The notes under the pieces: model-generated
The model's database searches: none
The model's input: the letters and a program-made list of their open reading frames with translations, nothing else
What the model was told of the DNA's origin: nothing
Assembly (NCBI RefSeq): GCF_000686845.1
Contig: NZ_JMLS01000004.1
Coordinates: forward strand, 248,001-312,000
Direction: 5' to 3'
Length of the DNA stretch: 64,000 nt
Source of the DNA: Paenibacillus sp. UNC451MF
GTDB taxonomy: Bacteria > Bacillota > Bacilli > Paenibacillales > NBRC-103111
Part shown: positions 1 to 64,000 of the stretch, in pieces
How positions within the stretch are numbered: the stretch's first letter is position 1
Layout: each line of letters opens with the position of its first letter
Made by a program: the position numbers and the translations under genes

Positions 1-108
1 AGCCGTCTCCACATCAAAGCCTTCATTTTGCAAACCTAACTCCAAAAATTGCAATATATTAGGCTCGTCGTCCACGAGTAAAATTTTGATTCCTTTTAAC
101 TGATTCAT
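1..108 (-). CDS. Response regulator, N-terminal part only (OmpR-type likely)
   Basis: The first 36 codons of a receiver domain run off the window edge. The translation begins MNQLKGIKILLVDDEPN, with the acidic pair D13-D14 of the CheY fold placed after the first beta strand. A GGGGGGAT ribosome site precedes the ATG. The gene diverges from the glycosylation operon at 365, and direct repeats between them suit an OmpR/PhoB-class regulator, so it probably controls that operon and itself. The output domain and any partner kinase lie outside the window, so the OmpR assignment is inference from the repeats. Confidence 0.85.
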   Translation of the reverse strand, partial: MNQLKGIKILLVDDEPNILQFLELGLQNEGFDVETA

Positions 109-173
109 CCTATAATCCCCCCGAAATCCATTGTACACCATTTTATCCTAGATGCACTCTTATTATCCAACTT

Positions 174-216
174 TGAACTGAAACCGATCTGAACGAAAGC
201 TGAACGTACGCTGAAA
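174..216. promoter_or_regulatory. Four 11-bp-spaced CTGAA direct repeats, likely OmpR/PhoB-family operator
   Basis: TGAA begins at 179, 190, 201 and 212, each copy preceded by C, giving an exact 11-bp pitch; an extra TGAAC sits at 174. One-turn direct repeats are the usual footprint of OmpR/PhoB-family dimers bound in tandem. The site lies between the divergent response regulator and the GT39 gene. That this regulator binds here is inference. Confidence 0.55.
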
Positions 217-364
217 ATAAAATCCGTTCGAATATAGGGTTGTACGTAGTGTTACCTCTCAGCAAATATTCAGCGGGCACTCACCTACAGTTAAGGTTGC
301 AGGTACATAATGATGCCATGAAAGTCAACCAATAAAACTGCAATTATGGAGCGGGAGTGAATAC

Positions 365-2569
365 ATGATTATGAATCAACATCGAAGTCGAATCCCAAGA
401 GTGGACATCGCTCTTATCTTTATAGCTGTATTGTCCGCATTTCTGAATTTGTTCAATATTTGGAAAGAAAACTATGTCAATGCCTATTACACCTCAGCTG
501 TGCAGAGTATGCTGCAAAGCTTTCATAATTTTTTCTATGCTTCCTTCGACCCAGCTGGGTACGTTACGGTTGATAAACCGCCAGTCACCTTCTGGTTCCA
601 GACCATTAGCGCAGCAATATTCGGCCTGCACGGCTGGAGTGTAATCCTACCTCAGGCGTTAGCAGGAATCGGATCGGTATTATTTATTTACTTTTTAGTG
701 AAACCGTCGTTTGGAACAACTGCTGCACGAATAGGTGCCTTAGTAATGGCATGTACTCCTATTGCCACAGCGGTTGCCAGAACGAATAACGTCGATAGCT
801 TGCTCGTATTTACTCTGCTCGTAGCTGCTTGGATGTTGTTCAGAGCATTAAGACGTCAGCAAGCATGGTGGATATTGGGTGCCTTTGCCGTCATCGGTGT
901 CGGCTTTAACATGAAAATGATGCAAGCTTACATGGTCGTACCGGCCTTCGGTTTATTTTATCTGCTGGCCTTTAAAGCGAACTGGAAAAAAAAGTCAAGC
1001 CTATTAGCTGGAGCTGCCGCCGTCTTACTCCTAGTCTCCATGTCATGGCCTGTCATTGTCGATTCCATTCCTAAGGAAAATCGGCCTTACATCGGCAGCA
1101 GCCAAACCAATTCTGTTCTGGAGCTTGCTTTTGGCTACAATGGGATTCAACGATTGACAGGAAAAAATGGCGGAGGTGCCGGTAAAAGCGACGGAGCTCA
1201 AAATCGAAGCTTCTCTGAACGCCCACAAGGGCAGTTTGAAGGCGGAGCAGGAATGAATCAAGCCCAAGGACAAGGAGATGACAGCAGCCGCTCTGGGCTA
1301 TCACCAAGAGAGTCGGGAGGCTCATACGGCATTTCGCAATCATTCAACCCATCTGATACTGCTTACAGCTCTTCCCCGCCTCAAAGAATGTCTGAAGGAA
1401 TGACGCAGGATAAAACCGAGTTCGACGGTCAGATGCCTAACCAGGGAGACGGAGGAAACGGTCGGGTCAGCGGTGGCGGTCCGATGGACGGAGGAGGAGC
1501 TATGGGTGGCGGAGGCATGTTTGGAACAGGCAATCCAGGACCGCTCCGATTGTTTCAATCTGGACTATCGGGACAAATAAGCTGGCTCATTCCCTTTGCA
1601 GCATTCGGATGCGTTGGTCTGCTTGCAGGTATCCGCAGAAAAACAGGTCTGACCTCCCAACACAAAGAAACGTTTTTCTGGTTGGCATGGCTTATTCCAG
1701 GCATGATTTTTTTCAGTATCGCTGGATTTTTCCATCAATATTATCTTATTATGCTTGCCCCTCCTATCGCTGCCTTAATGGGCGCAGGTTGGGTAGCCCT
1801 ATGGAAATCGTATAAAGCAAGCGCAGGCTGGACTTCGTGGCTTCTGCCTATCGCAGTTCTTGCTACAACCGCCTTTGAAGTCGTTGTTTTGTATGAAAAC
1901 ATTACAACCATCCATGCCGCATGGCTCTATGGAGTCGGTGCAGCAGGATTAGCCGTAACGGTAGTCCTTGTACTGATCAGACAAAAAGAAAAGCCCTACA
2001 CTTATTACGCGGCACTGGCCAGCCTTTTCATTTTGTTGGCTGCTCCATTGTACTGGACGGCTACTCCAATTATATATGGTCAAAATAGCAAGCTTCCGCA
2101 AGCAGTACCTCAAGTTAGCGGTAGTGATCGCGGTGGAATGCAGTTAGGAGGTAACGATCAAGTGAATACCGCTCTGCTGTCTTATATAACCAGTCATAAC
2201 ACTGGCGAGACCTATTTATTCGGAACTACCAATGCGACAACAGCAGCACCTTATATTATTGAATCGGGCAAAGCTGTAATGGCGATGGGCGGCTATAGCG
2301 GCTCAGATCCTATCATGACGCTGGACAGATTGAAACAACTGGTCGCCGATAAACAAATCAAATATTTCTTATTCCCCTCGAGCGGTGGATTTGGCGGAGG
2401 GCCTGGAGGCCAAGGTGGCAGCTCGGAAGTGCAGCAGTGGATTAAGAGCAACAGCGAGATCGTTCCTCAATCTGAGTGGCAATCTACTACCGCGAGCAAT
2501 TCCGAGAATAATCGTTCATTCGACAGAAACAGCAATTTAACACTATATGAAATAAAGACATCAAATTAA
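365..2569 (+). CDS. ArnT/YkcB-like GT39-family membrane glycosyltransferase
   Basis: A polytopic membrane protein of 734 aa. The N-terminal half resembles polyprenyl-phosphate-sugar transferases of the ArnT/PMT superfamily: a first membrane segment at about residues 14-32, then an extracytoplasmic loop with D62-P63 and the D70-K-P-P motif expected at the active site. Such enzymes move a sugar from an undecaprenyl-phosphate carrier onto an envelope acceptor outside the membrane. Residues about 267-392 form a Gly/Ser/Gln-rich low-complexity insert, and a second Gly-rich patch lies near 673-690; both fall in predicted outside loops. It is followed by a GT2, a GtrA flippase and galU, which together make a three-component glycosylation system. 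ATG365 and ATG371 are both possible starts. The acceptor is unknown. Confidence 0.85.
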   Translation: MIMNQHRSRIPRVDIALIFIAVLSAFLNLFNIWKENYVNAYYTSAVQSMLQSFHNFFYASFDPAGYVTVDKPPVTFWFQTISAAIFGLHGWSVILPQALAGIGSVLFIYFLVKPSFGTTAARIGALVMACTPIATAVARTNNVDSLLVFTLLVAAWMLFRALRRQQAWWILGAFAVIGVGFNMKMMQAYMVVPAFGLFYLLAFKANWKKKSSLLAGAAAVLLLVSMSWPVIVDSIPKENRPYIGSSQTNSVLELAFGYNGIQRLTGKNGGGAGKSDGAQNRSFSERPQGQFEGGAGMNQAQGQGDDSSRSGLSPRESGGSYGISQSFNPSDTAYSSSPPQRMSEGMTQDKTEFDGQMPNQGDGGNGRVSGGGPMDGGGAMGGGGMFGTGNPGPLRLFQSGLSGQISWLIPFAAFGCVGLLAGIRRKTGLTSQHKETFFWLAWLIPGMIFFSIAGFFHQYYLIMLAPPIAALMGAGWVALWKSYKASAGWTSWLLPIAVLATTAFEVVVLYENITTIHAAWLYGVGAAGLAVTVVLVLIRQKEKPYTYYAALASLFILLAAPLYWTATPIIYGQNSKLPQAVPQVSGSDRGGMQLGGNDQVNTALLSYITSHNTGETYLFGTTNATTAAPYIIESGKAVMAMGGYSGSDPIMTLDRLKQLVADKQIKYFLFPSSGGFGGGPGGQGGSSEVQQWIKSNSEIVPQSEWQSTTASNSENNRSFDRNSNLTLYEIKTSN

Positions 2570-2606
2570 ATGGATATTAAGCCATTCAAAAGGAGGTAGA
2601 CGAGAA

Positions 2607-3590
2607 ATGGATACACCCATTCGTTATTCCATCGTCATCCCTGTCTATAATGAAGAAGCCGTCATCCATGAGACATACCGTCGGCTCAAAACCGTAATGA
2701 ACAAAACAGGCGAAACGTACGAGCTTCTGTTTGTAAATGATGGCAGCCGTGATAATACGTCCACGATTCTTATGGAATACAGTCAATTGGACAACACGGT
2801 TAAACTGATCGATTTCTCTAGAAACTTCGGTCATCAGATAGCCATTACAGCAGGAATGGACTATGCATTAGGAAATGCAGTCATTGTTATTGACGCCGAT
2901 CTTCAGGACCCACCGGAGCTTATTTTAGAATTGATCTCCAAATGGAAAGAAGGGTTCGACGTTGTTTATGCCAAACGGACTAAGCGTAAGGGAGAAACCT
3001 TTTTCAAAAAGCAGACGGCCCGTCTCTTCTATAGGCTCCTTAGTGCTTCAACCGACATTGCTATCCCTATCGACACTGGCGATTTTCGGCTGCTAGACCG
3101 TAGAGTTTGCGACGAGCTGAAGCGAATTCCTGAAAGCAACCGATTCGTCCGGGGGCTGGTCAGCTGGGTAGGCTTTCGGCAAACTGCGGTTGAGTATGAA
3201 CGGGATGAACGCCTTGCAGGGGAAACCCATTATCCGCTCAAAAAAATGCTAAAGCTTAGCTTGGACGGAATCACATCGTTTTCTTACAAGCCTTTGAAAT
3301 TAGCCAGTTATTTAGGTTTTATCCTATCTATTTCCGGATTCATTTATATGCTGTACGTCTTGTACGCCAAGCTTTTTACCGATGCTGCAATACCCGGTTG
3401 GACATCCATCACGATCATTCAGCTCTTCTTCAATGGGTTTATTCTCATTATGCTTGGGGTAGTTGGTGAATATATCGGACGTATCTATGATGAAACAAAG
3501 GGCCGCCCTTTATATATCGTCCGCAAAAGTTATGGAACTGAAAAGAAAAATGATGAGATGAACAAACCGGCTGGTGCACGTTATGAGTAA
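2607..3590 (+). CDS. GtrB/YkcC-like polyprenyl-phosphate glycosyltransferase (GT2)
   Basis: This 327-aa GT2 enzyme probably loads a sugar onto undecaprenyl phosphate at the cytoplasmic face. The GT-A fold opens with IPVYNEE, followed by the FVNDGS nucleotide-binding segment and the DxD metal motif D96-A-D98 in DADLQDPPE. Two C-terminal membrane segments at about 230-300 match the GtrB/DPM1-like architecture. The ribosome site AAAGGAGG is strong. It sits 37 nt after the GT39 gene and overlaps the gtrA start, indicating one transcript. It likely feeds the GT39 enzyme with a lipid-linked sugar, plausibly glucose given galU two genes downstream; the sugar identity is inference. Confidence 0.9.
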   Translation: MDTPIRYSIVIPVYNEEAVIHETYRRLKTVMNKTGETYELLFVNDGSRDNTSTILMEYSQLDNTVKLIDFSRNFGHQIAITAGMDYALGNAVIVIDADLQDPPELILELISKWKEGFDVVYAKRTKRKGETFFKKQTARLFYRLLSASTDIAIPIDTGDFRLLDRRVCDELKRIPESNRFVRGLVSWVGFRQTAVEYERDERLAGETHYPLKKMLKLSLDGITSFSYKPLKLASYLGFILSISGFIYMLYVLYAKLFTDAAIPGWTSITIIQLFFNGFILIMLGVVGEYIGRIYDETKGRPLYIVRKSYGTEKKNDEMNKPAGARYE

Positions 3591-3990
3591 GCCTTTGGTC
3601 CGCTTAGTCAAATTCAGTATTGTCGGTGTGATGAATTCCGGAATTGATATATTTATTTTTGCAATGCTTAGCTACTTCGGTACCCATTATCTAGTGGCCC
3701 AGTGCATTTCATTCTTCTGTGGTGTGCTGAACAGCTATGCCTTCAACCGTTCATGGACGTTTCAGCAGAAAGGCAGAGTCGACAAACGCGAATTCACCAA
3801 ATTTTTCATGCTCAACTTGGTCGTGCTGCTCTTTACTTCATGGGTACTGTCTCTTTTATATACGGGGGCAAGCTTACCGCTTTCGGTTAGTAAACTGGTG
3901 TCAGCAGCGTCTGGTGCATTCCTTAATTTTGCCGGCAGCCGCTTGTGGGTCTTTCGATTATCCAGTGAAAAAAAGGAGGGAACGTTATGA
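3583..3990 (+). CDS. GtrA-family membrane protein (lipid-linked sugar flippase)
   Basis: A 135-aa protein with four predicted membrane spans. The family signature appears as LVRLVKFSIVGVMNSGID near the N terminus and FNRSWTF after the second span. GtrA proteins are thought to flip undecaprenyl-phosphate-sugar from the cytoplasmic to the outer leaflet. It overlaps the end of the GT2 gene. An in-frame GTG at 3574 is an alternative start; I prefer ATG3583 because it leaves the shorter overlap and gives a normal GtrA N terminus. No clear ribosome site precedes either, so translational coupling to the GT2 gene is likely. Confidence 0.87.
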   Translation: MSKPLVRLVKFSIVGVMNSGIDIFIFAMLSYFGTHYLVAQCISFFCGVLNSYAFNRSWTFQQKGRVDKREFTKFFMLNLVVLLFTSWVLSLLYTGASLPLSVSKLVSAASGAFLNFAGSRLWVFRLSSEKKEGTL

Positions 3991-4910
3991 AAATTAGAAA
4001 AGCTGTTATTCCTGCCGCCGGTTTAGGCACCCGCTTTCTCCCAGCTACTAAAGCACAGCCCAAAGAGATGCTCCCCATTGTAGATAAACCGGCTATTCAA
4101 TATATTGTGGAGGAAGCGGTCCAATCCGGTATTGAAAGCATCATTATCGTGACTGGGCGCAATAAGAAATCAATCGAGGATCACTTCGATAAATCCTTCG
4201 AGCTGGAGCAAACCTTGCTTGAGAAAGGCAAGATGGACATGCTAGACGAAGTACAGCGCATTTCCGATATGGCCTCCATTCACTATATCCGGCAAAAAGA
4301 GCCTTTAGGTCTAGGTCATGCTATATTATGTGCGCAGCAATTTATAGGCGATGAGCCATTCGCCGTCCTCTTAGGCGATGATATTATGGTATCTGATACT
4401 CCTGCGCTGCAGCAGATGATTCATGTCTATGAGGCTTTCGATGCTCAAGTCATTGGCGTCCAGCATGTCGAAGCAGCTGAGGTCAATAAATACGGCATAA
4501 TCGCACCGGCTAGACAGCATCGTCAAGTGTATGAAGTCAAGGATTTAGTAGAGAAGCCTGATCCCGCAGTTGCTCCCTCTACTATCGCAATCATGGGAAG
4601 GTATGTTTTGAAACCGTCGATCTTCTCCCATCTCGAAAAGATTGACAGAGGAGCCGGGAACGAATTTCAGCTGACAGATGCGCTTCGAGAAGCATGCCGG
4701 CATGAGCAGCTTTTGGCCTTGGATTTGCTAGCAAATCGCTATGATATCGGGGATAAGTTAGGCTACATGAAAGCTATTGCTGAAATTGGCTTGCAGAGAG
4801 AAGAACTGCGCCCACAACTGCTCTCTTACCTTCAGCAGCTAGTGAAACTGGAGTCGCAAAAGGAAGGCTTGAAGCTGAGTTACCGTAATGGTTCGATTGA
4901 GGTTTATTGA
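3987..4910 (+). CDS. galU: UTP-glucose-1-phosphate uridylyltransferase
   Basis: This makes UDP-glucose from UTP and glucose-1-phosphate in the cytoplasm. The 307-aa length is normal for the bacterial GalU/GtaB family. The nucleotidyltransferase signature GLGTRFLPATKAQPKEML starts at residue 12, and the family segments VEEAV, PLGLGHA and LLGDDI follow in order. A strong AAGGAGGG ribosome site lies inside the 3' end of gtrA and the genes overlap by 4 nt, so it is the last gene of the glycosylation operon. It presumably supplies the activated sugar for the GT2 enzyme, and UDP-glucose for glycolipid or teichoic acid synthesis elsewhere. A large inverted repeat follows. Confidence 0.95.
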   Translation: MKIRKAVIPAAGLGTRFLPATKAQPKEMLPIVDKPAIQYIVEEAVQSGIESIIIVTGRNKKSIEDHFDKSFELEQTLLEKGKMDMLDEVQRISDMASIHYIRQKEPLGLGHAILCAQQFIGDEPFAVLLGDDIMVSDTPALQQMIHVYEAFDAQVIGVQHVEAAEVNKYGIIAPARQHRQVYEVKDLVEKPDPAVAPSTIAIMGRYVLKPSIFSHLEKIDRGAGNEFQLTDALREACRHEQLLALDLLANRYDIGDKLGYMKAIAEIGLQREELRPQLLSYLQQLVKLESQKEGLKLSYRNGSIEVY

Positions 4911-4958
4911 GGGTGGAAGCGAAGTATAACCTCCGCAATTTGATCCTGATGGAGCGTC

Positions 4959-5018
4959 TGCAGGGGGTTGCCTTCATTCTCCATATCTTGGATAAGTGAG
5001 CATGAAGGCAATCCTGCA
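4959..5018. repeat. Long inverted repeat between convergent galU and pupG
   Basis: The left arm (4959-4977) and right arm (5002-5017) pair over about 18 bp, centred on TTGCCTTCAT and ATGAAGGCAA, with a small bulge and a loop of about 24 nt. It sits exactly between two convergent genes. Neither side has a good U-tract, so it is a poor classical terminator but could stabilise both 3' ends. Confidence 0.6.
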
Positions 5019-5059
5019 CGCGCATTGCTGAAGTCTGATTTATTTAGAAGATTTACTTG

Positions 5060-5890
5060 CTAATCTAGCTTACCTACGATTCCAAGAATTAATTTAAGGA
5101 ACTTAGGTTTGACCCGCTCTGTCGTCTCCATAACCTCTTCATGAGATAAAGGTTGATCGAGAATCCCCGCAGCCATATTACTTATGCAGGAAAATCCCAG
5201 CACTTCGATGCCCGCATGACGAGCCACGATGACTTCTGCAACGGTAGACATACCTACAGCATCGGCTCCGAGGGTCCGCATCATACGAATTTCCGCCGGT
5301 GTCTCATAAGTAGGACCGAGCAAACCGATATATACGCCTTCCTGCAGCTTAATGCCTTGCTCTGCAGCAACCTCTTTGGCCGTTTGGCGTAAAGCTCGGT
5401 TGTAAGCTTCCGACATATCCTGGAAGCGCACTCCCAGCTCCTTCAAGTTAGGCCCGATAAGAGGATTGCGGAAGGTAAAGTTGATATGATCTTTAATCAG
5501 CATCAAATCGCCAACTTCATAGGACGTATTGATCCCGCCAGCCGCATTGGTTACAAGCAGTGTCTTAACGCCGAGTTCTTTCATAACACGCACAGGGAAG
5601 GAAACAACCTCCACACCGTACCCTTCATACATGTGAAACCGGCCCTTCATCAGCAGCACGTGTTTACCTTGAATCGTACCTAGAAGCAGTTCCCCAGCAT
5701 GACCTTCAACAGTGGACACTGGAAAATGCGGAATGTCTCCATAGGAAATAACCGTAGCGTTCTCAACCAAATCGGCAATAACGCCAAGGCCGGAGCCGAG
5801 AATAAGTCCGATTTGTGGAGCAGACGAATACTTGCTTTGTATGTAAGCTGCCGCCTCTTTAATCTTACTAATTAATGATTTATCTTCCAT
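5060..5890 (-). CDS. pupG: Purine nucleoside phosphorylase, trimeric class II
   Basis: Phosphorolysis of guanosine and inosine (and deoxy forms) to base plus (deoxy)ribose-1-phosphate. At 276 aa it has the class II length, with LILGSGLG near residue 28, the MKGRFHMYEGY phosphate/nucleoside segment, TNAAGGIN, GPTYETPAEIRM and the C-terminal GMSTVAEVIVARH and SNMAAG signatures. It lies 23 nt after deoB, so the two form a salvage operon: PupG makes pentose-1-phosphate and DeoB converts it to the 5-phosphate. The drm-pupG order after xerD is the same as in B. subtilis. Confidence 0.95.
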   Translation of the reverse strand: MEDKSLISKIKEAAAYIQSKYSSAPQIGLILGSGLGVIADLVENATVISYGDIPHFPVSTVEGHAGELLLGTIQGKHVLLMKGRFHMYEGYGVEVVSFPVRVMKELGVKTLLVTNAAGGINTSYEVGDLMLIKDHINFTFRNPLIGPNLKELGVRFQDMSEAYNRALRQTAKEVAAEQGIKLQEGVYIGLLGPTYETPAEIRMMRTLGADAVGMSTVAEVIVARHAGIEVLGFSCISNMAAGILDQPLSHEEVMETTERVKPKFLKLILGIVGKLD

Positions 5891-5913
5891 CGTTTTGACC
5901 CCTCTCCCTCATT

Positions 5914-7089
5914 TTAGGATAACTGCTGCAAAAAGCTGCTGCCGTTGCCAGTGGATTTAACGCCGAAATTATCGGCAATCGTTGCTCCTACATCGGCAAA
6001 AGTAGTTCTCACACCTAAAGAGCTTTGGTCATTCAGGCTTGGACTGTACACAAGTAATGGCACATATTCACGAGTATGGTCCGTTCCATGATGAATCGGG
6101 TCATTACCATGATCCGCCGTCAAGATGAGAAGATCATCCTGGCCGATGCACTGCTGCAGCTTAGGAAGCCATTCATCGAATTCCTCCAAAGCTTTGGCAT
6201 ATCCTTGCGGATCACGCCGGTGGCCGTACAAGGAATCGAAATCAACGAGATTCGTAAACAATAATCCTTTGAACGTCTTCTGCATATGCTCAATCGTAGC
6301 CTGGATCCCATCCAAATTACTTTTAGTCGAACGTGCTTCCGTAATCCCTTCACCGGAATATATATCATTGATTTTTCCGATTGCTATACAGTCGAGTCCC
6401 GCTTCCTTCAAGTGATTCATCACGGTTGGCTCCGGCGGGCTAACCGCATAATCATGTCGGTTCGGCGTCCTTTTGAATGTCCCCGGCTGCCCTACATAAG
6501 GACGCGCAATGACCCGCCCTACCGCATAAGGCTCATCCAAGGTAAGCTTCCGGGCGATTTCACAAGCGCGGTACAGCTCTTCAAGCGGGATAATGTCTTC
6601 ATGAGCAGCCAATTGAAACACGCTGTCCGCGGAAGTGTAAACAATCCAGGAGCCTGTTTTCATCTGCTCTTCACCAAGCTCGTCCAAAATCTCGGTTCCC
6701 GACGCTGGCTTATTGCCTAATACTTTACGTCCGGTCTCTTGTTCGAAGCGATCGATTAACTCCTTTGGAAAGCCCTCTGGAAATACGTTGAATGGGATGC
6801 TTACCTTTAGCCCCATAATCTCCCAATGGCCTGTCATCGTATCTTTACCGACGGATACTTCCGCCATTTTCCCATAGGAGGCAAGAGGTCTCTCTGCAGG
6901 CTCGATACCTTGTAATGGAGCTATATTGCCTAGACCGTACTGCTGTAAATGCGGCAGCGCAAAAGAGGGATTTCTCTCCGCGATATGTCCCAGCGTGTTG
7001 GATCCGGAATCGCCGAACGAAGGCGCATCCGGCAGCTCGCCGATTCCAACACTATCCAAAACAATTAAACATATACGTTGAAATTTCAT
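5914..7089 (-). CDS. deoB: Phosphopentomutase
   Basis: Interconverts (deoxy)ribose-1-phosphate and (deoxy)ribose-5-phosphate. It belongs to the alkaline-phosphatase superfamily and uses two Mn ions. The 391-aa length is typical. Visible signatures are [12 protein letters not shown] at the N terminus (first metal Asp), DTMTGHWE in the middle (catalytic Thr) and LTADHGNDP plus the following THTRE-like HTREYVP near the C terminus (metal ligands). The CTGGAGGT ribosome site is good. The gene has its own sigma-A-like promoter at 7125-7153, downstream of the xerD terminator, and is co-transcribed with pupG. Confidence 0.95.
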
Positions 7090-7124
7090 TCAGCACACCT
7101 CCAGTTCATCCTCAGTCTGATGCT

Positions 7125-7153
7125 ATTATCGCAAATCAAACGTCCGTTTGCAA
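7125..7153 (-). promoter_or_regulatory. Sigma-A-like promoter for deoB-pupG
   Basis: On the minus strand TTGCAA (7148-7153) and GATAAT (7125-7130) are separated by exactly 17 nt, placing transcription start about 30 nt before the deoB ATG. It lies just past the xerD terminator. Confidence 0.6.
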
Positions 7154-7182
7154 AAAAATAGCCTGCTTATATTCAAGCAAGC
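7153..7182 (-). terminator. Intrinsic terminator after xerD
   Basis: The minus strand reads GCTTGCTT, a 6-nt loop, AAGCAGGC (8 bp with one G-U), then TATTTTTTT. It starts 10 nt after the xerD stop and separates xerD from deoB. Confidence 0.75.
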
Positions 7183-7191
7183 ATCTGCGCA

Positions 7192-8106
7192 TCAAGACCT
7201 ATCTGCCGTCTCCTTCTTGGCTCTTGGATGGGCTTTATCATAGACTTCCTTCATTTTACCGCGGGCCACTTGAGTGTAAATTTGCGTTGTAGAAATATCG
7301 GCATGTCCCAACATTTCCTGAACCGAACGAAGATCCGCCCCGTTCTCCAACAGATGAGCGGCGAATGAATGTCGCAGCGTATGAGGCGTAATTTCCTTCA
7401 AAATCTGCGTCTCCGCGGCATATCTCTTAATAATTTTCCAGAAGCCTTGACGCGTCATCCTTGTACCAAGATGATTTACGAATAAAGCCTGCTCCGATTG
7501 AGCCTGCTTCAGCATTTTTGAACGCATCGTTGTAATGTATAAGCCTACGAACTCGGAAGCGATGGCCCCTAGCGGGATGATACGCTCTTTAGATGCTTTC
7601 CCGATACAACGCAGGAATCCCATCTCCAGGTTCACATTCTCCACATCAATTGAAATCAATTCTGTTACACGGATTCCCGTAGCGTATAGAATCTCCAGCA
7701 TTGCTTTGTCCCTCAAACCGTTAGGCACTGTGATTTGAGGTGCGTCTAGGAGGGACTCTACTTCACCGATAGTCAAAACCATCGGTATCCGTTTCTCCAG
7801 TTTCGGCATTTCCATATGTAAGGTCGGATCATGCTCCATCTTATGTTCTCGTACTAAAAAATGATAAAACGCTCTAATAGAGACCAAGCTTCGGGATTGC
7901 GTCGCAACCGCCCGTCCCCTTTTCTTCAATTGCTGCATATAATTCGATACTTGTATTTTTTTTGTATCGGCAAGCGAATTAATTTCCTGACTCTCTAAAA
8001 AATCGAGATACTGCATGATATCTCTCTCATAGGAGTCCAGCGTGTTCTTCGCCAATTGCCGCTCCACGGACAAATATTGAATAAACGAGTCCAGTTCCTT
8101 TTTCAT
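7192..8106 (-). CDS. xerD: Tyrosine recombinase XerD
   Basis: With XerC it resolves chromosome dimers at dif. The N-terminal SAM-like core-binding domain (SFIQYLSVERQLAKNTLDSY) precedes a catalytic domain carrying the expected residues: Arg in ATGIRVTEL, His and Arg in HTLRHSFAAHLL, His in LGHADI and the nucleophile Tyr in TTQIYTQV. I start at ATG8106, preceded by AAAGGGA 9 nt upstream; the open frame continues to 8175 but that extra stretch has no ribosome site and is not family-like. The resulting 304 aa fits XerD. Placement after yqzK and before deoB is the standard Bacillales order. Confidence 0.93.
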   Translation of the reverse strand: MKKELDSFIQYLSVERQLAKNTLDSYERDIMQYLDFLESQEINSLADTKKIQVSNYMQQLKKRGRAVATQSRSLVSIRAFYHFLVREHKMEHDPTLHMEMPKLEKRIPMVLTIGEVESLLDAPQITVPNGLRDKAMLEILYATGIRVTELISIDVENVNLEMGFLRCIGKASKERIIPLGAIASEFVGLYITTMRSKMLKQAQSEQALFVNHLGTRMTRQGFWKIIKRYAAETQILKEITPHTLRHSFAAHLLENGADLRSVQEMLGHADISTTQIYTQVARGKMKEVYDKAHPRAKKETADRS

Positions 8107-8208
8107 GCTGATTTCCCTTTCTATGTCAGTCCCCGCGATTGAACCTGTTGCCCAATCCGTTACTAAATTCAACACGGAAAAGGATAATCCTGCTTTTTAC
8201 CCAAATCG

Positions 8209-8439
8209 TTATTCTCCAATCCAATAAAAGAGCTTCAACCGTTCGCTCATCGGCCCTTGATCCGTCATAACATGATTCTGAAATACTTTGACCGCTTTGC
8301 CTGTTGGTTCCTTATATCTATGAGTAGGTTCAATCCATTGAGTGAGCGCCAACAGCATATGATAAAGAGCATAGGAGAATACCATAAACACCAGCAGAAA
8401 CTTGAAACGCCCCATCCATTTACGAAAAGAAAAGATCAT
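8209..8439 (-). CDS. yqzK: YqzK-like small membrane protein (DUF4227)
   Basis: A 76-aa protein with one N-terminal hydrophobic segment at about residues 12-34 and a charged C-terminal tail. It occupies the place of yqzK beside xerD in B. subtilis and resembles that family in length and layout (RFKFLLVF ... RLKLFYWIG). Function unknown. The GAGGGGAGG ribosome site is strong. Here ald and a signal peptidase separate it from fur, unlike the direct fur-yqzK contact in B. subtilis. Confidence 0.75.
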   Translation of the reverse strand: MIFSFRKWMGRFKFLLVFMVFSYALYHMLLALTQWIEPTHRYKEPTGKAVKVFQNHVMTDQGPMSERLKLFYWIGE

Positions 8440-8486
8440 AGCCTGTACCTCCCCTCTAAGGATAGACTATGATCTGCATCCATTAT

Positions 8487-9638
8487 TTATGTTGGATCGT
8501 TCAACGCGGATTCCAGCAGAGAATCCAATTCGACATAAGGTCTTCCTGCCGCTGAAGCTACTGCCGGATGCGTAATATGCCCTTGATACGTATTTACGCC
8601 GAGCTTTAGCTCCCGGTGATCTTTAGAAGCCTGATGAAGCCCTTTGCCAGCTAGTTCTGCGGCGTAAGAAAGCGTCACATTAGTCAGAGCCAGAGTAGAT
8701 GTCCGTGGTACTGCCCCCGGCATATTAGCCACCGCATAATGAATCACACCGTGCTTCACGTAGACAGGATCGCTATGCGTCGTCACCCGGTCCACTGTTG
8801 ATATAGTTCCCCCTTGATCGACAGCCACGTCCACAATCACGGAACCAGGCTTCATTTGCTGTACCATTTCCTCGGTTACAAGTTTAGGTGCTTTGGCACC
8901 TGGAATCAGCACTGCGCCTATCAGCAGATCTGCCTTCTGAACAGCACTAGCAATATGATATGGATTGGACATTAATGTACGTATTCTCCCCTGGAATACA
9001 TCGTCCAAGTAACGGAGACGTTCAGCGCTCCGGTCAATGATCACTACGTTGGCGCCAAGTCCTAAAGCCATCTTAGCTGCATTGGTACCAACAATCCCCC
9101 CACCCAGGATAATAACATCCGCAGGCGGCACGCCTGGAACCCCTCCGAGCAATATCCCTCTGCCGCCATAAAACTTCTCCAAAAATTGTGCTCCTACCTG
9201 CACGGACATACGTCCGGCTACCTCACTCATAGGTGTTAGCAAAGGAAGGCTGCCGTTCGCCAGCTGAATCGTCTCATAAGCGATGCCCGTCACTTTACTT
9301 TCCAATAAGGCTTCCGTCAACCTAGTCTCTGCAGCTAAATGGAGATACGTAAACAAAATTAGACCCTCGCGAAAATAACCGTACTCCTCCGGCAGCGGCT
9401 CTTTGACCTTCATAATCATATCCGCCTGATCCCATACTTCAGCTGCTTGGTCAAGCAGAACAGCGCCTTCCCTAGCATAATCCTGATCTGCAAATCCACT
9501 CCCTGCCCCTGCTCCGCTTTCCACAAGGACTTTGTGTCCTAAGTGATGCAGCAATCCGGCTCCACCCGGTGTTAAAGCAACACGGTTCTCATTGTTTTTG
9601 ATTTCTTTTGGTACCCCTATCACCCTTGAATGACTCAT
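8487..9638 (-). CDS. ald: Alanine dehydrogenase
   Basis: NAD-dependent conversion of L-alanine to pyruvate and ammonia; in Bacillus it is needed for normal sporulation and contributes to L-alanine germination physiology. At 383 aa it has family length. The N terminus [18 protein letters not shown] is diagnostic, with conserved [11 protein letters not shown] (substrate Lys) and the Rossmann dinucleotide site [22 protein letters not shown]-terminal ligand segment [13 protein letters not shown] follows. The AAAGGAGAGG ribosome site is strong. It is an insertion relative to the B. subtilis fur-yqzK-xerD order. Confidence 0.95.
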
Positions 9639-9838
9639 GATGGCCTCTCCTTTCAGTCACATGCGTAATCTATAACATTAATTTCCCCGTTATTCTTACA
9701 CCTTAACCACTTCTTACAATCTGGAATAAGCAATCACCTTTACATAGATAGGATTCTCCACAATTTTCAGCTTTGGAACTTACAGCTTTCTCATGATATA
9801 CTTTATTCAGCAAATGATATTGGGGAAGGGGAACCTTA

Positions 9839-10390
9839 ATGAAAAAATTAGGAGCTGAGATTCGAAGCTGGGTAGGTTCCATCGGGGCTGCCATCGGCTG
9901 CGCTTTATTAATTGGGATTTTTATTATCCAGCCGACCAAAGTTATGGGACATTCTATGGATCCCACGCTTCATGATCAGCAGCGCATTTTTATATCGAAA
10001 TTATCGCATACGTTTCATCTTGAGCCTCAATACGGAGACATTGTGATTCTGGACAGCCGCGTAGATCGTGAGAGAACCTTTGCTGACGACTTGTTTGAGC
10101 ATCCGTTAATTTCGTTGTTTACTCACGGAGAAGACAGTCAAACGATCTATGTCAAGCGAGTCATCGGTAAACCGGGAGATGTTCTGGAATTCAAAAATCA
10201 TCAGGTATATCGTAACGGCGAAGCTCTAAACGAGCCTTATCTTAATGAAACGATGAACTATTCAAGCAATGAAAAGCTTACCGTCCCTGCCGATCACATT
10301 TTCGTCATGGGCGACAACCGCAATAACAGCAAAGATAGCAGAAATATCGGCTTTATTCCTCTTGATCATGTTTTAGGGAAAAAGATTTAA
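9839..10390 (+). CDS. lepB: Signal peptidase I
   Basis: Membrane-bound serine protease that removes Sec signal peptides outside the membrane. The 183-aa, single N-terminal-span architecture (span at about residues 14-34) matches Gram-positive SipS-type enzymes. The catalytic Ser lies in MGHSMDPTL, the general-base Lys in IYVKRVIGKPGD, and box E is GDNRNNSKDSR. The ribosome site is GGGGAAGGGGA. It stands alone, divergent from ald and convergent with fur, with its own terminator at 10402. Confidence 0.95.
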   Translation: MKKLGAEIRSWVGSIGAAIGCALLIGIFIIQPTKVMGHSMDPTLHDQQRIFISKLSHTFHLEPQYGDIVILDSRVDRERTFADDLFEHPLISLFTHGEDSQTIYVKRVIGKPGDVLEFKNHQVYRNGEALNEPYLNETMNYSSNEKLTVPADHIFVMGDNRNNSKDSRNIGFIPLDHVLGKKI

Positions 10391-10401
10391 TATTTAGATG
10401 A

Positions 10402-10428
10402 CCGGCGCCTTTAAGCGTCGGTTTTTTT
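10402..10428 (+). terminator. Intrinsic terminator after signal peptidase gene
   Basis: CCGGCGC, loop, GCGTCGG (one G-U) followed by TTTTTTTA, 12 nt after the stop codon. Confidence 0.8.
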
Positions 10429-10440
10429 ATTCATCCTACG

Positions 10441-10478
10441 TAAAAAACCTTCTGGCCTGTAAAAACAAGCAGAAGGTT
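10441..10478 (-). terminator. Intrinsic terminator after fur
   Basis: On the minus strand AAACCTTCTG and CAGAAGGTTT flank a 15-nt loop and run into TTTTTT. It lies 10 nt past the fur stop and is convergent with the signal-peptidase terminator. Confidence 0.8.
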
Positions 10479-10487
10479 TCGTTCGAT

Positions 10488-10946
10488 TTAATTTTTAGTT
10501 TTATCTGTCTTGTCAATACAGCGGTGACAAATCCCCTGAAAATCAAGACGATGATCCAACACTTTAAAACGGTACTCCTTCTCGAGCCGTTCTTCGAGTG
10601 GACCAAGCCAATCTTCCATAATCTCATCGACGGCGCCACATTGCACGCAGATTAAATGATGATGATGATGATGAGTGCTGTCATTGCGCAGATCGTAACG
10701 GGCAACGCCGTCACCGAAATTCATCTTCTCAACGACATGAAGCTCGGTTAACAATTCAAGCGTCCGATAAACCGTTGCAAGTCCGATTTCCGGAGCTTTA
10801 TCCTTTACGAGCATAAATACGTCTTCCGCGCTTAAATGGTCTTCTTCGTTTTCAAGCAGCACACGGACTGTAGCTTCCCGTTGAGGAGTTAGTTTGTAGC
10901 CCTGTGACTGCAGCTGTTGTTTAATTTTATCAATGCGAGATTCCAT
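10488..10946 (-). CDS. fur: Ferric uptake regulator Fur
   Basis: Fe(II)-responsive repressor of iron uptake. The 152 aa align along the whole length with B. subtilis Fur: winged-helix segment YKLTPQREATVRVL, EDHLSAEDV, the recognition helix region IGLATVYRTLELL, and a metal-binding His run followed by CVQCGAVDE and CHRC, the structural zinc Cys pairs. The six-His run replaces the HFHHH of B. subtilis and is natural. The gene follows spoIIM and is preceded by a hairpin-repeat unit whose stem ends 2 nt before the GTAGGGGGAG ribosome site. Confidence 0.95.
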   Translation of the reverse strand: MESRIDKIKQQLQSQGYKLTPQREATVRVLLENEEDHLSAEDVFMLVKDKAPEIGLATVYRTLELLTELHVVEKMNFGDGVARYDLRNDSTHHHHHHLICVQCGAVDEIMEDWLGPLEERLEKEYRFKVLDHRLDFQGICHRCIDKTDKTKN

Positions 10947-10961
10947 GCTACTCCCCCTACG

Positions 10962-11040
10962 GGTTTTGCGAAAAGCAAAACCTGCTGCGTAAGTCTGCGC
11001 CCAGAATGGTGCGGCAAGAGCTTCAGCTTTTGCTGGGCTT
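10962..11040 (-). repeat. Intercistronic hairpin unit before fur
   Basis: One clear unit: GGTTTTGC and GCAAAACC form an 8-bp perfect stem (10962-10982) with a 5-nt loop, preceded in the fur sense by CTTACGCAG, a variant of the family block CTTACGAAG. The stem runs directly into the fur ribosome site. A degenerate GCCCAG/CTGGGC pair farther upstream may be an older unit. Confidence 0.7.
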
Positions 11041-11083
11041 CATTCTTTCATTATAGGTTGAGGGTGGCCGGAAAGTCAAACAT

Positions 11084-11725
11084 TTAAAACGACATTGTAA
11101 TCAGCATGGGGGTTACCCACTTCATCATTACCGGTGAAACGTATGCTTCGAACATCGCTACTCCCGCGAGCAGCACCCCGGATAACAAAATCGTCGCTGA
11201 ATATCTCATGAACGGTTCGTAAAATGCACCCTTCCGGGTCATGAACCGGTGTTTGACCATATGAATGGAAAAAGCCATAGCCGTAACACTGCAAACGATA
11301 AGAGCTGGAATAACGATCAAATTTTGCGGTGCTACGGATACCAGCGCAAACAGCAATCCTTTCCAGGATAGCTGCCCAACCAAATAACCTACAGTGAAGC
11401 CCACCAACACACCTTTTAAGAAATCAAGAATCAAAATTAACGGAAGTCCGATAACGGACATCCCAAGTATCCAAATAATGAGAATCCATTTGATATGAAG
11501 GCTGAACGACTGCTGGAATGATTGCTTGACATCGTCAAATTCGCCTTGGTCCACTGTGGAGAAAAAATGGCTCAAATATCGCATAATCTCTTGCTTTTGC
11601 TCCAGAGATAGCGCATTGACCATGACCGTGCCGAACACTACACCTATGACGAAAATGATTCCAACGAAAACATATAGCGACAGATGCTCCTTCATATAAA
11701 CCTGTAGCGAACGATTACGGTTCAT
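11084..11725 (-). CDS. spoIIM: Stage II sporulation protein M
   Basis: Integral membrane protein of the SpoIID-SpoIIM-SpoIIP complex that degrades septal peptidoglycan during engulfment of the forespore. The 213 aa, with about five predicted membrane spans, match SpoIIM (214 aa in B. subtilis); the motif PLILILDFLKGVLVGFTVGYLV and the following VAPQNL are family-like. The ribosome site GGGGGGATT precedes the ATG. It is next to fur and the EndoQ gene, as in other Bacillales. Mother-cell (sigma-E) expression is expected from the family but no convincing promoter was identified. Confidence 0.93.
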   Translation of the reverse strand: MNRNRSLQVYMKEHLSLYVFVGIIFVIGVVFGTVMVNALSLEQKQEIMRYLSHFFSTVDQGEFDDVKQSFQQSFSLHIKWILIIWILGMSVIGLPLILILDFLKGVLVGFTVGYLVGQLSWKGLLFALVSVAPQNLIVIPALIVCSVTAMAFSIHMVKHRFMTRKGAFYEPFMRYSATILLSGVLLAGVAMFEAYVSPVMMKWVTPMLITMSF

Positions 11726-11834
11726 GCTGCATAATCCCCCCTTGCACTGTTAGTACAAGCATATGATCTGGGATATGCGGTTATGACCATTATCTGTAAA
11801 TCAGTAATAATTCAATAGTTTTAGAGAATCCAAG

Positions 11835-13025
11835 CTATTTTCTTGCAACTTTACCATACTTGCCTCCGCCGCCTACTTGGAGCTTCAGCTTGTCTTGACG
11901 TGCTTGCACGATGAATTGAGCAATCTCCTCTCCGGCAGCACGCTCCAGTTCTTCAGCCGTTGCTTGGTGGAGAATGTTCATCTCAGTACCAAACTGTGCG
12001 AGTAAAGCATTGAGCTTCTTCGGCCCCAAACCCGGGATATACTCCAGCGGAACCTGGTAATAATAGGGCGGTCGGTCATCTGGAACATAAGGTGCTCCTT
12101 CTTCGCGATCTGCCAGTTCAAGGATACGGTCCATAACACCGCGAACGATTTTCTTGCTGCCGCAATACAAGCAGCGTTCGACGCTCACTTCTCGCTCATC
12201 TGCTATTGTACCGCAGCTGGCACAATAAGTCCTATGATATTTGCCCAAACGTGGATTTAATCCGTAGTTGGCCGCAACACCCCGACCATTCTCCTTAGCT
12301 AATGCTTGACGCAGCTCCTCAAAGCTCGGCCCTGCCAAAAGAAGCTTATTATACTCCCGGCCGATCTTGGCTAACGAATGGGCATCCGAATTCGTAAGAA
12401 ACGTGTAGCGATCCAACTCATAGATATACCCCGCCATTTCTGAATCCGCACTTAATCCAAGCTCTACAGCGGCAATACCATCCATATCGAGGAGATGCTC
12501 CATCCTTGTGGAACAGCTGCCATAGACACTTTTATGCGGTGTGAAAATGTGAGCAGGCACTAGGATGCCCCCCCTGCCAAGCACTTGCTGCTGAAGCTCT
12601 CTGGCGGTTACGTAAATACGCTGCGAGCTCAGTCCTACATTTTTCATATGCTTGCCAAGCCAGCTTGTGAACTCTTCCATCACCGACACGGTAGGCATGT
12701 AGGCGAGCAAATGTGCAGTCCCCATTCCCGGATCCCGCACTTCGATTTCGCTGCCAAGAATAATGGTTGTCTGATGGTAGCGGATGCCTCCCCCGGCAGC
12801 CTCCTCCATCTCACCTTTATCGAGATACTTGAACATTTCACGCTGAACAGCTGGAGATTGACAGTCTATAATGCCGACGATATCCATGCCTTTGCGCTCT
12901 GAGGCTTCACGAGCAATATTATAAAAGGTCAAATTGTTCGCTGCGCTTATTTTTACGGCCTGTCCTTCTTCTGTCCGCCCAATATGAATATGCAGGTCTG
13001 CGTAAAAAGGACGCACATCCGTCAT
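11835..13025 (-). CDS. Endonuclease Q family DNA repair nuclease (PHP domain)
   Basis: EndoQ cuts 5' of deaminated bases such as hypoxanthine and uracil and abasic sites. The N-terminal PHP metallo-domain starts FYADLHIHIG and holds further metal ligands (GIIDCQSP, GSEIEV, LTNSDAHS). A zinc ribbon CASC...CLYC lies near residues 268-290, and a helix-hairpin-helix IPGLGPKKLNALL near 329-341 gives DNA contact. The 396-aa length is full. It overlaps nudF by 1 nt. The pairing with a Nudix hydrolase next to spoIIM is the usual Bacillales arrangement and hints at nucleotide or DNA damage sanitation around sporulation (inference). Confidence 0.88.
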   Translation of the reverse strand: MTDVRPFYADLHIHIGRTEEGQAVKISAANNLTFYNIAREASERKGMDIVGIIDCQSPAVQREMFKYLDKGEMEEAAGGGIRYHQTTIILGSEIEVRDPGMGTAHLLAYMPTVSVMEEFTSWLGKHMKNVGLSSQRIYVTARELQQQVLGRGGILVPAHIFTPHKSVYGSCSTRMEHLLDMDGIAAVELGLSADSEMAGYIYELDRYTFLTNSDAHSLAKIGREYNKLLLAGPSFEELRQALAKENGRGVAANYGLNPRLGKYHRTYCASCGTIADEREVSVERCLYCGSKKIVRGVMDRILELADREEGAPYVPDDRPPYYYQVPLEYIPGLGPKKLNALLAQFGTEMNILHQATAEELERAAGEEIAQFIVQARQDKLKLQVGGGGKYGKVARK

Positions 13026-13588
13026 TAGAACGCCCCCGTTAGTTTATATGATTGCCATGCGTATACGGCTGTAATCGTCTTGGCGTCGCTGATACGCTGC
13101 TCCTTAATGTACTCCTTTGCTTGCTCTAACGTAATGCTCTCGCATTCCAAAAATTCATCCTCATCGAGATGCACTTCACCTTTGACCAAATCATCTGCAA
13201 CATACAGATGCAGGATTTCATCCGCAAACCCAGGTGACGTGTAAAATGACGCAATATGCTTAATAGAACCTGCCTTGAACCCGGTTTCTTCCTCCAGCTC
13301 GCGTTTGGCAGCTTCAAGAGGCTCCTCGCCCGGATCCAGCTTGCCTGCAGGGATCTCTATCTGACTTTTCTCTAACGGCTTACGATACTGCTCCACAACC
13401 AGCATGCGATCGTCTTTCAAAGCCAGAACCGCTACAGCTCCCGGATGCTTAACGATCTCTCTCTTTGCCATTTCCCCATTGGGAAGCCTGACCGTATCGA
13501 CTTGTAAGGAAATCACCTGGCCTTGAAAAATGGGCTCAGATGAAACAGTAACTTCTTCAAACTTTTTATCGTTAAGCGGTTTGCTCAT
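13025..13588 (-). CDS. nudF: ADP-ribose pyrophosphatase (Nudix hydrolase)
   Basis: Cleaves ADP-ribose to AMP and ribose-5-phosphate. The Nudix box spans G-KLDPG-E-EPLEAAK-REL-E-EE-T-G-F, a full match to Gx5Ex7REUxEExGU, near residues 90-112. The 187-aa length and the N-terminal beta-sheet segment (FQGQVISLQVDTVRLPNG) match NudF. The TGGAGGA ribosome site is good. It is the first gene of the nudF-EndoQ pair and is divergent from the mciZ-like gene. Confidence 0.92.
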   Translation of the reverse strand: MSKPLNDKKFEEVTVSSEPIFQGQVISLQVDTVRLPNGEMAKREIVKHPGAVAVLALKDDRMLVVEQYRKPLEKSQIEIPAGKLDPGEEPLEAAKRELEEETGFKAGSIKHIASFYTSPGFADEILHLYVADDLVKGEVHLDEDEFLECESITLEQAKEYIKEQRISDAKTITAVYAWQSYKLTGAF

Positions 13589-13784
13589 CGGTAGTATCCT
13601 CCAGGTTCAACTAAAATTAGAAGCTCTGAATATTGCCCTCTCCTTTGTTTGATTCTCAAACTTTCGGATCGTTTTCTATTATATCACACCATGCATATTC
13701 ATAGTTTTAGATAAGGCATAACTCGTCCTTAGAACGCATAGTGTGTATCAGATGGAACATTATCGGAAAAGAGGGATTTTCTCT

Positions 13785-14069
13785 ATGAAAACTTATTTGT
13801 CAGAGCAGCAAATTCGTTTGGTAGGACGTGTCTGGGAAATTAGACGTTATTTGAAACAAGCTCAGGCAAGAATGACTACAGATGTCAGCCTGCTAGCTTT
13901 TTTATCCGAGCAGACAGGATATAAGCATGAAGGCAGGAGCAGCCTGATGCTGGATAGCGGACAGACTCAACCTATGGAATTGTCGCATAATGCCACGCCA
14001 AGTCAGCTGCCGCACTCATCGCAGACCAAAAAGCAGGATCCTCAAGTAATCCCCTTCCCATCGAAGTAA
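13785..14069 (+). CDS. mciZ: MciZ-like FtsZ inhibitor with a long C-terminal tail
   Basis: The first 30 residues resemble MciZ of B. subtilis, a 40-aa mother-cell peptide that caps FtsZ during sporulation: IRLVGRVWEIRRYLKQ here against VVLVGKAWEIRAKLKE, from memory. The usual protein ends soon after this; here it continues to 94 aa with a polar Ser/Gln/Pro tail ending QVIPFPSK. The start is ATG13785, preceded by AAAAGAGGG about 10 nt upstream; the frame opens earlier at 13743 without a ribosome site. The last 98 nt are antisense to the 3' end of the DUF3866 gene. Location beside nudF and spoIIM fits a sporulation gene. The homology call rests on a short core. Confidence 0.6.
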   Translation: MKTYLSEQQIRLVGRVWEIRRYLKQAQARMTTDVSLLAFLSEQTGYKHEGRSSLMLDSGQTQPMELSHNATPSQLPHSSQTKKQDPQVIPFPSK

Positions 14070-15129
14070 TCGGAAGTCTGTATTCCGAAAGAGCACGCTG
14101 CCACTGTTCGTCAGAAACAGGTACATGCCAGGTCAGCGCGTGCTTGGAAGCAAGCTCAAAATAACCCGCCTGCAGTTGCACTCGTGCCCCGTCATCCCCT
14201 GTCAACAAGGGCAGCGGAACATTAGCGCGAATCAGCGTTAAATCACGCAATACCGTTAATGTATGATGGCTAATTCCGCGGTGACGCTCACGTTCGTCAG
14301 CGAAGCTGATCCGCGGTATGGCTATGGGAAGCCCTTGAAGAACTCCTACTGCATTCAACAATTCACTCGCTTCCGTACCGCTGAACCCCATCAGCGTCTC
14401 TGTGCCTACACTTCCTGGGCCCGGCAGCACTATAGCCAGATCGGCTTGGAGGACATGCTTGGCAGCGAGCAGGGCAGTATACTTGTTAACAGCTTCTAAA
14501 TCCCCCCCATAGGCTTGCCCATAAGTTATGCACCCAATCAACCATCCTAACTGTTTCAAATGCCTTACGTGCTTGCTAAAAGCTAACGGAAGCGCCGCGC
14601 TGTCCGTCATGATATAAGCTATGCGCAGCGGTATTCCTTCCTCTCCCATCCTCTGTCGCAATCTGCATAAAAGCATGGGCAGCATGCTGTGCAGTTCTCC
14701 GACAAGCACCGGCATTCCCTCTAGAGTAAGCTCTTGGGTAAACAGCTCGTGAAATGGGCTTGACTGCTCCTCCACAGCAAGCACTGGCCGCTGAAGCGAA
14801 GTATATCTTAACTTCATTATATGCCCCGCAGCCGTATTCGCCTCATAAGCTGAATTATGTGAATCTGAAGAAGACAATTCCGAGGTTGTCCCTCCAACAC
14901 CTCTCGACAAGACTTTATGAACGAAATGCACTCCTCCTGTACCCAATCCCAAGGCCACGGCCGTTGTGTTAAGCAGCACCTCATCGTCCACTTTCAAAGA
15001 GATTGCATGATCATCACCATAATAAACGGCTATACCCTTAGTTCCATCGTTGAATCTGACTGTTATTTCGTAGAGATCAAAATCCTTTGTACTTATTTCT
15101 GTAACGACTGCCGTTCTCCACTTGATCAA
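13972..15129 (-). CDS. DUF3866 family protein
   Basis: A 385-aa soluble protein. The N terminus contains a beta-rich segment (YEITVRFNDGTKGIAVYYGD) and LGLGTGGVHFVH; the middle has a Rossmann-like region with VLPGPGSVGTETLMGFSG; the C-terminal helix ends with SAMSAAADLAWHYA. This layout matches DUF3866, found in Firmicutes and actinobacteria, of unknown function. It starts at TTG15129, 5 nt after an AGGAGGGGG ribosome site. It lies between the mciZ-like gene (convergent, overlapping 98 bp) and the M20 peptidase gene. Confidence 0.8.
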   Translation of the reverse strand: MIKWRTAVVTEISTKDFDLYEITVRFNDGTKGIAVYYGDDHAISLKVDDEVLLNTTAVALGLGTGGVHFVHKVLSRGVGGTTSELSSSDSHNSAYEANTAAGHIMKLRYTSLQRPVLAVEEQSSPFHELFTQELTLEGMPVLVGELHSMLPMLLCRLRQRMGEEGIPLRIAYIMTDSAALPLAFSKHVRHLKQLGWLIGCITYGQAYGGDLEAVNKYTALLAAKHVLQADLAIVLPGPGSVGTETLMGFSGTEASELLNAVGVLQGLPIAIPRISFADERERHRGISHHTLTVLRDLTLIRANVPLPLLTGDDGARVQLQAGYFELASKHALTWHVPVSDEQWQRALSEYRLPITSMGRGLLEDPAFWSAMSAAADLAWHYATIP

Positions 15130-15222
15130 GCATGCCCCCTCCTAACGACTTCATCTAGTAATAAATATGTATGTAGGAACGTCGTCTCTCATGTTCACCA
15201 CTCCAAGCAAACCCTTAGTAAT

Positions 15223-15251
15223 AAAAAAACCGTCAATCCGAAGATTGACGG
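15223..15251 (-). terminator. Intrinsic terminator after the M20 peptidase gene
   Basis: The minus strand forms CCGTCAATC-TTCG-GATTGACGG, a 9-bp perfect stem with a UUCG loop, followed by TTTTTTTATT. Confidence 0.9.
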
Positions 15252-15273
15252 CAAGTCCGTTATCTGAACAAAA

Positions 15274-16407
15274 TTAAGCTTGAGCCGCTTCTTTAATAAT
15301 TTGCACTACTGCTTCCGTTACTTTAACCATATCGCTAATGGCAATGTGCTCTTCAGTCGTATGAATATTTTGATATCCTACAGCTAAGTTTACCGTTGGT
15401 ACTCCGAAGCCATTAAATACATTGGCATCGCTGCCGCCTCCGGAATGGAAAGTACTCGGCGTACAACCAATTTTTCTAAGAGCTTCCATAGCAAGCTTTA
15501 CGACAGGGGCGTTCTCGTCGAACATAAAGGCAGGATAAATGACGTCGCTTTTAAAGTCGACTTTCGCGTTCATTTCAGCAGCTACATCCTCGCAAGCTTT
15601 GCGCATGGCTTCAATCTGGCGATCAAGCTTATCCTGCACAATACTGCGTGCCTCTCCCTCCAGCTCGACCCGATCCACGACAATGTTCGTTGCGCCATTC
15701 ACACCGCCTGCGAAGCGGCCGATATTAGCTGTAGTCTCTTTATCGATGCGTCCGAGCGGCATTCTTGCGACAGCTCTACTTGCCACTGTAATGGCGCTGA
15801 TCCCTGCTTCTGGATTCACACCTGCATGTGCAGAGCGACCGGAGAAAGAAATAAATATTTTGGCCTGTGTTGGCGCCGCAACAGCGATAGCTCCTACTTC
15901 TCCATTGGAATCCAGTGCATACCCATAGTCAGCTTGCAGCCATTTGGAATCCATTTCACGTGCACCTTTTAGCCCCGATTCCTCACCAGCTGTAATCACA
16001 AATTGAATTTGTCCGTGCTTAATGTTTTGTTCTTTCAGTACCCGGATTGCCTCGAGCATTGCAGCCAAGCCCGCTTTATCATCGCTGCCCAGGATTGTTG
16101 TACCGTCACTGCGAATGATACCGTCTTCGCCAATTTGCGGTTTAATGCCTTTACCCGGAGTTACTGTGTCCATATGGGAGGTAAAAAAAAGCCGTGGCAG
16201 TTGTGTTTCAGAAGTCGGTGCCAGCGTAAAAAACAGATTGTTCGAACCATGTCCGCTGCGCGAGGCCGAATCGTCCTCTTCCACAGTCAGTCCCAATGCA
16301 GAGAATTTCTGTTTAAGCACTTGGCTGATTTCTTGTTCATAACGAGTCTCGCTATCCACCTTGACCAGCTCGATAAATTCATCGACCAAACGTTTTTCCT
16401 GAATCAT
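15274..16407 (-). CDS. M20 family metallopeptidase (YqjE/peptidase T-like)
   Basis: Probable cytoplasmic di-zinc aminopeptidase acting on short peptides. The 377-aa length and motif order match YqjE/PepT-like enzymes: first metal His-x-Asp in SHMDTV, bridging Asp in GSDDKAGLAA, catalytic Glu pair in ITAGEESGLKG, and a late FHSGGGSDANVF segment. The lid/dimerisation domain lies in the middle (GRSAHAGVNPE). The AGGAGGAAAG ribosome site is strong. In B. subtilis yqjE is also near the bkd genes. Substrate not known. Confidence 0.88.
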   Translation of the reverse strand: MIQEKRLVDEFIELVKVDSETRYEQEISQVLKQKFSALGLTVEEDDSASRSGHGSNNLFFTLAPTSETQLPRLFFTSHMDTVTPGKGIKPQIGEDGIIRSDGTTILGSDDKAGLAAMLEAIRVLKEQNIKHGQIQFVITAGEESGLKGAREMDSKWLQADYGYALDSNGEVGAIAVAAPTQAKIFISFSGRSAHAGVNPEAGISAITVASRAVARMPLGRIDKETTANIGRFAGGVNGATNIVVDRVELEGEARSIVQDKLDRQIEAMRKACEDVAAEMNAKVDFKSDVIYPAFMFDENAPVVKLAMEALRKIGCTPSTFHSGGGSDANVFNGFGVPTVNLAVGYQNIHTTEEHIAISDMVKVTEAVVQIIKEAAQA

Positions 16408-16477
16408 CTCTTTCCTCCTATGTACACTTTAAGTTAAAATATGAATATCTCGATTGCATGAAGAGGAGTTGAATAGG

Positions 16478-16573
16478 ATGCGCAACAAGATCGTATTTAA
16501 AGTTATTATTTACGTTATGCTGATTTGTATGGTTTTATCAACCGTATTATTTACTGTCAATATGTTCCTCTAG
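16478..16573 (+). CDS. prli42: Prli42-like stressosome-anchoring membrane miniprotein
   Basis: A 31-codon open frame starting MRNKIVFKVIIYVMLICMV and ending in a hydrophobic NMFL. One membrane span follows three basic residues. This matches Prli42, a conserved Firmicute miniprotein that in Listeria anchors the stressosome through RsbR and contacts it with the basic N terminus. A ribosome site AGAGGAG lies 10 nt before the ATG. It is divergent from the peptidase gene and convergent with bkdB. Partners of this copy are not in the window. Confidence 0.75.
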   Translation: MRNKIVFKVIIYVMLICMVLSTVLFTVNMFL

Positions 16574-16606
16574 TACGCGAAGTCCTTTGCTTTATCCTAA
16601 GCAAAT

Positions 16607-17983
16607 TTAATATAACTTCGTCTCTTGATTGTACGACTCCATGTTTTCTTTTACGCGCTGCAGGAAGCGTCCGCAGATTACGCCGTCCAAGATACGGTGA
16701 TCGAGGGACAAGCATAGATTGGCCATGGAGCGTACCGCAATCATATCTTGAATAACGACAGGCTTTTTCACAATCGATTCGAAAGTGATGATGGCTGCCT
16801 GAGGATAATTGATAATCGGCTGTGTCAAAATCGATCCGAACGAGCCTGTGTTATTTACTGTAAAGGTACCACCCTGCATATCGTTAAGCGACAGCTTGCC
16901 GGCTCTTGTTTTCCGGGACAATTCTTCGATTTCCCGTGCGAGTCCGGCAATATTTTTTTGATCGGCGCGCTTAATTACTGGCGTTAGCACCGAATCCTCT
17001 GTACCTACCGCAAGCGAAATATTGATATCCCGCTTAACAATTATTTTATCTACCGCCCATACCGAGTTCATAATAGGGTAGTCCTTGATGGCACTTACGA
17101 CAGCTTTCATCATGAAGGAAAGGTAAGTTAAATTAACGCCTTCCTGCCGTTTAAATTCGTCCTTCAGCTTATTGCGAAGAAGAACCATATTCGTGACGTC
17201 AACCTCAATCATCATCCAGCCATGAGGGATTTCGGTTACACTTTGACGCATATTGCGCGCAATAGCGCTGCGAATCGGCGTCACGTCAACCAAGTACTCT
17301 CCTCTGCCTTCCAGTTGTTGACCTTCCACCTCAATACGTGGAAGCGGAGGATTTTCGGACAAGTGGATACCGGTCGAACGAAGGGGTCCCTTCGGTGGAC
17401 TTGAGAGGAATACATCTTCCGCAGTACGTGCTTCTGAGCGCTGCTCCGCTCTAGGAGCTGCGGCTTGTGGTTGGGCTGCCGTGTTTGCGGCTGACGCCGA
17501 CTTCATCCCCGATGCAACAAACGCTTCAATATCTTTGCGCGTAATGCGTCCGCCAAGACCCGTACCTTGAACATCCTCCAAGCGAATACCATGCTCGCTT
17601 GCCAGCTTCAATACGGAGGGAGAAAAGCGATTGCGCATTCCTTCATCGTAACCAGCAGCAGCGGACTGTCCAATAGAGCCTCCAACAGGAGATGTACCCT
17701 GAGACGCAGTACCTTGGCCTTGTGTCGACAATTGTTCCTCAATAACACAAATAGCCTCTCCAACGGCAGCGGTCTGCCCTTCGGCTACCAGCAGTTTGGT
17801 CAGTTTACCGGCTACTGGTGACGGCATCTCGGTATTTACCTTATCCGTAATTAACTCGCATAAAACGTCGTATTGCTCTATGTAATCGCCCGGCTGCTTC
17901 AGCCATTTGCCAATCGTTGCTGAAACGAGACTTTCCGCGAGATGCGGAACGGTCACTTCGGTTTCCTTTACATTTAAGTTCAT
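16607..17983 (-). CDS. bkdB: Branched-chain 2-oxoacid dehydrogenase E2, dihydrolipoyl acyltransferase
   Basis: Transfers the branched acyl group from E1-bound intermediate to CoA, supplying iso/anteiso primers for membrane fatty acids. An N-terminal lipoyl domain has the modified Lys in ITDKVNTEM. A Pro/Ala-rich linker follows, then the E1/E3-binding domain SPSVLKLASEHGIRLEDV...GGRITRKDI near residues 120-158, and the catalytic domain with SLDHRILDG near the end. The true start is ATG17983, 10 nt after AGGAGG; an upstream in-frame ATG at 18019 lies inside the hairpin repeat and would translate it. Total 458 aa. It is last in the bkd locus. Confidence 0.93.
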   Translation of the reverse strand: MNLNVKETEVTVPHLAESLVSATIGKWLKQPGDYIEQYDVLCELITDKVNTEMPSPVAGKLTKLLVAEGQTAAVGEAICVIEEQLSTQGQGTASQGTSPVGGSIGQSAAAGYDEGMRNRFSPSVLKLASEHGIRLEDVQGTGLGGRITRKDIEAFVASGMKSASAANTAAQPQAAAPRAEQRSEARTAEDVFLSSPPKGPLRSTGIHLSENPPLPRIEVEGQQLEGRGEYLVDVTPIRSAIARNMRQSVTEIPHGWMMIEVDVTNMVLLRNKLKDEFKRQEGVNLTYLSFMMKAVVSAIKDYPIMNSVWAVDKIIVKRDINISLAVGTEDSVLTPVIKRADQKNIAGLAREIEELSRKTRAGKLSLNDMQGGTFTVNNTGSFGSILTQPIINYPQAAIITFESIVKKPVVIQDMIAVRSMANLCLSLDHRILDGVICGRFLQRVKENMESYNQETKLY

Positions 17984-18002
17984 TAGGTGGTTTCCTCCTA
18001 AG

Positions 18003-18122
18003 ACTTTTGCCATAGGCAAAAGTTACTTCGTAAGCATTCACTGAGTTTTGCCGTAGGCAAAAGTTACTTCGTAAGCATTCACTGAGTTTTGCCGTAGGCA
18101 AAACTTACTTCGTAAGCATTCA
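18003..18122 (-). repeat. Three tandem 41-bp hairpin units before bkdB
   Basis: The clearest member of the family. Hairpins centre at 18013, 18054 and 18095, giving a 41-bp period. Stems are ACTTTTGCC/GGCAAAAGT (9 bp), TTTTGCC/GGCAAAA and GTTTTGCC/GGCAAAAC (8 bp), each with a 3-nt loop. In the bkdB sense each stem is preceded by CTCAGTGAATGCTTACGAAG or part of it. The final stem ends 2-3 nt before the TTAGGAGG ribosome site. It sits in the 254-nt gap between bkdAB and bkdB. Confidence 0.9.
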
Positions 18123-18236
18123 CAATGTTTACCCTTACGCCAACTTGATTGCTTATTAATATTGTACATCCATTTCTGTAGGATGAGCTGAGCCTTGCGT
18201 CAAGCCAAGCTCAGCACATTCATTATGGTGAGCTTG

Positions 18237-19217
18237 CTAAAATGCAGCCAGCTCAGAAATAGCAGCCTTAATCTTGTCCACGCTAAGCAGGTAAAACTTT
18301 TCCATGCTCGGGTTCATTCCTACCGCCGGAACATCAGGCGCGCACAGTCTCATAATCGGAGCATCCAGTTCAAACAACAGCTCTTCAGCTATAATAGCCG
18401 ATACCTCAGCACCAACTCCGCCGGATTTATTATCCTCATGAATAATAAGCACTTTACCTGTTTTGGAGGCTGCTTCAAGAATAGCCGCTTTGTCCAAAGG
18501 CTGAATCGTGCGTAAATCAAGAATATGAGCACTGATCCCTTCCTTAGCCAGCTGTTCAGCTGCCTGAATTGCGTATTGAACCGTTATTCCGTAGGAAATG
18601 ACGGTAACGTCCGAGCCTTGGCGTTTCACGTCCGCTTTGCCGATTTCAACGATATAATCACCGTCCGGCACTTCACCCGTTATGCCAAGATAACATTTCT
18701 TATGTTCAAAATACATTACTGGGTCTGCATCGCGAATCGCTGCTTTCATCAAGCCCTTGGCATCATACGGATTGGATGGAGCTACCATTTTCAACCCTGG
18801 CGTTCCGAAAAATACGGATTCCGGACATTGGGAATGGTACAAGGCACCACCGCTAGTTGCTCCGTAAGGCGCACGAATAACGATCGGGCAGCTCCAATCG
18901 TTGTTGGAACGATAGCGAATCTTTGCTGCCTCGCTAATAATTTGATTCGTTGCCGGAAAAATAAAATCGGCAAACTGCATCTCTGCAATCGGCTTCATGC
19001 CGTACATCGCCGCACCAATAGCGGCACCGACAATAACGGACTCAGCCAGTGGAGTATCCAGCACGCGTTCTTCACCAAACTGCTCACGCAGTCCCTTGGT
19101 GGCGTTCAATACGCCGCCTTTACCGACATCCTCGCCGAGAACAAACACATTTTCGTCCCGCTCCATCTCTTCCTTCATTGCGGAACGAATAGCTTCCAAA
19201 TAAGTGATAACCGCCAT
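18237..19217 (-). CDS. bkdAB: Branched-chain 2-oxoacid dehydrogenase E1 beta
   Basis: Beta subunit of the thiamine-diphosphate E1 that decarboxylates 2-oxo acids from Val, Leu and Ile. The 326-aa length is standard. Family segments include MAVITYLEAIRSAM at the N terminus, VFVLGEDVGKGGVL with the ThDP-contacting Glu, MQFADFIFPATNQI and the C-terminal HEDNKSGGVGAEVSAII. It lies 3 nt after bkdAA and shares its transcript. The GGGGAGG ribosome site is good. The downstream gap to bkdB carries the three-unit hairpin repeat. Confidence 0.93.
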   Translation of the reverse strand: MAVITYLEAIRSAMKEEMERDENVFVLGEDVGKGGVLNATKGLREQFGEERVLDTPLAESVIVGAAIGAAMYGMKPIAEMQFADFIFPATNQIISEAAKIRYRSNNDWSCPIVIRAPYGATSGGALYHSQCPESVFFGTPGLKMVAPSNPYDAKGLMKAAIRDADPVMYFEHKKCYLGITGEVPDGDYIVEIGKADVKRQGSDVTVISYGITVQYAIQAAEQLAKEGISAHILDLRTIQPLDKAAILEAASKTGKVLIIHEDNKSGGVGAEVSAIIAEELLFELDAPIMRLCAPDVPAVGMNPSMEKFYLLSVDKIKAAISELAAF

Positions 19218-19220
19218 AGC

Positions 19221-20234
19221 CTAGACCTCCCCTTCTTCCGCATACACGTGCTTCAATGTATCTTCCGGCAGCGGGTATGGTGCTTGATCGGCATATTGAG
19301 TCGCTTCATTGATCTCCTGCTTAAGCTGCTCCAGCAGTTCTTCTTCCTGCTCGTCACTCCACAAGCCGCAATCAACCAAATATTGTCTATATTTAGGAAT
19401 TCCATCTTTAGCACGGTTTTCTTCCACTTCTTCCTTCGTACGATACAGCATATCGTCATCGGAAGTGGAATGAGGAGATATCCGGTACATAACGGACTCG
19501 ATTAAAGTAGGTCCTTCACCACGAACAGCACGTTCACGCGCTTCTTTTACGACACGGTATACTTCCAATGCATCGTTACCATCGACTTTAATCCCTGGGA
19601 ATCCGTATCCGATTGCTCGTTCGGCAATGCTCCCTGAAATTTGTTTATGTAAAGGCACAGAGATCGCATACTGGTTATTTTGGCATAAAAAGATAACAGG
19701 CAGCTTATGAACTCCCGCAAAGTTACATCCCTCGTGGAAATCACCCTGATTGCTGGATCCTTCGCCGAAAGTAGCGTAGGCTACGAAATCCTGCTTCTTC
19801 ATCTTACCTGCAAGGGCTATTCCTACCGCGTGGGGAACCTGTGTTGTTACCGGACTGGAACCCGTAACGATATTCAGCTTTTTATGACTGAAATGCCCAG
19901 GCATTTGGCGTCCGCCGCTGTTAGGATCTTCTGCCTTAGCAAACACAGACAGCATTAATTCCTTCATCGTCATCCCTACTGCAAGTACAAAGCCATAATC
20001 GCGATAATAAGGTAAAAAGTAGTCCTTGCCTTTCTCCAATGCAAATGCAGTCGCAACTTGAGAAACCTCTTGCCCGATCCCTGAAACGTGAAAGCCGATC
20101 TTTCCAGCTCTTTGCAGGAGATAAGACCGCTCGTCAAATTTTCTTGCCTTCTGCATGTATTTATACATTTCAACTGCCTGCTCGTCAGACAATCCAAGCT
20201 TACGGTGCCTCATAAGTTGGCCGATGGACATGGG
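19221..20234 (-). CDS. bkdAA: Branched-chain 2-oxoacid dehydrogenase E1 alpha
   Basis: Alpha subunit of E1. The ThDP-binding motif is GEGSSNQGDFHEGCNFAGVHKLPVIF's core, GEGS followed about 25 residues later by CQNNQYAIS. The phosphorylation-loop region SPHSTSDD and the N-terminal RKFDERSYLLQRAGKIGFHVS are also family-like. I start at ATG20234, 8 nt after AAGGGGG; the open frame continues five codons to 20249 but those cover the ribosome site. 337 aa. A hairpin with a short U-run separates it from lpdV, so it may have reduced read-through or its own promoter. Confidence 0.93.
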   Translation of the reverse strand, partial: PMSIGQLMRHRKLGLSDEQAVEMYKYMQKARKFDERSYLLQRAGKIGFHVSGIGQEVSQVATAFALEKGKDYFLPYYRDYGFVLAVGMTMKELMLSVFAKAEDPNSGGRQMPGHFSHKKLNIVTGSSPVTTQVPHAVGIALAGKMKKQDFVAYATFGEGSSNQGDFHEGCNFAGVHKLPVIFLCQNNQYAISVPLHKQISGSIAERAIGYGFPGIKVDGNDALEVYRVVKEARERAVRGEGPTLIESVMYRISPHSTSDDDMLYRTKEEVEENRAKDGIPKYRQYLVDCGLWSDEQEEELLEQLKQEINEATQYADQAPYPLPEDTLKHVYAEEGEV

Positions 20235-20360
20235 TGTAACCCCCTTCATTCAACTAAAATTATTACTAGGTACTAATACTTGCCCCTATAAGTATATTAT
20301 AATCGGTTTCCCTTATGAATACAATTTCCGTTTTGTTGCAAAATGTTACAAGATTTCAGA

Positions 20361-20396
20361 GAAAAGGGCTCGGAACGTTTAAATCCCGAAAGCCCC
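20361..20396 (-). terminator. Probable (partial) terminator overlapping the lpdV stop
   Basis: On the minus strand GGGCTTTCGG pairs with CCGAGCCC (two-base bulge), then CTTTTCT. It overlaps the lpdV stop codon and lies 127 nt before bkdAA. The short U-run suggests partial termination. Confidence 0.45.
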
Positions 20397-21800
20397 TCCG
20401 TCTACAGCCAGCATCGCTTCTCCCAAAGCCTCCGATAATGTCGGGTGAGCATGGATCGTCTGCCCGACTTCCCATGGAGTCGCATCCAATAGTTGGGCAA
20501 GTGCTGCTTCTGAAATATAGTCAGTTACATGAGGCCCAATCATATGGACACCGAGAATATCATTCGTTTTCTTATCTGCAATAACCTTTACAAACCCATC
20601 CGAATCGCCAAACAATACAGCCTTGCCGACCGCCGAAAAAGGAAAACGGCCAATCTTGACTTCATGTCCGCGTTCGACTGCCTGCTGCTCCGTCCAGCCA
20701 ATTGAAGCTACTTCAGGTCTCGTATATACGCAGCGCGGTACCTGATGTGCTCCAAAGGTATGTGTGCTTTGTCCTGAACAATGCTCCACAGCTACGATTC
20801 CTTCATGTCCAGCCACATGGGCAAGCTGAAGCCCGCCGTTCACATCACCGATCGCATAGATATGGGCTTCCACGGTTTGCATGTTCTCGTTAACTTCAAT
20901 GAATCCGTTGGTCACCTTCACATCCGTGTTCTGAAGCCCGATATCTTCAACATTAGCTTGACGTCCGACACAGACCATTACCTTCTCTGCTTGAAGCTGC
21001 TCAGCTTGTCCTTTGCGTTCAATCTGAAGTTGTACGGCCCCGTCCTGCTTGTTGACGGTCTCACCAAGTACTTTGGCACCTGTCAAAATTTGAACGCCTC
21101 TTTTTTTCAACAGCCGTTCGAGTTCACGAGATATATCGCTATCTTCGGTAGGAAGCAATCGATCTGCATATTCCACTACCGTGACTTGCACGCCAAAATC
21201 ATTTAACATTGAAGCCCACTCGACTCCAATAACGCCCCCACCAACGATAAGAATCGATTGCGGCAGCTCCTCCAGCTGAAGTGCTTGATCGCTGTTAATG
21301 ATCATTTGTCCGTCTATATCCAATCCCGGCAAGCTTCTTGGTCTTGATCCGGTTGCAATAATCAGCTTTTCTGGTACAAGTGTTAAAATCTCGCCATCAG
21401 CCTGCTCAACGGAAACAGAACCTGATCGCGGAGAAAAAATAGATGGAGAAAGAAGTCTCCCGTTACCATAGAACACCTGAATATTGTGCTTTTTCATCAA
21501 AAATTGAATGCCTTTATGCATCTGATCAACGACGCTTTGTTTACGGGCTTGTACCCGGGAAAAGTTCAATCGGACGGAATCAGTCTCTATGCCAAATCGC
21601 TCACTCTCAAGCATCGTTGCATACACCTCGGCGCTGCGCAGGAGCGCTTTGCTTGGAATGCATCCGCGATGCAGACAAGTACCTCCAAGCTTATCGCGTT
21701 CTACGATCGCTACCGTTTTCCCTAATTGAGCGGCTCGAATGGCGGCAATATAACCTCCCGTGCCTCCTCCAAGAACAACGATATCAAAAGCTTGCGTCAT
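20379..21800 (-). CDS. lpdV: Dihydrolipoamide dehydrogenase E3
   Basis: FAD enzyme that reoxidises the lipoyl group of E2 with NAD. FAD site VVLGGGTGGYIAAIRAAQLG at the N terminus, redox-active disulfide in GGTCLHRGCIPSKA, NAD site LIVGGGVIGVEWASML, second FAD segment YAIGDVNGG, and the C-terminal active-site base His in TIHAHPTLSEA. 473 aa is full length. It is next to the E1/E2 genes, which marks it as the E3 of this complex. ptb, bcd and buk, which precede lpdV in B. subtilis, are not here. Confidence 0.95.
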   Translation of the reverse strand: MTQAFDIVVLGGGTGGYIAAIRAAQLGKTVAIVERDKLGGTCLHRGCIPSKALLRSAEVYATMLESERFGIETDSVRLNFSRVQARKQSVVDQMHKGIQFLMKKHNIQVFYGNGRLLSPSIFSPRSGSVSVEQADGEILTLVPEKLIIATGSRPRSLPGLDIDGQMIINSDQALQLEELPQSILIVGGGVIGVEWASMLNDFGVQVTVVEYADRLLPTEDSDISRELERLLKKRGVQILTGAKVLGETVNKQDGAVQLQIERKGQAEQLQAEKVMVCVGRQANVEDIGLQNTDVKVTNGFIEVNENMQTVEAHIYAIGDVNGGLQLAHVAGHEGIVAVEHCSGQSTHTFGAHQVPRCVYTRPEVASIGWTEQQAVERGHEVKIGRFPFSAVGKAVLFGDSDGFVKVIADKKTNDILGVHMIGPHVTDYISEAALAQLLDATPWEVGQTIHAHPTLSEALGEAMLAVDGGAFGI

Positions 21801-21963
21801 ATGTATAAACCTCCTGAAATCTATGATTCTTTTATTGTAACTCTAATCGATGTGAGAAATATAGTACAATTTAAGAAAGATGCATGAAATGTTAACGAAT
21901 ATATGGTACTTTAGTAGGTAGGATTTTCATAACGGTTTTAATTGATCAATAAAGGAGAACATC

Positions 21964-22233
21964 ATGAGAGCAACGTTTTATCGGTTTATTGCCGTCCTGA
22001 TGCTGGTCATCCCGGGCGTTATGGCCACCTATGGATTTTTGGCGATGAAGGATGCTTTCTTCGCCCAATTTGGAGCAGCCGAACTGAATCCTCATGTTCA
22101 ATGGGGTAAATTTTCATTAGGATTTGTATTATTTCTAGCGGGAGTAGCCTTCATCGGCGGTTGGACTTTCTTCAGGGACCGCAAGCGCAATTATGTCGCA
22201 CCCCGTTTTAAAAAGAAGCGTAAAAAGCAATAG
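21964..22233 (+). CDS. yqzF: YqzF-like DUF2627 membrane protein
   Basis: An 89-aa protein with two membrane spans (about residues 5-25 and 45-65) and a very basic C terminus. VLMLVIPGVMATYG and GWTFFRDRKRN match DUF2627; function unknown. The AAAGGAG ribosome site is good. The homologue also neighbours the bkd genes in B. subtilis. It is divergent from lpdV and followed by a GC-rich hairpin. Confidence 0.85.
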   Translation: MRATFYRFIAVLMLVIPGVMATYGFLAMKDAFFAQFGAAELNPHVQWGKFSLGFVLFLAGVAFIGGWTFFRDRKRNYVAPRFKKKRKKQ

Positions 22234-22275
22234 GAGCCAGCCCTTGGAGACGGGAGCGGCTCCTTATATTTTGTT
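22232..22275 (+). terminator. Likely terminator after yqzF
   Basis: GGAGCC and GGCTCC enclose a structured 20-nt loop and are followed by TTATATTTTG, immediately after the yqzF stop. The U-run is interrupted, so efficiency is uncertain. The opposite strand overlaps the end of the GPT-family gene. Confidence 0.5.
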
Positions 22276-23166
22276 CGGCCTTGAACCCCGGCCTAGCCCG
22301 TCAAACCACGAAAGCACACGATTGCTATCGATTATCTTTGATAAAGATAGACGCCACGTAATGCCGTGCAAAACGACGAATACCAACAGCAGAAGCAGCT
22401 GCAGCTTCCAACCGGTTACCTGGACGATCCAGCAGCCCATAGCAAATCCGAGCAGATTGGCACCTGTATCGCCTAGCATGATCCTCCCTCGAAGATCCGG
22501 AACAAGAAGAACAGCGGCTGCTACGAGGATTGGCAGTGCCATAATCATTAACTCCTGCCATTTAGCTGACTCCCCGGAAGGCAAGGCTGCTGCCAGCACC
22601 ACAACCAAAATACCAAAACCCTTCAAAGCTCTTCCAGGCCTAGTATCGAGCAAATTGATGCTATTCGATGCGAGTACTATCAATAAGCATTGAACTGCGA
22701 TCCAGTAAATAGGCTGCCGTAAGACAGCACTATCGTGGAAAATGAACAGCAGCGCAGCCATCGATACTCCAGTTGCTTTTAATACACCTGTACTGACCAC
22801 CCTATGCTCTTTCCAGAGCCTCCAATGTCCCGCAAAGCCTTTAAACGATTTGTGGCCCACAGCGTCATCTAAAAATCCGAGAAAGACGACCACAATTGCA
22901 GCCAATGTAAATTCATTTAATAAAGATTGCTTTGCGAACAAGCTAGGAATAAAAGTATTTCCTCCTAGATAAGCAGCTCCTTTTATAATAACCGAGTGAA
23001 TAAGGAGCAGTAGGCAAATTACAATTCCTCCCGCCGTCGGTATTCGTTCTCCCGCATAATTGCAGTCCGTCAACTTGTGGTTGATCATAAAGCGCATCCA
23101 TCCCGGTAGGAGTGTCCACCCAAGACCAAACATAATAACCGTATAAAGCAGCCAAACCATTAGCAT
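22264..23166 (-). CDS. MraY/WecA-like (GPT family) phosphotransferase-type membrane protein
   Basis: A 300-aa polytopic protein of the polyprenyl-phosphate N-acetylhexosamine-1-phosphate transferase family. Family motifs are present: ERIPTAGGI, FLGFLDDAVG (Mg-binding Asp pair), NSINLLDTRPGRALKG and LGDTGANLLG. It is shorter than MraY (about 320 aa), and the usual C-terminal His-rich loop is not evident, so the substrate may differ. ATG23166 is chosen because GGAG lies 9 nt upstream; it overlaps the GT2 stop as ATGCTAA. It forms a cluster with GT2 and SteA genes. Confidence 0.75.
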   Translation of the reverse strand: MLMVWLLYTVIMFGLGWTLLPGWMRFMINHKLTDCNYAGERIPTAGGIVICLLLLIHSVIIKGAAYLGGNTFIPSLFAKQSLLNEFTLAAIVVVFLGFLDDAVGHKSFKGFAGHWRLWKEHRVVSTGVLKATGVSMAALLFIFHDSAVLRQPIYWIAVQCLLIVLASNSINLLDTRPGRALKGFGILVVVLAAALPSGESAKWQELMIMALPILVAAAVLLVPDLRGRIMLGDTGANLLGFAMGCWIVQVTGWKLQLLLLLVFVVLHGITWRLSLSKIIDSNRVLSWFDGLGRGSRPNKI

Positions 23167-23861
23167 ATCGGCTGTCTCCAGCGATTCCATAGTGTGCCGC
23201 TCACTGCATACAGCTGTTTCCCACGATGCAGCCACCCACCAATATCTCTCCCTGATACCCGGTGTGAAAAGGGAATTGGCAGCTCGTCTACTCGGTAGCC
23301 TAACTTTACGGCATCAATAGTTAGACCCACCTCGACACCGAAGCCCCCGGAAAGTCTACCTATTTTCTCCAAAACTTCACGATGAATTGCACGTTGACCT
23401 GAGAGCGGTGCAGAAGGCTCAAAGCCTGACAATCGGTATACACCTTGCTTGGCAAGCTTTTTCACTAAACCAAATCCACTCTTTTGGGATACTGCGGGCA
23501 AGTGGGCAATAACCATATCGGATCGTCCTGATGTCAAGGGCTCAATGAGCGATGGGAACCACTCAGCTGTGTGTCCAAGGTCTGCGTCTAAGAAAACAAG
23601 TACATGCCCTCTAGACATCTTGTAGCCCGTTTGAAGTGCAGTTCCCTTACCGTAAGGCCGTGGGTGCTGTACTATCAAATCAGCCCATGGCACTGCCAGC
23701 TCGAACGTGCTGTCACGACTTCCGTCATCAATGACAATAACTTCTACACGTTTCCCTTGACTGACAATCTGCTTACATGCTTTTCGAATAGCGCTCAATG
23801 TTTCCTGGATGTACAGCTCCTCATTGAGTGCGGGTACGACGACTGAGATGATTGGCTGCAT
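23160..23861 (-). CDS. GT2 family glycosyltransferase
   Basis: A 233-aa single-domain GT-A enzyme without obvious membrane spans. It opens ISVVVPALNEELYIQETL, then VIVIDDGSRDST and the metal-binding VFLDADLGHT. The acceptor domain includes PLSGQRAIHRE and GGFGVEVGLTIDA, seen in dolichyl-phosphate-glucose-type GT2 enzymes. ATG23861 has AAAGGGG 8 nt upstream; an ATG at 23879 overlapping the steA stop as ATGA has none. Translationally linked to both neighbours, it probably makes a lipid-linked or envelope glycan used at division sites (inference from steA). Confidence 0.8.
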   Translation of the reverse strand: MQPIISVVVPALNEELYIQETLSAIRKACKQIVSQGKRVEVIVIDDGSRDSTFELAVPWADLIVQHPRPYGKGTALQTGYKMSRGHVLVFLDADLGHTAEWFPSLIEPLTSGRSDMVIAHLPAVSQKSGFGLVKKLAKQGVYRLSGFEPSAPLSGQRAIHREVLEKIGRLSGGFGVEVGLTIDAVKLGYRVDELPIPFSHRVSGRDIGGWLHRGKQLYAVSGTLWNRWRQPIC

Positions 23862-23875
23862 TGACGCAACCCCTT

Positions 23876-24982
23876 TCATTTAAAGCGTAATAAAAGCTTT
23901 CTTATCCCATTTTTCAAAGCATAGCTCCATTGAGAGATAAGAGAATAGTGCTGAGTCGGGCCATACAGCAATGCGATTCCTTTAGCGTCAGTCAGCTTAC
24001 TTCCTATTTTCATCCGAACTAGAACTGTGCTGCCCATCCCTTTTCTGCCTTTTTCTAAAAAATCAAACATATGACTATGAGCTCCAACAGTAACAATGCG
24101 TTCACACTGATGGTCGTAGGCTAACAATAGGGCAATATCCTCACTAGTCCCGCTAGCAGACAATTGTTTCGCATTCAATCCTAAATGTTCAAGTCGTTTT
24201 AGCCCAGGTGCATAACCGTTCGAGTAAGCATGAACCAACAGCTCAGCACCACATTGCAGGGCTTGATCCGTCGCGCTATCCATATCTCCTATTATAAGAT
24301 CCGGTTTATGCCCTTGCTCTAATAATGCGTCAGCTCCTCCGTCCACACCTATTAACACCGGCTTATAACGACGAATATAATCCTTCAAAGCCGCCAAGTC
24401 CTGCTTATAACCTTTACCGCGAATAACGACGAGAGCATGACGGCCTTCTAGACTCGCTTCTAAATCGGGGCAATACAGCGGTTTTAGAACCAAGTCCTTT
24501 TCTCTATTCGCGTAGTCCAACGTATTATTAATAAAATTAAGAAGCCTCTCGTGATAACTATCGTGAGCATGACTATACAGATCTAACCACTTATCTTTTG
24601 TAAAAGGGGTGCATGGAACGGTCAATTTCCCGACCACAACACCTTCACAGGTTATTTTTATAGGGGTATTGTCTTTTATGGCTGATGCCCAGACAGCCTC
24701 CATCTCGTAGATCGGAATATTGTTTTCTATTAGCATAAGCGGTCCAGTTACAGGAACTGTTCCCGTCATTATCTGACCAATATTGATTACGGCCTGAGCT
24801 TTTGCCGCGATTAATCCTTCAGCTGCAAGCTCGTCAAGGTCTTGATGGTAAATAACAGCAATACAGAATGGTTCAATATCAGACAACAGTTGTTTGGTGC
24901 TATGATGTACGCGTGCTAAACCATGAATCGTCTGCATAGAGGATATCTGAATTGTTTTGCTAGCTTCCATCTCTTTGCACAT
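23876..24982 (-). CDS. steA: SteA-like putative cytokinetic protein (thiamin pyrophosphokinase-like fold)
   Basis: A 368-aa protein. The centre (about residues 190-290) resembles the catalytic fold of thiamin pyrophosphokinases: VVIRGKGYKQDLAALK, PVLIGVDGGADALLEQGHKPDLIIGDMDSATD. A C-terminal hydrophobic segment with ALKNGIRKLLLRF could attach it to membrane. SteA of Corynebacterium is a cell-separation factor that localises to the septum; Firmicute relatives lie near spo0A. The exact start is unclear, with ATG24982 and ATG24970 both lacking a strong ribosome site. The usual partner SteB/MctB-like gene is not next to it. Confidence 0.72.
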   Translation of the reverse strand: MCKEMEASKTIQISSMQTIHGLARVHHSTKQLLSDIEPFCIAVIYHQDLDELAAEGLIAAKAQAVINIGQIMTGTVPVTGPLMLIENNIPIYEMEAVWASAIKDNTPIKITCEGVVVGKLTVPCTPFTKDKWLDLYSHAHDSYHERLLNFINNTLDYANREKDLVLKPLYCPDLEASLEGRHALVVIRGKGYKQDLAALKDYIRRYKPVLIGVDGGADALLEQGHKPDLIIGDMDSATDQALQCGAELLVHAYSNGYAPGLKRLEHLGLNAKQLSASGTSEDIALLLAYDHQCERIVTVGAHSHMFDFLEKGRKGMGSTVLVRMKIGSKLTDAKGIALLYGPTQHYSLISQWSYALKNGIRKLLLRFK

Positions 24983-25076
24983 CGCTTTCCGGTTGCTTTG
25001 GACTTACAGACAGCCTGATTACTTCTAGTTTTTATCTTTCGTTAGCAACCGGGATCTCATACATTCATTTACAAAT

Positions 25077-25108
25077 AAAAAGAGCCCGGACAAATCATTG
25101 TCCGGACT
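25077..25108 (-). terminator. Intrinsic terminator, minus strand
   Basis: AGTCCGGACAA-TGA-TTTGTCCGGGCT forms an 11-bp stem with one G-U and is followed by CTTTTTATT on the minus strand. It lies 130 nt after the small acidic gene at 25238 and isolates steA from it. The 128 nt between them hold no supportable gene. Confidence 0.8.
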
Positions 25109-25237
25109 TTAACTGTTTCTCTCCATTTACTTGGATTCATGTAAAATGATGGTATGCTTCCCTTGTTATCGGCATAAGCTTTTTCATGTGGCTGATAACG
25201 ATAATAACGACAGGGAACAACCCCCCATATGCAAAAC

Positions 25238-25516
25238 TTAATAATGAAGACCTCCTTGAAACCATTCTGAGTAATCCGTGGATTTCAACATATCTCGTAC
25301 ATAATTCAGCAGAGCCGCGAGCTCGTCCTCCTTGAAACTGTATTTGCAATCCATCATATTAAATAAAAGCCGGACTTCCTTTAAAGCTCCGCTAGGCTCG
25401 CCTTTTAATTGAATAACGTAGAGCTCATCCGGCTCATCCTGAAACTTGCAACCCACATCCAGAAGCAGCTGTTGGTTCGTCTCGTCATGGTCTACATTAC
25501 AATAATCGAACTCCAT
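25238..25516 (-). CDS. Hypothetical small acidic protein
   Basis: A 92-aa protein, not recognised. It is acidic, with DHDETNQQLLLDVG, QDEPDELYVIQLKGEPSG and a helical second half ending YSEWFQGGLHY; two Cys residues are in the first third. No membrane span or signal peptide is visible. A clear GGAGGG ribosome site lies 6 nt before the ATG and a strong terminator follows, so it is probably real and monocistronic. It is divergent from another unknown gene at 25628. Confidence 0.6.
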   Translation of the reverse strand: MEFDYCNVDHDETNQQLLLDVGCKFQDEPDELYVIQLKGEPSGALKEVRLLFNMMDCKYSFKEDELAALLNYVRDMLKSTDYSEWFQGGLHY

Positions 25517-25627
25517 CTTATCCCTCCAAAAAAAGTGCCAATTCTCTTTATAGGCAACAGTATTCTACATTTTGTGCAAAATTTCAATGTTATAATGAAC
25601 CTTATCTTAGCGCAAGGAGTAGGGTCA

Positions 25628-25972
25628 ATGCAAAGAATATGTCAAAAAATTGTTCGTGTTCAGAACGGTCTGATTACGGAAATTTATGATGGCTTACGAT
25701 ACCGCAGCTTTCAAGACAACGATCGTGCATTGAAGGAATTATTAATGGATGATGTAGGGCTAGATTTTGAATCCATACTCAACACCTATGAAAGTCTTAT
25801 TCATGACCTAGCGAATTCTTTCCCGCATCTTCGCGACTATATTAGTCAGAAGCTCCCTGATGGGTGGCTGCAATGGTCTCAACAAAACTACGAGGAGGAA
25901 TCGCTACAGCCCACCACGGCTTCAAAAGCTGCGGCAAGAATAAGCGATACTAATTCTCCTTGTATCCCCTAG
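25628..25972 (+). CDS. Hypothetical protein
   Basis: A 114-aa protein, not recognised. The start is ATG25628, 8 nt after CAAGGAG; the frame opens earlier but without a ribosome site. The sequence is mixed alpha-helical (IYDGLRYRSFQDNDRALKEL, ESILNTYESLIHDLANSF) with a polar C-terminal tail. A TATAAT at about 25592 could be a -10 box. It is followed 71 nt later by another small gene. Confidence 0.6.
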   Translation: MQRICQKIVRVQNGLITEIYDGLRYRSFQDNDRALKELLMDDVGLDFESILNTYESLIHDLANSFPHLRDYISQKLPDGWLQWSQQNYEEESLQPTTASKAAARISDTNSPCIP

Positions 25973-26043
25973 AGTTTTACAAGCATAATCCTGCGCGGAC
26001 GATCCATACTATGTGTGACAAATCCGCGAGGAGGCAGTGCTAT

Positions 26044-26226
26044 ATGACCGACAATTTAGAAAGCAACTATAACTGTGCTCAAGCAGGAAACGATCTTCAT
26101 GAACTACAGCAGCAGTTGAACTCCATGCAAAGCAGCTCCAACGGCAGCAAAGAACAACAAGAAGAAATCAACAGGCTGGAAAATCAAATTCGCTTCATCA
26201 AAAACAAATGTGATATTAATCCTTAG
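26044..26226 (+). CDS. Hypothetical 60-aa coiled-coil-like protein
   Basis: Starts at ATG26044, 9 nt after a strong GAGGAGG. The peptide is very polar and predicted helical, with NDLHELQQQLNSMQ and QQEEINRLENQIRFIKN carrying heptad-like hydrophobic spacing, and two Cys (NYNCAQAG, KNKCDINP). It could be a small coiled-coil or a cytosolic peptide partner. Not recognised. A terminator follows 20 nt downstream. Confidence 0.55.
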   Translation: MTDNLESNYNCAQAGNDLHELQQQLNSMQSSSNGSKEQQEEINRLENQIRFIKNKCDINP

Positions 26227-26246
26227 AAATCTTAGTTAGAAAGTAG

Positions 26247-26274
26247 GCACAGCGCTTAGTCGTTGTGCTTTTTT
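26247..26274 (+). terminator. Intrinsic terminator after the 60-aa gene
   Basis: GCACAGCG and CGTTGTGC form an 8-bp stem with one G-U and a 6-nt loop, followed by TTTTTT. Confidence 0.75.
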
Positions 26275-26371
26275 AGCATGATTATTATTGTTGTTTATAA
26301 TAATACTCGTCCAAGAGGACTTCGCCTAAAGATGATATAATGATGCTCATTAGTAACTAGGAGGCGTTAAT

Positions 26372-26425
26372 ATGAAGTGCACAAAATCAGCTAGGGTCCA
26401 ATACGACGGGGTAACGCATCACTAA
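26372..26425 (+). CDS. Tet(L)/Tet(K)-type regulatory leader peptide
   Basis: A 17-codon open frame, MKCTKSARVQYDGVTHH, preceded by CTAGGAGG at ideal spacing. The pattern MKC-K---RVQ resembles, from memory, the start of the tet(L)/tet(K) leader peptide (MKCN....RVQLKEG). It ends 46 nt before the GTG of the efflux gene, and its last codons form the 5' arm of a strong hairpin. In tet(L) the translated leader mediates tetracycline induction, with translational re-initiation proposed in B. subtilis; the same is inferred here. Confidence 0.75.
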   Translation: MKCTKSARVQYDGVTHH

Positions 26426-26463
26426 CCCTATAAACTGCGTGAACCCCGTATAATTTGGGGGAG
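26408..26463 (+). promoter_or_regulatory. Competing hairpins between leader peptide and efflux gene
   Basis: GGGGT-a-ACGCA (26408-26418) pairs with TGCGT-ga-ACCCC (26436-26447), closing a loop that contains the leader stop codon. The same CCCC (26444-26447) can instead pair with the GGGGG (26457-26461) of the efflux ribosome site. The two structures exclude each other. This is the layout expected of leader-dependent translational control. Confidence 0.65.
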
Positions 26464-26471
26464 TTGTCCTG

Positions 26472-27890
26472 GTGAGTCAAGAAGATCGTACAAATAATAA
26501 TATTGAAGAATCTACTTTAGAGGTGAATATATCCCATCAAACCTTTAGAACTTCGAATCAAGCTATTGCCTGGCTATGTGTTCTCGCGTTTTTTAGCGTA
26601 TTGAATGAAACTGTATTCAATGTTGCGTTACCGGATATTGCAAAACAGTTCGGTGTGCTTCCTGCTGCAGCTAATTGGGTTAATACAAGCTTTATTCTAT
26701 CTTTCAGTATAGGCTCGGTTGTGTACGGTAAAATCTCTGACCTATTTGGTGTCAAAAAATTGCTGCTTTTCGGGATTTTGATTTACAGTGGTGGATCTCT
26801 ATTTGGATTACTTGCCCATACTTTTTTACCTGCAATGATTGCAGCCCGGTTTATACAAGGGGTAGGCGCTTCTGCCGTCCCAGCCCTTATTATGGTGATG
26901 ATTGCCCGTTTTGTCGATTCTAGAGGGCGCGGCAAAGCATTCGGAATGGTTGGTTCCCTAGTAGCCACGGGTGAAGGAATAGGGCCTGCTTTGGGTGGTC
27001 TTATTACGCAATATGTGCATTGGTCCTTATTATTTTTAATTCCCATCATAACGCTAGTCGTTTTGCCGTTTCTTTATAAAAGATTGCCATATGAGCCACC
27101 TGTATCCAAAGGTAAAATTGACCTGTTGGGTATTTCAATCCTTAGCATTGGAATAAGCTTATTTTCCCTTTATATGACGAATTTTCATTGGAGCAGTCTC
27201 CTAACAGGTGTTGGCTTTATAGGATGGTTTGCCTTTCATATTAAGCGTTCCAAGAACCCGTTTATTGAGCCCCATTTATTTAAAAAGCGAAACTTTATTC
27301 TTTGCGTATTATCGGGATGCATTTTATTAGGAACAACCGCTGGCTTCTTATCCATGGTTCCTTATATGATGAAAGACGTGCATCATCTAGCGGCAGGAAT
27401 AATCGGAAGCGGTATTATATTTCCTGGAACGACCAGTGTTATCCTGTTCGGAATGATCGGGGGAATACTGGTTGATAAATGGGGGAATCGCTTCATTTTA
27501 TGCATTGGTTTGACCATGATTCTTGTTAGTTTTCTGATACTCTCACTGTTGTTAGATCAGTCTCCATGGATTACAACAGGGATGCTGATTCTAACCCTTG
27601 GCGGACTATCGTTTATTAAAACCGTTATTTCAAACACGGTAGCAGGTAGTCTAGATCCGGAAAATGTAGGTGCAGGTATGGGTTTGCTGAATTTTGCATG
27701 CTTCCTGTCAGAAGGCTTCGGGATTGCCTTTGTGGGCGGAATGCTTAGCCAAGAGCTATTTAATTCCCAACTGTTGATAAATTTCAAGAATCAAGCTGCT
27801 TATTTATACAGCAATATGTTATTAGTCTTTATCTTGATTATGTTGATTGGCGGTGCTGTTTATCTACTGAACGACCGTCGTATTCGATAA
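26472..27890 (+). CDS. Tet(L)/Tet(K)-family MFS efflux transporter
   Basis: A 472-aa DHA2-type (14-span) drug:proton antiporter. The N-terminal third follows Tet(L)/Tet(K) closely: IAWLCVLAFFSVLNETVFNV, NWVNTSFILSFSIG, motif A GKISDLFGVKKLLLFG, ARFIQGVGASAVPALIMV and motif C GEGIGPALGG. Later FVSMVPYMMKDVH-like and GGLSFIKTVIS segments also match. It has the regulatory leader typical of tetracycline pumps. It starts at GTG26472, 8 nt after GGGGGAG. Tetracycline export is the likely role but not proven; divergence from Tet(L) suggests a chromosomal relative rather than a recently mobilised copy, and no mobile-element genes flank it. Confidence 0.82.
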   Translation: MSQEDRTNNNIEESTLEVNISHQTFRTSNQAIAWLCVLAFFSVLNETVFNVALPDIAKQFGVLPAAANWVNTSFILSFSIGSVVYGKISDLFGVKKLLLFGILIYSGGSLFGLLAHTFLPAMIAARFIQGVGASAVPALIMVMIARFVDSRGRGKAFGMVGSLVATGEGIGPALGGLITQYVHWSLLFLIPIITLVVLPFLYKRLPYEPPVSKGKIDLLGISILSIGISLFSLYMTNFHWSSLLTGVGFIGWFAFHIKRSKNPFIEPHLFKKRNFILCVLSGCILLGTTAGFLSMVPYMMKDVHHLAAGIIGSGIIFPGTTSVILFGMIGGILVDKWGNRFILCIGLTMILVSFLILSLLLDQSPWITTGMLILTLGGLSFIKTVISNTVAGSLDPENVGAGMGLLNFACFLSEGFGIAFVGGMLSQELFNSQLLINFKNQAAYLYSNMLLVFILIMLIGGAVYLLNDRRIR

Positions 27891-27904
27891 TGTGTTTCAA
27901 AGTT

Positions 27905-27939
27905 AGATCCCTGGTATTAACCACGGGATCTTTTATTTT
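27905..27939 (+). terminator. Intrinsic terminator after the efflux gene
   Basis: GATCCC and GGGATC flank an inner GGT/ACC and are followed by TTTTATTTTA. Confidence 0.85.
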
Positions 27940-27966
27940 ATACTTTTGAACATTCACAATTTTGAG

Positions 27967-28020
27967 CATAAAAATACCACTTCTTCATTGGTTTTTTTAC
28001 TACCAATAAAAAGTGGTATT
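27967..28020 (-). terminator. Large terminator hairpin after spo0A
   Basis: AATACCACTT (27973-27982 region) pairs with AAGTGGTATT (28011-28020), and an inner ATTGGT/ACCAAT extends the stem. On the minus strand it is followed by TTTTATG. It lies about 60 nt after the spo0A stop. Confidence 0.75.
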
Positions 28021-28080
28021 AGTTTTACGGAAAATTATTTCGAATCGGAAAGAATCGATCCTTTAATCTTCCCTATCCTT

Positions 28081-28881
28081 TCAAGAAACCTTATGCTCGA
28101 TTCTCAGCTTATCCGCCACCATTGCAATGAATTCGCTATTGGTGGGTTTTGCTTTCGATATATTAATCGTATATCCGAACAAGTGGCTGATGCTGTCGAT
28201 GTTGCCGCGCGTCCAAGCGACTTCAATCGCATGACGGATCGCACGTTCGACGCGGGAAGGCGTCGTTTTGTATTTTTCGGCAATCGCCGGATAAAGCGTC
28301 TTGGTGATGGCTCCAAGAATTTCGATGTTATTGTAAACCATTGTAATGGCTTCCCGTAAATATTGATAACCCTTGATATGAGCGGGAACGCCGATTTCAT
28401 GTATGATAGTCGTGATGTTAGCATCGAGGTTTTTCGTTTTTGGCAGTTGAACGACATTTGCTTTTACAGGGCTGTGAGACATTACAGAGCTTGTTTGATT
28501 ATTGGAGACCAATTGGCGGATGCGGTTCGTCAAAATCTCCATGTCAAAAGGTTTCAATATGTAATACGAAGCTCCGAGCTGCACTGCTTTTTGTGTAATG
28601 TTTTCTTGACCAAACGCCGTTAACATGATGATTTTCGGTTGAGGATGCAAGTCCATTTCACGCAGCTTTTCCAATACGCCAAGTCCGTCCAAATGCGGCA
28701 TAATGATATCTAGTATCAACACGTCCGGCAAACGATTGCCTTGCTCGATTAATCGAAGAACGTCGTTACCATTATACGCAACCCCGGTTACTTGCATATC
28801 GTCTTGTTCATCGATAAATTCGGAAAGTAAATTTGTAAATTCACGATTATCATCAGCCAACAATACTTCAATCATTTGCAA
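28081..28881 (-). CDS. spo0A: Sporulation master regulator Spo0A
   Basis: Response regulator phosphorylated through the phosphorelay; it activates and represses entry-into-sporulation genes. The receiver domain opens [16 protein letters not shown] and carries the phosphoacceptor Asp in [15 protein letters not shown]. The DNA-binding domain has [16 protein letters not shown] and the highly conserved [20 protein letters not shown]-type segment (here [18 protein letters not shown]). I place the start at TTG28881, 8 nt after AAGGAGG, giving [14 protein letters not shown]28875 would be 14 nt away. 266 aa. Sigma-H-like promoter and 0A boxes lie upstream. spoIVB precedes it, as in all Bacillales. 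Confidence 0.95.
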
Positions 28882-28937
28882 CGTAACATCCTCCTTCAAA
28901 TGGCAACCAATAAGATTAGCAATATTTACCTAAGTAT

Positions 28938-28964
28938 ACTTTCGACAACAGCAATAAAATTCCT
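28938..28964 (-). promoter_or_regulatory. Sigma-H-like promoter of spo0A
   Basis: On the minus strand AGGAATT (28958-28964) is followed after 14 nt by GAAAGT (28938-28943), close to the sigma-H pattern AGGAWWW ... GAAT. This corresponds to the sporulation promoter of spo0A in B. subtilis. Confidence 0.55.
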
Positions 28965-29048
28965 CCTGTCGAAAATTATTTTTCTAGATTTTTTTTAATT
29001 TTTAATTTATAATATAAAATTTGCACCAAATAAGTACATTATTCGACA
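28941..29048. promoter_or_regulatory. Three exact Spo0A boxes upstream of spo0A
   Basis: TGTCGAA or its complement TTCGACA occurs at 28941-28947, 28967-28973 and 29042-29048. All match the 7-bp 0A box. One overlaps the -10 and one the -35 side of the sigma-H-like promoter, supporting direct autoregulation. Confidence 0.75.
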
Positions 29049-29071
29049 AAACTAAATAGAAGTCAACATAA

Positions 29072-29106
29072 AAGAAAAACTAAAGGCTTTTTAACCGGCC
29101 TTTAGT
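29072..29106 (-). terminator. Intrinsic terminator after spoIVB
   Basis: ACTAAAGGC (minus-strand 5' arm) pairs with GCCTTTAGT around a 10-nt loop, followed by TTTTCTTTT. It overlaps the spoIVB end and precedes the spo0A promoter region. Confidence 0.8.
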
Positions 29107-30419
29107 TCTTGTTTTGCATTTCTAAGCATAATTCCTGCATCCTGCAGCATCCATTCGATAAAGCAACCATACCCGCTTGTAGGATCATTGACAAAAACAT
29201 GAGTGACGGCGCCAATGACTTTTCCGTTTTGAATAATAGGGCTGCCGCTCATACCTTGAACGATACCTCCGGTCTTCTCTAATAGCCGTGAATCTGTAAT
29301 TTTTATAACCATCCCTTTGGTTGCCGGAAAATCCTGCTTAGCTACATGAACGACTTCAATATCGAATTTCTCCACCTTTTGACCATTGACTACAGTGTAG
29401 ATTTGAGCGGATCCTTCTTTCACTTCTTCAGCAAAAGCAACAGGTAGCGCTTCTTTCGTTAGTCCGTGATCCGGCAGCTCCTCCATTTTACCAAATATTC
29501 CGAATGGAGTATTTTTCTCAATGTTGCCTAGGATTTTGCTTTCCTTAGAAAACTGAGCTCTTTTCTCACCTGGCTCGCCATTTTGGCTTTTTGAAATAGA
29601 AGTCACATTTGAATGAACAATTTCTCCTGAGCCCACAGCAATAGGGGTTTGAGTATCCATGTCTGTAATGACATGCCCTAAAGCTCCGTACACTCCTTGA
29701 TCCGGAGCATAAAAGGTTAAGGTCCCCACACCAGCCGCTGAATCACGAATGTACAACCCTAATCGATAAGCTTTGTCCACGATGTCATATGCAGGGTGAA
29801 TTTGAACATCGATTAATTCATTGTTCCGCTTCAAGGTTAAAGTCAGCGGCTTTTTGTTATTACCTGCTTCAGCTGTCAGCTCGGCCACCTTCGATATTTC
29901 TTTCAACGGCTTCCCATTGATTTTGACGATAAGGTCCCCCAGCTGAACTTTAGCGTCTTCCCCTGGCGATATTTTCTTATCTTCTGCAATAGCCACCAAA
30001 TGATGTCCCACAATAAGAACGCCTGCAGATTTTAGCTTAACACCAATGGTTTGCCCGCCAGGGATCACTTTAAGATCTGGAACAACACTTACTTTTACCG
30101 TTTTAAGTGGAATCTTTCCGAAGAGCTTCAGCTTCATTTCGGCTTGGCCTGCTTTGTATGATTCCAATGAAATAGGGTGATGGAGGTCCACTTGAAATGA
30201 GTGCTTGGTTGATCCATTGACCTTTAAAATCTCAGGATCGTTCACAGTAACCTGTGCACTAACTGGCATGGCCAATTGTAGATGTGCCTGCTGGCCAGTG
30301 AAGAGCCTAAGCTCTTCAGGAAATGATGCAAAACTTTGGAAGGGCGTGGATAAACTACCCAGACAAACGAAGAAGACGAGCATTAATCCAATCATTCTTT
30401 TTCTGTGGTTGGAACTCAC
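29091..30419 (-). CDS. spoIVB: SpoIVB serine peptidase
   Basis: Forespore protease secreted into the intermembrane space that cleaves SpoIVFA to trigger pro-sigma-K processing. After an N-terminal membrane anchor (residues about 9-30), a PDZ domain spans roughly 125-220 (LIVKINGKPLKEI). The peptidase domain has His in YGALGHVITD, Asp in FVNDPTSGYG and Ser in VQGMSGSPII. GTG30419 is chosen as start, 9 nt after AAGGGAG; the open frame runs to a TTG at 30479 without a ribosome site. 442 aa. It lies between recN and spo0A, as in B. subtilis. Sigma-G control is expected but not visible to me. Confidence 0.94.
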   Translation of the reverse strand: MSSNHRKRMIGLMLVFFVCLGSLSTPFQSFASFPEELRLFTGQQAHLQLAMPVSAQVTVNDPEILKVNGSTKHSFQVDLHHPISLESYKAGQAEMKLKLFGKIPLKTVKVSVVPDLKVIPGGQTIGVKLKSAGVLIVGHHLVAIAEDKKISPGEDAKVQLGDLIVKINGKPLKEISKVAELTAEAGNNKKPLTLTLKRNNELIDVQIHPAYDIVDKAYRLGLYIRDSAAGVGTLTFYAPDQGVYGALGHVITDMDTQTPIAVGSGEIVHSNVTSISKSQNGEPGEKRAQFSKESKILGNIEKNTPFGIFGKMEELPDHGLTKEALPVAFAEEVKEGSAQIYTVVNGQKVEKFDIEVVHVAKQDFPATKGMVIKITDSRLLEKTGGIVQGMSGSPIIQNGKVIGAVTHVFVNDPTSGYGCFIEWMLQDAGIMLRNAKQELKAG

Positions 30420-30536
30420 GGTGTCACGCTCCCTTGCTTCCTTCGCTTGCGGCGTTGTAAGTTTGCCGCTTGTGTACAATTAAGTTAACCCCACGCCTAC
30501 CCTTTTATAAGTGAAAATGATGCCACGCTTGACTCT

Positions 30537-32231
30537 TTACATCCTTGATTTCTTTTCATCAGCCAAAGACAACATTTCTTGTGCATGTTCCAATGTTTTT
30601 CCCGTCACTTCGACTCCGCCCAGCATACGTGCCAATTCATGAATACGGCCATCCAGATTTAGGTCATCTACTTGGGTATAAGTTCGTTCGTTATCGGAAT
30701 TTTTATGAATGCGGTAATGAGCATCCGCCATACAAGCAACCTGCGGCAAATGTGTAATGGAGAACACTTGACAGCTTCGGGACAGCTTGGACATTTTCTC
30801 GGCAATCGCCTGTGCCGCTCGTCCGCTAACTCCCGTATCCACTTCATCAAATACAAGAACAGGAATGCGGTCAACCCTTGCAAAAATGGATTTTAAAGCG
30901 AGCATGACCCGTGAGATTTCTCCACCTGAGGCAATTTTACTCAAGCTGCGCAGTGGCTCGCCCGGATTCGCCGAAATAAGGAACTCAACCTCATCGGCTC
31001 CCTCGATAGTTAGTAAGTCTTCACGATATATAATTTGGACTTTGAACTGAGTTCTTTCCATATGTAAGTCACGCAGCTCCGCAACTATTTCTTGCGCAAG
31101 CCTTTCAGCAATAACTTGACGTTTTTCTGAAAGCTGCTGCGCAATCTCACGCGTTTTTTGTAAAGCAACCAGTTCTTCTTTCTGCAGCTCCTGCAGCTTT
31201 TCATCCTTATTTTCAATCATATCTAATTCTGCTTTTACTTTTTCAAGGTACTTCAATATTTCGTCTACGTTTTCACCGTATTTTCTTCTTAATGATGCGA
31301 TGGTATCCAGTCTTTGCTCAATGTACTCCAAACGAGACGGATTGAACTCAATATCATCTCTGTAATCCCGAACTTGATAAGCCGCATCCTCTAATTGATA
31401 ATAAGCGCTTTGTGCTTGCTCGACTAACGGTTTTAGCTTGTCAGGATCTAGGCCCGTGATATCCTCCATCTTTTGAATCGCCTTGTTGATTGCATCCAAG
31501 CCTTTGTTGCCTGCATACAAAAGATCATAGGCGTCCGCGGCATGCTGATATAATTTTTCCGCATTTGCTAGTTTGCGTTTTTCTTCGAATAATAATTCAT
31601 CTTCGCCGCGTTTTAATTGTGCGGATGTAATTTCTTCAACCTGAAAGCGATACAAGTCAAGCATTTGCAGTGACCGCTTACTGGTTTCCTCTAATTCTTT
31701 TAAGCTTTTTCGAATGTTGGAGTAAGCTTGATAAGCTTGCTGATATTGCCGTTTCACTGGACCGATTTCATTCTCACCAAACATATCAAGCCATCGAATA
31801 TGCTCTTCCACATGGAATAAAGATTGATGCTCGTGTTGACCATGTATGTTGACAAGCCATTCTCCGACTTCCTTAAGACCGGATAAGTTGACGAGCTGTC
31901 CATTAATTCGGCTCGTGCTTTTGCCTTGAGATGTAATTTCTCTACGTATAATTAAATGGTTCTCCGAATCGGCTTCAATTCCAAGCTCAGATAATGTATT
32001 CCATACCGGATGTCCGCTTTCAATCTGGAATAAAGCTTCGATGGATGCTTTATCGCTACCATAACGAACCAGATCGGCAGAACTTCTTCCCCCGGCAACT
32101 AAAGTCAAAGCGTCAATAATAATGGACTTCCCAGCTCCAGTCTCCCCTGTCAGAACATGAAAACCTTTACGGAAATGCAAATGTACGGCCTCAATAACCG
32201 CTAAATTACGTATCGACATTTCAAGCAGCAT
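30537..32231 (-). CDS. recN: DNA repair protein RecN
   Basis: SMC-like ATPase acting early at double-strand breaks. Walker A is GETGAGKSIIIDAL at the N terminus. Long coiled-coil regions span about residues 160-370 (for example EELVALQKTREIAQQL). The C-terminal lobe has the ABC signature SGGEISRVMLALK and Walker B LVFDEVDTGVSGRAAQAI. 564 aa is full length. The GGGAGAG ribosome site precedes ATG32231. It follows argR by 14 nt, so the argR-recN operon of Bacillus is kept. Confidence 0.95.
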   Translation of the reverse strand: MLLEMSIRNLAVIEAVHLHFRKGFHVLTGETGAGKSIIIDALTLVAGGRSSADLVRYGSDKASIEALFQIESGHPVWNTLSELGIEADSENHLIIRREITSQGKSTSRINGQLVNLSGLKEVGEWLVNIHGQHEHQSLFHVEEHIRWLDMFGENEIGPVKRQYQQAYQAYSNIRKSLKELEETSKRSLQMLDLYRFQVEEITSAQLKRGEDELLFEEKRKLANAEKLYQHAADAYDLLYAGNKGLDAINKAIQKMEDITGLDPDKLKPLVEQAQSAYYQLEDAAYQVRDYRDDIEFNPSRLEYIEQRLDTIASLRRKYGENVDEILKYLEKVKAELDMIENKDEKLQELQKEELVALQKTREIAQQLSEKRQVIAERLAQEIVAELRDLHMERTQFKVQIIYREDLLTIEGADEVEFLISANPGEPLRSLSKIASGGEISRVMLALKSIFARVDRIPVLVFDEVDTGVSGRAAQAIAEKMSKLSRSCQVFSITHLPQVACMADAHYRIHKNSDNERTYTQVDDLNLDGRIHELARMLGGVEVTGKTLEHAQEMLSLADEKKSRM

Positions 32232-32245
32232 CGTTATCTCTCCCG

Positions 32246-32695
32246 TTAACTCAACATGGATAAAATTTGATTAACTACCATTCCGCTCTGCTCTTTAGTT
32301 CGGCATATTATAAGAATGGTGTCATCCCCGCAAATCGTTCCCATGATTTCATTCCATTCCAGACTGTCTATAAGGGCTCCAATGGCGTTTGCCGTACCAG
32401 GCAAGCTCTTCATTACTACCAAATTTTCTGTGTAATCAATATGTACGAAATGATCGTTCAAGGCTCTTTTTAATCTATGCATGGGATTGTAGCGTTGGTC
32501 TGCAGGAACCGAATATTTGTAGCGGCCGTCATCCAATGGTACTTTAATGAGATGCAGCTCTTTAATATCTCTTGATATTGTAGCTTGAGTAACGGGAAAT
32601 CCTGCCGTTCTAAGCTGTTCTACCAGCTCATCCTGCGTCTCGATTTCGTTGTTCGTGATGATTTCCCGAATCTTAATATGCCTTTGGCCTTTCAT
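32246..32695 (-). CDS. argR: Arginine repressor ArgR/AhrC
   Basis: Arginine-dependent hexameric regulator that represses arginine synthesis and activates catabolism. The N-terminal winged helix is [25 protein letters not shown] with [18 protein letters not shown] as recognition region; the C-terminal arginine-binding core holds [15 protein letters not shown] and [14 protein letters not shown]. 149 aa. The ribosome site TTAGGAGG sits directly after a two-unit hairpin repeat. Confidence 0.95.
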
Positions 32696-32709
32696 TATTT
32701 ACCTCCTAA

Positions 32710-32795
32710 GGGCTTTCGATAGAAAGCCATCTTCGTAAGCGTTCGCTGAGCTTTTCTAAAGGAAAAGCCGTCATCGTAAGCATTTTCTGAGTTTT
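32710..32795 (-). repeat. Two hairpin units before argR
   Basis: Stems GGCTTTC/GAAAGCC (32711-32728, 7 bp) and GCTTTTC/GAAAAGC (32750-32768, 7 bp), centres about 40 bp apart. In the argR sense the blocks are CTCAGCGAACGCTTACGAAG and CTCAGAAAATGCTTACGATG. The stem bases differ from those at bkdB (TTTTGCC) yet remain complementary. Confidence 0.88.
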
Positions 32796-32812
32796 TAAAG
32801 CGTTGGTCCGGT

Positions 32813-33292
32813 TTACCCGGTTACTTCCTCGTCTGAATCGATATTCATGTTAAATACAATTAATTTCACTTTGCTTTGTTGAAGCTCGAGGTATAGAACT
32901 CCTGATGTCTGCGGATACAGCAGCTGATAAACGAGCAAATGGTCACGTACGGAACTTCCTGTCCACTCCATGTGCTTACGGTCTTTGGCTATTTTCACCG
33001 CATAATAATGACCGTCTCGTTCTGCAAAATAGTCAATAAACAATCGGCTTTGCAGCTGTTCATCATCGTTGATAGTGATTTGCATGGGGATACGCTGTTT
33101 GCCGCTTACAACAGTATAACCTGTACTTTTTAGAAGAAGTGTAGCTTCATCCTCTGGTACTTCCTGAGTTTCCGGAACAGGATACAGCTCTTGTTCTACC
33201 GTTTCCTTCATCCTCACCCGAACGTACCAAAAAAGCCAGGTTCCCAACACCAGTAAAATGAGAAAGATAACAAATCCATCCCCGCTCTGCAT
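32813..33292 (-). CDS. Hypothetical membrane-anchored protein
   Basis: A 159-aa protein not recognised. Residues about 6-26 form one membrane span (FVIFLILLVLGTWLFWYV); the rest is a soluble alpha/beta domain with LLLKSTGYTVVSGKQRIPM and FIDYFAERDGHYYAVKIAKDRKHMEWTG, which looks like a nuclease-like or ligand-binding sheet but lacks clear catalytic motifs. It is an extra gene between tlyA and argR compared with B. subtilis. A terminator at the tlyA stop and the hairpin repeats before argR bracket it. Confidence 0.65.
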   Translation of the reverse strand: MQSGDGFVIFLILLVLGTWLFWYVRVRMKETVEQELYPVPETQEVPEDEATLLLKSTGYTVVSGKQRIPMQITINDDEQLQSRLFIDYFAERDGHYYAVKIAKDRKHMEWTGSSVRDHLLVYQLLYPQTSGVLYLELQQSKVKLIVFNMNIDSDEEVTG

Positions 33293-33352
33293 GGCATCAC
33301 TTCACCTCAAGCCTTAGTATTCGAGAAAACAAGAGCAATATCCTCCAAAAAC

Positions 33353-33380
33353 GGAAAAAAACTCATCAAACTGATGAGTT
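33353..33380 (-). terminator. Intrinsic terminator overlapping the tlyA stop
   Basis: The minus strand reads AACTCATCA-GTT-TGATGAGTT followed by TTTTT; the stem includes the tlyA stop codon. Confidence 0.85.
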
Positions 33381-34199
33381 TTGAAGCTTTTGCGCATCGC
33401 TAACCACTTGCTTAATTTCTTCGTCCATGGCTTCTGGAAAAATCGGTGATTCATCGCTATTGCAGCGGAAATAGGCAAGAAACTCTACGTTCCCTTCTCC
33501 GCCTTTGATTGGGGAAAACGTCAGCCCTTTCAGCACAAATCCATTGTCTGCCGCGAAGCTTAGAATCGTTTCGAGTACTTCTGTATGTACCGCAGGCTCA
33601 CGCACGACACCGGTTTTGGGAACCTTCTCCCGTCCCGCTTCGAATTGTGGCTTGATTAAAGCAACCACTTCACCATTCTCAACAAGGAGCGTTTTGAGTG
33701 GCGGCAATATCAGCTTCAACGAAATGAATGATACATCAATTGAGGCGAACGAAGGGCTAGGACCTTGCAAATCTGCAGGCTGCATAAAACGAAAGTTAGT
33801 ACGTTCCATGACGTTAACTCGCGAATCACTGCGTAGTGACCAATCTAACTGGTTATAGCCCACATCAATGGCATAAACATAGGATGCCCCGTTTTGTAAT
33901 GCGCAGTCCGTAAATCCCCCTGTTGAAGCCCCTATATCCAGCATAGTTACTCCGTTGAGATCAATTTGGAACAGCTTTAGAGCCTTTTCCAATTTCAGAC
34001 CTCCACGGCTGACGTAAGGATGAATGGCACCCTTTACCACAATTTTGGAGCTGCGGGCAATTTTCGTACCCGCTTTATCCAACGGCTCATCATCGACTAA
34101 TACAAGTCCTGCCATGATAGATGCCTTAGCTTTTTCCCGTGATTCGAAAAAACCTTGCTCCACGAGGAGTATATCCAACCGTTCTTTATCTGCTGCCAT
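33366..34199 (-). CDS. tlyA: TlyA-family rRNA 2'-O-methyltransferase (YqxC)
   Basis: A 277-aa protein with an N-terminal S4 RNA-binding domain (RLDILLVEQGFFESREKAKASIMAGLVLVD) and a RrmJ/FtsJ-type methyltransferase domain. The SAM site is MLDIGASTGGFTDCAL; catalytic Lys/Asp residues of the family lie in YAIDVGYNQLDW and ALIKPQFEAG. It modifies ribosomal RNA in relatives such as mycobacteria; the target here is unproven. It follows dxs by 29 nt in the conserved xse-ispA-dxs-tlyA operon. Confidence 0.92.
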   Translation of the reverse strand: MAADKERLDILLVEQGFFESREKAKASIMAGLVLVDDEPLDKAGTKIARSSKIVVKGAIHPYVSRGGLKLEKALKLFQIDLNGVTMLDIGASTGGFTDCALQNGASYVYAIDVGYNQLDWSLRSDSRVNVMERTNFRFMQPADLQGPSPSFASIDVSFISLKLILPPLKTLLVENGEVVALIKPQFEAGREKVPKTGVVREPAVHTEVLETILSFAADNGFVLKGLTFSPIKGGEGNVEFLAYFRCNSDESPIFPEAMDEEIKQVVSDAQKLQNSSV

Positions 34200-34228
34200 C
34201 TATTGTTGCTCCTACTTTCTCGGGCATG

Positions 34229-36115
34229 TTAGGCTCGCTGCCGTTTGCGCGGCATAAGCGCTTGAACATCGGATACAAGGCGATCCACTGTAAGTCCGAC
34301 TTCTCTACGCTGCTCAGGTACAGACCCATGCTCTACAAAATAGTCGGGAACTCCGATAATTTTAATTTGCAATCCGTATATGCTTTGACTGGAATAGAAT
34401 TCAAGCACTGCGCTACCGAAGCCGCCCGGTTGTGCACCTTCCTCCAGTGTAATAATCGGAATATGCTCTTTAGCCAGTTGGAGCAGCATTGCTTCGTCCA
34501 GCGGTTTAATAAATCTTGCGTTGATAACCCGAAGCTGAACGCCTTCTTTGCTTAACTGCTCAGCAGCTTCCATAGCTATAGGAATCATTGGTCCAACCGC
34601 AAGCACTACTGCGCTATCTCCTGGTCTTAGCACTTCCCAGCTGCCGATTGGGATCGTACGTAGCGGCTCATCCATAGACACACCGAGACCTGAAATCCGA
34701 GGATATCGAACAGCGATAGGCCCGTCATTATACTCGACAGAAGTCTTGAGCATATGGCGAAGCTCATTCTCATCCTTAGGCATCATTAGGACCATGTTAG
34801 GAATGCTGCGCAAATAAGCGATGTCGTACACACCTTGATGAGTTTCCCCGTCAGGGCCTACGAAGCCGGCACGGTCAATGGCGAAAATAACGTTTAAATC
34901 GGCACGGCAAATGTCGTGCACCACTTGATCGTATGCACGTTGGAGGAAAGTGGAGTACACGGCAAAAACAGGCTTGATTCCTTCGCTTGCAAGGCCTGCA
35001 CACAACGTGGCTGCATGCTGTTCAGCAATACCTACATCGATCATTCGGTCCGGAAATTGTTTGGCAAAGGATGTCAAACCCGACCCTCCCGGCATAGCCG
35101 GTGTCACTGCAACGATCCGCTTATCCTGTTGGGCCAGCTCAATCAGTGTGTTACCAAAGACGTCAGTATACATTGGAGGTCCTACCGATTTGAGCATTTT
35201 TCCTGACTCGATCTTGTATGGACTAGCTCCATGCCATGCATAGGAATCTTTTTCAGCCGGTGTATACCCTTTTCCTTTAAGAGTCAGAACATGGACCATA
35301 ACCGGCCCTTCCACCTTCTCTGCCTGCTTCAGCGTTTCCAACAAAACAGGAAGATTGTTGCCGTCAACAGGCCCGAAGTATGTGAATCCTAGTTCTTCGA
35401 ACAACACCCCGGAAACGACCATATATTTCAGCGAATCCTTGACCTTCTCTAAGGTTTTCGCCAGAGTGCCCCCGATTGCAGGTATTTTCTTAATTAAATA
35501 CTCGACTTCTTCTTTTACTTTTACATAGTTGCGGTCGGAGCGAATTTTCCCCAAGTAATTATGAAGCGCACCTACGTTAGGAGCGATGGACATTTCATTG
35601 TCATTCAAAATAACCATCAGGTTCTTTTTCTCATGACCGATGTGGTTCATGGCTTCAAAAGCCATACCGCCTGTGAGGGCACCATCACCGATAATGGCGA
35701 TAACCTTGTTATCTTCACCTTTTAAATCCCGTGCCATGGCCATTCCCATAGCTGCTGATAAGGAAGTACTGCTGTGTCCGGCTTCCCAGACATCATGTTC
35801 GCTCTCGGAGCGTTTTACAAACCCGCACATTCCTTTGTATTTACGCAAAGTATCAAACTTGTCCATACGTCCGGTAAACATTTTGTGTACATAGGATTGA
35901 TGTCCCACATCAAAAATAAATTTGTCAACGGGACTGTTAAACAAGTAATGCAGCGCAATTGTTAGCTCAACGACTCCAAGGTTAGACGAGAGGTGTCCAC
36001 CAGTGACTGAAAGCTTTTCAACAAGAAACTGTCTAGTTTCGGCAGCCAGTTGCTCCAGTTGCTCAATAGACAGCTTCTTTAAGTCTTCAGGCTGATTGAT
36101 TTGTTCGAGCAGCAC
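34229..36115 (-). CDS. dxs: 1-Deoxy-D-xylulose-5-phosphate synthase
   Basis: First step of the non-mevalonate isoprenoid pathway: pyruvate plus glyceraldehyde-3-phosphate to DXP, with ThDP. 628 aa. Visible signatures: [13 protein letters not shown] near residue 75, the ThDP/Mg motif [18 protein letters not shown] with NDNEMSI, and the pyrimidine domain with VGIAEQHA and [15 protein letters not shown]. It starts with GTG after GAGGG. It has a sigma-A-like promoter at 36217-36246 although ispA is upstream, so it can be expressed separately. Confidence 0.96.
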
Positions 36116-36216
36116 GCTTGTTCCCTCGCTTTCCTTGATTGAATTTTTATCTATATATCGAACTGTGGAATGCTTAAGCTTAATTTTGTACTGAGATTAT
36201 GAAAATGGTTGAACTT

Positions 36217-36246
36217 ATTATAACACACCGGTCAATAAGCCCTCAA
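36217..36246 (-). promoter_or_regulatory. Sigma-A-like promoter for dxs-tlyA
   Basis: On the minus strand TTGAGG (36241-36246) is followed by 18 nt and a consensus TATAAT (36217-36222). It lies in the 178-nt gap between ispA and dxs, about 100 nt before the dxs start. Confidence 0.6.
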
Positions 36247-36293
36247 ATGAAACATCAATGAAAGCCGACTGATAAAAGCGCATCACTAATCTG

Positions 36294-37199
36294 TTAATGG
36301 TCCCGCTTCAGCAAATAATCAGCAAGCTGCAGCAGTCTATCCACATAAGGGAAATCAGCATCGATCAGAGCCTGCTTGCCTTGCTCGGTCAATTGACTGA
36401 CCTTTTCTTTGGATGCATCGATTCCAACAAAATAAGGATAGGTCACCTTTTGCTGCTTCTCATCACTCTTTACGGGCTTGCCCAGCTTCTCTTCATCGCC
36501 GATCAAATCAAGAATATCATCTTGAATCTGGAACGCAAGTCCAACATGCTGTCCGAACTTCTCAAGCGCCTGCAGCTGTTTTGGAGTGGCTCCTCCAAGA
36601 TGTCCGCCTGCTTTCAAGGAAAAGACGATTAAATCGCTTGTTTTGTGCAAGTGAATGTATTCTAACTGCTCCAATCCAGTGATTCCTTGCTCACCGAGCA
36701 TATCTGCCGCTTGACCCCCGACCATTCCCGGAGCTCCTGCAAGCCTGGACAGATCTTCAACGATTTCCACGATCTTCTCTGCCGGTACATCATAAGCACG
36801 GTATGCTTGCACAATCGAATAAAATGCATGGGTAAGCAGTCCGTCTCCAGCTAAGATTGCCATAGCCTCGCCGTATACTTTATGATTGGTCAGCTTGCCT
36901 CTACGGTAATCGTCATTGTCCATAGCGGGTAAATCATCGTGGATAAGCGAATAGGTATGGATCATCTCAACAGCAAGCGCTACCGGAATCGCTTCTTCCG
37001 TACTTCCTCTCAGTGCTTCAACTGCCGCCAGCACAAGGATGGGACGCAATCGTTTGCCACCAGCCATAAGAGAGTACATCATCGATTCCCGCAAGCTGTC
37101 AGGAATATTCCAAATTTCGGGCAGTGACTCTGCCAATTCGGATTCAATCAATGCTGATTTTTGCTCTAAATAGTGTTGTATGGAAGAGTCCGTGCTCAT
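36294..37199 (-). CDS. ispA: Polyprenyl synthetase, probable geranylgeranyl/farnesyl diphosphate synthase
   Basis: Elongates isoprenyl diphosphates with IPP. The first Asp-rich motif is HDDLPAMDNDDYRRG and the second is QIQDDILDLIGD; KRLRPIL near residue 54 binds the allylic/IPP phosphates. 301 aa matches IspA/YqiD. It overlaps xseB by 4 nt and belongs to the folD-xseA-xseB-ispA transcript, with dxs downstream providing the precursors. Confidence 0.93.
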   Translation of the reverse strand: MSTDSSIQHYLEQKSALIESELAESLPEIWNIPDSLRESMMYSLMAGGKRLRPILVLAAVEALRGSTEEAIPVALAVEMIHTYSLIHDDLPAMDNDDYRRGKLTNHKVYGEAMAILAGDGLLTHAFYSIVQAYRAYDVPAEKIVEIVEDLSRLAGAPGMVGGQAADMLGEQGITGLEQLEYIHLHKTSDLIVFSLKAGGHLGGATPKQLQALEKFGQHVGLAFQIQDDILDLIGDEEKLGKPVKSDEKQQKVTYPYFVGIDASKEKVSQLTEQGKQALIDADFPYVDRLLQLADYLLKRDH

Positions 37200-37453
37200 T
37201 TAAGTTCACCTTTCTCATCGGATGATGGATTAAACGGCTTTTTCACTAGTCCGCCTTCCTGGTCCATCAAAATTTCGATTTTTCTTTCTACCTGCTCGAG
37301 CTTTTGCCCGCATAATTGGGATAGTTTCATCCCTTCCTGAAACAGTTCTATAGCTTGCTCTAGCGGAACATCTCCGCTTTCGAGCCTCGCTACGATCTCT
37401 TCAAGCTTGTCCATCGCTTCTTCGAAGCTAGGCGTCGTTTCCGGTTTTGTCAT
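37196..37453 (-). CDS. xseB: Exodeoxyribonuclease VII small subunit
   Basis: An 85-aa helical-hairpin protein that binds XseA to form the nuclease degrading single-stranded DNA. Family motif SFEEAMDKLEEIVARLESGDVPLEQAIELFQEGMKL's core, LEEIVARLESGDVPLE, is intact. ATG37453 follows GGAGGAG by 7 nt; the open frame from 37480 lies within the xseA end. It overlaps xseA by 26 nt and ispA by 4 nt, so the three are translationally coupled. Confidence 0.95.
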   Translation of the reverse strand: MTKPETTPSFEEAMDKLEEIVARLESGDVPLEQAIELFQEGMKLSQLCGQKLEQVERKIEILMDQEGGLVKKPFNPSSDEKGELK

Positions 37454-38804
37454 TTTGCTTCTCCTCCATTGACCACACATGACAATCCACTTGCCCGTCT
37501 ACTAGTCGCAGCTTAAGTACATCCCCAAGTTGCACCTGCTGTATGGATCTTATTAATTGTTTCTCACTTTCATCATAGACGAGACTATATCCGCGCTGCA
37601 TCACCTTCAATGGACTTAGTGCATCCAAGTGACGCATGATGGACACAAGCTGCTGCTGCTTTTGTTTCTTGGCCTGCTGCATGGCTTGCAAAAGCTGCTT
37701 GCCTGCCCCGTCAAGCCTTTTTCTAGCGTATATCGTTTGCTCCCTAGGGTTAAATGTGGATAAGTGTTTATCCAACTTCATATGCCGTTCTTGCAGCTTG
37801 GCGATTTTCCCACGCAATTGAAAAACTAGCTGCTCTTTAGTACGGTCCAGACGTTCCATCGGTTGCAACAATAGCTGACGTCTCGGATTCAGCAATACTG
37901 GCGAGCGCTGTAAACGCTGCAGCCTATCGCGGCCACGTTTCAATTGATTGGACAAGCCGCCATACAACTGCTGATTTAGGAAGCTCAGCTGCTGCTTGAG
38001 CTCCATGTGATGCGGAACAGCTAATTCGGCTGCAGCTGTAGGAGTCGCCGCACGTAGATCTGCTACGAAATCCGCAATCGTAAAATCGGTTTCATGACCA
38101 ACCGCAGAAATAACTGGAATGGTCGATGCGAATATCGCTCGCGCAACCTTTTCCTCATTAAATGCCCACAGCTCTTCTAGCGAACCGCCGCCACGCCCCA
38201 CGATCAAAACATCCACTTCGTTCATCGCGTTCATCGTCTCAATAGCCTTCACAATAGAAGGAGCTGCCTGAGTCCCCTGCACAAGCACAGGATACAACAA
38301 CACGGGTACGTTAGGATAGCGACGCTGCAGCGTAATCATAATGTCACGTACTGCTGCACCGGTAGGTGAAGTAATAACACCTATAGCTTTGGGATAACGT
38401 GGGATTGCTTTCTTTTTGGAAACAGCAAACAGCCCTTCGTTCTCCAGCTTTTTTTTCAGCTGCTCAAAAGCCAAATATAAGCTTCCGATGCCGTCAGGCT
38501 GCATTTGTGTGACATAGAACTGATACTGTCCATCTCTCTCGTACACAGAAATATTTCCGCAAGCAAGCACCTTTGTACCTTCCCGCGGAATAAATCCAAG
38601 TCGTTGATTATGGGATGCGAACATAATGCTCTTCAATCGGCTGTCCGTATCCTTAAGCGTAAAATACATATGGCCGCTGGAATGGTGAGTGAAGTTCGAG
38701 ATTTCTCCCCGAACCCACACATCCTGAATCACATTGTCGCTCTCCAGCTTCATCTTTATATAGCGATTAAGCTCTTTAATTGAAAATATCGGTTTTTGGC
38801 TCAT
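37428..38804 (-). CDS. xseA: Exodeoxyribonuclease VII large subunit
   Basis: Catalytic and DNA-binding subunit. N-terminal OB fold (VWVRGEISNFTHHSSGHMYFTLKD), then the metal-dependent catalytic domain with VITSPTGAAVRDI and GRGGGSLEELWAFNEE followed by PVISAVGHETDFTI ADFVADLRAATPTAAAE. A long coiled coil spans about 270-400. 458 aa is full length. It begins 3 nt after folD with only a weak ribosome site, so translation may depend on folD. Confidence 0.95.
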   Translation of the reverse strand: MSQKPIFSIKELNRYIKMKLESDNVIQDVWVRGEISNFTHHSSGHMYFTLKDTDSRLKSIMFASHNQRLGFIPREGTKVLACGNISVYERDGQYQFYVTQMQPDGIGSLYLAFEQLKKKLENEGLFAVSKKKAIPRYPKAIGVITSPTGAAVRDIMITLQRRYPNVPVLLYPVLVQGTQAAPSIVKAIETMNAMNEVDVLIVGRGGGSLEELWAFNEEKVARAIFASTIPVISAVGHETDFTIADFVADLRAATPTAAAELAVPHHMELKQQLSFLNQQLYGGLSNQLKRGRDRLQRLQRSPVLLNPRRQLLLQPMERLDRTKEQLVFQLRGKIAKLQERHMKLDKHLSTFNPREQTIYARKRLDGAGKQLLQAMQQAKKQKQQQLVSIMRHLDALSPLKVMQRGYSLVYDESEKQLIRSIQQVQLGDVLKLRLVDGQVDCHVWSMEEKQNDKTGNDA

Positions 38805-38807
38805 CGT

Positions 38808-39677
38808 TTATCCGTTCACTTTGGACTGTGCCGCTGCACGTTTTGCCGCTTCCAACGTATTGCGAAGCAATACTGTAATCGTCATTGGACCTACGCAGCC
38901 AGGAACCGGTGTAATATAGCTTGCTGTATCAAGAACATCATCAAAATCAACATCCCCTGCGAGCTTACCAGTATCCAGTCGGTTAATGCCGACATCGACA
39001 ACGACAGCGCCAGGTTTAATATGTTCTTTCTTGATCATTTTAGGCTTGCCTACCGCAGCGACTAATATGTCCGCTTGACGGGTAATCTCAGCCATATTAG
39101 GAGTTTTAGAATGCACAACGGTTACCGTTGCGTTTTCTCTGAGCAGCAAAATAGCCATTGGTTTCCCGACAATATTGCTTCTGCCTATAACAACAGCATG
39201 TTTACCTGCAATTTCGACTCCGACACGCTTGAGAATGTCGATAACCCCAGCCGGTGTACATGGAGCCGGGCCTTCCTTACCTATCATTAAATTACCCACA
39301 TTGACAGGATGGAAACAGTCCGCATCCTTCTCAACAGCAATGGCTTCAACAATTTTCTCTTCCGAAATATGCTTAGGCAAGGGAGATTGAACAAGAATCC
39401 CGTGAATCTTTTCGTTTCCATTTAATTGCTCAATCAAAGCCAGCACTTCCGATTCAGGAGTGTTTTCTGGAAGACTGTGCACTTCGGAATAAATACCCGC
39501 TTCTTCGCAAGCTTTTGCTTTGTTACGTACATAAACATGGGAAGCCGGATCGTCTCCGACAATAACAACGGCAAGGCCAGGTTGACAACCCGCTTGCTTC
39601 AGTTGTTCCACTTCTTCCTTAATTTGCGTCCGATAAGCACCTACAATTTCTTTTCCGTTAATAACCTGCGCAGGCAT
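38808..39677 (-). CDS. folD: Methylenetetrahydrofolate dehydrogenase/cyclohydrolase
   Basis: Bifunctional cytosolic enzyme: NADP-linked oxidation of 5,10-methylene-THF and hydrolysis to 10-formyl-THF. 289 aa. Substrate motif VGDDPASHVYVRNKAKACEEAGI with the catalytic Lys; GILVQSPLPKHI; and the dinucleotide-site motif VIGRSNIVGKPMA. The C-terminal PVPGCVGPMTI is intact. The GAGGGGAA ribosome site is good. It follows nusB by 47 nt. Confidence 0.96.
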   Translation of the reverse strand: MPAQVINGKEIVGAYRTQIKEEVEQLKQAGCQPGLAVVIVGDDPASHVYVRNKAKACEEAGIYSEVHSLPENTPESEVLALIEQLNGNEKIHGILVQSPLPKHISEEKIVEAIAVEKDADCFHPVNVGNLMIGKEGPAPCTPAGVIDILKRVGVEIAGKHAVVIGRSNIVGKPMAILLLRENATVTVVHSKTPNMAEITRQADILVAAVGKPKMIKKEHIKPGAVVVDVGINRLDTGKLAGDVDFDDVLDTASYITPVPGCVGPMTITVLLRNTLEAAKRAAAQSKVNG

Positions 39678-39724
39678 GAAGAGATTCCCCTCTCAGCGAT
39701 ATATGGTAACGAATCCATCATTAA

Positions 39725-40177
39725 TTACAGACTTTTCGTCTTAATGCTGTCTATTTCCTTGATCATCTTCCCGAGAACTCCGTTAACGAATTTACCAGAC
39801 TCGTCCGAGCCAAAATGTTTCGCTAACTCAATCGCTTCATTGACGACAACCTTAGGCGGGACATCATCACGATATACCATCTCATAGGTGGCCAATCTCA
39901 AAATTTCACGGTCCACTTTGGATAGCCTGTCCATTTTGTACCCTTTCAAGTAGTCCATCAACAGTTCATCAATCCGTTCCTTGTGGGACACTGTTCCTTC
40001 AACCAGCTCCAAAATATCCTGGGCAGCGATATTATCCTGCTCCTTGGTCAGCTGTGCCTCGTCCTCCGTTTGCGCCTCTTCCACTACATGTGCAATAGCT
40101 TCATTTGCGCTAACTTCGTTCATTTCCATTTGGTACAAGCTTTGGAGCGCCAGTTCCCTTGCCAATCTGCGTCTCAT
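39725..40177 (-). CDS. nusB: Transcription antitermination factor NusB
   Basis: All-helical protein that with NusE/S10 binds boxA to prevent Rho-dependent termination in rRNA operons. 150 aa. RRRLARELALQSLYQMEMN at the N terminus and the C-terminal ATYEMVYRDDVPPKVVVNEAIELAKHFG are diagnostic. The acidic insert DEAQLTKEQDNIAAQD near residues 38-53 varies within the family. TTAGGAGG lies 11 nt before the ATG and immediately after a four-unit hairpin repeat. Confidence 0.95.
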   Translation of the reverse strand: MRRRLARELALQSLYQMEMNEVSANEAIAHVVEEAQTEDEAQLTKEQDNIAAQDILELVEGTVSHKERIDELLMDYLKGYKMDRLSKVDREILRLATYEMVYRDDVPPKVVVNEAIELAKHFGSDESGKFVNGVLGKMIKEIDSIKTKSL

Positions 40178-40196
40178 TAAATAAGTTTCCTCCTAA

Positions 40197-40345
40197 GGGC
40201 TTTTCTTTAGAAAAGCCATCTTCGTAAGCGTTGCTGGGCTTCTCGTTAGAAAAGCCTTCTTCGCTAGCATGTGCTTGGGCTTTCAACAAGAAAGCCTTCT
40301 TATTAAGTATTAACTCAGCTTCCCGATGGGAAAGCTTGTTCTTCC
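40197..40345 (-). repeat. Four tandem hairpin units before nusB
   Basis: Stems: GGCTTTTC/GAAAAGCC (40198-40217, 8 bp), GGCTTCTC/GAAAAGCC (40237-40256, with a G-U pair in the nusB-sense RNA), GGCTTTC/GAAAGCC (40278-40296, 7 bp) and a bulged AGCTTCCC/GGGAAAGCT (40317-40334). Centres are about 40 bp apart. Units become more degenerate with distance from nusB. This fills most of the 207-nt gap to the DUF2273 gene; a further A-rich stretch near 40353 shows nothing else. Confidence 0.88.
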
Positions 40346-40384
40346 TGAATCAAACAAAAAAATCCTTGGAAAGAACCAGGGATT

Positions 40385-40636
40385 TCATCTAAACAATCTC
40401 CATTTGTCCATTAACCAGCGCCACATTTCTTCAACGGGAACCGCCGGCTCACCTCGATCGACTCTTTTCCCTATATGATAACAAGTATATACGATAAGGA
40501 CAAAAATTAACATATCCCATAGACCACAAATCAAATAGATGATTCCAAGCAGCACTCCGATGATGGACAACATCGTTTTGCCTCTGTGATTTGCCCATAG
40601 TTGTTCCCACAGCCGTATCCACATCTGGGAGCTCAC
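40385..40636 (-). CDS. DUF2273 small membrane protein
   Basis: An 83-aa protein with two closely spaced membrane segments at about residues 22-55 (TMLSIIGVLLGIIYLICGLWDMLIFVLIVYT) and a short cytoplasmic tail. DUF2273 proteins accompany AmaP and Asp23 in envelope-stress clusters of Firmicutes and lactic acid bacteria. It lies 2 nt after amaP. Function is not known beyond this association. Confidence 0.85.
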   Translation of the reverse strand: MSSQMWIRLWEQLWANHRGKTMLSIIGVLLGIIYLICGLWDMLIFVLIVYTCYHIGKRVDRGEPAVPVEEMWRWLMDKWRLFR

Positions 40637-40638
40637 CT

Positions 40639-41199
40639 CTATTCCACTCTACTTTTAAAAGTGGGGGATGCTTGTTGAATATTGGCTACGAAAACGGTCA
40701 CTACAGCAACAGGAATACCGGTAATTTCTTCAATGTGCTGTTTGATCCCGGATTGCATCTCTTCAGTAAGCTGTGGGATCGATATTTCGCCGTCCACGAT
40801 TGCACGAATAATAATTTCCAATCCGGCCGGGCTGACCTTCACACGAGCTTTTAGATCTTTAACCCCACGAGTGCGACGAGCTGCTTTTAACGCCAAATTC
40901 TCAACCGTTTCCATGGAAATGCGAATATCACCATAATCCGTCCGTTGATCGATAGAAGGAACGTTGGCTCTCCCTCTTCGCACCGAAACAAACAAGAAAC
41001 GAATACTGATCAATGCAAAAATTACAGTTATCGCAATGAAAACAAGAGCCGTGTCCATATCATAATAGACGTTATAAGTAAAGGTTTTGGTCTTTTCAAA
41101 AGAAATCCATCCGAATGCGCAAAATAGCATAATCACGCATCCAATCAAAACAGCCAGACTAAAAATGAATAAAAGCAATCTGTCAATTACTTTGATCAC
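40639..41199 (-). CDS. amaP: Alkaline shock response membrane anchor protein AmaP
   Basis: Anchors Asp23 at the membrane in Staphylococcus. GTG41199 is chosen as start, 9 nt after AAGGAG; the open frame from 41265 covers a hairpin and the ribosome site. 186 aa with two N-terminal membrane spans (about 5-27 and 45-70) and a C-terminal Asp23-like domain (ISMETVENLALKAARRTRGVKDLKARVKV). It lies between the Asp23-family gene and DUF2273, the usual trio. Confidence 0.88.
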   Translation of the reverse strand: MIKVIDRLLLFIFSLAVLIGCVIMLFCAFGWISFEKTKTFTYNVYYDMDTALVFIAITVIFALISIRFLFVSVRRGRANVPSIDQRTDYGDIRISMETVENLALKAARRTRGVKDLKARVKVSPAGLEIIIRAIVDGEISIPQLTEEMQSGIKQHIEEITGIPVAVVTVFVANIQQASPTFKSRVE

Positions 41200-41226
41200 A
41201 CAACCGGACTCCTTCCGAATTAGAGG

Positions 41227-41254
41227 AAACCCCCTTACGGCTTGAAGGGGGTTT
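41227..41254. repeat. Perfect 10-bp hairpin between the asp23-family gene and amaP
   Basis: AAACCCCCTT and AAGGGGGTTT enclose an 8-nt loop. Neither strand continues with a U-tract. It starts 21 nt after the upstream stop and lies just before the AAGGAG of amaP, so it resembles the intercistronic hairpin units in position, though not in sequence. Confidence 0.7.
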
Positions 41255-41275
41255 GCCAAGAGCATATTTACGTGT

Positions 41276-41686
41276 CTACTTGACTCTATTAGGCGTAACT
41301 TCTACCTCTTCCACTTTGTCTGCACCTTTGAAAATAACATCGTGAATATGTACGTTAACTTGCACCACGCTCAAACCTGTCATTGATTCTATCGCGTGCT
41401 TAACATTTTGCTGCACACCAGAAGCCACTTCAGGAATTCTAGTGCCGAATTCAATCACTATCGATACATCAATCGCCGCTTCGCGTTGGCCAACATCCAC
41501 TTTAACACCTTTGGACATGTTTTTACGGCCCAACAGTTCGGCGATACCGCCTGCAAATCCACCGCTCATCCCAGCAACGCCAGGTACCTCGATGGTTGCC
41601 ATTCCAGCAATGATCTCGATAACCTCAGGGGCAATTTGAATCGTCCCCATGTCGGTTTTTTCATAATCGGCAGCAATGATTGTCAT
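41276..41686 (-). CDS. yqhY: Asp23/Gls24 family envelope stress protein (YqhY)
   Basis: A 136-aa protein of the Asp23 family. The centre is IEVPGVAGMSGGFAGGIAELLGRKNMSKGVKV and the C-terminal half has the repeated beta-alpha pattern VQQNVKHAIESMTGLSVVQVNVHIHDV. In B. subtilis yqhY follows accBC and its loss disturbs acetyl-CoA carboxylase control, so a link to malonyl-CoA supply is plausible. ATG41686 follows AAGGAGG by 8 nt; the frame from 41725 runs through the hairpin repeat. It has its own promoter at 41849. Confidence 0.92.
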   Translation of the reverse strand: MTIIAADYEKTDMGTIQIAPEVIEIIAGMATIEVPGVAGMSGGFAGGIAELLGRKNMSKGVKVDVGQREAAIDVSIVIEFGTRIPEVASGVQQNVKHAIESMTGLSVVQVNVHIHDVIFKGADKVEEVEVTPNRVK

Positions 41687-41704
41687 AAAAGGATCCTCCT
41701 TGGA

Positions 41705-41800
41705 AGTTTTGCGATAGCAAAACATACTTAGTAGGCGCTGAAAGGCAAAGTCCTTGGGCGGCTTTACCTTCAGCCTATCAACGTGCAGCCTTTATTCAGC
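41705..41800 (-). repeat. Hairpin unit(s) before the asp23-family gene
   Basis: One clear stem GTTTTGC/GCAAAAC (41706-41723, 7 bp, GATA loop) ending just before CCAAGGAGG. Farther upstream AAGGCAAAG and CTTTACCTT form a weaker, mismatched stem, probably a decayed unit. Confidence 0.7.
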
Positions 41801-41848
41801 GCTTACTTTATGCATATGCGTCATTTCACAAAACTTGTCTTATCGAAT

Positions 41849-41877
41849 ACTATACCATTATCCTAAATATATGACAA
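41849..41877 (-). promoter_or_regulatory. Sigma-A-like promoter for yqhY-amaP-DUF2273
   Basis: TTGTCA (41872-41877), 17 nt, TATAGT (41849-41854) on the minus strand, immediately after the accC stop. The trio can thus be expressed apart from accBC, with a 5' UTR of about 160 nt that contains the hairpin repeats. Confidence 0.65.
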
Positions 41878-41885
41878 ACGACGGA

Positions 41886-43244
41886 TTACGAATTAGGATC
41901 GTTCACATCATGCTCTTCCAAGAACTTAATATCAAAGTCGCCGGAGATAAATTTCTTGTGCTCCAGCAGCTTCAAGTGAAATGGAATGGTAGAGTGAATA
42001 CCCTCGATCGTGAATTCCGATAAGGCTCGTTTCATACGTTGGATCGCTTCGTCACGGTCTTTTCCCCACACGATCAGCTTTGCTATCATGGAATCGTAAT
42101 GTGGAGAAATCGTATAACCTGGATACGCCGCGCTATCTACGCGCACACCGAAACCGCCCGGAGGCAAATAGAATTGAATTTGACCGGCTGACGGCATAAA
42201 ATTACGATTTGAATCTTCCGCATTGATCCGGCACTCGATGGACCAGCCGTTGATCTGCACATCTTCTTGTGAGAAGGACAGCGGCTCACCTTCCGCAACG
42301 TGAATCATTTCCTTGATAATATCAATCCCCGTAATCAATTCCGTTACCGGATGTTCTACCTGAATACGAGTGTTCATTTCCATAAAGTAAAATTGACCGT
42401 CTGCACCTAACAGAAATTCTAGTGTTCCGGCACCTGAGTAGTTAACCGCTTGTGCTGCACGAACAGCTGCTTCACCCATCTGGGAACGAGTTTCCGGTGA
42501 TAGGATAGAGCAAGGGGCTTCCTCGACCAATTTTTGACGTCTGCGTTGAACCGAACAATCACGCTCACCAAGATGAACGACATTGCCGTGCTTATCAGCC
42601 AAAATTTGGATTTCAACGTGCTTCATGCCTGTCAAATACTTCTCCAAATAAACGCCTGCATTACCAAAAGCTTTTTGAGCTTCCTGCTGCGCAGTCGTAA
42701 TTTGTTGAATCAACATTTCTTCATTTTCTGCAATACGGATACCTTTACCTCCGCCGCCTGCAGTAGCCTTGATGATCACTGGATAACCGATTTCACGTCC
42801 AAGACGAATCGCTTCCTCCATATCTTCAACAAGCCCCTCCGAACCAGGAATAACCGGTACATTGGCTTCTTTCATCGTTTGCTTAGCAACCGATTTGTCA
42901 CCCATCCGGCTGATAGCATCAGCAGAAGGACCGATGAAAGTAATATTGCAGCTTTCACAGATTTCAGCGAAATCTGCATTTTCGGCTAAAAATCCGTAGC
43001 CTGGGTGTATCGCATCCGTCTCGGTCAAAGTAGCTACGCTTAAAATGTTGGTCAAATTAAGATAGCTGTCTTTGGATAATGTCGGTCCGATACAGTATGC
43101 TTCGTCCGCAAGACGAACGTGCAATGCTTCGCGATCCGCTTCGGAATATACCGCAACAGTCGAAATGCCTAATTCTTGACAAGCTCTTATTATGCGTACC
43201 GCGATTTCTCCTCGGTTGGCGATAAGTATCTTTTGAAACTTCAC
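41886..43244 (-). CDS. accC: Acetyl-CoA carboxylase, biotin carboxylase subunit
   Basis: ATP-dependent carboxylation of biotin on AccB, the first half-reaction of malonyl-CoA synthesis. 452 aa. [22 protein letters not shown] opens the protein; the ATP-grasp glycine-rich loop is [14 protein letters not shown]; catalytic residues lie in [18 protein letters not shown] and [21 protein letters not shown]. It starts at GTG43244, 7 nt after GTAGGAGGAG. The 128-nt gap from accB is filled by three hairpin units. Confidence 0.97.
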
Positions 43245-43261
43245 TGATTTTCTCCTCCTAC

Positions 43262-43363
43262 GAGTTTTGCATGAGCAAAACTAACGTCGTAAGCATAAGC
43301 TAGCTTTGCGTAGGCAAAGCTTTCTTCGAAAGCATTAACTTTAGGTTTTGCTGTTAGCAAAAC
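43262..43363 (-). repeat. Three hairpin units between accB and accC
   Basis: Stems AGTTTTGC/GCAAAACT (43263-43282), AGCTTTGC/GCAAAGCT (43302-43321) and GTTTTGC/GCAAAAC (43345-43363), all perfect, centres about 40 bp apart. The second differs from the first by a paired double change (T-A to C-G). Linking blocks in the accC sense contain ATGCTTACGACG and ATGCTTTCGAAG. Confidence 0.9.
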
Positions 43364-43372
43364 GATTGAACC

Positions 43373-43864
43373 TTAAAGAGGGCGAACGAGGAACAATGGT
43401 TGTCCGTATTCGACTAGTTGACCATTTTCAACAAGTACGTCAACGATCTCGCCTTTGATCTCCGCTTCAATTTCATTCATAAGCTTCATTGCTTCGATGA
43501 TGCAGACTACGGATTTTTCCTTCACTGCACTGCCTTTGGCAACAAATGCTGCAGCGCCTGGAGACGGTGCTTCATAGAACGTTCCTACCATTGGGGATAC
43601 GATAGTATGTAAGCCTGCTTCCTGTTTGGATGCTGCTGGAGCGCTCTCCACGGCTGGAGCTTGTACAGCTGGCTGCTGAATGGACTGTTGTCCGATAACT
43701 GGAGTAAAAGCTTGTTGAACCGGCGCTGCTGTAACGACAACAGATTCCGTTTTATTAGGTTTACGAATTGTAAGGCGGGAGCCTTCGCTTTCAATTTCCA
43801 ATTCATGTAGAGAGCTTTGATCAATAAGCTGTATCAATTCTTTAATTTCGTTTAATTTAAACAC
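43373..43864 (-). CDS. accB: Acetyl-CoA carboxylase, biotin carboxyl carrier protein
   Basis: Carries the biotin that shuttles CO2 between AccC and the transferase. 163 aa: N-terminal helical segment FKLNEIKELIQLIDQSS, a Pro/Ala/Gln-rich flexible linker (about 50-85), and the biotinyl domain with the modified Lys in the canonical EAMKLMNEIEAE. GTG43864 is preceded by AAGGAG at 8 nt; a GTG three codons earlier overlaps the ribosome site. A TATAAT at about 43898 suggests a promoter, with a weak -35. Confidence 0.96.
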   Translation of the reverse strand: MFKLNEIKELIQLIDQSSLHELEIESEGSRLTIRKPNKTESVVVTAAPVQQAFTPVIGQQSIQQPAVQAPAVESAPAASKQEAGLHTIVSPMVGTFYEAPSPGAAAFVAKGSAVKEKSVVCIIEAMKLMNEIEAEIKGEIVDVLVENGQLVEYGQPLFLVRPL

Positions 43865-44064
43865 AAGATTCACTCCTTCAACGATGGTGAAACAACGACG
43901 TTGTTATTATAACACAATCTTACTTTAAGAAAAGAGTTTATTATTACATACTTATAGTACTTAATAGGATTGACAACTCGCAATCTATGCTCCGTGTTAG
44001 TTAGGTTCCTATACTCAGTCAAATAAGAGAAGACAAATCAAGCCCCCACTATAATTGTGTAAAT

Positions 44065-44113
44065 GAAAAGGCCATTCCATGGTCCTTTTCAGACCCAATG
44101 GAACAGCCTTTTC
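44065..44113 (-). terminator. Long hairpin terminator after spoIIIAH
   Basis: GAAAAGGC and GCCTTTTC close a nested stem (TTCCAT/ATGGAA, GGGTC/GGACC) of about 49 nt, followed on the minus strand by ATTTAC. The U-run is weak but the fold is strong. It separates the spoIIIA operon from accBC; the rest of the 271-nt gap holds the accB promoter region. Confidence 0.55.
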
Positions 44114-44135
44114 CTAAAATTCCTTCAACTAGTCC

Positions 44136-44927
44136 TTATGGAATATACTGAACTACAATTTTCTCCGGTCCTACATTCATTTCCTGCATTACTTTTTCAA
44201 CAATACTAACCGCTTGGCTTTTTTCCAGCTTCGTGCTTTGAACGGTTACTCTCCACTTCGAAGATTCTTGAGTAATAACGGCTTGCGGGAAATCTTTCAT
44301 CAAGCTTTCTTCCAGATTGGAGATTTTTGTTTCATTATCTTGAAGCTTTTGCAGCTCGACTGCAGCATTAGCAGCCGCTTCTTGGGTTTGCTTCGAATCG
44401 GAAAGAACCGTTACCCATTTTTCAGACTGTTTTGCGATGTCTTCGTCACGTTTCAAGCCCAGATTGATGAAATAGTCTGTGCCGGACTTGGCTTGTGTTT
44501 GCACTTGCTGCAATACTTTGGCATCTGCTGGACTTACTTGTTCGTTTGCCTTTGTAGTCGGTTGGCTATTGGAGTTTGCATCCGTTTTTGCATTAGTATC
44601 CGTTTTAGTACTTGATGTCGAATCTGTTTTCACACTGCTTGCCTTGGTCTCCTGAGTCGTTTGGTTTGTACCAGACTGCTTGGCTTCCGGTGCTGTAGTG
44701 CCAGCTTTAGCATCGGTTTTGGTGTCTGCTTTGATATCGGACGGTGTTTGTTTAACGTTCAGATCGTTTGTGTTAACAACAATTTCTTTAGCGGTTGGGC
44801 TGTTAGTTGTGCTCGATGAGCTCATATCCAGCTTGTTCACATCTTCCGTAAACAAATAGTAAGCGGACAGAACGACCATTAAACTGAGCATAGACACTAA
44901 CCAAATTGTTTGTCTTTTCGTATTCAT
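44136..44927 (-). CDS. spoIIIAH: Stage III sporulation protein AH
   Basis: Mother-cell membrane protein whose extracellular YscJ/FliF-like domain binds SpoIIQ across the intermembrane space in the engulfment channel. One N-terminal span (about 9-26), then a Thr/Ser/Lys/Asn-rich linker (about 45-130), then the ring-building domain with AANAAVELQKLQDNETKISNLEESL. 263 aa, longer than the 218 aa of B. subtilis because of the linker. GGAGGAATAC precedes the ATG. Last gene of the operon. Confidence 0.93.
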   Translation of the reverse strand: MNTKRQTIWLVSMLSLMVVLSAYYLFTEDVNKLDMSSSSTTNSPTAKEIVVNTNDLNVKQTPSDIKADTKTDAKAGTTAPEAKQSGTNQTTQETKASSVKTDSTSSTKTDTNAKTDANSNSQPTTKANEQVSPADAKVLQQVQTQAKSGTDYFINLGLKRDEDIAKQSEKWVTVLSDSKQTQEAAANAAVELQKLQDNETKISNLEESLMKDFPQAVITQESSKWRVTVQSTKLEKSQAVSIVEKVMQEMNVGPEKIVVQYIP

Positions 44928-44967
44928 CTTTGTATTCCTCCTTGAAATTGGGTTTTATAGATAATCA

Positions 44968-45603
44968 TTATTGCTTACGGGGTAAAATAGAAATCTTGTT
45001 TGCAGGAACGTCTAGTCCTCTTTCTACAGCTTCTGTGATCATTTTTTTGACTGTCAGGTTTTCAGCGCCTTTGGCAACAACCAAGACTCCCCTTATTTTC
45101 GGCTTGATGTATTTTTGAACCAGCGGCTGCTTGCCATTGGATACTTCGTACAGCACGACTTCGCCACTGCGTGTGACATCGGTTATATGGCGGGTAGCGC
45201 CATGCTGATCTTTTTCATTCGTCACCTGTTGGGTTTCCTTAGTATTTCGCTCTACGGTGACCTCCTCGGTCGAATCGATCGTAACCAGCACCTCTACCTC
45301 ACCCACACCAACTATTTTCGACAATATTTCCTTCAATTGGCTTTCGTATGCGTCCTCATAATCTCTAAAAGCTGAACGCTCTTTGTTGGCAGCCGCTGAA
45401 AACGCAGCCTGTGTCGATGGTTCCGGAGAGGCCCTCCCTTCGTTGATGGGGTCAACATCCTTCACCGTAATGAAAGAATTGAGTATCATAAACGCTGCTC
45501 CCACAAGCCCCAGCAGGATTAACCAACGAAACGTCTTTACCCGCTTCGTTCCGTTCGGCCCTCCGCCTAACCAAGTCTCCATCCATTTCATAAAACCACC
45601 CAT
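44968..45603 (-). CDS. spoIIIAG: Stage III sporulation protein AG
   Basis: Forms a large ring in the mother-cell channel to the forespore. One membrane span at about residues 26-46 (WLILLGLVGAAFMILNSF), then the ring domain with EDAYESQLKEILSKIVGVGEVEVLVTIDSTEE and VLVVAKGAENLTVKKMITEAVERGLDVPANKISILP. ATG45603 is 9 nt after AAGGAGG; two other in-frame ATGs flank it. 211 aa. Confidence 0.93.
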   Translation of the reverse strand: MGGFMKWMETWLGGGPNGTKRVKTFRWLILLGLVGAAFMILNSFITVKDVDPINEGRASPEPSTQAAFSAAANKERSAFRDYEDAYESQLKEILSKIVGVGEVEVLVTIDSTEEVTVERNTKETQQVTNEKDQHGATRHITDVTRSGEVVLYEVSNGKQPLVQKYIKPKIRGVLVVAKGAENLTVKKMITEAVERGLDVPANKISILPRKQ

Positions 45604-45635
45604 CGGTTCACACCTCCTTAGCATCGAATGGTTGC

Positions 45636-46370
45636 TTATGACTTCAACTTGTCTGCTGCTACATTAACGAATATTTGATCCAAGGGTATCTGCCAATCCT
45701 TATTAATAGACATTCGGATTTGCGTCCTTTCCTGCTCATAACCGTTCCCTCCAGCCGTTGGTTCCTTGTTCAGACCATTGGTACTCTTGTTGTCTGGAGA
45801 GATGTTGACAGTTACCGGTTTGACGGGTTCAATGGCTACGCTCTTCATAGGTTCCGATCCTTTATCTGATGATACTGCCACTGTCGGGGCTCTTGGAGAT
45901 ACGCTAACCTCCACCCTGACGATTTGCAGCTGTCCGCTGTTATCCTTTCCCGTATGAACTTTAACATTTTGCACATCCATTACACCTGCTTGCTCGATGC
46001 TTCGTTTCATCAAATCTTCGATTTGCTGCTGAGCAATTCTCTGTGATTGCTGCTCTTGTTTGGCCTTCAGCTGATCTGCTTGCTGTTGAATACTCCCCAA
46101 TGATTGCATTTGGTTCGAGCCTCCTTGAGCCCCAGTTGATGCCAATAAGCCGCCCCCTTTAGAGTTCATTGCATCAGCAAGAAGCTGATCGAGTGGTACG
46201 TGTTTTTGAAATATGGACAACAAAGGCTGCAGGAGGATCAACAATATAAATAAGCTGATGACGGTTTTGACGTAACGCTGCATGGACTGGCTCGGAAGCA
46301 GGATATCGACGAAGGTTGCAAGCAAGATGACGAGAATGATGGATTTGAGCCAGCCGCCTAACCATTCCAT
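45636..46370 (-). CDS. spoIIIAF: Stage III sporulation protein AF
   Basis: Component of the SpoIIIA apparatus. Two N-terminal membrane spans (about 8-26 and 35-52: LKSIILVILLATFVDILLPS, TVISLFILLILLQPLLSI) and a cytoplasmic or intermembrane ring-like domain. ATG46370 lies 8 nt after AGAGGGG; the GTG three codons upstream sits in the ribosome site. 244 aa, longer than the 206 aa of B. subtilis because of a Gln/Ser/Gly-rich middle. Confidence 0.9.
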   Translation of the reverse strand: MEWLGGWLKSIILVILLATFVDILLPSQSMQRYVKTVISLFILLILLQPLLSIFQKHVPLDQLLADAMNSKGGGLLASTGAQGGSNQMQSLGSIQQQADQLKAKQEQQSQRIAQQQIEDLMKRSIEQAGVMDVQNVKVHTGKDNSGQLQIVRVEVSVSPRAPTVAVSSDKGSEPMKSVAIEPVKPVTVNISPDNKSTNGLNKEPTAGGNGYEQERTQIRMSINKDWQIPLDQIFVNVAADKLKS

Positions 46371-46401
46371 GTCGCACACCCCTCTCTAGCCCCAAATGAG
46401 T

Positions 46402-47643
46402 CTAACGCATCATCACGGACAAATTCCCAGCAGTGATCAAAATCGTGATAGCAAGAAAGAACATCAACCCCACAACTGCTAAAGCTGCGAATACATAGAT
46501 TAAACTTTTACCTATCGTTTCAAGGCAGGTAATCATCGGATTGTCACCTAAAGGTTGAAGCACAGCGGCAGACAAGTTGTATATCAAGGCGAGAGCCATT
46601 ATTTTCAATGCGGGAAAAGCGCATAGAATCAACAAAATAACGACACCGGCCAGCCCGACTGCATTTTTTACCAGGAGCGATGCCCCTATCACCGTTTCAG
46701 ATGCATCGGAGAACATCCTCCCTACCACAGGAACGAAGTTTCCCGCAATATATTTGGCCGTTCGGATCGTCACTCCGTCTGCTACCGCACTGCTTGCACC
46801 TCTTATGGAAATGACTCCAAGAAAGACGGTTACGAATATCCCCAAGCAGCCGACGCTGACGTTTCTCAGTAGATTGGCGAGCTGTGTTACCTTGTATTTA
46901 TCCGTCAAGGAGCTAACGATATGAAGTACGGCCGAGAAGAACAGCAGTGGAAAAACGACCAAATAGATTGCGGTTCCTACGGCATGAATCATGAAAACAA
47001 TAAGCGGATGAAGCACCGAGACCGACACTACGTTACCCATGGAAGCAAGTAATGTCAGAAGCAGCGGAATGACAGCCACCATAAAGTGAATCATGTCTGT
47101 TATCGCTGACCTAGCATATCCGATGGCGACACTGAAGCTGTTGATAGCCATGATCATCAGCACCATGAAGGTAATTGCGTAAGCGACTTTACTGACTGTA
47201 TTTTTTTCAAATGAGCTTTGCAGCGTCTCGAGCAGCATGCTGAAAATAGTCAGGACAACAATCGATGCGAGCAGCTTGCCATTGTACAGCAGCTCATGAA
47301 AAAAATATCGAAGTATTCCTGTGAAGATTGAGCTTATGCCTAACCCTTTAGAACCGGTAATCATCTCCATAAACGATGGGGTTTGGCTATCTGGAAAATA
47401 CCCGCCATACTTTTTCATTAGCTGATTCCAGTACTGTTCTACCTGGTCGGTGTTTAACCGTTCAGCCTGTTCCTTGATAATCTGCTCGACAGGTGTAGCC
47501 TGTGCGATACCTGCCTGCTCGGTTATTCCATATGCCAATGGATCCGAAGCTAATGAGAACCCTGTGAGAATGAACAGAAGCAACAGTGGTTTGGCAGCGC
47601 GTCTCCGAAACCATTTTTCCATGTACGACCATGTGAGCAGCAT
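46402..47643 (-). CDS. spoIIIAE: Stage III sporulation protein AE
   Basis: Multi-span mother-cell membrane protein of the SpoIIIA channel. An N-terminal signal-like segment (KPLLLLFILTGFSLAS) is followed by a soluble stretch (TPVEQIIKEQAERLNTDQVEQYW) and about seven spans with PVVGRMFSDASETVIGASLLVKNAVG in the family core. ATG47643 is preceded by CAGGAG at 9 nt; earlier in-frame starts overlap that site. 413 aa. Confidence 0.93.
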   Translation of the reverse strand: MLLTWSYMEKWFRRRAAKPLLLLFILTGFSLASDPLAYGITEQAGIAQATPVEQIIKEQAERLNTDQVEQYWNQLMKKYGGYFPDSQTPSFMEMITGSKGLGISSIFTGILRYFFHELLYNGKLLASIVVLTIFSMLLETLQSSFEKNTVSKVAYAITFMVLMIMAINSFSVAIGYARSAITDMIHFMVAVIPLLLTLLASMGNVVSVSVLHPLIVFMIHAVGTAIYLVVFPLLFFSAVLHIVSSLTDKYKVTQLANLLRNVSVGCLGIFVTVFLGVISIRGASSAVADGVTIRTAKYIAGNFVPVVGRMFSDASETVIGASLLVKNAVGLAGVVILLILCAFPALKIMALALIYNLSAAVLQPLGDNPMITCLETIGKSLIYVFAALAVVGLMFFLAITILITAGNLSVMMR

Positions 47644-47667
47644 TTGCTTCATCTCCTGGCACATTAC

Positions 47668-48057
47668 TTATGCGGGCAGCAGCTTGACCACCGTTTCGAT
47701 AATGACCGATACAATTGGAATAGCCATTACCATAATTAAAATTTTGCCGGATAGTTCAATTTTGGAGGCGATCGATTCTTGCCCTGCATCCCTTACGATC
47801 TGAGCACCGAATTCTGCGATATAAGCGATACCGATGATTTTCAAGATCGTTTTGAGGAAAATCATATTCACGTTCGCATTCAGTGCGAGATCCTCCAGGA
47901 TTTGAATGACCGAAGCGATCTTGCCAATCAGAAACAAAAAGATGACGATCCCCGTAAATGCAGTCAGCAGGAAAGCGAATATCGGCTTTTGTTCCTTGAT
48001 GATCAGTACCAGTATGGTGGCGATTAAGCCCAGACCTACGATTTGTATGATCTCCAC
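47668..48057 (-). CDS. spoIIIAD: Stage III sporulation protein AD
   Basis: Membrane component with weak relation to type III secretion export proteins. 129 aa with four spans; FLLTAFTGIVIFLFLIGKI and IAEFGAQIVRDAGQESIASKIELSGKILIMV are typical. It starts 16 nt after spoIIIAC. Confidence 0.93.
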   Translation of the reverse strand: MEIIQIVGLGLIATILVLIIKEQKPIFAFLLTAFTGIVIFLFLIGKIASVIQILEDLALNANVNMIFLKTILKIIGIAYIAEFGAQIVRDAGQESIASKIELSGKILIMVMAIPIVSVIIETVVKLLPA

Positions 48058-48073
48058 TAAGTCTCACCTACGT

Positions 48074-48277
48074 CTACTGAAATAAAAAAATGGTTTTGAT
48101 TTCCTTGAACAAATTATCAAGCAGGTTGACAACCATGAACAGAACGACAACGAAGCCTATTAATGTAACCCAGTGTGCCATGTCCTCTTTGCCCATTTGC
48201 TTAAGCACGGTATGAATCATCGCGATAATAATCCCGATTCCGGCAATCTGAAATATCGCGTTCACATCTACGTTCAT
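48074..48277 (-). CDS. spoIIIAC: Stage III sporulation protein AC
   Basis: A 67-aa protein of two membrane spans (about 5-22 and 38-56) with the conserved IFQIAGIGIIIAMIHTVLKQMGKEDMAHW. ATG48277 follows GAGGTG; a GTG three codons earlier is part of that site. In B. subtilis spoIIIAC is 68 aa. The 130-nt gap from spoIIIAB, unusual for this operon, contains direct repeats. Confidence 0.93.
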   Translation of the reverse strand: MNVDVNAIFQIAGIGIIIAMIHTVLKQMGKEDMAHWVTLIGFVVVLFMVVNLLDNLFKEIKTIFLFQ

Positions 48278-48309
48278 TCGTGGCACCTCACCTCTAGCCT
48301 CTAACTTCC

Positions 48310-48411
48310 TAACCGTGCAACTTTCTGCTGACTCTGCTGCATTGCTTGAATAGTCGTTGCAGATCCCCTGACAACCGACTCTGCTTCGCTTGAGTAACCG
48401 TTGCAGGTTAA
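48310..48411 (-). repeat. Two imperfect direct repeats between spoIIIAB and spoIIIAC
   Basis: In the gene sense, CTGCAACGGTTACTCAAGCG...CAGAGTCGG and CTGCAACGACTATTCAAGCA...CAGAGTCAG are imperfect copies about 33 bp long, roughly 45 bp apart, with a decayed trace (AGTTGCACGG) closer to spoIIIAC. The sequence differs from the GCTTACGAAG hairpin family but the placement is the same. Confidence 0.65.
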
Positions 48412-48926
48412 TACATCAAAATAACGATTAAAGCACCCATTAATAAGCCCAGGCTTCTCCACATGCTTTCATACCGCTTACGCTCTTCCTCCGAGCTATC
48501 CAGCTCACCCTGCAGCTGCTGGATTGCCAAGCGAAGATGTTTCACTTGATCTACACTATCCGACAAGCCGAGTGTAAAACCCAATTGGCGAACAATATCC
48601 TGTTCTCCCGCCTTCATCGAGGTGTGTTTCCAGTGCTCTTGAAGCGACTGCTGCCATATTTGTTGAGCGGAGCGTCCGCCAGCTTGCCCTAGCTCCTCCG
48701 CAGTATGACGGAAGATAGCATTGACCGGCTGCGGGCAAGATTTGGCTACCTTCATCAAAGCTTCTTGCAGTGGAGTCATGCCGTACACGATTTCCGTCTC
48801 CAACCTTTGCAGCGCCCTGATAATATCACCGATTTGCTTAGGCCTGCGGGAATACTGTTGTGCTTGATAAAATCCGAACAAGGTCGCGGACAGTAAAATC
48901 ATCATCGCCCCTAAAAGCTTCAGCAA
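48408..48926 (-). CDS. spoIIIAB: Stage III sporulation protein AB
   Basis: Resembles a GspF/PilC-type inner-membrane component. 172 aa with an N-terminal span (LLKLLGAMMILLSATLFGFY) and a C-terminal one (LGLLMGALIVILM); RRPKQIGDIIRALQRLETEIVYGMTPLQEAL is diagnostic. The start is TTG48926, 7 nt after AAGGGGG and overlapping the spoIIIAA stop as TTGCTGA. The open frame extends to 48989 but those codons are within spoIIIAA. Confidence 0.92.
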   Translation of the reverse strand: MLKLLGAMMILLSATLFGFYQAQQYSRRPKQIGDIIRALQRLETEIVYGMTPLQEALMKVAKSCPQPVNAIFRHTAEELGQAGGRSAQQIWQQSLQEHWKHTSMKAGEQDIVRQLGFTLGLSDSVDQVKHLRLAIQQLQGELDSSEEERKRYESMWRSLGLLMGALIVILMY

Positions 48927-50029
48927 TGATCTTCCCCCTTCCCCTTCGATGAGCGGATTGACGACGAGAACGCCGAATTCCCAGTCCAATCTATTGAAGC
49001 TTCTTTCCTGCTTATCCCTAAGGATGGAGTTATTTCAGCTGCGGATACATGAACAGTTGGCTTCGCTAACTCGAGTCTGTTCCCTTTGGCATCATAGACC
49101 CCCTCCAGTGTGCCCGCACCAGCTTTTTTGTTCAAAACAACGATTCGGTTGAATACTCCTTCGTCGAGCAGCTCTTGAAGAACCGGCCTCCTCCTGACAT
49201 CGTCTTGATGCAAACCGTGTGCTGTTGCAATAACACGAATACCCGCATGAATCGCTTCATGAATGGCTGACGCGTCCTCATGTCGACCTATCTCATCTAC
49301 GATAAGAATTTCAGGAGACATCGATCGGATCATCATCATCATTCCTTCCGCCTTAGGACAGCCGTCCAGCACATCTGTACGAGGTCCCAGATCGAAACGT
49401 GGAACACCTCGATCGCACGCTGCGATTTCGGAACGTTCATCGACAATGCCTACCTTCAAGCCTCGCTCTAATCCATAGAGCGCTCCTGCTGATGGCCCTC
49501 CGCTGATTAGCCTTGCCAAGTCGCGAATCAAGGTTGTCTTTCCCTGCTGCGGGGGTGAGACGATCAGCGTATGGTGTACGCTGCCTGTCGAGGCATCCAT
49601 CATATAGGGGAGCACATGGCTTCCAACACCTTTTAACTCTCTAGCAATCCGGATATTAAAGCTGGTAATTTCTTTCAAATGCTTGACTTTACCGTGCTCC
49701 AATACCACCCTTCCCGCGAGTCCAATCCGATGTCCTCCCTGAACCGTTATGTATCCGCGGCGCAGCTCTTCATCGAAGGTGTAAAGTGAATGCTGTGTCA
49801 GCATTTCAAGCAAAGTGGAGCAATCCTCCCTGGTAGGCCGGTATGCAAGTGCGGGATCATCGCAAAGACCGGAGTTTCCTTCTACGAAGCTGTACTTTTG
49901 TCCCCATACAATTTCTAACGGTCGCTCTTCACGAACCCGAATCTCTTGTAAATCCTTCATCACCGGGTTTGGTAGAGTTGCTAGTCTTTGGCGCAGAGGG
50001 ACAGAAAAAAGCCGGAGAAGCGAATGCAT
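48920..50029 (-). CDS. spoIIIAA: Stage III sporulation protein AA, secretion-type ATPase
   Basis: Related to type II/IV secretion ATPases; energises the mother-cell-to-forespore channel. Walker A is VSPPQQGKTTLIRDLA and Walker B EILIVDEIGRHEDASA; FDLGPRTDVLDGCPKAEGMMMMIRSMSPE is the family segment. ATG50029 follows GGGGGG by 9 nt. It lies downstream of a sigma-E-like promoter that would start transcription near 50061, so longer frames to 50068 are excluded. 369 aa, about 60 more than in B. subtilis, including a polar C-terminal tail of about 45 residues after the ATPase fold. Confidence 0.94.
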   Translation of the reverse strand: MHSLLRLFSVPLRQRLATLPNPVMKDLQEIRVREERPLEIVWGQKYSFVEGNSGLCDDPALAYRPTREDCSTLLEMLTQHSLYTFDEELRRGYITVQGGHRIGLAGRVVLEHGKVKHLKEITSFNIRIARELKGVGSHVLPYMMDASTGSVHHTLIVSPPQQGKTTLIRDLARLISGGPSAGALYGLERGLKVGIVDERSEIAACDRGVPRFDLGPRTDVLDGCPKAEGMMMMIRSMSPEILIVDEIGRHEDASAIHEAIHAGIRVIATAHGLHQDDVRRRPVLQELLDEGVFNRIVVLNKKAGAGTLEGVYDAKGNRLELAKPTVHVSAAEITPSLGISRKEASIDWTGNSAFSSSIRSSKGKGEDHC

Positions 50030-50067
50030 TTCTTTCATCCCCCCAAGCTGTCCATCTTTCATAATCA

Positions 50068-50095
50068 TGTGTATGCTTGGACGAAGTAATTATGA
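50068..50095 (-). promoter_or_regulatory. Sigma-E-like promoter of the spoIIIA operon
   Basis: On the minus strand TCATAAT (50089-50095), 13 nt, CATACACA (50068-50075); the sigma-E consensus is KMATATT-13/14-CATACAMT. Mother-cell control of spoIIIA by sigma-E is established in B. subtilis. Confidence 0.6.
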
Positions 50096-50099
50096 CTAT

Positions 50100-50366
50100 T
50101 TACTTTTTAAGAATTCCTATAAAAATGCAGCTCACACCTGCTATAACCCAGATCATTTTGCCAAAAGAAAGCTTTTCCGCGAGTCCTACCAGTCCAAGCG
50201 TAGTCGTTGTCAATAAAACAAGGGGCCCTACCATAGCTAGTCCGGTGTTAACCATCAAAGCTTTATCAATTTGATTCAATCGGAGCATTATTAATGCAGC
50301 CATAATTTCGATAGTGCCTGAGAACAGTCGCAGCGAAGCCATGCTGAGCACGATCTTATTGATCAC
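50100..50366 (-). CDS. yqhV: YqhV-like DUF2619 membrane protein
   Basis: An 88-aa protein with three membrane spans. LSMASLRLFSGTIEIMAALIML and LMVNTGLAMVGPLVLLTTTTLGL match YqhV, which also precedes spoIIIAA in B. subtilis. Function unknown; sporulation-linked by location. GTG50366 follows AAAGGGGAG by 7 nt, and the frame from 50393 includes that site. Confidence 0.85.
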   Translation of the reverse strand: MINKIVLSMASLRLFSGTIEIMAALIMLRLNQIDKALMVNTGLAMVGPLVLLTTTTLGLVGLAEKLSFGKMIWVIAGVSCIFIGILKK

Positions 50367-50536
50367 TGTTTTTCTCCCCTTTCTTAAACACACTATAGTA
50401 CTAAGCCGTTGACAGCTTCTCTATCAATCTATGCAGGCTCGTCTCATTTTAGGCATCATGGGCACACCCCTAAATCCAACTGCATATGATGACACAGAAA
50501 TCAACACAAAAAATGTAAACAGCGAGGCGATAGGAC

Positions 50537-51370
50537 ATGGAGGTAACGTCACATCTTAAGTGGCATCCCCTGCTCAGCGATCCGACAGGAAAGCGTACTG
50601 TTAAACCACGAGCACTTGGAAAAACCATGGTAATCGATAAAGGATTGGGCATTCATGCTCTTGAAGATTTATTGCAGACAGCTGGCGATTACGTTGATAT
50701 GTTAAAAATCGGTTTCGGTACTTCTCCTCTTTATTCCACGTCTTTGCTGAGACGGAAAATAGAAATGGCCAAGGAACACAATATTTTGGTATACCCTGGC
50801 GGTACGTTCCTAGAGGTCGCCATGTGTCAAGGCGCTGTTGACGACTTTTTTGATATGGCAAGTTTTCTTGGGTTTAACGGACTGGAAATTTCGGACGGAA
50901 CTATCGAAGTAGAAAGAGCGGTACGGAGTGAATTGATCCGTCGTGGACGAGATCAGGGCTATACGGTCATAACAGAATACGGAAAAAAATGCTGGGGCTC
51001 GTCCATCGAAATCGAAGATTTAATAGAAACCGTCATAATCGATTCCGAATTAGGTGCTAGTCTGATTACTATTGAAGGACGAGAATCAGGTAAAGGTGTA
51101 GGCATCTTTGATGAGAACGGCAGCTGCAAGGACGCAGATATTGAATTGGTGCTCAGCCAAGTCCCTAGTAAGCATCTGCTCTTATGGGAGGCGCCTCATA
51201 AAGACCAGCAGGTACATCTGCTGAACACTCTGGGAACGGATATTCATTTAGGCAACATCGCGCCTTCCGATTTAATTTCGCTGGAGGCTCTTCGCCGAGG
51301 CTTAAGATCCGACACCCTCCATTTAGGGCAGGAACTCCCTTCTGACTATAATGGAAACTGGGAAATATAG
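50537..51370 (+). CDS. comA: Phosphosulfolactate synthase (ComA family)
   Basis: Catalyses Michael addition of sulfite to phosphoenolpyruvate giving (R)-phosphosulfolactate. 277 aa. Family segments: RALGKTMVIDKGLGIHALEDLL, YVDMLKIGFGTSPLY, VYPGGTFLEVA and GFNGLEISDGTIEV, plus VITEYGKKCWGSS and LWEAPHKDQQVHLL. In methanogens this starts coenzyme M synthesis; in Bacillus spores sulfolactate is an abundant solute, and yitC/yitD-type genes are sporulation-linked. It is divergent from yqhV-spoIIIAA and followed by comB. The ribosome site is weak. Confidence 0.92.
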   Translation: MEVTSHLKWHPLLSDPTGKRTVKPRALGKTMVIDKGLGIHALEDLLQTAGDYVDMLKIGFGTSPLYSTSLLRRKIEMAKEHNILVYPGGTFLEVAMCQGAVDDFFDMASFLGFNGLEISDGTIEVERAVRSELIRRGRDQGYTVITEYGKKCWGSSIEIEDLIETVIIDSELGASLITIEGRESGKGVGIFDENGSCKDADIELVLSQVPSKHLLLWEAPHKDQQVHLLNTLGTDIHLGNIAPSDLISLEALRRGLRSDTLHLGQELPSDYNGNWEI

Positions 51371-51475
51371 GCTCAAAAACTCTGCATATGCTTTTTATAG
51401 CCAATTCTAACTGGCGCGAAAAAACTCAGTGTATGCTTTCGTAGCCAGTTTTTGCTGGCGCAAAAACTCTTAGGA
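51370..51475 (+). repeat. Hairpin units between comA and comB
   Basis: AGTTTTTGC/GCAAAAACT form a 9-bp perfect stem with a TGGC loop (51447-51468), ending just before CTTAGGAGG of comB. The block CTCAGTGTATGCTTTCGTAG precedes it. A decayed copy (CTCTGCATATGCTTTTTATAG and a mismatched GCCA...TGGC stem) lies upstream. This is the only plus-strand array in the window and its polarity follows comB. Confidence 0.85.
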
Positions 51476-51485
51476 GGCACCAACC

Positions 51486-52223
51486 GTGGACATTACGGTA
51501 CTACCCAGCGTCAATGAGGCTCGCGCTGACGAACTAATCAACAAAACGGTCATCGTTATCGATGTCCTTCGCGCCACCAGCACCATACTCACTGCACTAT
51601 CTCATGGATGCAAAGCGATATATCCTGTTGAAACAGTACTGCAAGCTAAACAGCTTTATCAGCCCGGTTTTGTTCTGGGAGGAGAACGTGCATGCAAAAA
51701 AATACCGGGATTCGATCTCGGCAATTCTCCCTTGGAATATACGGCTGCAAGTATCGCAGGCAAAACTCTAATCATGACAACAACGAACGGAACCCGTGCC
51801 ATTCAAAAAGCCAACAAAGCAGGAACCATTCTTGCCGCATCTCTATTAAATGGTAGGGCATGTGCAGAAGAAGCTATAACCTTGAAAAAGGATATCATCA
51901 TTCTCTGTTCTGGAACTCAGGACGTGTATTCATTCGAGGATGGAGTATGTGCAGGACAGCTTACGGATGAGCTTTTGCAGAGTGCAGTGGGCAGTGGAAC
52001 GGAGCTAAATATCAATGATTTCGGACTTAGTATGCTGTATACTTATCGCCACGTTCAATCTAATCTAACGGAAGCATTAATAAACTGTGCGAATGGCAAA
52101 AGACTTAGTAAGCTAGGCTTCCTCGAGGACATTAAATATTGCTCGGAAATGAACACCATTCCCTTAGTGCCCATTGTTCGCGAAGGGAAGCTTGTCGTTC
52201 CCTCCGTCTCTCAGCACACCTGA
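51486..52223 (+). CDS. comB: 2-Phosphosulfolactate phosphatase (ComB family)
   Basis: Removes phosphate from phosphosulfolactate giving sulfolactate. 245 aa. VIVIDVLRATSTILTAL, FVLGGERACKKIPGFDLGNSP, LIMTTTNGTRAIQKA and ILCSGTQDVYSFEDGVCAGQL are ComB signatures. It starts GTG51486, after CTTAGGAGG. No genes for later coenzyme M steps are nearby, so the product is probably sulfolactate itself. Confidence 0.93.
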   Translation: MDITVLPSVNEARADELINKTVIVIDVLRATSTILTALSHGCKAIYPVETVLQAKQLYQPGFVLGGERACKKIPGFDLGNSPLEYTAASIAGKTLIMTTTNGTRAIQKANKAGTILAASLLNGRACAEEAITLKKDIIILCSGTQDVYSFEDGVCAGQLTDELLQSAVGSGTELNINDFGLSMLYTYRHVQSNLTEALINCANGKRLSKLGFLEDIKYCSEMNTIPLVPIVREGKLVVPSVSQHT

Positions 52224-52253
52224 TAGAGTTCGTTGCCTGTTCTAAAAACTCGT

Positions 52254-52293
52254 CCCCCTCATACACTTAGAAGGAAGTCTATGAGACAAGGGG
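52254..52293 (+). promoter_or_regulatory. Hairpin that would cover the DUF441 ribosome site
   Basis: CCCC-CTCATA (52254-52263) pairs with TATGAG-acaa-GGGG (52280-52293); the GGGG is the Shine-Dalgarno of the gene at 52301. The stem has a 4-nt bulge and a 16-nt loop. It may modulate translation; no ligand family is recognised. Confidence 0.45.
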
Positions 52294-52300
52294 TCTTTCG

Positions 52301-52765
52301 ATGAACGGTGATATACTGCTGTTAGTTCTCATCATTATCGGTCTGATAGGGCGCTCCCCTATTATTACAACGGCTGCCTGTGTGCTGCTCATTGTAAAGC
52401 TGATTCATCTGGAGCGCTACCTGCCGACTATCGAACGTCGGGGACTGGAGCTTGGGCTGCTATTTCTAACGATGGGAGTGCTTGTTCCGTTTGCCAGTCA
52501 ACGGATTACTTATAAAGATATTACCAGCATGTTTACGACATGGCCAGGTATATTAGCTCTTCTTGGCGGAGCCATTGCAACCTACATGAACGGAAAAGGG
52601 TTAGAGCTGTTAAAAATAGACCCACAACTCGTTGTGGGCCTTGTCATCGGTTCTATCTTCGGTATTATTTTTCTAAAAGGGATTCCTGTAGGTCCGTTGA
52701 TGGCTGCAGGAATTACCGCTTTCTTATTAAAGCTGTTTACGTTTATGTTCGACAAGCTGAAATAA
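52301..52765 (+). CDS. DUF441 family membrane protein
   Basis: A 154-aa protein of about four membrane spans. [25 protein letters not shown] at the N terminus and [29 protein letters not shown] at the C terminus match DUF441 (YtwI-like); function unknown. Start ATG52301, 7 nt after AAGGGG. It ends 3 nt from the convergent lysC stop, with no terminator between them. Confidence 0.87.
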
Positions 52766-52768
52766 AGC

Positions 52769-53287
52769 TTATCTACGATCTTGGGGTCCGCCAACAAAAA
52801 CTGTTGTATCGGTGTCCAAGCCATATGCCGTATGCAGTGCTTGAATTACTTCGTTTAAGCGGCTGTTGTCGATGACGCATGAGGTTTTGATCTCCGATGT
52901 GCTGACCATGTTGATGCTAAGACCAAGATCGGAAATAACCTCGAACATTTTAGCAGCTACTCCAGGAGTACTTACCATACCTGCGCCTACGATGGAAACT
53001 TTAACAAGGTTCTCCTGGGAGGAAACTTCACGGAAGCCCACCTCGGAACGGATGCCTTGAATAACTTCCAAAGCTCTATCCTTATCAGTTAGAGAAACTG
53101 TGAAGGAAAAGTCTGCTTGTCCGTTCATGATACCGCTCTGTACGATAATATCTACATCGATTTGCTCTTTAGCCAAAGCTGTAAACACTTTAGCCAATTG
53201 ACCCGGTTTTTCTTCTATTCCGAGGATACTGATTCTAGCCACATTTTTATCGCTTGCAATCCCGCGAACAACGATTCCTTGCTCCAT
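52769..53287 (-). CDS. Probable in-frame beta subunit of aspartate kinase (internal start)
   Basis: Inside lysC, ATG53287 (MEQGIVVRGIAS) is preceded by AAGGAGG at 53296-53302 with an 8-nt spacer. It would yield a 172-aa protein consisting of the two ACT regulatory domains. B. subtilis aspartokinase II makes its beta subunit in just this way, from an internal start at the equivalent place. Expression of the short form here is inference. Confidence 0.7.
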   Translation of the reverse strand: MEQGIVVRGIASDKNVARISILGIEEKPGQLAKVFTALAKEQIDVDIIVQSGIMNGQADFSFTVSLTDKDRALEVIQGIRSEVGFREVSSQENLVKVSIVGAGMVSTPGVAAKMFEVISDLGLSINMVSTSEIKTSCVIDNSRLNEVIQALHTAYGLDTDTTVFVGGPQDRR

Positions 53288-54025
53288 CGCTGCTTCCTCC
53301 TTCACATTCGTACCTGCATTATGATTAAAGCTGGATCTTACGACCAGGGGTACATTGTAGTTCTTAGCATATTCAACAGCTCTCGGATGCAGCACAGCGG
53401 CACCCAGATTTGCCAGTTCCAGCATTTCGTCATACGTAATTTCCGGAAGCTTGCGCGCGCATTTGACTACGCGTGGATCCGTCGAATAAATACCATCTAC
53501 ATCGGTAAAAATTTCACATACATCGGCTTCAATAGCGGCTGCTAATGCAACGGCTGTTGTGTCGGATCCGCCGCGCCCTAATGTTGTAATCTCACCTTCT
53601 GTAGTCATTCCCTGGAATCCAGCTACAATAACAACGTTTCCTTGATTTAAAGCATTCAAGATTCTTTTGGGTTGGATATCTGTAATTCTTGCTTTTCCAT
53701 GTACACCTTCCGTGTACATCCCCGCTTGCCATCCGGTAAAGGATAGAGCTGGTTGGCCCAAACTTTGGATAGCCATAGAGAGCAGAGCTACGGATACTTG
53801 CTCACCTGTAGTCAACAGCATATCCATCTCACGTGCAGGAGGCGTTACCGAACAAATTTGCTTCGACAAGTCTATCAAATCATCTGTTGTATCACCCATT
53901 GCAGAAACGACAACTACGCATTGGTTGCCTTCCCGCTGTCTCTCTACTACACGATTGGCTACACGTTTCATCCGTTCCGCATCACCAACGGAACTGCCGC
54001 CGAATTTCATCACTATAAGAGACAA
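52769..54025 (-). CDS. lysC: Aspartate kinase
   Basis: Phosphorylates aspartate, the first step to lysine, diaminopimelate, threonine and methionine. 418 aa. Catalytic domain: VMKFGGSSVGD at the N terminus, LTTGEQVSVALL, GRGGSDTTAVALAAAIEADVCEIFTDVDGIYSTDPR. Two ACT domains from about residue 263. It resembles lysine-sensitive aspartokinase II, and like it has a strong in-frame internal start (53287). No lysine riboswitch is visible in the 145-nt leader; a sigma-A-like promoter lies at 54068. Confidence 0.94.
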   Translation of the reverse strand: MSLIVMKFGGSSVGDAERMKRVANRVVERQREGNQCVVVVSAMGDTTDDLIDLSKQICSVTPPAREMDMLLTTGEQVSVALLSMAIQSLGQPALSFTGWQAGMYTEGVHGKARITDIQPKRILNALNQGNVVIVAGFQGMTTEGEITTLGRGGSDTTAVALAAAIEADVCEIFTDVDGIYSTDPRVVKCARKLPEITYDEMLELANLGAAVLHPRAVEYAKNYNVPLVVRSSFNHNAGTNVKEEAAMEQGIVVRGIASDKNVARISILGIEEKPGQLAKVFTALAKEQIDVDIIVQSGIMNGQADFSFTVSLTDKDRALEVIQGIRSEVGFREVSSQENLVKVSIVGAGMVSTPGVAAKMFEVISDLGLSINMVSTSEIKTSCVIDNSRLNEVIQALHTAYGLDTDTTVFVGGPQDRR

Positions 54026-54067
54026 AGCTGTTCACTCCCTACCGAAACTTTTGCATAACAATGTATC

Positions 54068-54096
54068 ATTATACCATAAGAACGCCTAAGGTTGAA
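54068..54096 (-). promoter_or_regulatory. Sigma-A-like promoter of lysC
   Basis: TTCAAC (54091-54096), 17 nt, consensus TATAAT (54068-54073) on the minus strand, giving a leader of about 35 nt. That is too short for an L-box riboswitch. Confidence 0.65.
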
Positions 54097-54170
54097 GTAG
54101 AAAAATGTCGAATTAGCCCACTATGCAAGCCATTACTCTACCTTATTCTGGATTTTCTGTTTTCGATAAA

Positions 54171-54644
54171 TTATGGTAAATTCCTGCATCTCATTTTACG
54201 GCCAATGGTTAACACATAAGCAGTATATCCAACAAGTCCTCCAATTACATTCAGTATAATATCGTCAACATCAAAGCTGCCTACTTTGAAAATGAACTGT
54301 ATGGATTCTACTAAAAGCAATGCCCAAAATAACAGATTCATTAACTTGTACCACTTTGTATAAGAACGGAATAATACAGGAATCAAAAACCCGAATGGCA
54401 CAAATGCCGCTACATTTCCAAAAAGATTAATGATCCAAATGTCCAGGTTATAATATTGGATGTCGGCGATATAATTCCAAATCGTTTTGAATGGGGTCAG
54501 ATTGTACAGCCTCTCCGTCCGTGTCGCGCGCGAGAAGCCGAAAAAAAGCAAGTAAATCATCAGGAGGGTATACGACAAGAATAGAAGCCATGTCGCCCGA
54601 GAAACTAGCTTCAATTGCAAGACCTGCCTCAATGGAATCAGCAC
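54171..54644 (-). CDS. VanZ-like membrane protein
   Basis: A 157-aa protein with about four spans. RLYNLTPFKTIWNYI, NLFGNVAAFVPFGFLIPVLF and VGSFDVDDIILNVIGGLVGY are the VanZ-like signatures. VanZ gives low teicoplanin resistance in enterococci, but most family members have unknown roles. The start is uncertain: GTG54644 and downstream TTG codons are possible. Confidence 0.82.
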   Translation of the reverse strand: MLIPLRQVLQLKLVSRATWLLFLSYTLLMIYLLFFGFSRATRTERLYNLTPFKTIWNYIADIQYYNLDIWIINLFGNVAAFVPFGFLIPVLFRSYTKWYKLMNLLFWALLLVESIQFIFKVGSFDVDDIILNVIGGLVGYTAYVLTIGRKMRCRNLP

Positions 54645-54743
54645 CTTTGCTTCTATTAACCTCGAAAGCTTCTCATCTTATAACGCAGTATGACCACTTT
54701 TAATTGTGGTGTGGGTTGCACATTATTATCATCGATTCATTAT

Positions 54744-54772
54744 ATAAAAAAACCTGCCATTATGGCAGGTTT
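54744..54772 (-). terminator. Intrinsic terminator after efp
   Basis: AACCTGCCAT and ATGGCAGGTT abut as a tight stem on the minus strand, followed by TTTTTTTATA. Confidence 0.9.
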
Positions 54773-54797
54773 CGATACGCACCAGGGCGGCTTTACA

Positions 54798-55355
54798 CTA
54801 AGCGCGGGAAATGTATTTACCTTCACGAGAGTCGATCAACAGTACATCGCCTTCGTTAATGAACAAAGGTACTTGGACGCTTAAGCCGGTTTCAAGCTTC
54901 GCACTTTTCGTAGCACCTGTAGCCGTGTTTCCTTTGATACCTGGCTCAGTTTCAACGACTTTCAGTTCGATGCTGTTAGGCAGGTTAATACCCAAAATTT
55001 CACCTTGATAGCTCATAATATGAATCATCATGTTTTCTTTCAAGAAGTTCAGTTCCCACTCCAATTGCTTAGCTGGCAAGCTGAATTGATCATAGGTTTC
55101 TGTATCCATGAATGTATGCTCGGTACCACTTGCGTACAAGTATTGCATTTCGCGGTTTTCGATATGTGCACGACCTACGTTTTCACCCGCACGGAAAGTA
55201 CGTTCAACGGTGTTACCGTTACGGAGGTTTTTCAATTTAGAACGAACGAAAGCTGCACCTTTACCTGGTTTTACGTGTTGAAAATCAATTACGGTGAACA
55301 AATCGCCGTCAACTTCAATTGTTAAGCCTGTCTTAAAATCGTTTACTGATACCAC
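54798..55355 (-). CDS. efp: Translation elongation factor P
   Basis: Relieves ribosome stalling at polyproline. Exactly 185 aa from GTG55355, which follows AGGGAGG by 9 nt; the frame to 55412 is non-family. [13 protein letters not shown] opens the protein and the modifiable Lys32 sits in [13 protein letters not shown], the type 5-aminopentanolylated in B. subtilis. C-terminal OB domains include [13 protein letters not shown] and YISRA. It follows the M24 peptidase by about 77 nt. Confidence 0.96.
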
Positions 55356-55432
55356 TGAAAAATACCTCCCTAAAAATGTGAGCAGAAGTCCTGAGAATCC
55401 ATTCGGGTTCAAGCTTCCACCAAGATGTTGTA

Positions 55433-56506
55433 CTAATCCAATGCAATCAAGTCTTTGCTTGAATGCGTCAATATTTTAATTCCGGTGTCTGTAACGACGA
55501 TATCATCTTCGATCCGAACCCCACCGAAGCCAGGCAAGTAAATGCCAGGTTCGACCGTTACAACCATGCCGGGCGTTAAAACCGTCTCTCCATTCTTAGA
55601 AAGCCGCGGCGCTTCATGGACTTCCATTCCCAAACCGTGACCTGTACCGTGACCAAAATAGTCTCCATACCCGTAGCGTTGGATGATATCTCTTGCGACT
55701 GCATCCGCTTCTTTTCCTGTCATTCCCGGTTTGATCTTGTCCAAAGCCGTCATTTGTGCCTCTAGAACGATATTGTAAATCTCCTTATGCTTATCAGTCG
55801 GTTTGCCCACAACTACGGTTCTCGTAATATCCGAGCAATACCTTTTATAATAAGCGCCGTAATCCAATGTGACAAATTCATCTGCCTGAAGAATACGATC
55901 GCTTGCTTTGCCGTGCGGTAATGCAGACCGTTCGCCGGACGCGACTATCGTTTCAAACGAAGTGGAAGCCGCTCCATTTTTGCGTACGAACATCTCCATT
56001 TCTAACGCAATATCTGCTTCTTTGGCACCTGGCTTCAGAAAATTCAATATGTGCGTAAAGGTACGGTCAGCCAAGTCAGCCGCTTCCTGAAGTACAGCAA
56101 TCTCGGACTCGTCCTTGATGACACGCAGCTTCTCAACAATTCCGTCCGTCGCTGCCAACTCAATGCCGCTTAACGCTTTGGCCGTAGTTTGGTATGCACC
56201 GTAGGTCATGTCATTCTGTTCAAAGCCGACTTTGGAGATGCCTTGCTTAGTAAGAAGATCTCTGGCTGTTTCCATTGGGTTTGGAGCATGCTCCACAACC
56301 TCAAAAGCAGTTGCTTGTGCAGGTGCTTGGGTCATGTAGCGGAAATCCGTCAAAAGATACGCTTTAGTCTCGGAAATTAACACAATGCCGGATGATCCGG
56401 TAAAGCCCGTCATGTAAAGGCGGTTAACTGCATTGGTAATTAAAAGCGCCTTTAGTCCTTGCTCTTGCAAAACAGTGCGAAGGCGTTCAATACGTGCTTG
56501 CTGCAT
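55433..56506 (-). CDS. M24 family Xaa-Pro aminopeptidase (YqhT-like)
   Basis: Di-metal peptidase that removes N-terminal residues before proline. Creatinase-like N domain (about 1-125) then pita-bread domain with metal ligands in [18 protein letters not shown] (two Asp), [19 protein letters not shown] (His), [11 protein letters not shown] and [11 protein letters not shown] (two Glu). 357 aa. It lies 3 nt after aroQ and before efp, as in B. subtilis, where both concern proline-rich peptides. Confidence 0.92.
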
Positions 56507-56509
56507 TTG

Positions 56510-56956
56510 TTATCCCTCCAAGGAATTGAGGTGGCTTACGACGGCACGCAGGCCGAGCTCGTAGCTGTCTACACCAAGGCCGGCAATTTGCCCTAGTGCA
56601 ACGGGTGCGATCACCGAAACATGGCGAAACGCTTCTCTTTTGTGGATGTTCGATATATGTACTTCAATAGTCGGAATTCGAACTGCTTCAATTGCATCAC
56701 GGATAGCGTAGCTGTAGTGAGTAAACGCCCCAGGATTCATCACAATGCCGTCTTTTACCGAAAAGGCTTCGTGGATCTTGTCAATCAAGGCGCCCTCGTG
56801 ATTGGATTGGAAGCACTCCAGCTCCACCGATAGCTCTTCCGCCAGCTTCATCAGCCGCTGTTCAATCACTTGAAGCGATGTCGTGCCGTACACGCCAGGT
56901 TCGCGAATACCGAGCATGTTCAAATTCGGACCGTTTAATACCAGGATTTTTTTCAA
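56510..56956 (-). CDS. aroQ: Type II 3-dehydroquinate dehydratase
   Basis: Third step of the shikimate pathway. 148 aa. [10 protein letters not shown] with the active-site Tyr in [21 protein letters not shown] (His/Glu) and [23 protein letters not shown]-like [13 protein letters not shown] near the end. TTG56956 is the likely start, 8 nt after GGAGGGA, giving the standard [11 protein letters not shown]; the frame from ATG56971 spans that site. Confidence 0.95.
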
Positions 56957-57073
56957 TGTCGGTCCCTCCATCGATGTTTCTTTAGCCTATTCAGAATACA
57001 CACCCGACTATTTTACCATAAGTTTCTTCCGTTTGAGAACTGTTTTTTGCAACCTGCCGCTTCTAAACCCGAT

Positions 57074-57580
57074 TTATTCCGGCTGAGGATCCTGCTTCCC
57101 GGTTTGAAATGGTTCCCTCTCACGCTCATCGTTAAATTCCATTGAAATGCTATAACCAATAAACAGCCCCCATACTATAAACAAGCAGACTTCAGTAATG
57201 ATCGTATTCCAGTCCAGATAGGCTATCCAATTCATCATTCCTGTTACGGGTCCGATTAATAAAAAAATCAATGCCCACCATACAGCTCCGTAAGCAACCC
57301 CCGGCCAGGGTCCAGTAGACTTTGAAAACATGGCTGTATACAATAAGGAAGCGACAATGGAAAAGAGGATGAAAGTTGCCCAACCTACCATGTAGCCTTG
57401 AAAGCTAATCAAAAAAGATCGTTTGTAGAAATGCTCAACTAAAAAGCCTGGAGGCAGAATGGTGAAGTGAAGATAGTGCTCCAGCATTTTCACGGCACCC
57501 CATATCAATCCAGCAAAAAAACCGATATTAATTGAAAATAGCCAACGATTGGAAGGGACTTTGGCTCTTGGATCGTTCAT
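57074..57580 (-). CDS. yqhR: YqhR-like conserved membrane protein
   Basis: 168 aa, about four membrane spans and a charged C-terminal tail. Family-like segments FSINIGFFAGLIWGAVKMLEHYLHFT and PGVAYGAVWWALIFLLIGPVTGM; function unknown. ATG57580 lies 6 nt after AGGAGG. It holds the yqhR position between yqhQ and aroQ. Confidence 0.85.
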   Translation of the reverse strand: MNDPRAKVPSNRWLFSINIGFFAGLIWGAVKMLEHYLHFTILPPGFLVEHFYKRSFLISFQGYMVGWATFILFSIVASLLYTAMFSKSTGPWPGVAYGAVWWALIFLLIGPVTGMMNWIAYLDWNTIITEVCLFIVWGLFIGYSISMEFNDEREREPFQTGKQDPQPE

Positions 57581-57792
57581 GCTGTTCCTCCTGGAATGAC
57601 CTCTCACTAGCTATCCCTTATCTGATTCAGATCAGCTATGATGGTTTTTGTTCGACTTTATCAAGCACTTTGAACGGTTGAATACCGTTAGTATATACAA
57701 ATATTTGTCCCCTAAACGGTAGCATTCTCGCTTTGAATCCGATACAATAATGTAGAGTCCCATTTTATTTTTAGCAGAAGAAGGTGTAATCG

Positions 57793-58731
57793 TTGTCGCA
57801 AAAAGAGAAACCATGCGCCATTTACGGTGGTCAAGCCGTGATCGAAGGGGTCATGTTTGGAGGCCAAAGTGTAAACGTGACGGCCGTTCGCCGTAAAGAT
57901 AATTCCATTGAGTATTTGGAAGTGCCCAAGACTGAACTCGGTTGGGTACGACCTTTAAAGAAGATACCTTTCATCCGTGGTATCGTAGGCATAGTGGAGG
58001 CCAGCGCCAAAGGAGCACAGCATCTTAACTTTTCAGCAGAAGCTTTTGCCGAGGAGGAAGGGGACGGAGCTCCGAAAAAAGAGAAAAAGGAATCCGCTGC
58101 AGGACGAATATCAATGATTCTCGGCGTAGCTGTAGTCGGGATATTATCCTTTATATTCGGAAAGTTCATATTCACACTTGTCCCTCCTATCATCGAGCAG
58201 CTGTTGTTCTCCAAATTGTTTGAAAACCAAATCGGCCACAACTTGGTGGAAGGTCTCATCAAAATTGTACTGCTGATTGGTTATATTTACTTTATTTCGT
58301 TAACGCCGATGATTAAACGACTATTTCAATATCATGGAGCAGAACATAAAGTGATCAGTGCCTATGAAGCAGGTGTGGATCTAACGGTTGAAAATGTACA
58401 AAAATTCAGCACGCTGCACTACCGTTGCGGAAGCAGCTTCATCGTATTCACCGTATTAGTCGGTGTCGTGATCTATTCGTTCTTTACCTACGATTCCTTC
58501 GTAGAACGGATTGTACAACGTATTGTTCTGTTGCCTGTTGTTATTGGTGTTTCTTATGAAGTACTTCGTTTTACTAACAGCTTGCGCGAAGTTCCTGTCC
58601 TTCGTTATCTCGGATATCCCGGTTTGTGGCTGCAAATGCTTACGACCAAACAGCCGGATAATTCGATGGTCGAGGTATCCATTGCTTCTTTTAATCGAAT
58701 GAGAGAATTAGACGAACAAGCAAGAGCATAA
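57793..58731 (+). CDS. yqhQ: YqhQ-like DUF1385 membrane protein
   Basis: 312 aa. IYGGQAVIEGVMFGGQSVNVTAVR at the N terminus and YHGAEHKVISAYEAGVDLTVENV in the middle are DUF1385 signatures; about four spans. RCGSSFIVF and YPGLWLQMLTTKQPD complete the pattern. Function unknown, broadly conserved in Firmicutes and actinobacteria. It starts at TTG57793 after AGAAGGTG. Divergent from yqhR; a small gene follows 23 nt downstream. Confidence 0.9.
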   Translation: MSQKEKPCAIYGGQAVIEGVMFGGQSVNVTAVRRKDNSIEYLEVPKTELGWVRPLKKIPFIRGIVGIVEASAKGAQHLNFSAEAFAEEEGDGAPKKEKKESAAGRISMILGVAVVGILSFIFGKFIFTLVPPIIEQLLFSKLFENQIGHNLVEGLIKIVLLIGYIYFISLTPMIKRLFQYHGAEHKVISAYEAGVDLTVENVQKFSTLHYRCGSSFIVFTVLVGVVIYSFFTYDSFVERIVQRIVLLPVVIGVSYEVLRFTNSLREVPVLRYLGYPGLWLQMLTTKQPDNSMVEVSIASFNRMRELDEQARA

Positions 58732-58754
58732 TATAGATTAAAGGAGGGGCAGCG

Positions 58755-59021
58755 ATGAAAAAGCGATTTTCCATAGCCACCTATGTTGTTCTGGGGTTAG
58801 CCTTGATCGGGATCGCCTCCAAAGCATTGCAGCTGATTATTCCGATAATTGTTTTTGGAGCTATCTTTTTTCTTTATAAATACCCGCCTAGCCGGTGGCG
58901 CAAGCCCGCTTTCTCCACCAAAAGCAGCGGCAGAACAAAGGAAAAGCGTACTCGTAACGCTTCATTCCGAGTTATTGACGGCAATAAGGGAAGCCCGGAA
59001 GAGCCTCCCAAATATCATTAA
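58755..59021 (+). CDS. Small membrane protein with basic tail, yqhP position
   Basis: 88 aa: two adjacent hydrophobic segments (about 8-25 and 26-41) and a long basic tail rich in Lys/Arg/Ser (KSSGRTKEKRTRN). AGGAGGG lies upstream. It occupies the place of yqhP in B. subtilis, but I see no convincing sequence match. Terminator follows directly. Confidence 0.7.
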   Translation: MKKRFSIATYVVLGLALIGIASKALQLIIPIIVFGAIFFLYKYPPSRWRKPAFSTKSSGRTKEKRTRNASFRVIDGNKGSPEEPPKYH

Positions 59022-59048
59022 AAACGGCGATTTGTCGCCGTTTTTTTA
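59021..59048 (+). terminator. Intrinsic, probably bidirectional, terminator
   Basis: AAAACGGCGA-TTTG-TCGCCGTTTT with seven T on the plus side and an A run on the other, between two convergent genes; it contains the yqhP-position stop and touches the lipase stop. Confidence 0.9.
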
Positions 59049-60020
59049 TTTTGTCTTCTTTCTTAGAACATGCTGCTCGAAACCTTGCTTGTAATCCGTC
59101 AGCTTCCATTTGTTGAAGAAAGCTTCCCCAGCCAAATATCCCGCTTCATATAACGCCGAGCTTTTCTCATTCGAAATGTCGAAATCAGTCACACTTACTC
59201 CAAGCGTCGGTATCTTGATAGTCCGAAACCGGTTTGCCTCTTCAATGTAACGTTCGTCATGCGCATCCATCATGGTTGAGAACAATGCTTTGAACATGGA
59301 TATAGGTCCATAAATTGTATTTGGCTGGCCACTCCCCCTCCCTACAAGCTGAAAACCAATTGTGGGAATGATTTGGTCCATAGCCGAAGCATGGTCCTTA
59401 TCAAAGATCCAGAGTGGGAAATTACTCAGCAATCCTCCGTCGACGATATAAGCAAACTGTTCCGCAAAAGCCTGCTTCTTTGCCCTCTTGTCAGGGGCTT
59501 TACGAATAATAACAGGATCAAAAAAGTAAGGAATGCTAGTGCTCATTCGAACTGCTTTGGAGACAAGCAGCTGTTTGGGGTCGATGCCGTATTGGGCGAT
59601 ATCATCAGGCAAAACTAATAGCTTGCGATCAGAAATATCCGAGGCAATGATGCGAAGCTGATTTGTCTTCAAATCACTGAATGTGCGGATCCCTTTGGCG
59701 AGAAGAAGCTGGTGAATCCAATGCTCCAGCGCTTCTCCCGAATATAGACCTTTCTTAAGAAACACCCGGGTAAGAGGACCAATAATCTTTGTATTAAAAA
59801 TGGGGGCTCGCTGCATAAAGGAGCTGAATGGAGTGGCCATTATAATTTTTTTCATTTCTTCAGCCGTATAGCCTGCCGCGACAAGTGAGGCGACGATAGC
59901 GCCAGAAGAGGTTCCGGCTACTTGATGGAATTTCAGCCCCCTACGCTCTGCTGCCTGTACGGCTCCTGCAAGCGCAATCCCTTTCACCCCACCGCCTTCG
60001 AAAACCGCATTGATTTTCAT
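59046..60020 (-). CDS. yqhO: Patatin-like phospholipase (YqhO-like)
   Basis: 324-aa acyl hydrolase. Oxyanion loop FEGGGVKGIALAG, catalytic Ser in VAGTSSGAIVASLVAAGY, and Asp in YIVDGGLLSNFPLWIF give a complete dyad. ATG60020 is preceded by AGAAGGG at 6 nt; ATG60026 overlaps it. Substrate unknown. Convergent with yqhQ and its follower. Confidence 0.92.
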   Translation of the reverse strand: MKINAVFEGGGVKGIALAGAVQAAERRGLKFHQVAGTSSGAIVASLVAAGYTAEEMKKIIMATPFSSFMQRAPIFNTKIIGPLTRVFLKKGLYSGEALEHWIHQLLLAKGIRTFSDLKTNQLRIIASDISDRKLLVLPDDIAQYGIDPKQLLVSKAVRMSTSIPYFFDPVIIRKAPDKRAKKQAFAEQFAYIVDGGLLSNFPLWIFDKDHASAMDQIIPTIGFQLVGRGSGQPNTIYGPISMFKALFSTMMDAHDERYIEEANRFRTIKIPTLGVSVTDFDISNEKSSALYEAGYLAGEAFFNKWKLTDYKQGFEQHVLRKKTK

Positions 60021-60113
60021 CCGCATCCCTTCTCCCGCACGTAATCTTCACCATAGAAAATGTATGCGGAGAGAGATTGTTCGTATGCCACAGACAGCCG
60101 TGGCACTTTTATA

Positions 60114-60150
60114 GCAAAAAAAGACGTATGCATCTAGAGCATACGTCTAA
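60114..60150 (-). terminator. Intrinsic terminator after the TgpA gene
   Basis: AGACGTATGC, short loop, GCATACGTCT and TTTTTTTGC on the minus strand, 9 nt after the stop. Confidence 0.9.
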
Positions 60151-60158
60151 CAAGAGTT

Positions 60159-62384
60159 TTAAAATTGAGAGCGAAGTTTCTCTACGATTGATATTGTGCT
60201 TTGCCACTCTTCATCGGTGATCTCTGCTTTACTGTACTTCGCTTTCTCAAATATTGCCAATATTTGATCCAAGTCAGCCTTCATCCATTTGCTCTGCTGA
60301 GACCATCGTCGCACCGCCTCACGCAGTGTTTCATGTTCATAACGAATGTATCCGTTACGGCGGCAAATGCGAAGAAGTCTTTCGCATTCGACGATTACCT
60401 TTTGCTTTAACAAGGAGGCACGCCGCCGCTCCAGCTTCTCATGAACCAGCTCCAACAGCTGTAGCTTCCATACAATGAAAGCGGCTATTGCAGCTAATAC
60501 AGCTACAATGGCAGCAATACCTACGATATGACCATGACGCTCCAGTACGGTAGGTTCCGGTTCTGCAGGTGTGGCTTCTGGTACTACAGCTGCTTCTGTC
60601 GACAGCTCTTCTTGAAGCACAGCACGCGGCAGCGTAAATCCGGATGTAGGCTCAAAAGGAATCCACCCCCAACCGTTGATGTATATTTCAACCCAGGAAT
60701 GAGCATCTGCATTCCTCACCGTATACACTCCTGCAGCATCAGGATCCGTTAGAGCTTCTTCACCGAACATGCCGAACATCTCATCGATGTTGGATGATTG
60801 GCCTGAGGCATATCCTTTTACCCAACGGGTTGGAAGACCAACGGATCGGGATAATACCGCCATGGCGGAAGAATAGTAATCACAATATCCTTCCTTGATC
60901 TCGAAAAGAAAACGATCAACAAAGTCACGGCTGCGGCCTTTGCTCAAGTCCGGCTTATTCGTATATGGATAATTCTCTCGCAAATACTTTTCAATTGCCT
61001 TCGCCTTATCGTAAGGATTCACGGTATTCTTCGTAATCTCTGCAGCAAGCTGGCGTACCCTTCCCGGCAAATGATCCGGAAGCTGCAAATATTCCCCCAT
61101 ATCACTACGAACCGAAGTATCGGTTACCTTACGTAACCCTTCCTCATCAATAACAGGCATTTGTGAAATGACCGTATACATTTTCGGATAGGCTTGATTA
61201 GGAGGAGAATTCAATCTAAGCTCCGATTGCGAAGGTGCCCATTGAAGCGGCTCGAAACCTATTTTGCCCCCATTAAGATCGGTTACCTTTTGAATGTCAT
61301 ATGCACCGAAAAGGACAGGATATTTATCTTCGGATAAAATGCTGATCATTTGTGTAACTTCAATTGTTTTCAACTTGCTGCCGGAGCTTCTTGGGTCCGG
61401 TGTCAGGGCAGCATCTGGACGAACCGCCGTTATAGCAGCTCGTTTATCCGTTTCGCCTACATCCCAGCCCCTACCTGTATAAAGAGAACGTGTCTCCCCG
61501 CGCCAATAACTCCGGTGAGTCGTATCCACCGTCATGACAGGAGTATAGTCGAATTGAAATCCGCTTCCGAGGGCAGTATCACTTCGACTATACCCTGATG
61601 ATGTGTCACCTGATGACGAGGCAACCTCAACCCCTTTACCGGTTGTAAAATTAACCGATTCTCCTCTTAAAGTCCTCCAAGCTGTGTAAGGATCCGTCAC
61701 CATAGGCCCTACTTCAGGCATAACAGCCCCAATAACAACGGTTAAGCTGATAAGTGAAATGATGGGAACGGCAATGGATGCCGGGTAATCGGCCAAGTAG
61801 CTCCAAGCCGTTGGATCTTTTTTACGTAATTGCTGAAAATGACTAAGGATTAGTAAGAAAAGTCCGCAGCCTATTGTTATGGCAACTTGCGGCCACAAGT
61901 ACACGCTTGAGAAGGAGTCCCGGATACACATAACAACGACGCTGATGATCATTAATAAGTAAACACGCCACTTAACCTCTACCCACCAAATCAAGGCAAG
62001 ATAGGCTACCCATGCTGCCAGACTGAACCATAAGTAAGGGGTTAGCTGGTATAAATTCAGAAACAAACGTGAGGAAAAGAAGCTTGAAACGGTTAAGTTT
62101 TCAATAACGTGGTAGTGATATAGCACTTGTTTATTAATGAAGATAATCAAAACCAGCTGGAGCAAGCCCCGCAGCAGCCAATGAACCTTCGACAAATGCT
62201 CCAATAAAAATGTAGCCAACAAGGTAAGCTCAACGATTAATACTGTCTCAGGGAGCCATAGGTGGTCTTCCTTCATGAACCACAAGACGTATTGCAGCAG
62301 CAAGACGCCTACCAGCAGAACGCTAAGACGATGCGGCCAATGAAGGACAAACAACCGGCGCCACAAGGAAACCTTCTCGTTCAT
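60159..62384 (-). CDS. TgpA-like transglutaminase-domain membrane protein
   Basis: 741 aa. About six N-terminal spans (residues 10-220, DUF3488-like), an extracellular region with a transglutaminase-core domain, a further span near 625-645 and a basic cytoplasmic tail (DUF4129-like). Catalytic triad: Cys in KEGYCDYYSSAMAVLSR, His in ADAHSWVEIY, Asp/Glu in GWGWIPFEPTSGF. With DUF58 and MoxR genes it forms the common MoxR-DUF58-TgpA cluster of unknown role, possibly envelope protein maturation. The gene overlaps DUF58 by 4 nt. Confidence 0.92.
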   Translation of the reverse strand: MNEKVSLWRRLFVLHWPHRLSVLLVGVLLLQYVLWFMKEDHLWLPETVLIVELTLLATFLLEHLSKVHWLLRGLLQLVLIIFINKQVLYHYHVIENLTVSSFFSSRLFLNLYQLTPYLWFSLAAWVAYLALIWWVEVKWRVYLLMIISVVVMCIRDSFSSVYLWPQVAITIGCGLFLLILSHFQQLRKKDPTAWSYLADYPASIAVPIISLISLTVVIGAVMPEVGPMVTDPYTAWRTLRGESVNFTTGKGVEVASSSGDTSSGYSRSDTALGSGFQFDYTPVMTVDTTHRSYWRGETRSLYTGRGWDVGETDKRAAITAVRPDAALTPDPRSSGSKLKTIEVTQMISILSEDKYPVLFGAYDIQKVTDLNGGKIGFEPLQWAPSQSELRLNSPPNQAYPKMYTVISQMPVIDEEGLRKVTDTSVRSDMGEYLQLPDHLPGRVRQLAAEITKNTVNPYDKAKAIEKYLRENYPYTNKPDLSKGRSRDFVDRFLFEIKEGYCDYYSSAMAVLSRSVGLPTRWVKGYASGQSSNIDEMFGMFGEEALTDPDAAGVYTVRNADAHSWVEIYINGWGWIPFEPTSGFTLPRAVLQEELSTEAAVVPEATPAEPEPTVLERHGHIVGIAAIVAVLAAIAAFIVWKLQLLELVHEKLERRRASLLKQKVIVECERLLRICRRNGYIRYEHETLREAVRRWSQQSKWMKADLDQILAIFEKAKYSKAEITDEEWQSTISIVEKLRSQF

Positions 62385-63628
62385 CCGCTTCGCCCTCCTA
62401 ACATCACCGGTAATTCATGCAGGGATTGAATCGCATAACCGGAAACGCCAACCGCTTGAAGCTGTTTAAGCCAACGTTCCTTATTATCAGGATCCGTACA
62501 CAGCCATAGATGGCAAGGATTTAATTGAAGCTGCTTTAGCAAGCTAATCATTTGCAGCATAGGCTCGCCATAAACTGGGGTGATCAGCGTAATAAAGCTT
62601 CCCGGAACCAGGTTTTGAGCTTTTTCTCTCATAACCTGTTTCAGAGAATAGCTTCCGTCTGCCTCCACTTGAATGAAATGCTGCTGCACCATTTTTTGTT
62701 GATTTTGACCTGGTTTGGGCTCGTAATACACATCATCCGAACCTGTGGACAATAAACCTAATGCAAGTCCACGAGTCGCACCATACTGAAATAAGGAAGC
62801 AGCAACAGAGACGGCGAGCTCGAATTGGTCTAAATCATTATATACCTTTCGTTCCCGGTCCAAAATAAGATACGTCTTGGGAAGTGATTCACGTTCAAAT
62901 TCCTTCGACTTCCACGTTCCAGTCTTCGCTGTCGCGTTCCAATGAATTCTAGATAAACGGTCTCCGTACATATATTCGCGAACACCGTTGATTTGTGTTG
63001 TTTCTCTGACAGCCCTAGTTGTCGTGGAATGATGGTTAGTCCCCTTCATCATCTGATGAAATTGCTGCCATTCTCGAATCGGTACGGTCTGTGGAAGCAC
63101 CACGATGCTGTGAGGCATCTTCAAGGTGCCGCTATGCTCAAACAGGCCGAAAATGTCTTCAGTTACACACTCCGTCGAACCAAAGGTATACGAGCCCCTG
63201 CGTAATGCAGGCGTACGGTATGCCCATTCCCCGCGTCGACGCCAATCTGGAACAATTGTCGCTTCGAACTCCAGCTCAGTGCCGTTCTTGTGATACAGCC
63301 GATCCTTAACGAAAATATAAGGCATAGGCCAGAACCCAGGAATTTGCAGCTGAATTGTGACGCCTAGTGTACTCCCTGCTTCCAGAGTCCCCCCGTGATC
63401 CACATTGTTCAGGAGTCTTGTGCCTTGTGTTCGTTTGATTCCGCTCCACTGCCCAAGCAGCAAATAAACGCTTAGAAGGCTGATAATTACAAAAACCATC
63501 AGCGCCAATTTACCACCCTGAAACAAGAGAAAGCCGAGACTGATAAGAAAGCTGGTAAGCACCGCCCAAAATTGCTTGCTTAAACGCTGCCGTTCCGTCA
63601 ACTTTTGCACGATCGATCCCCTCATCAT
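62381..63628 (-). CDS. DUF58 domain protein
   Basis: 415 aa. Two N-terminal membrane spans (about 20-55), then a beta domain and the DUF58 signature YMYGDRLSRIHWNATAKTG near residues 220-240, followed by a vWA-like fold (YLILDRERKVYNDLDQFELAVSVAAS). ATG63628 has GGAG at 8 nt; the ATG at 63634 overlaps the MoxR stop as ATGA and could be used by coupling. Partner of the MoxR ATPase. Confidence 0.9.
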   Translation of the reverse strand: MMRGSIVQKLTERQRLSKQFWAVLTSFLISLGFLLFQGGKLALMVFVIISLLSVYLLLGQWSGIKRTQGTRLLNNVDHGGTLEAGSTLGVTIQLQIPGFWPMPYIFVKDRLYHKNGTELEFEATIVPDWRRRGEWAYRTPALRRGSYTFGSTECVTEDIFGLFEHSGTLKMPHSIVVLPQTVPIREWQQFHQMMKGTNHHSTTTRAVRETTQINGVREYMYGDRLSRIHWNATAKTGTWKSKEFERESLPKTYLILDRERKVYNDLDQFELAVSVAASLFQYGATRGLALGLLSTGSDDVYYEPKPGQNQQKMVQQHFIQVEADGSYSLKQVMREKAQNLVPGSFITLITPVYGEPMLQMISLLKQLQLNPCHLWLCTDPDNKERWLKQLQAVGVSGYAIQSLHELPVMLGGRSG

Positions 63629-63630
63629 GC

Positions 63631-64000
63631 TCATTTCTCCAATCGAATTGGCACTCTAACTTGCTGGAAGACGGATTGAAGAACGGATGGCACCGTCGTC
63701 CCGTCCATTCTTGCTTCCGCATGAAGCAGGATTCGATGTCCCAACACATACGGCGCCAAAAATTTAATGTCATCCGGAATGACATAGTCCCTTTCCTGCA
63801 GCAATGCGTATGCTTTGGAGGCTTGAACCAACGCCAATGTTGCGCGAGGGCTGGCTCCCAAGAATATAGAAGAGTGCTCTCTTGTCTGACGTGTAATGGC
63901 AACCAAATAGCCGGCTACTGCATCATCCATATGGACCTGTTTGACACGCTGCTGTATCGCATTGATTTCTTCAACATCCGCTACAGGTTCCAGTAGTTCG
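63631..64000 (-). CDS. MoxR-family AAA ATPase, C-terminal part
   Basis: The last about 123 codons; the gene continues past the window. ELLEPVADVEEINAIQQRV, FLGASPRATLALVQASKAYALLQ and YVIPDDIKFLAPYVLGHRILL are the sensor-2 and lid regions of MoxR proteins. Walker motifs lie outside. MoxR ATPases are thought to act as chaperones for metal insertion or complex assembly, with DUF58 proteins as partners. Confidence 0.93.
   Translation of the reverse strand, partial: ELLEPVADVEEINAIQQRVKQVHMDDAVAGYLVAITRQTREHSSIFLGASPRATLALVQASKAYALLQERDYVIPDDIKFLAPYVLGHRILLHAEARMDGTTVPSVLQSVFQQVRVPIRLEK

Follow-up and report, generated by a model that had tools for sequence, protein, structure and literature searches.

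Why would a bacterium keep genes for sulfolactate synthesis immediately beside the spoIIIA sporulation operon? We met this arrangement in a 64,000-nucleotide stretch of the genome of Paenibacillus sp. UNC451MF (the window, hereafter), where an earlier, sequence-only reading had placed a comA-comB pair divergently from yqhV and spoIIIAA and had suggested that its product is a spore metabolite. The host has a genome of 7.49 Mb, and its named relatives are Paenibacillus species, e.g., P. foliorum, P. xerothermodurans and P. tyrfis. We propose that the locus represents a conserved module by which spore formers synthesize sulfolactate and which the mother cell would turn on late in sporulation, a reading that its conservation, its promoter and its distribution across the phylum make likely.

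The comA-comB locus and its conservation

Gene coordinates, strands and family profiles bear out the divergent arrangement. On the forward strand, comA (50537..51370; 277 aa, ATG start) and comB (51486..52223; 245 aa, GTG start) are followed by the third gene of the module, which encodes a DUF441 membrane protein (52301..52765; PF04284, 166.6 bits), and then, in the order that had been claimed, by lysC, a VanZ-like gene and efp. On the minus strand lie yqhV (50100..50393), encoding a three-helix membrane protein (DUF2619; PF10942, 114.6 bits), and spoIIIAA (48920..50068; TIGR02858, 375.4 bits), a syntenic neighbor that we leave out of the module. The DUF441 protein and YqhV are both candidates for transport. 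The ComA of the window passes the NCBIfam phosphosulfolactate synthase model TIGR03849 (337.7 bits against a cut-off of 280) and Pfam PF02679 (271.8 bits against 25.2), and it is nearer to 1qwg (192.9 bits) than to 1u83 (130.7 bits), which we take to be the ComA proteins of M. jannaschii and B. subtilis, respectively. ComB belongs to the 2-phosphosulfolactate phosphatase family, passing Pfam PF04029 (250.5 bits against 26.4) and matching 1vr0, a "probable 2-phosphosulfolactate phosphatase," at 164.8 bits; it passes none of the eight NCBIfam models listed and stays under the equivalog cut-offs of NF002054 (222.3 against 330) and TIGR00298 (151.4 against 175.05). Enzymes of these families convert phosphoenolpyruvate and sulfite to 2-phospho-3-sulfolactate (ComA) and remove the phosphate to give sulfolactate (ComB). 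From family membership, we infer that the window's ComA would add sulfite to phosphoenolpyruvate and that its ComB would release the phosphate, yielding (R)-sulfolactate.

The gap between comA and comB (51371..51485, forward strand) is a dispersed genomic repeat and not a conserved part of the locus; a BLAST search of the host genome gave 22 matches at E values of 1 or lower, its own copy included. Given this repeat, we rejected the gap as a regulatory element, its RNA fold having a z score of -1.76, and an Rfam search of positions 48000-58000 returned nothing at gathering score.

The arrangement itself is widespread among the relatives of the host. Of the 104 genomes in the host's family, 103 have comA, and the single miss is a 440-contig assembly. 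We compared the surroundings (15 kb at most) of 80 comA copies taken from 79 family genomes. In 79 of these 80 loci, yqhV lies on the divergent, upstream side of comA, the exception being a second comA copy in one genome (G018), and comB and DUF441 each lie downstream in 77. The wider region, comprising acc genes, spoIIIA, lysC, efp, pepQ and aroQ, is kept in most of these loci. Nineteen loci from the same order but outside the family contain yqhV in 17 cases, DUF441 in 18 and comB in 15, most of them in the same order of genes. One family (f10) is exceptional in that comA sits elsewhere in nine of its ten loci, with yqhV near comA in one of ten and DUF441 near it in only one of ten. Six loci that we take to be from Thermoactinomycetaceae, three of them on the basis of tree data, have the order spoIIIA-MFS transporter-comA-DUF441, with efp next in five; yqhV is beside comA in none of the six, even at E values up to 0.5. 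A Bacillaceae MAG carries the full set of spoIIIA, yqhV, MFS transporter, comA, comB, DUF441 and efp (L277). In four Cohnella loci, and in five of the six Thermoactinomycetaceae loci, comA has no comB next to it.

A maximum likelihood tree of 59 ComA proteins gathers the Bacilli copies of the window's kind into one clade (28 rows, support 100/98), and most loci of this clade adjoin spoIIIA. B. subtilis ComA (1u83) groups with the proteins of two loci from the host's order, L211 and L213 (support 92/100), in which the gene order is comB-comA and the pair is located elsewhere than spoIIIA; the L211 protein scores 345.6 bits to 1u83. The window ComA falls outside this YitD (1u83) clade, and the tree thus does not make the pair orthologous to yitCD. 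Another ComA copy from the order (L198) is very divergent, with a long branch outside both clades.

These observations alter one part of the sequence-only reading and strengthen another. That reading had described comAB as inserted between yqhV and efp relative to B. subtilis, which is not borne out, since the arrangement is conserved throughout the family and B. subtilis has a different ComA lineage. We rejected the idea that comAB were recently inserted or transferred there, given the family-wide presence of comA together with the tree. Its question of whether adjacency of comAB to spoIIIA recurs in Paenibacillaceae receives a clearly positive answer from the family loci. Read most simply, these data mean an old comA locus in Bacilli, with B. 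subtilis relying on a ComA of another lineage; the position beside spoIIIA looks ancestral in the host's group and in Bacilli.

The putative sigma-K-type promoter of comA

Sigma-K promoters carry AC in the -35 element and GCATAnnnT in the -10 element, which in B. subtilis ends in TA. Upstream of comA, at 50462..50491 on the forward strand, GCACA (-35), a 15-nt spacer and GCATATGATG (-10) fit sigma-K in both elements and in their spacing, the last -10 base being G instead of the consensus A, so that the element ends in TG. The spacing described for sigma-K is 14 to 16 with an optimum of 15, as compared with 12 for sigma-E (PMC517825). Written after the sequences had been seen and applied to 80 related loci, the pattern nnACn-N14-16-GCATAnnnT[AG], placed within 160 nt upstream of a gene, occurs at comA in 79 of 80 family loci, with a spacing of exactly 15 in 72. 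About 0.2% of shuffled sequences match it, against 4.8% for a laxer version, and the comA promoter is its only match in the window, where 0.05 would be expected. For 16 further genes of the family loci (11 to 79 loci each), it is never found upstream; they include comB (77 loci), DUF441 (77), yqhV (79), spoIIIAA (78) and lysC (75), the last of which also lies on the strand opposite to comA in the window. The partnership once suggested for lysC is not supported. A sigma-70 scan found no promoter just upstream of comA and three between 49900 and 53000, where 5.0 were expected. When the whole host genome was searched for the promoter pattern of comA, three matches appeared, comA included, against two in a reversed control; on inspection, the two besides comA look like coding sequence, and no regulon emerged. 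At the level of sequence, we predict that a sigma-K-type promoter drives comA, which would switch the gene on in the mother cell late in sporulation.

A well-known gene of the same developmental stage offers a comparison. dpaA, a dipicolinate synthase gene, is sigma-K-controlled in B. subtilis, and dipicolinate is imported by SpoV proteins. In all 13 genomes examined from the host's genus, dpaA is preceded by a promoter built like that of comA, with TAACC-N15 in 12 of 13, GCATAAGATG in nine and a TG-type -10 end in 12 of 13; one genome has a further dpaA copy, which is without it. Like spoVFA/spoVFB (dpaA/dpaB), with which they share the -35/15/-10 architecture in the genus, comAB would provide the spore with a small acid made in the mother cell, the chemistry being different. 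For B. subtilis yitCD, control mainly by sigma-K and weakly by sigma-E is reported (PMC517825). The yitCD pair described in that paper resembles our predicted module in its two enzyme families (phosphatase and synthase), in sigma-K control in the mother cell and in having its product in spores. Its ComA belongs to a separate lineage of our tree, near the L211/L213 type.

How far the promoter extends beyond the spoIIIA neighborhood varies among lineages. In other Paenibacillus in which comA lies away from spoIIIA, the pattern is found at six of seven loci and at eight of eight named loci, and it accompanies the B. subtilis-type comB-comA pair in two of two. Elsewhere, it is present at comA in three of the six Thermoactinomycetaceae loci and in two of two other Bacilli, and in only six of 28 loci from our phylum sample and two of 35 other named loci. 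On these counts, sigma-K control is not shown to be general outside the relatives of Paenibacillus.

The sequence-only reading had proposed looking for sigma-E or sigma-G dependence of comA. Sigma-K fits best, yet a sigma-E-like match (KMATATT, 12-15 nt, CATAnnnT, with a score of 6 of 7; 0.3-0.6% of shuffles) precedes comA at 11 of 135 loci and DUF441 at nine of 94, and sigma-E may contribute at comA. The same pattern is found at yqhV in none of 77 loci, at comB in none of 80 and at the MFS gene in one of 60. It thus fails to recover yqhV, which is described as sigma-E-controlled in B. subtilis (PMC517825), and we claim no sigma-E promoter for yqhV.

On the yqhV side of the intergenic region lies a conserved block (50430..50453; CCTAAAATGAGACGAGCCTGCATA on the minus strand) that may be a yqhV promoter or a regulator site. 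Written as a regular expression, this 24-nt block matched 33 of 79 family loci (0.06% in shuffled sequences) and is therefore variable. comA and yqhV are separated by a median of 147 bp; at three loci with wider spacing (L112, 347 bp; L123, 237 bp; L124, 4.9 kb), the whole promoter element stays with comA and a CCTAAAATGAGACGAGC-like block stays with yqhV. Because each element remains with its own gene where the spacing is wider, comA and yqhV probably have separate signals. At L124, a GGGCACACCCC remnant is also seen on the yqhV side, the full -35/-10 pair being on the comA side.

Phylum-wide linkage and the fate of sulfolactate

Our phylum sample consisted of 348 genomes, and counts drawn from it are not corrected for relatedness beyond the number of families. 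comA was over the cut-off in 118 genomes, spoIIIAA (best E below 1e-50) was present in 296, yqhV in 152 and DUF441 in 178. spoIIIAA was found in 114 of the 118 comA carriers, as compared with 182 of 230 non-carriers (Fisher p 4.7e-6, relatedness uncorrected), leaving four comA carriers without a strong spoIIIAA match. Together with the sigma-K-like promoter and the conservation of the locus, this distribution agrees with the sporulation role that the sequence-only reading had suggested for comAB, a prediction that we regard as well supported at the level of sequence. comA also co-occurs with yqhV (101 genomes with both, 17 with comA only, 51 with yqhV only and 179 with neither; p 4.7e-31) and with DUF441 (109, 9, 67 and 163 in the same order; p 7e-32), again uncorrected for relatedness, and the association with yqhV is retained among spoIIIAA carriers only (99, 15, 50 and 132; p 8e-25). 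The genes are physically linked as well: comA and yqhV lie within 6 kb of each other in at least 58 of the 101 genomes with both (at least 22 families), and DUF441 lies within 6 kb of comA in at least 65 genomes (at least 27 families). By the same distance, at least 74 genomes, from at least 31 of the 54 families with comA, have one or the other near comA; at least 49 genomes, from at least 18 families, have both. Among the places listed, 44 of the 118 comA genomes have neither nearby.

Sulfolactate produced by the mother cell would have to pass the forespore membranes, and it would accumulate in the developing spore as it does in B. subtilis. The recurrent neighbors YqhV, DUF441 and a BcbE-like MFS transporter could be the carriers; suggested by linkage, this assignment is the weakest step of our proposal, and we hold it as a doubtful, if possible, one. 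YqhV (97 aa) is modeled with three helices and has invariant R22, E29, N49 and P57 among 55 sequences, whereas the DUF441 protein (154 aa) has seven helical segments and an invariant G127-x-PVGPL among 56. Foldseek returned no match among solved structures for YqhV at E up to 0.001 or for DUF441 at E up to 10, and the best VIA Z score of DUF441 among 12 chains was 4.5 (over 57 residues, rmsd 4.9). Neither protein can serve sulfolactate only, because yqhV and DUF441 occur without comA in the 51 and 67 genomes noted above and E. coli carries DUF441. The transporter, MFS_X1, is near comA in 26 of 42 named loci (L289-L330). Its best NCBIfam model is that of the bacillibactin exporter BcbE (NF053757), of the YmfD type, but its scores of 432.7 and 452.3 fall below the cut-off of 600, so that by score it is not a bacillibactin exporter. 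The host's own orthologue (C2:79145-80449, 72% identity) is unlinked to comA and has no sigma-K pattern upstream. Of eight other neighbor proteins (from L278, L281, L284 and L211, two MFS proteins apart), none could be placed in a family of sulfate reduction, and three had no family match at all.

An exporter beside comA suggests a different fate for the product, namely that sulfolactate made in the mother cell is mainly a sink for sulfite or reduced-sulfur waste and leaves through the MFS transporter rather than becoming a spore solute. The placement of MFS_X1 in a BcbE-like exporter family is consistent with such a route, as are a sigma-K timing that would fit the stage of protein turnover and the linkage of the MFS gene to comA also in lineages without yqhV beside comA; in the 42 named loci, yqhV is near comA in 10 and not near it in 32. 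We nevertheless consider disposal improbable, as it leaves the linkage of YqhV and DUF441 unexplained and as sulfolactate in B. subtilis ends in the spore, of which it is reported to make up 5% of dry weight, the same work giving it as absent from spores of B. megaterium and B. cereus (Bonsen 1969, cited in PMC517825).

Synthesis of a spore solute by a linked set of genes is also easier to reconcile with gene order elsewhere in the phylum than is a gene order simply frozen around spoIIIA and efp, with no functional meaning for yqhV, DUF441 and comAB. The joint conservation of acc genes, spoIIIA, lysC, efp, pepQ and aroQ within the family is what a frozen order would produce, but among 28 comA loci taken from the phylum sample none has spoIIIAA nearby, while 18 have yqhV near comA, 18 have DUF441, 17 have comB and 20 have an MFS transporter, and four genomes that lack comA have yqhV and DUF441 side by side; we judge this explanation very unlikely. 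At least six of the 28 loci read yqhV-comA-comB-DUF441 in one direction. The linkage yqhV-comA-comB-DUF441(-MFS) thus recurs outside the spoIIIA neighborhood, although not all of its members are present in every comA lineage, and adjacency to spoIIIA, which the sequence-only reading had treated as the key fact, loses that place to the module partners. From the linkage that is kept in loci with no spoIIIAA nearby, YqhV seems tied to the comA module rather than to SpoIIIA. The module would be ancestral in Bacilli beside spoIIIA, with linkages that reach beyond that adjacency.

Least probable of all, and slightly so even beside a frozen order, is that comAB feed another pathway, to coenzyme M or some other sulfonated metabolite, with sporulation incidental: ComA was named from coenzyme M synthesis, the window protein is above the cut-off of the archaeal ComA model and 21 of 104 family genomes have a full-length, sub-cut-off match to sulfopyruvate decarboxylase beta (TIGR03846; E 1e-38 to 1e-46), but none of the 104 exceeds that cut-off (host best, 36.2 bits against 221.5; E 2e-8), the promoter is sigma-K-like and comA is nearly restricted to spoIIIAA carriers. 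Coenzyme M synthesis via comAB was rejected because of the absence of a decarboxylase over the cut-off in the 104 family genomes. The likeness to M. jannaschii ComA-ComB, then, lies in the enzyme families and the first two reactions, and the difference lies in this later enzyme and in the setting, which here is sporulation.

Implications for spore formers

Taking the locus as a sulfolactate-synthesis module for the spore, we speculate, more tentatively than for the individual carriers, that YqhV and DUF441 form an unnamed two-part membrane carrier that loads sulfolactate from the mother cell into the forespore, and perhaps another small acid in genomes without comA; that sulfolactate is an ancient bulk solute of Bacillota spores; and that B. 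subtilis acquired its ComA-ComB separately. The odds of a two-part carrier are lowered by the absence of yqhV beside comA in all six Thermoactinomycetaceae loci. We found no publication linking comA with yqhV or DUF441 in the open-access literature searched, and the idea that these neighbors act in transport is a new, testable lead, by which the linkage to comA gives a testable role to the little-studied YqhV and to DUF441.

Sulfolactate may look like a peculiarity of B. subtilis, yet comA is carried by almost every genome of the host's family and by about a third of the phylum sample (118 of 348), nearly all of these having spoIIIAA. Its release on germination is a matter that has been raised for heated sediments (PMC9826295). 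The distribution of comA would predict which spore formers contain sulfolactate and release it when they germinate.

The comA upstream region and the intervals around the cluster

A TRGGC core like the one upstream of comA lies within the promoter spacers of the dipicolinate synthase gene, dpaA, in the genus loci L331-L343. This core resembles the GerE box consensus and may mark a GerE site common to comA and dpaA. The second dpaA copy of a genus-mate, G101 (L344; G101:C50:385681-386538), lacks the sigma-K-like promoter. Downstream of comA, a hairpin-bearing repeat with the core GCCAGTTTTTGCTGGCGCAAAAACTC occurs twice in the gap before comB (51371-51485), and a BLAST search of the host genome with this gap (E up to 1) returned 22 matches, the gap itself included. 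Farther along, a VanZ-like gene (54171-54644) is flanked by lysC and efp; of the 80 family loci, 11 have such a gene there, and every one of these belongs to a genus-mate.

Additional, interrupted and isolated comA genes

One genome, G018, carries a second comA (L081; G018:C1:5113387-5128190) that is 65% identical to the window gene; comB, DUF441, yqhV and spoIIIA were not found within its 15-kb stretch, but its upstream region is similar. In L064 (G002) and L108 (G088), comA is divided between two reading frames, and the comA matches of G009, G011 and G038 contain a stop; these interruptions represent either sequencing errors or decaying genes. Two comA carriers of a single family, G375 (locus L250) and G461, have genomes of 1.5-1.6 Mb in which the phylum-sample search found neither spoIIIAA nor yqhV. 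The L250 protein, the only one of the two placed in the ComA tree, sits on a long branch.

Loci without comB or yqhV and candidate carriers

Four Cohnella loci (L271, L272, L273 and L282) and five from Thermoactinomycetaceae (L289, L302, L319, L327 and L328) combine comA with DUF441 and show no comB in their ~12.8-kb stretches; the second step may be performed there by a different phosphatase, or comB may lie elsewhere in the genome. The same five Thermoactinomycetaceae loci and L293 have spoIIIA and an MFS gene adjoining comA and no detectable yqhV, and the MFS protein may stand in for YqhV. Near the B. subtilis-type comB-comA pair of an order-mate, a YedA-like drug/metabolite exporter (L211:9332-10243), scoring under the cut-off of that model, is a further export candidate. 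Within the phylum sample, yqhV and DUF441 lie 47-922 bp apart in four genomes that lack comA (G209, G285, G336 and G241), and this closeness suggests that YqhV and DUF441 act as a pair with a broader substrate range.
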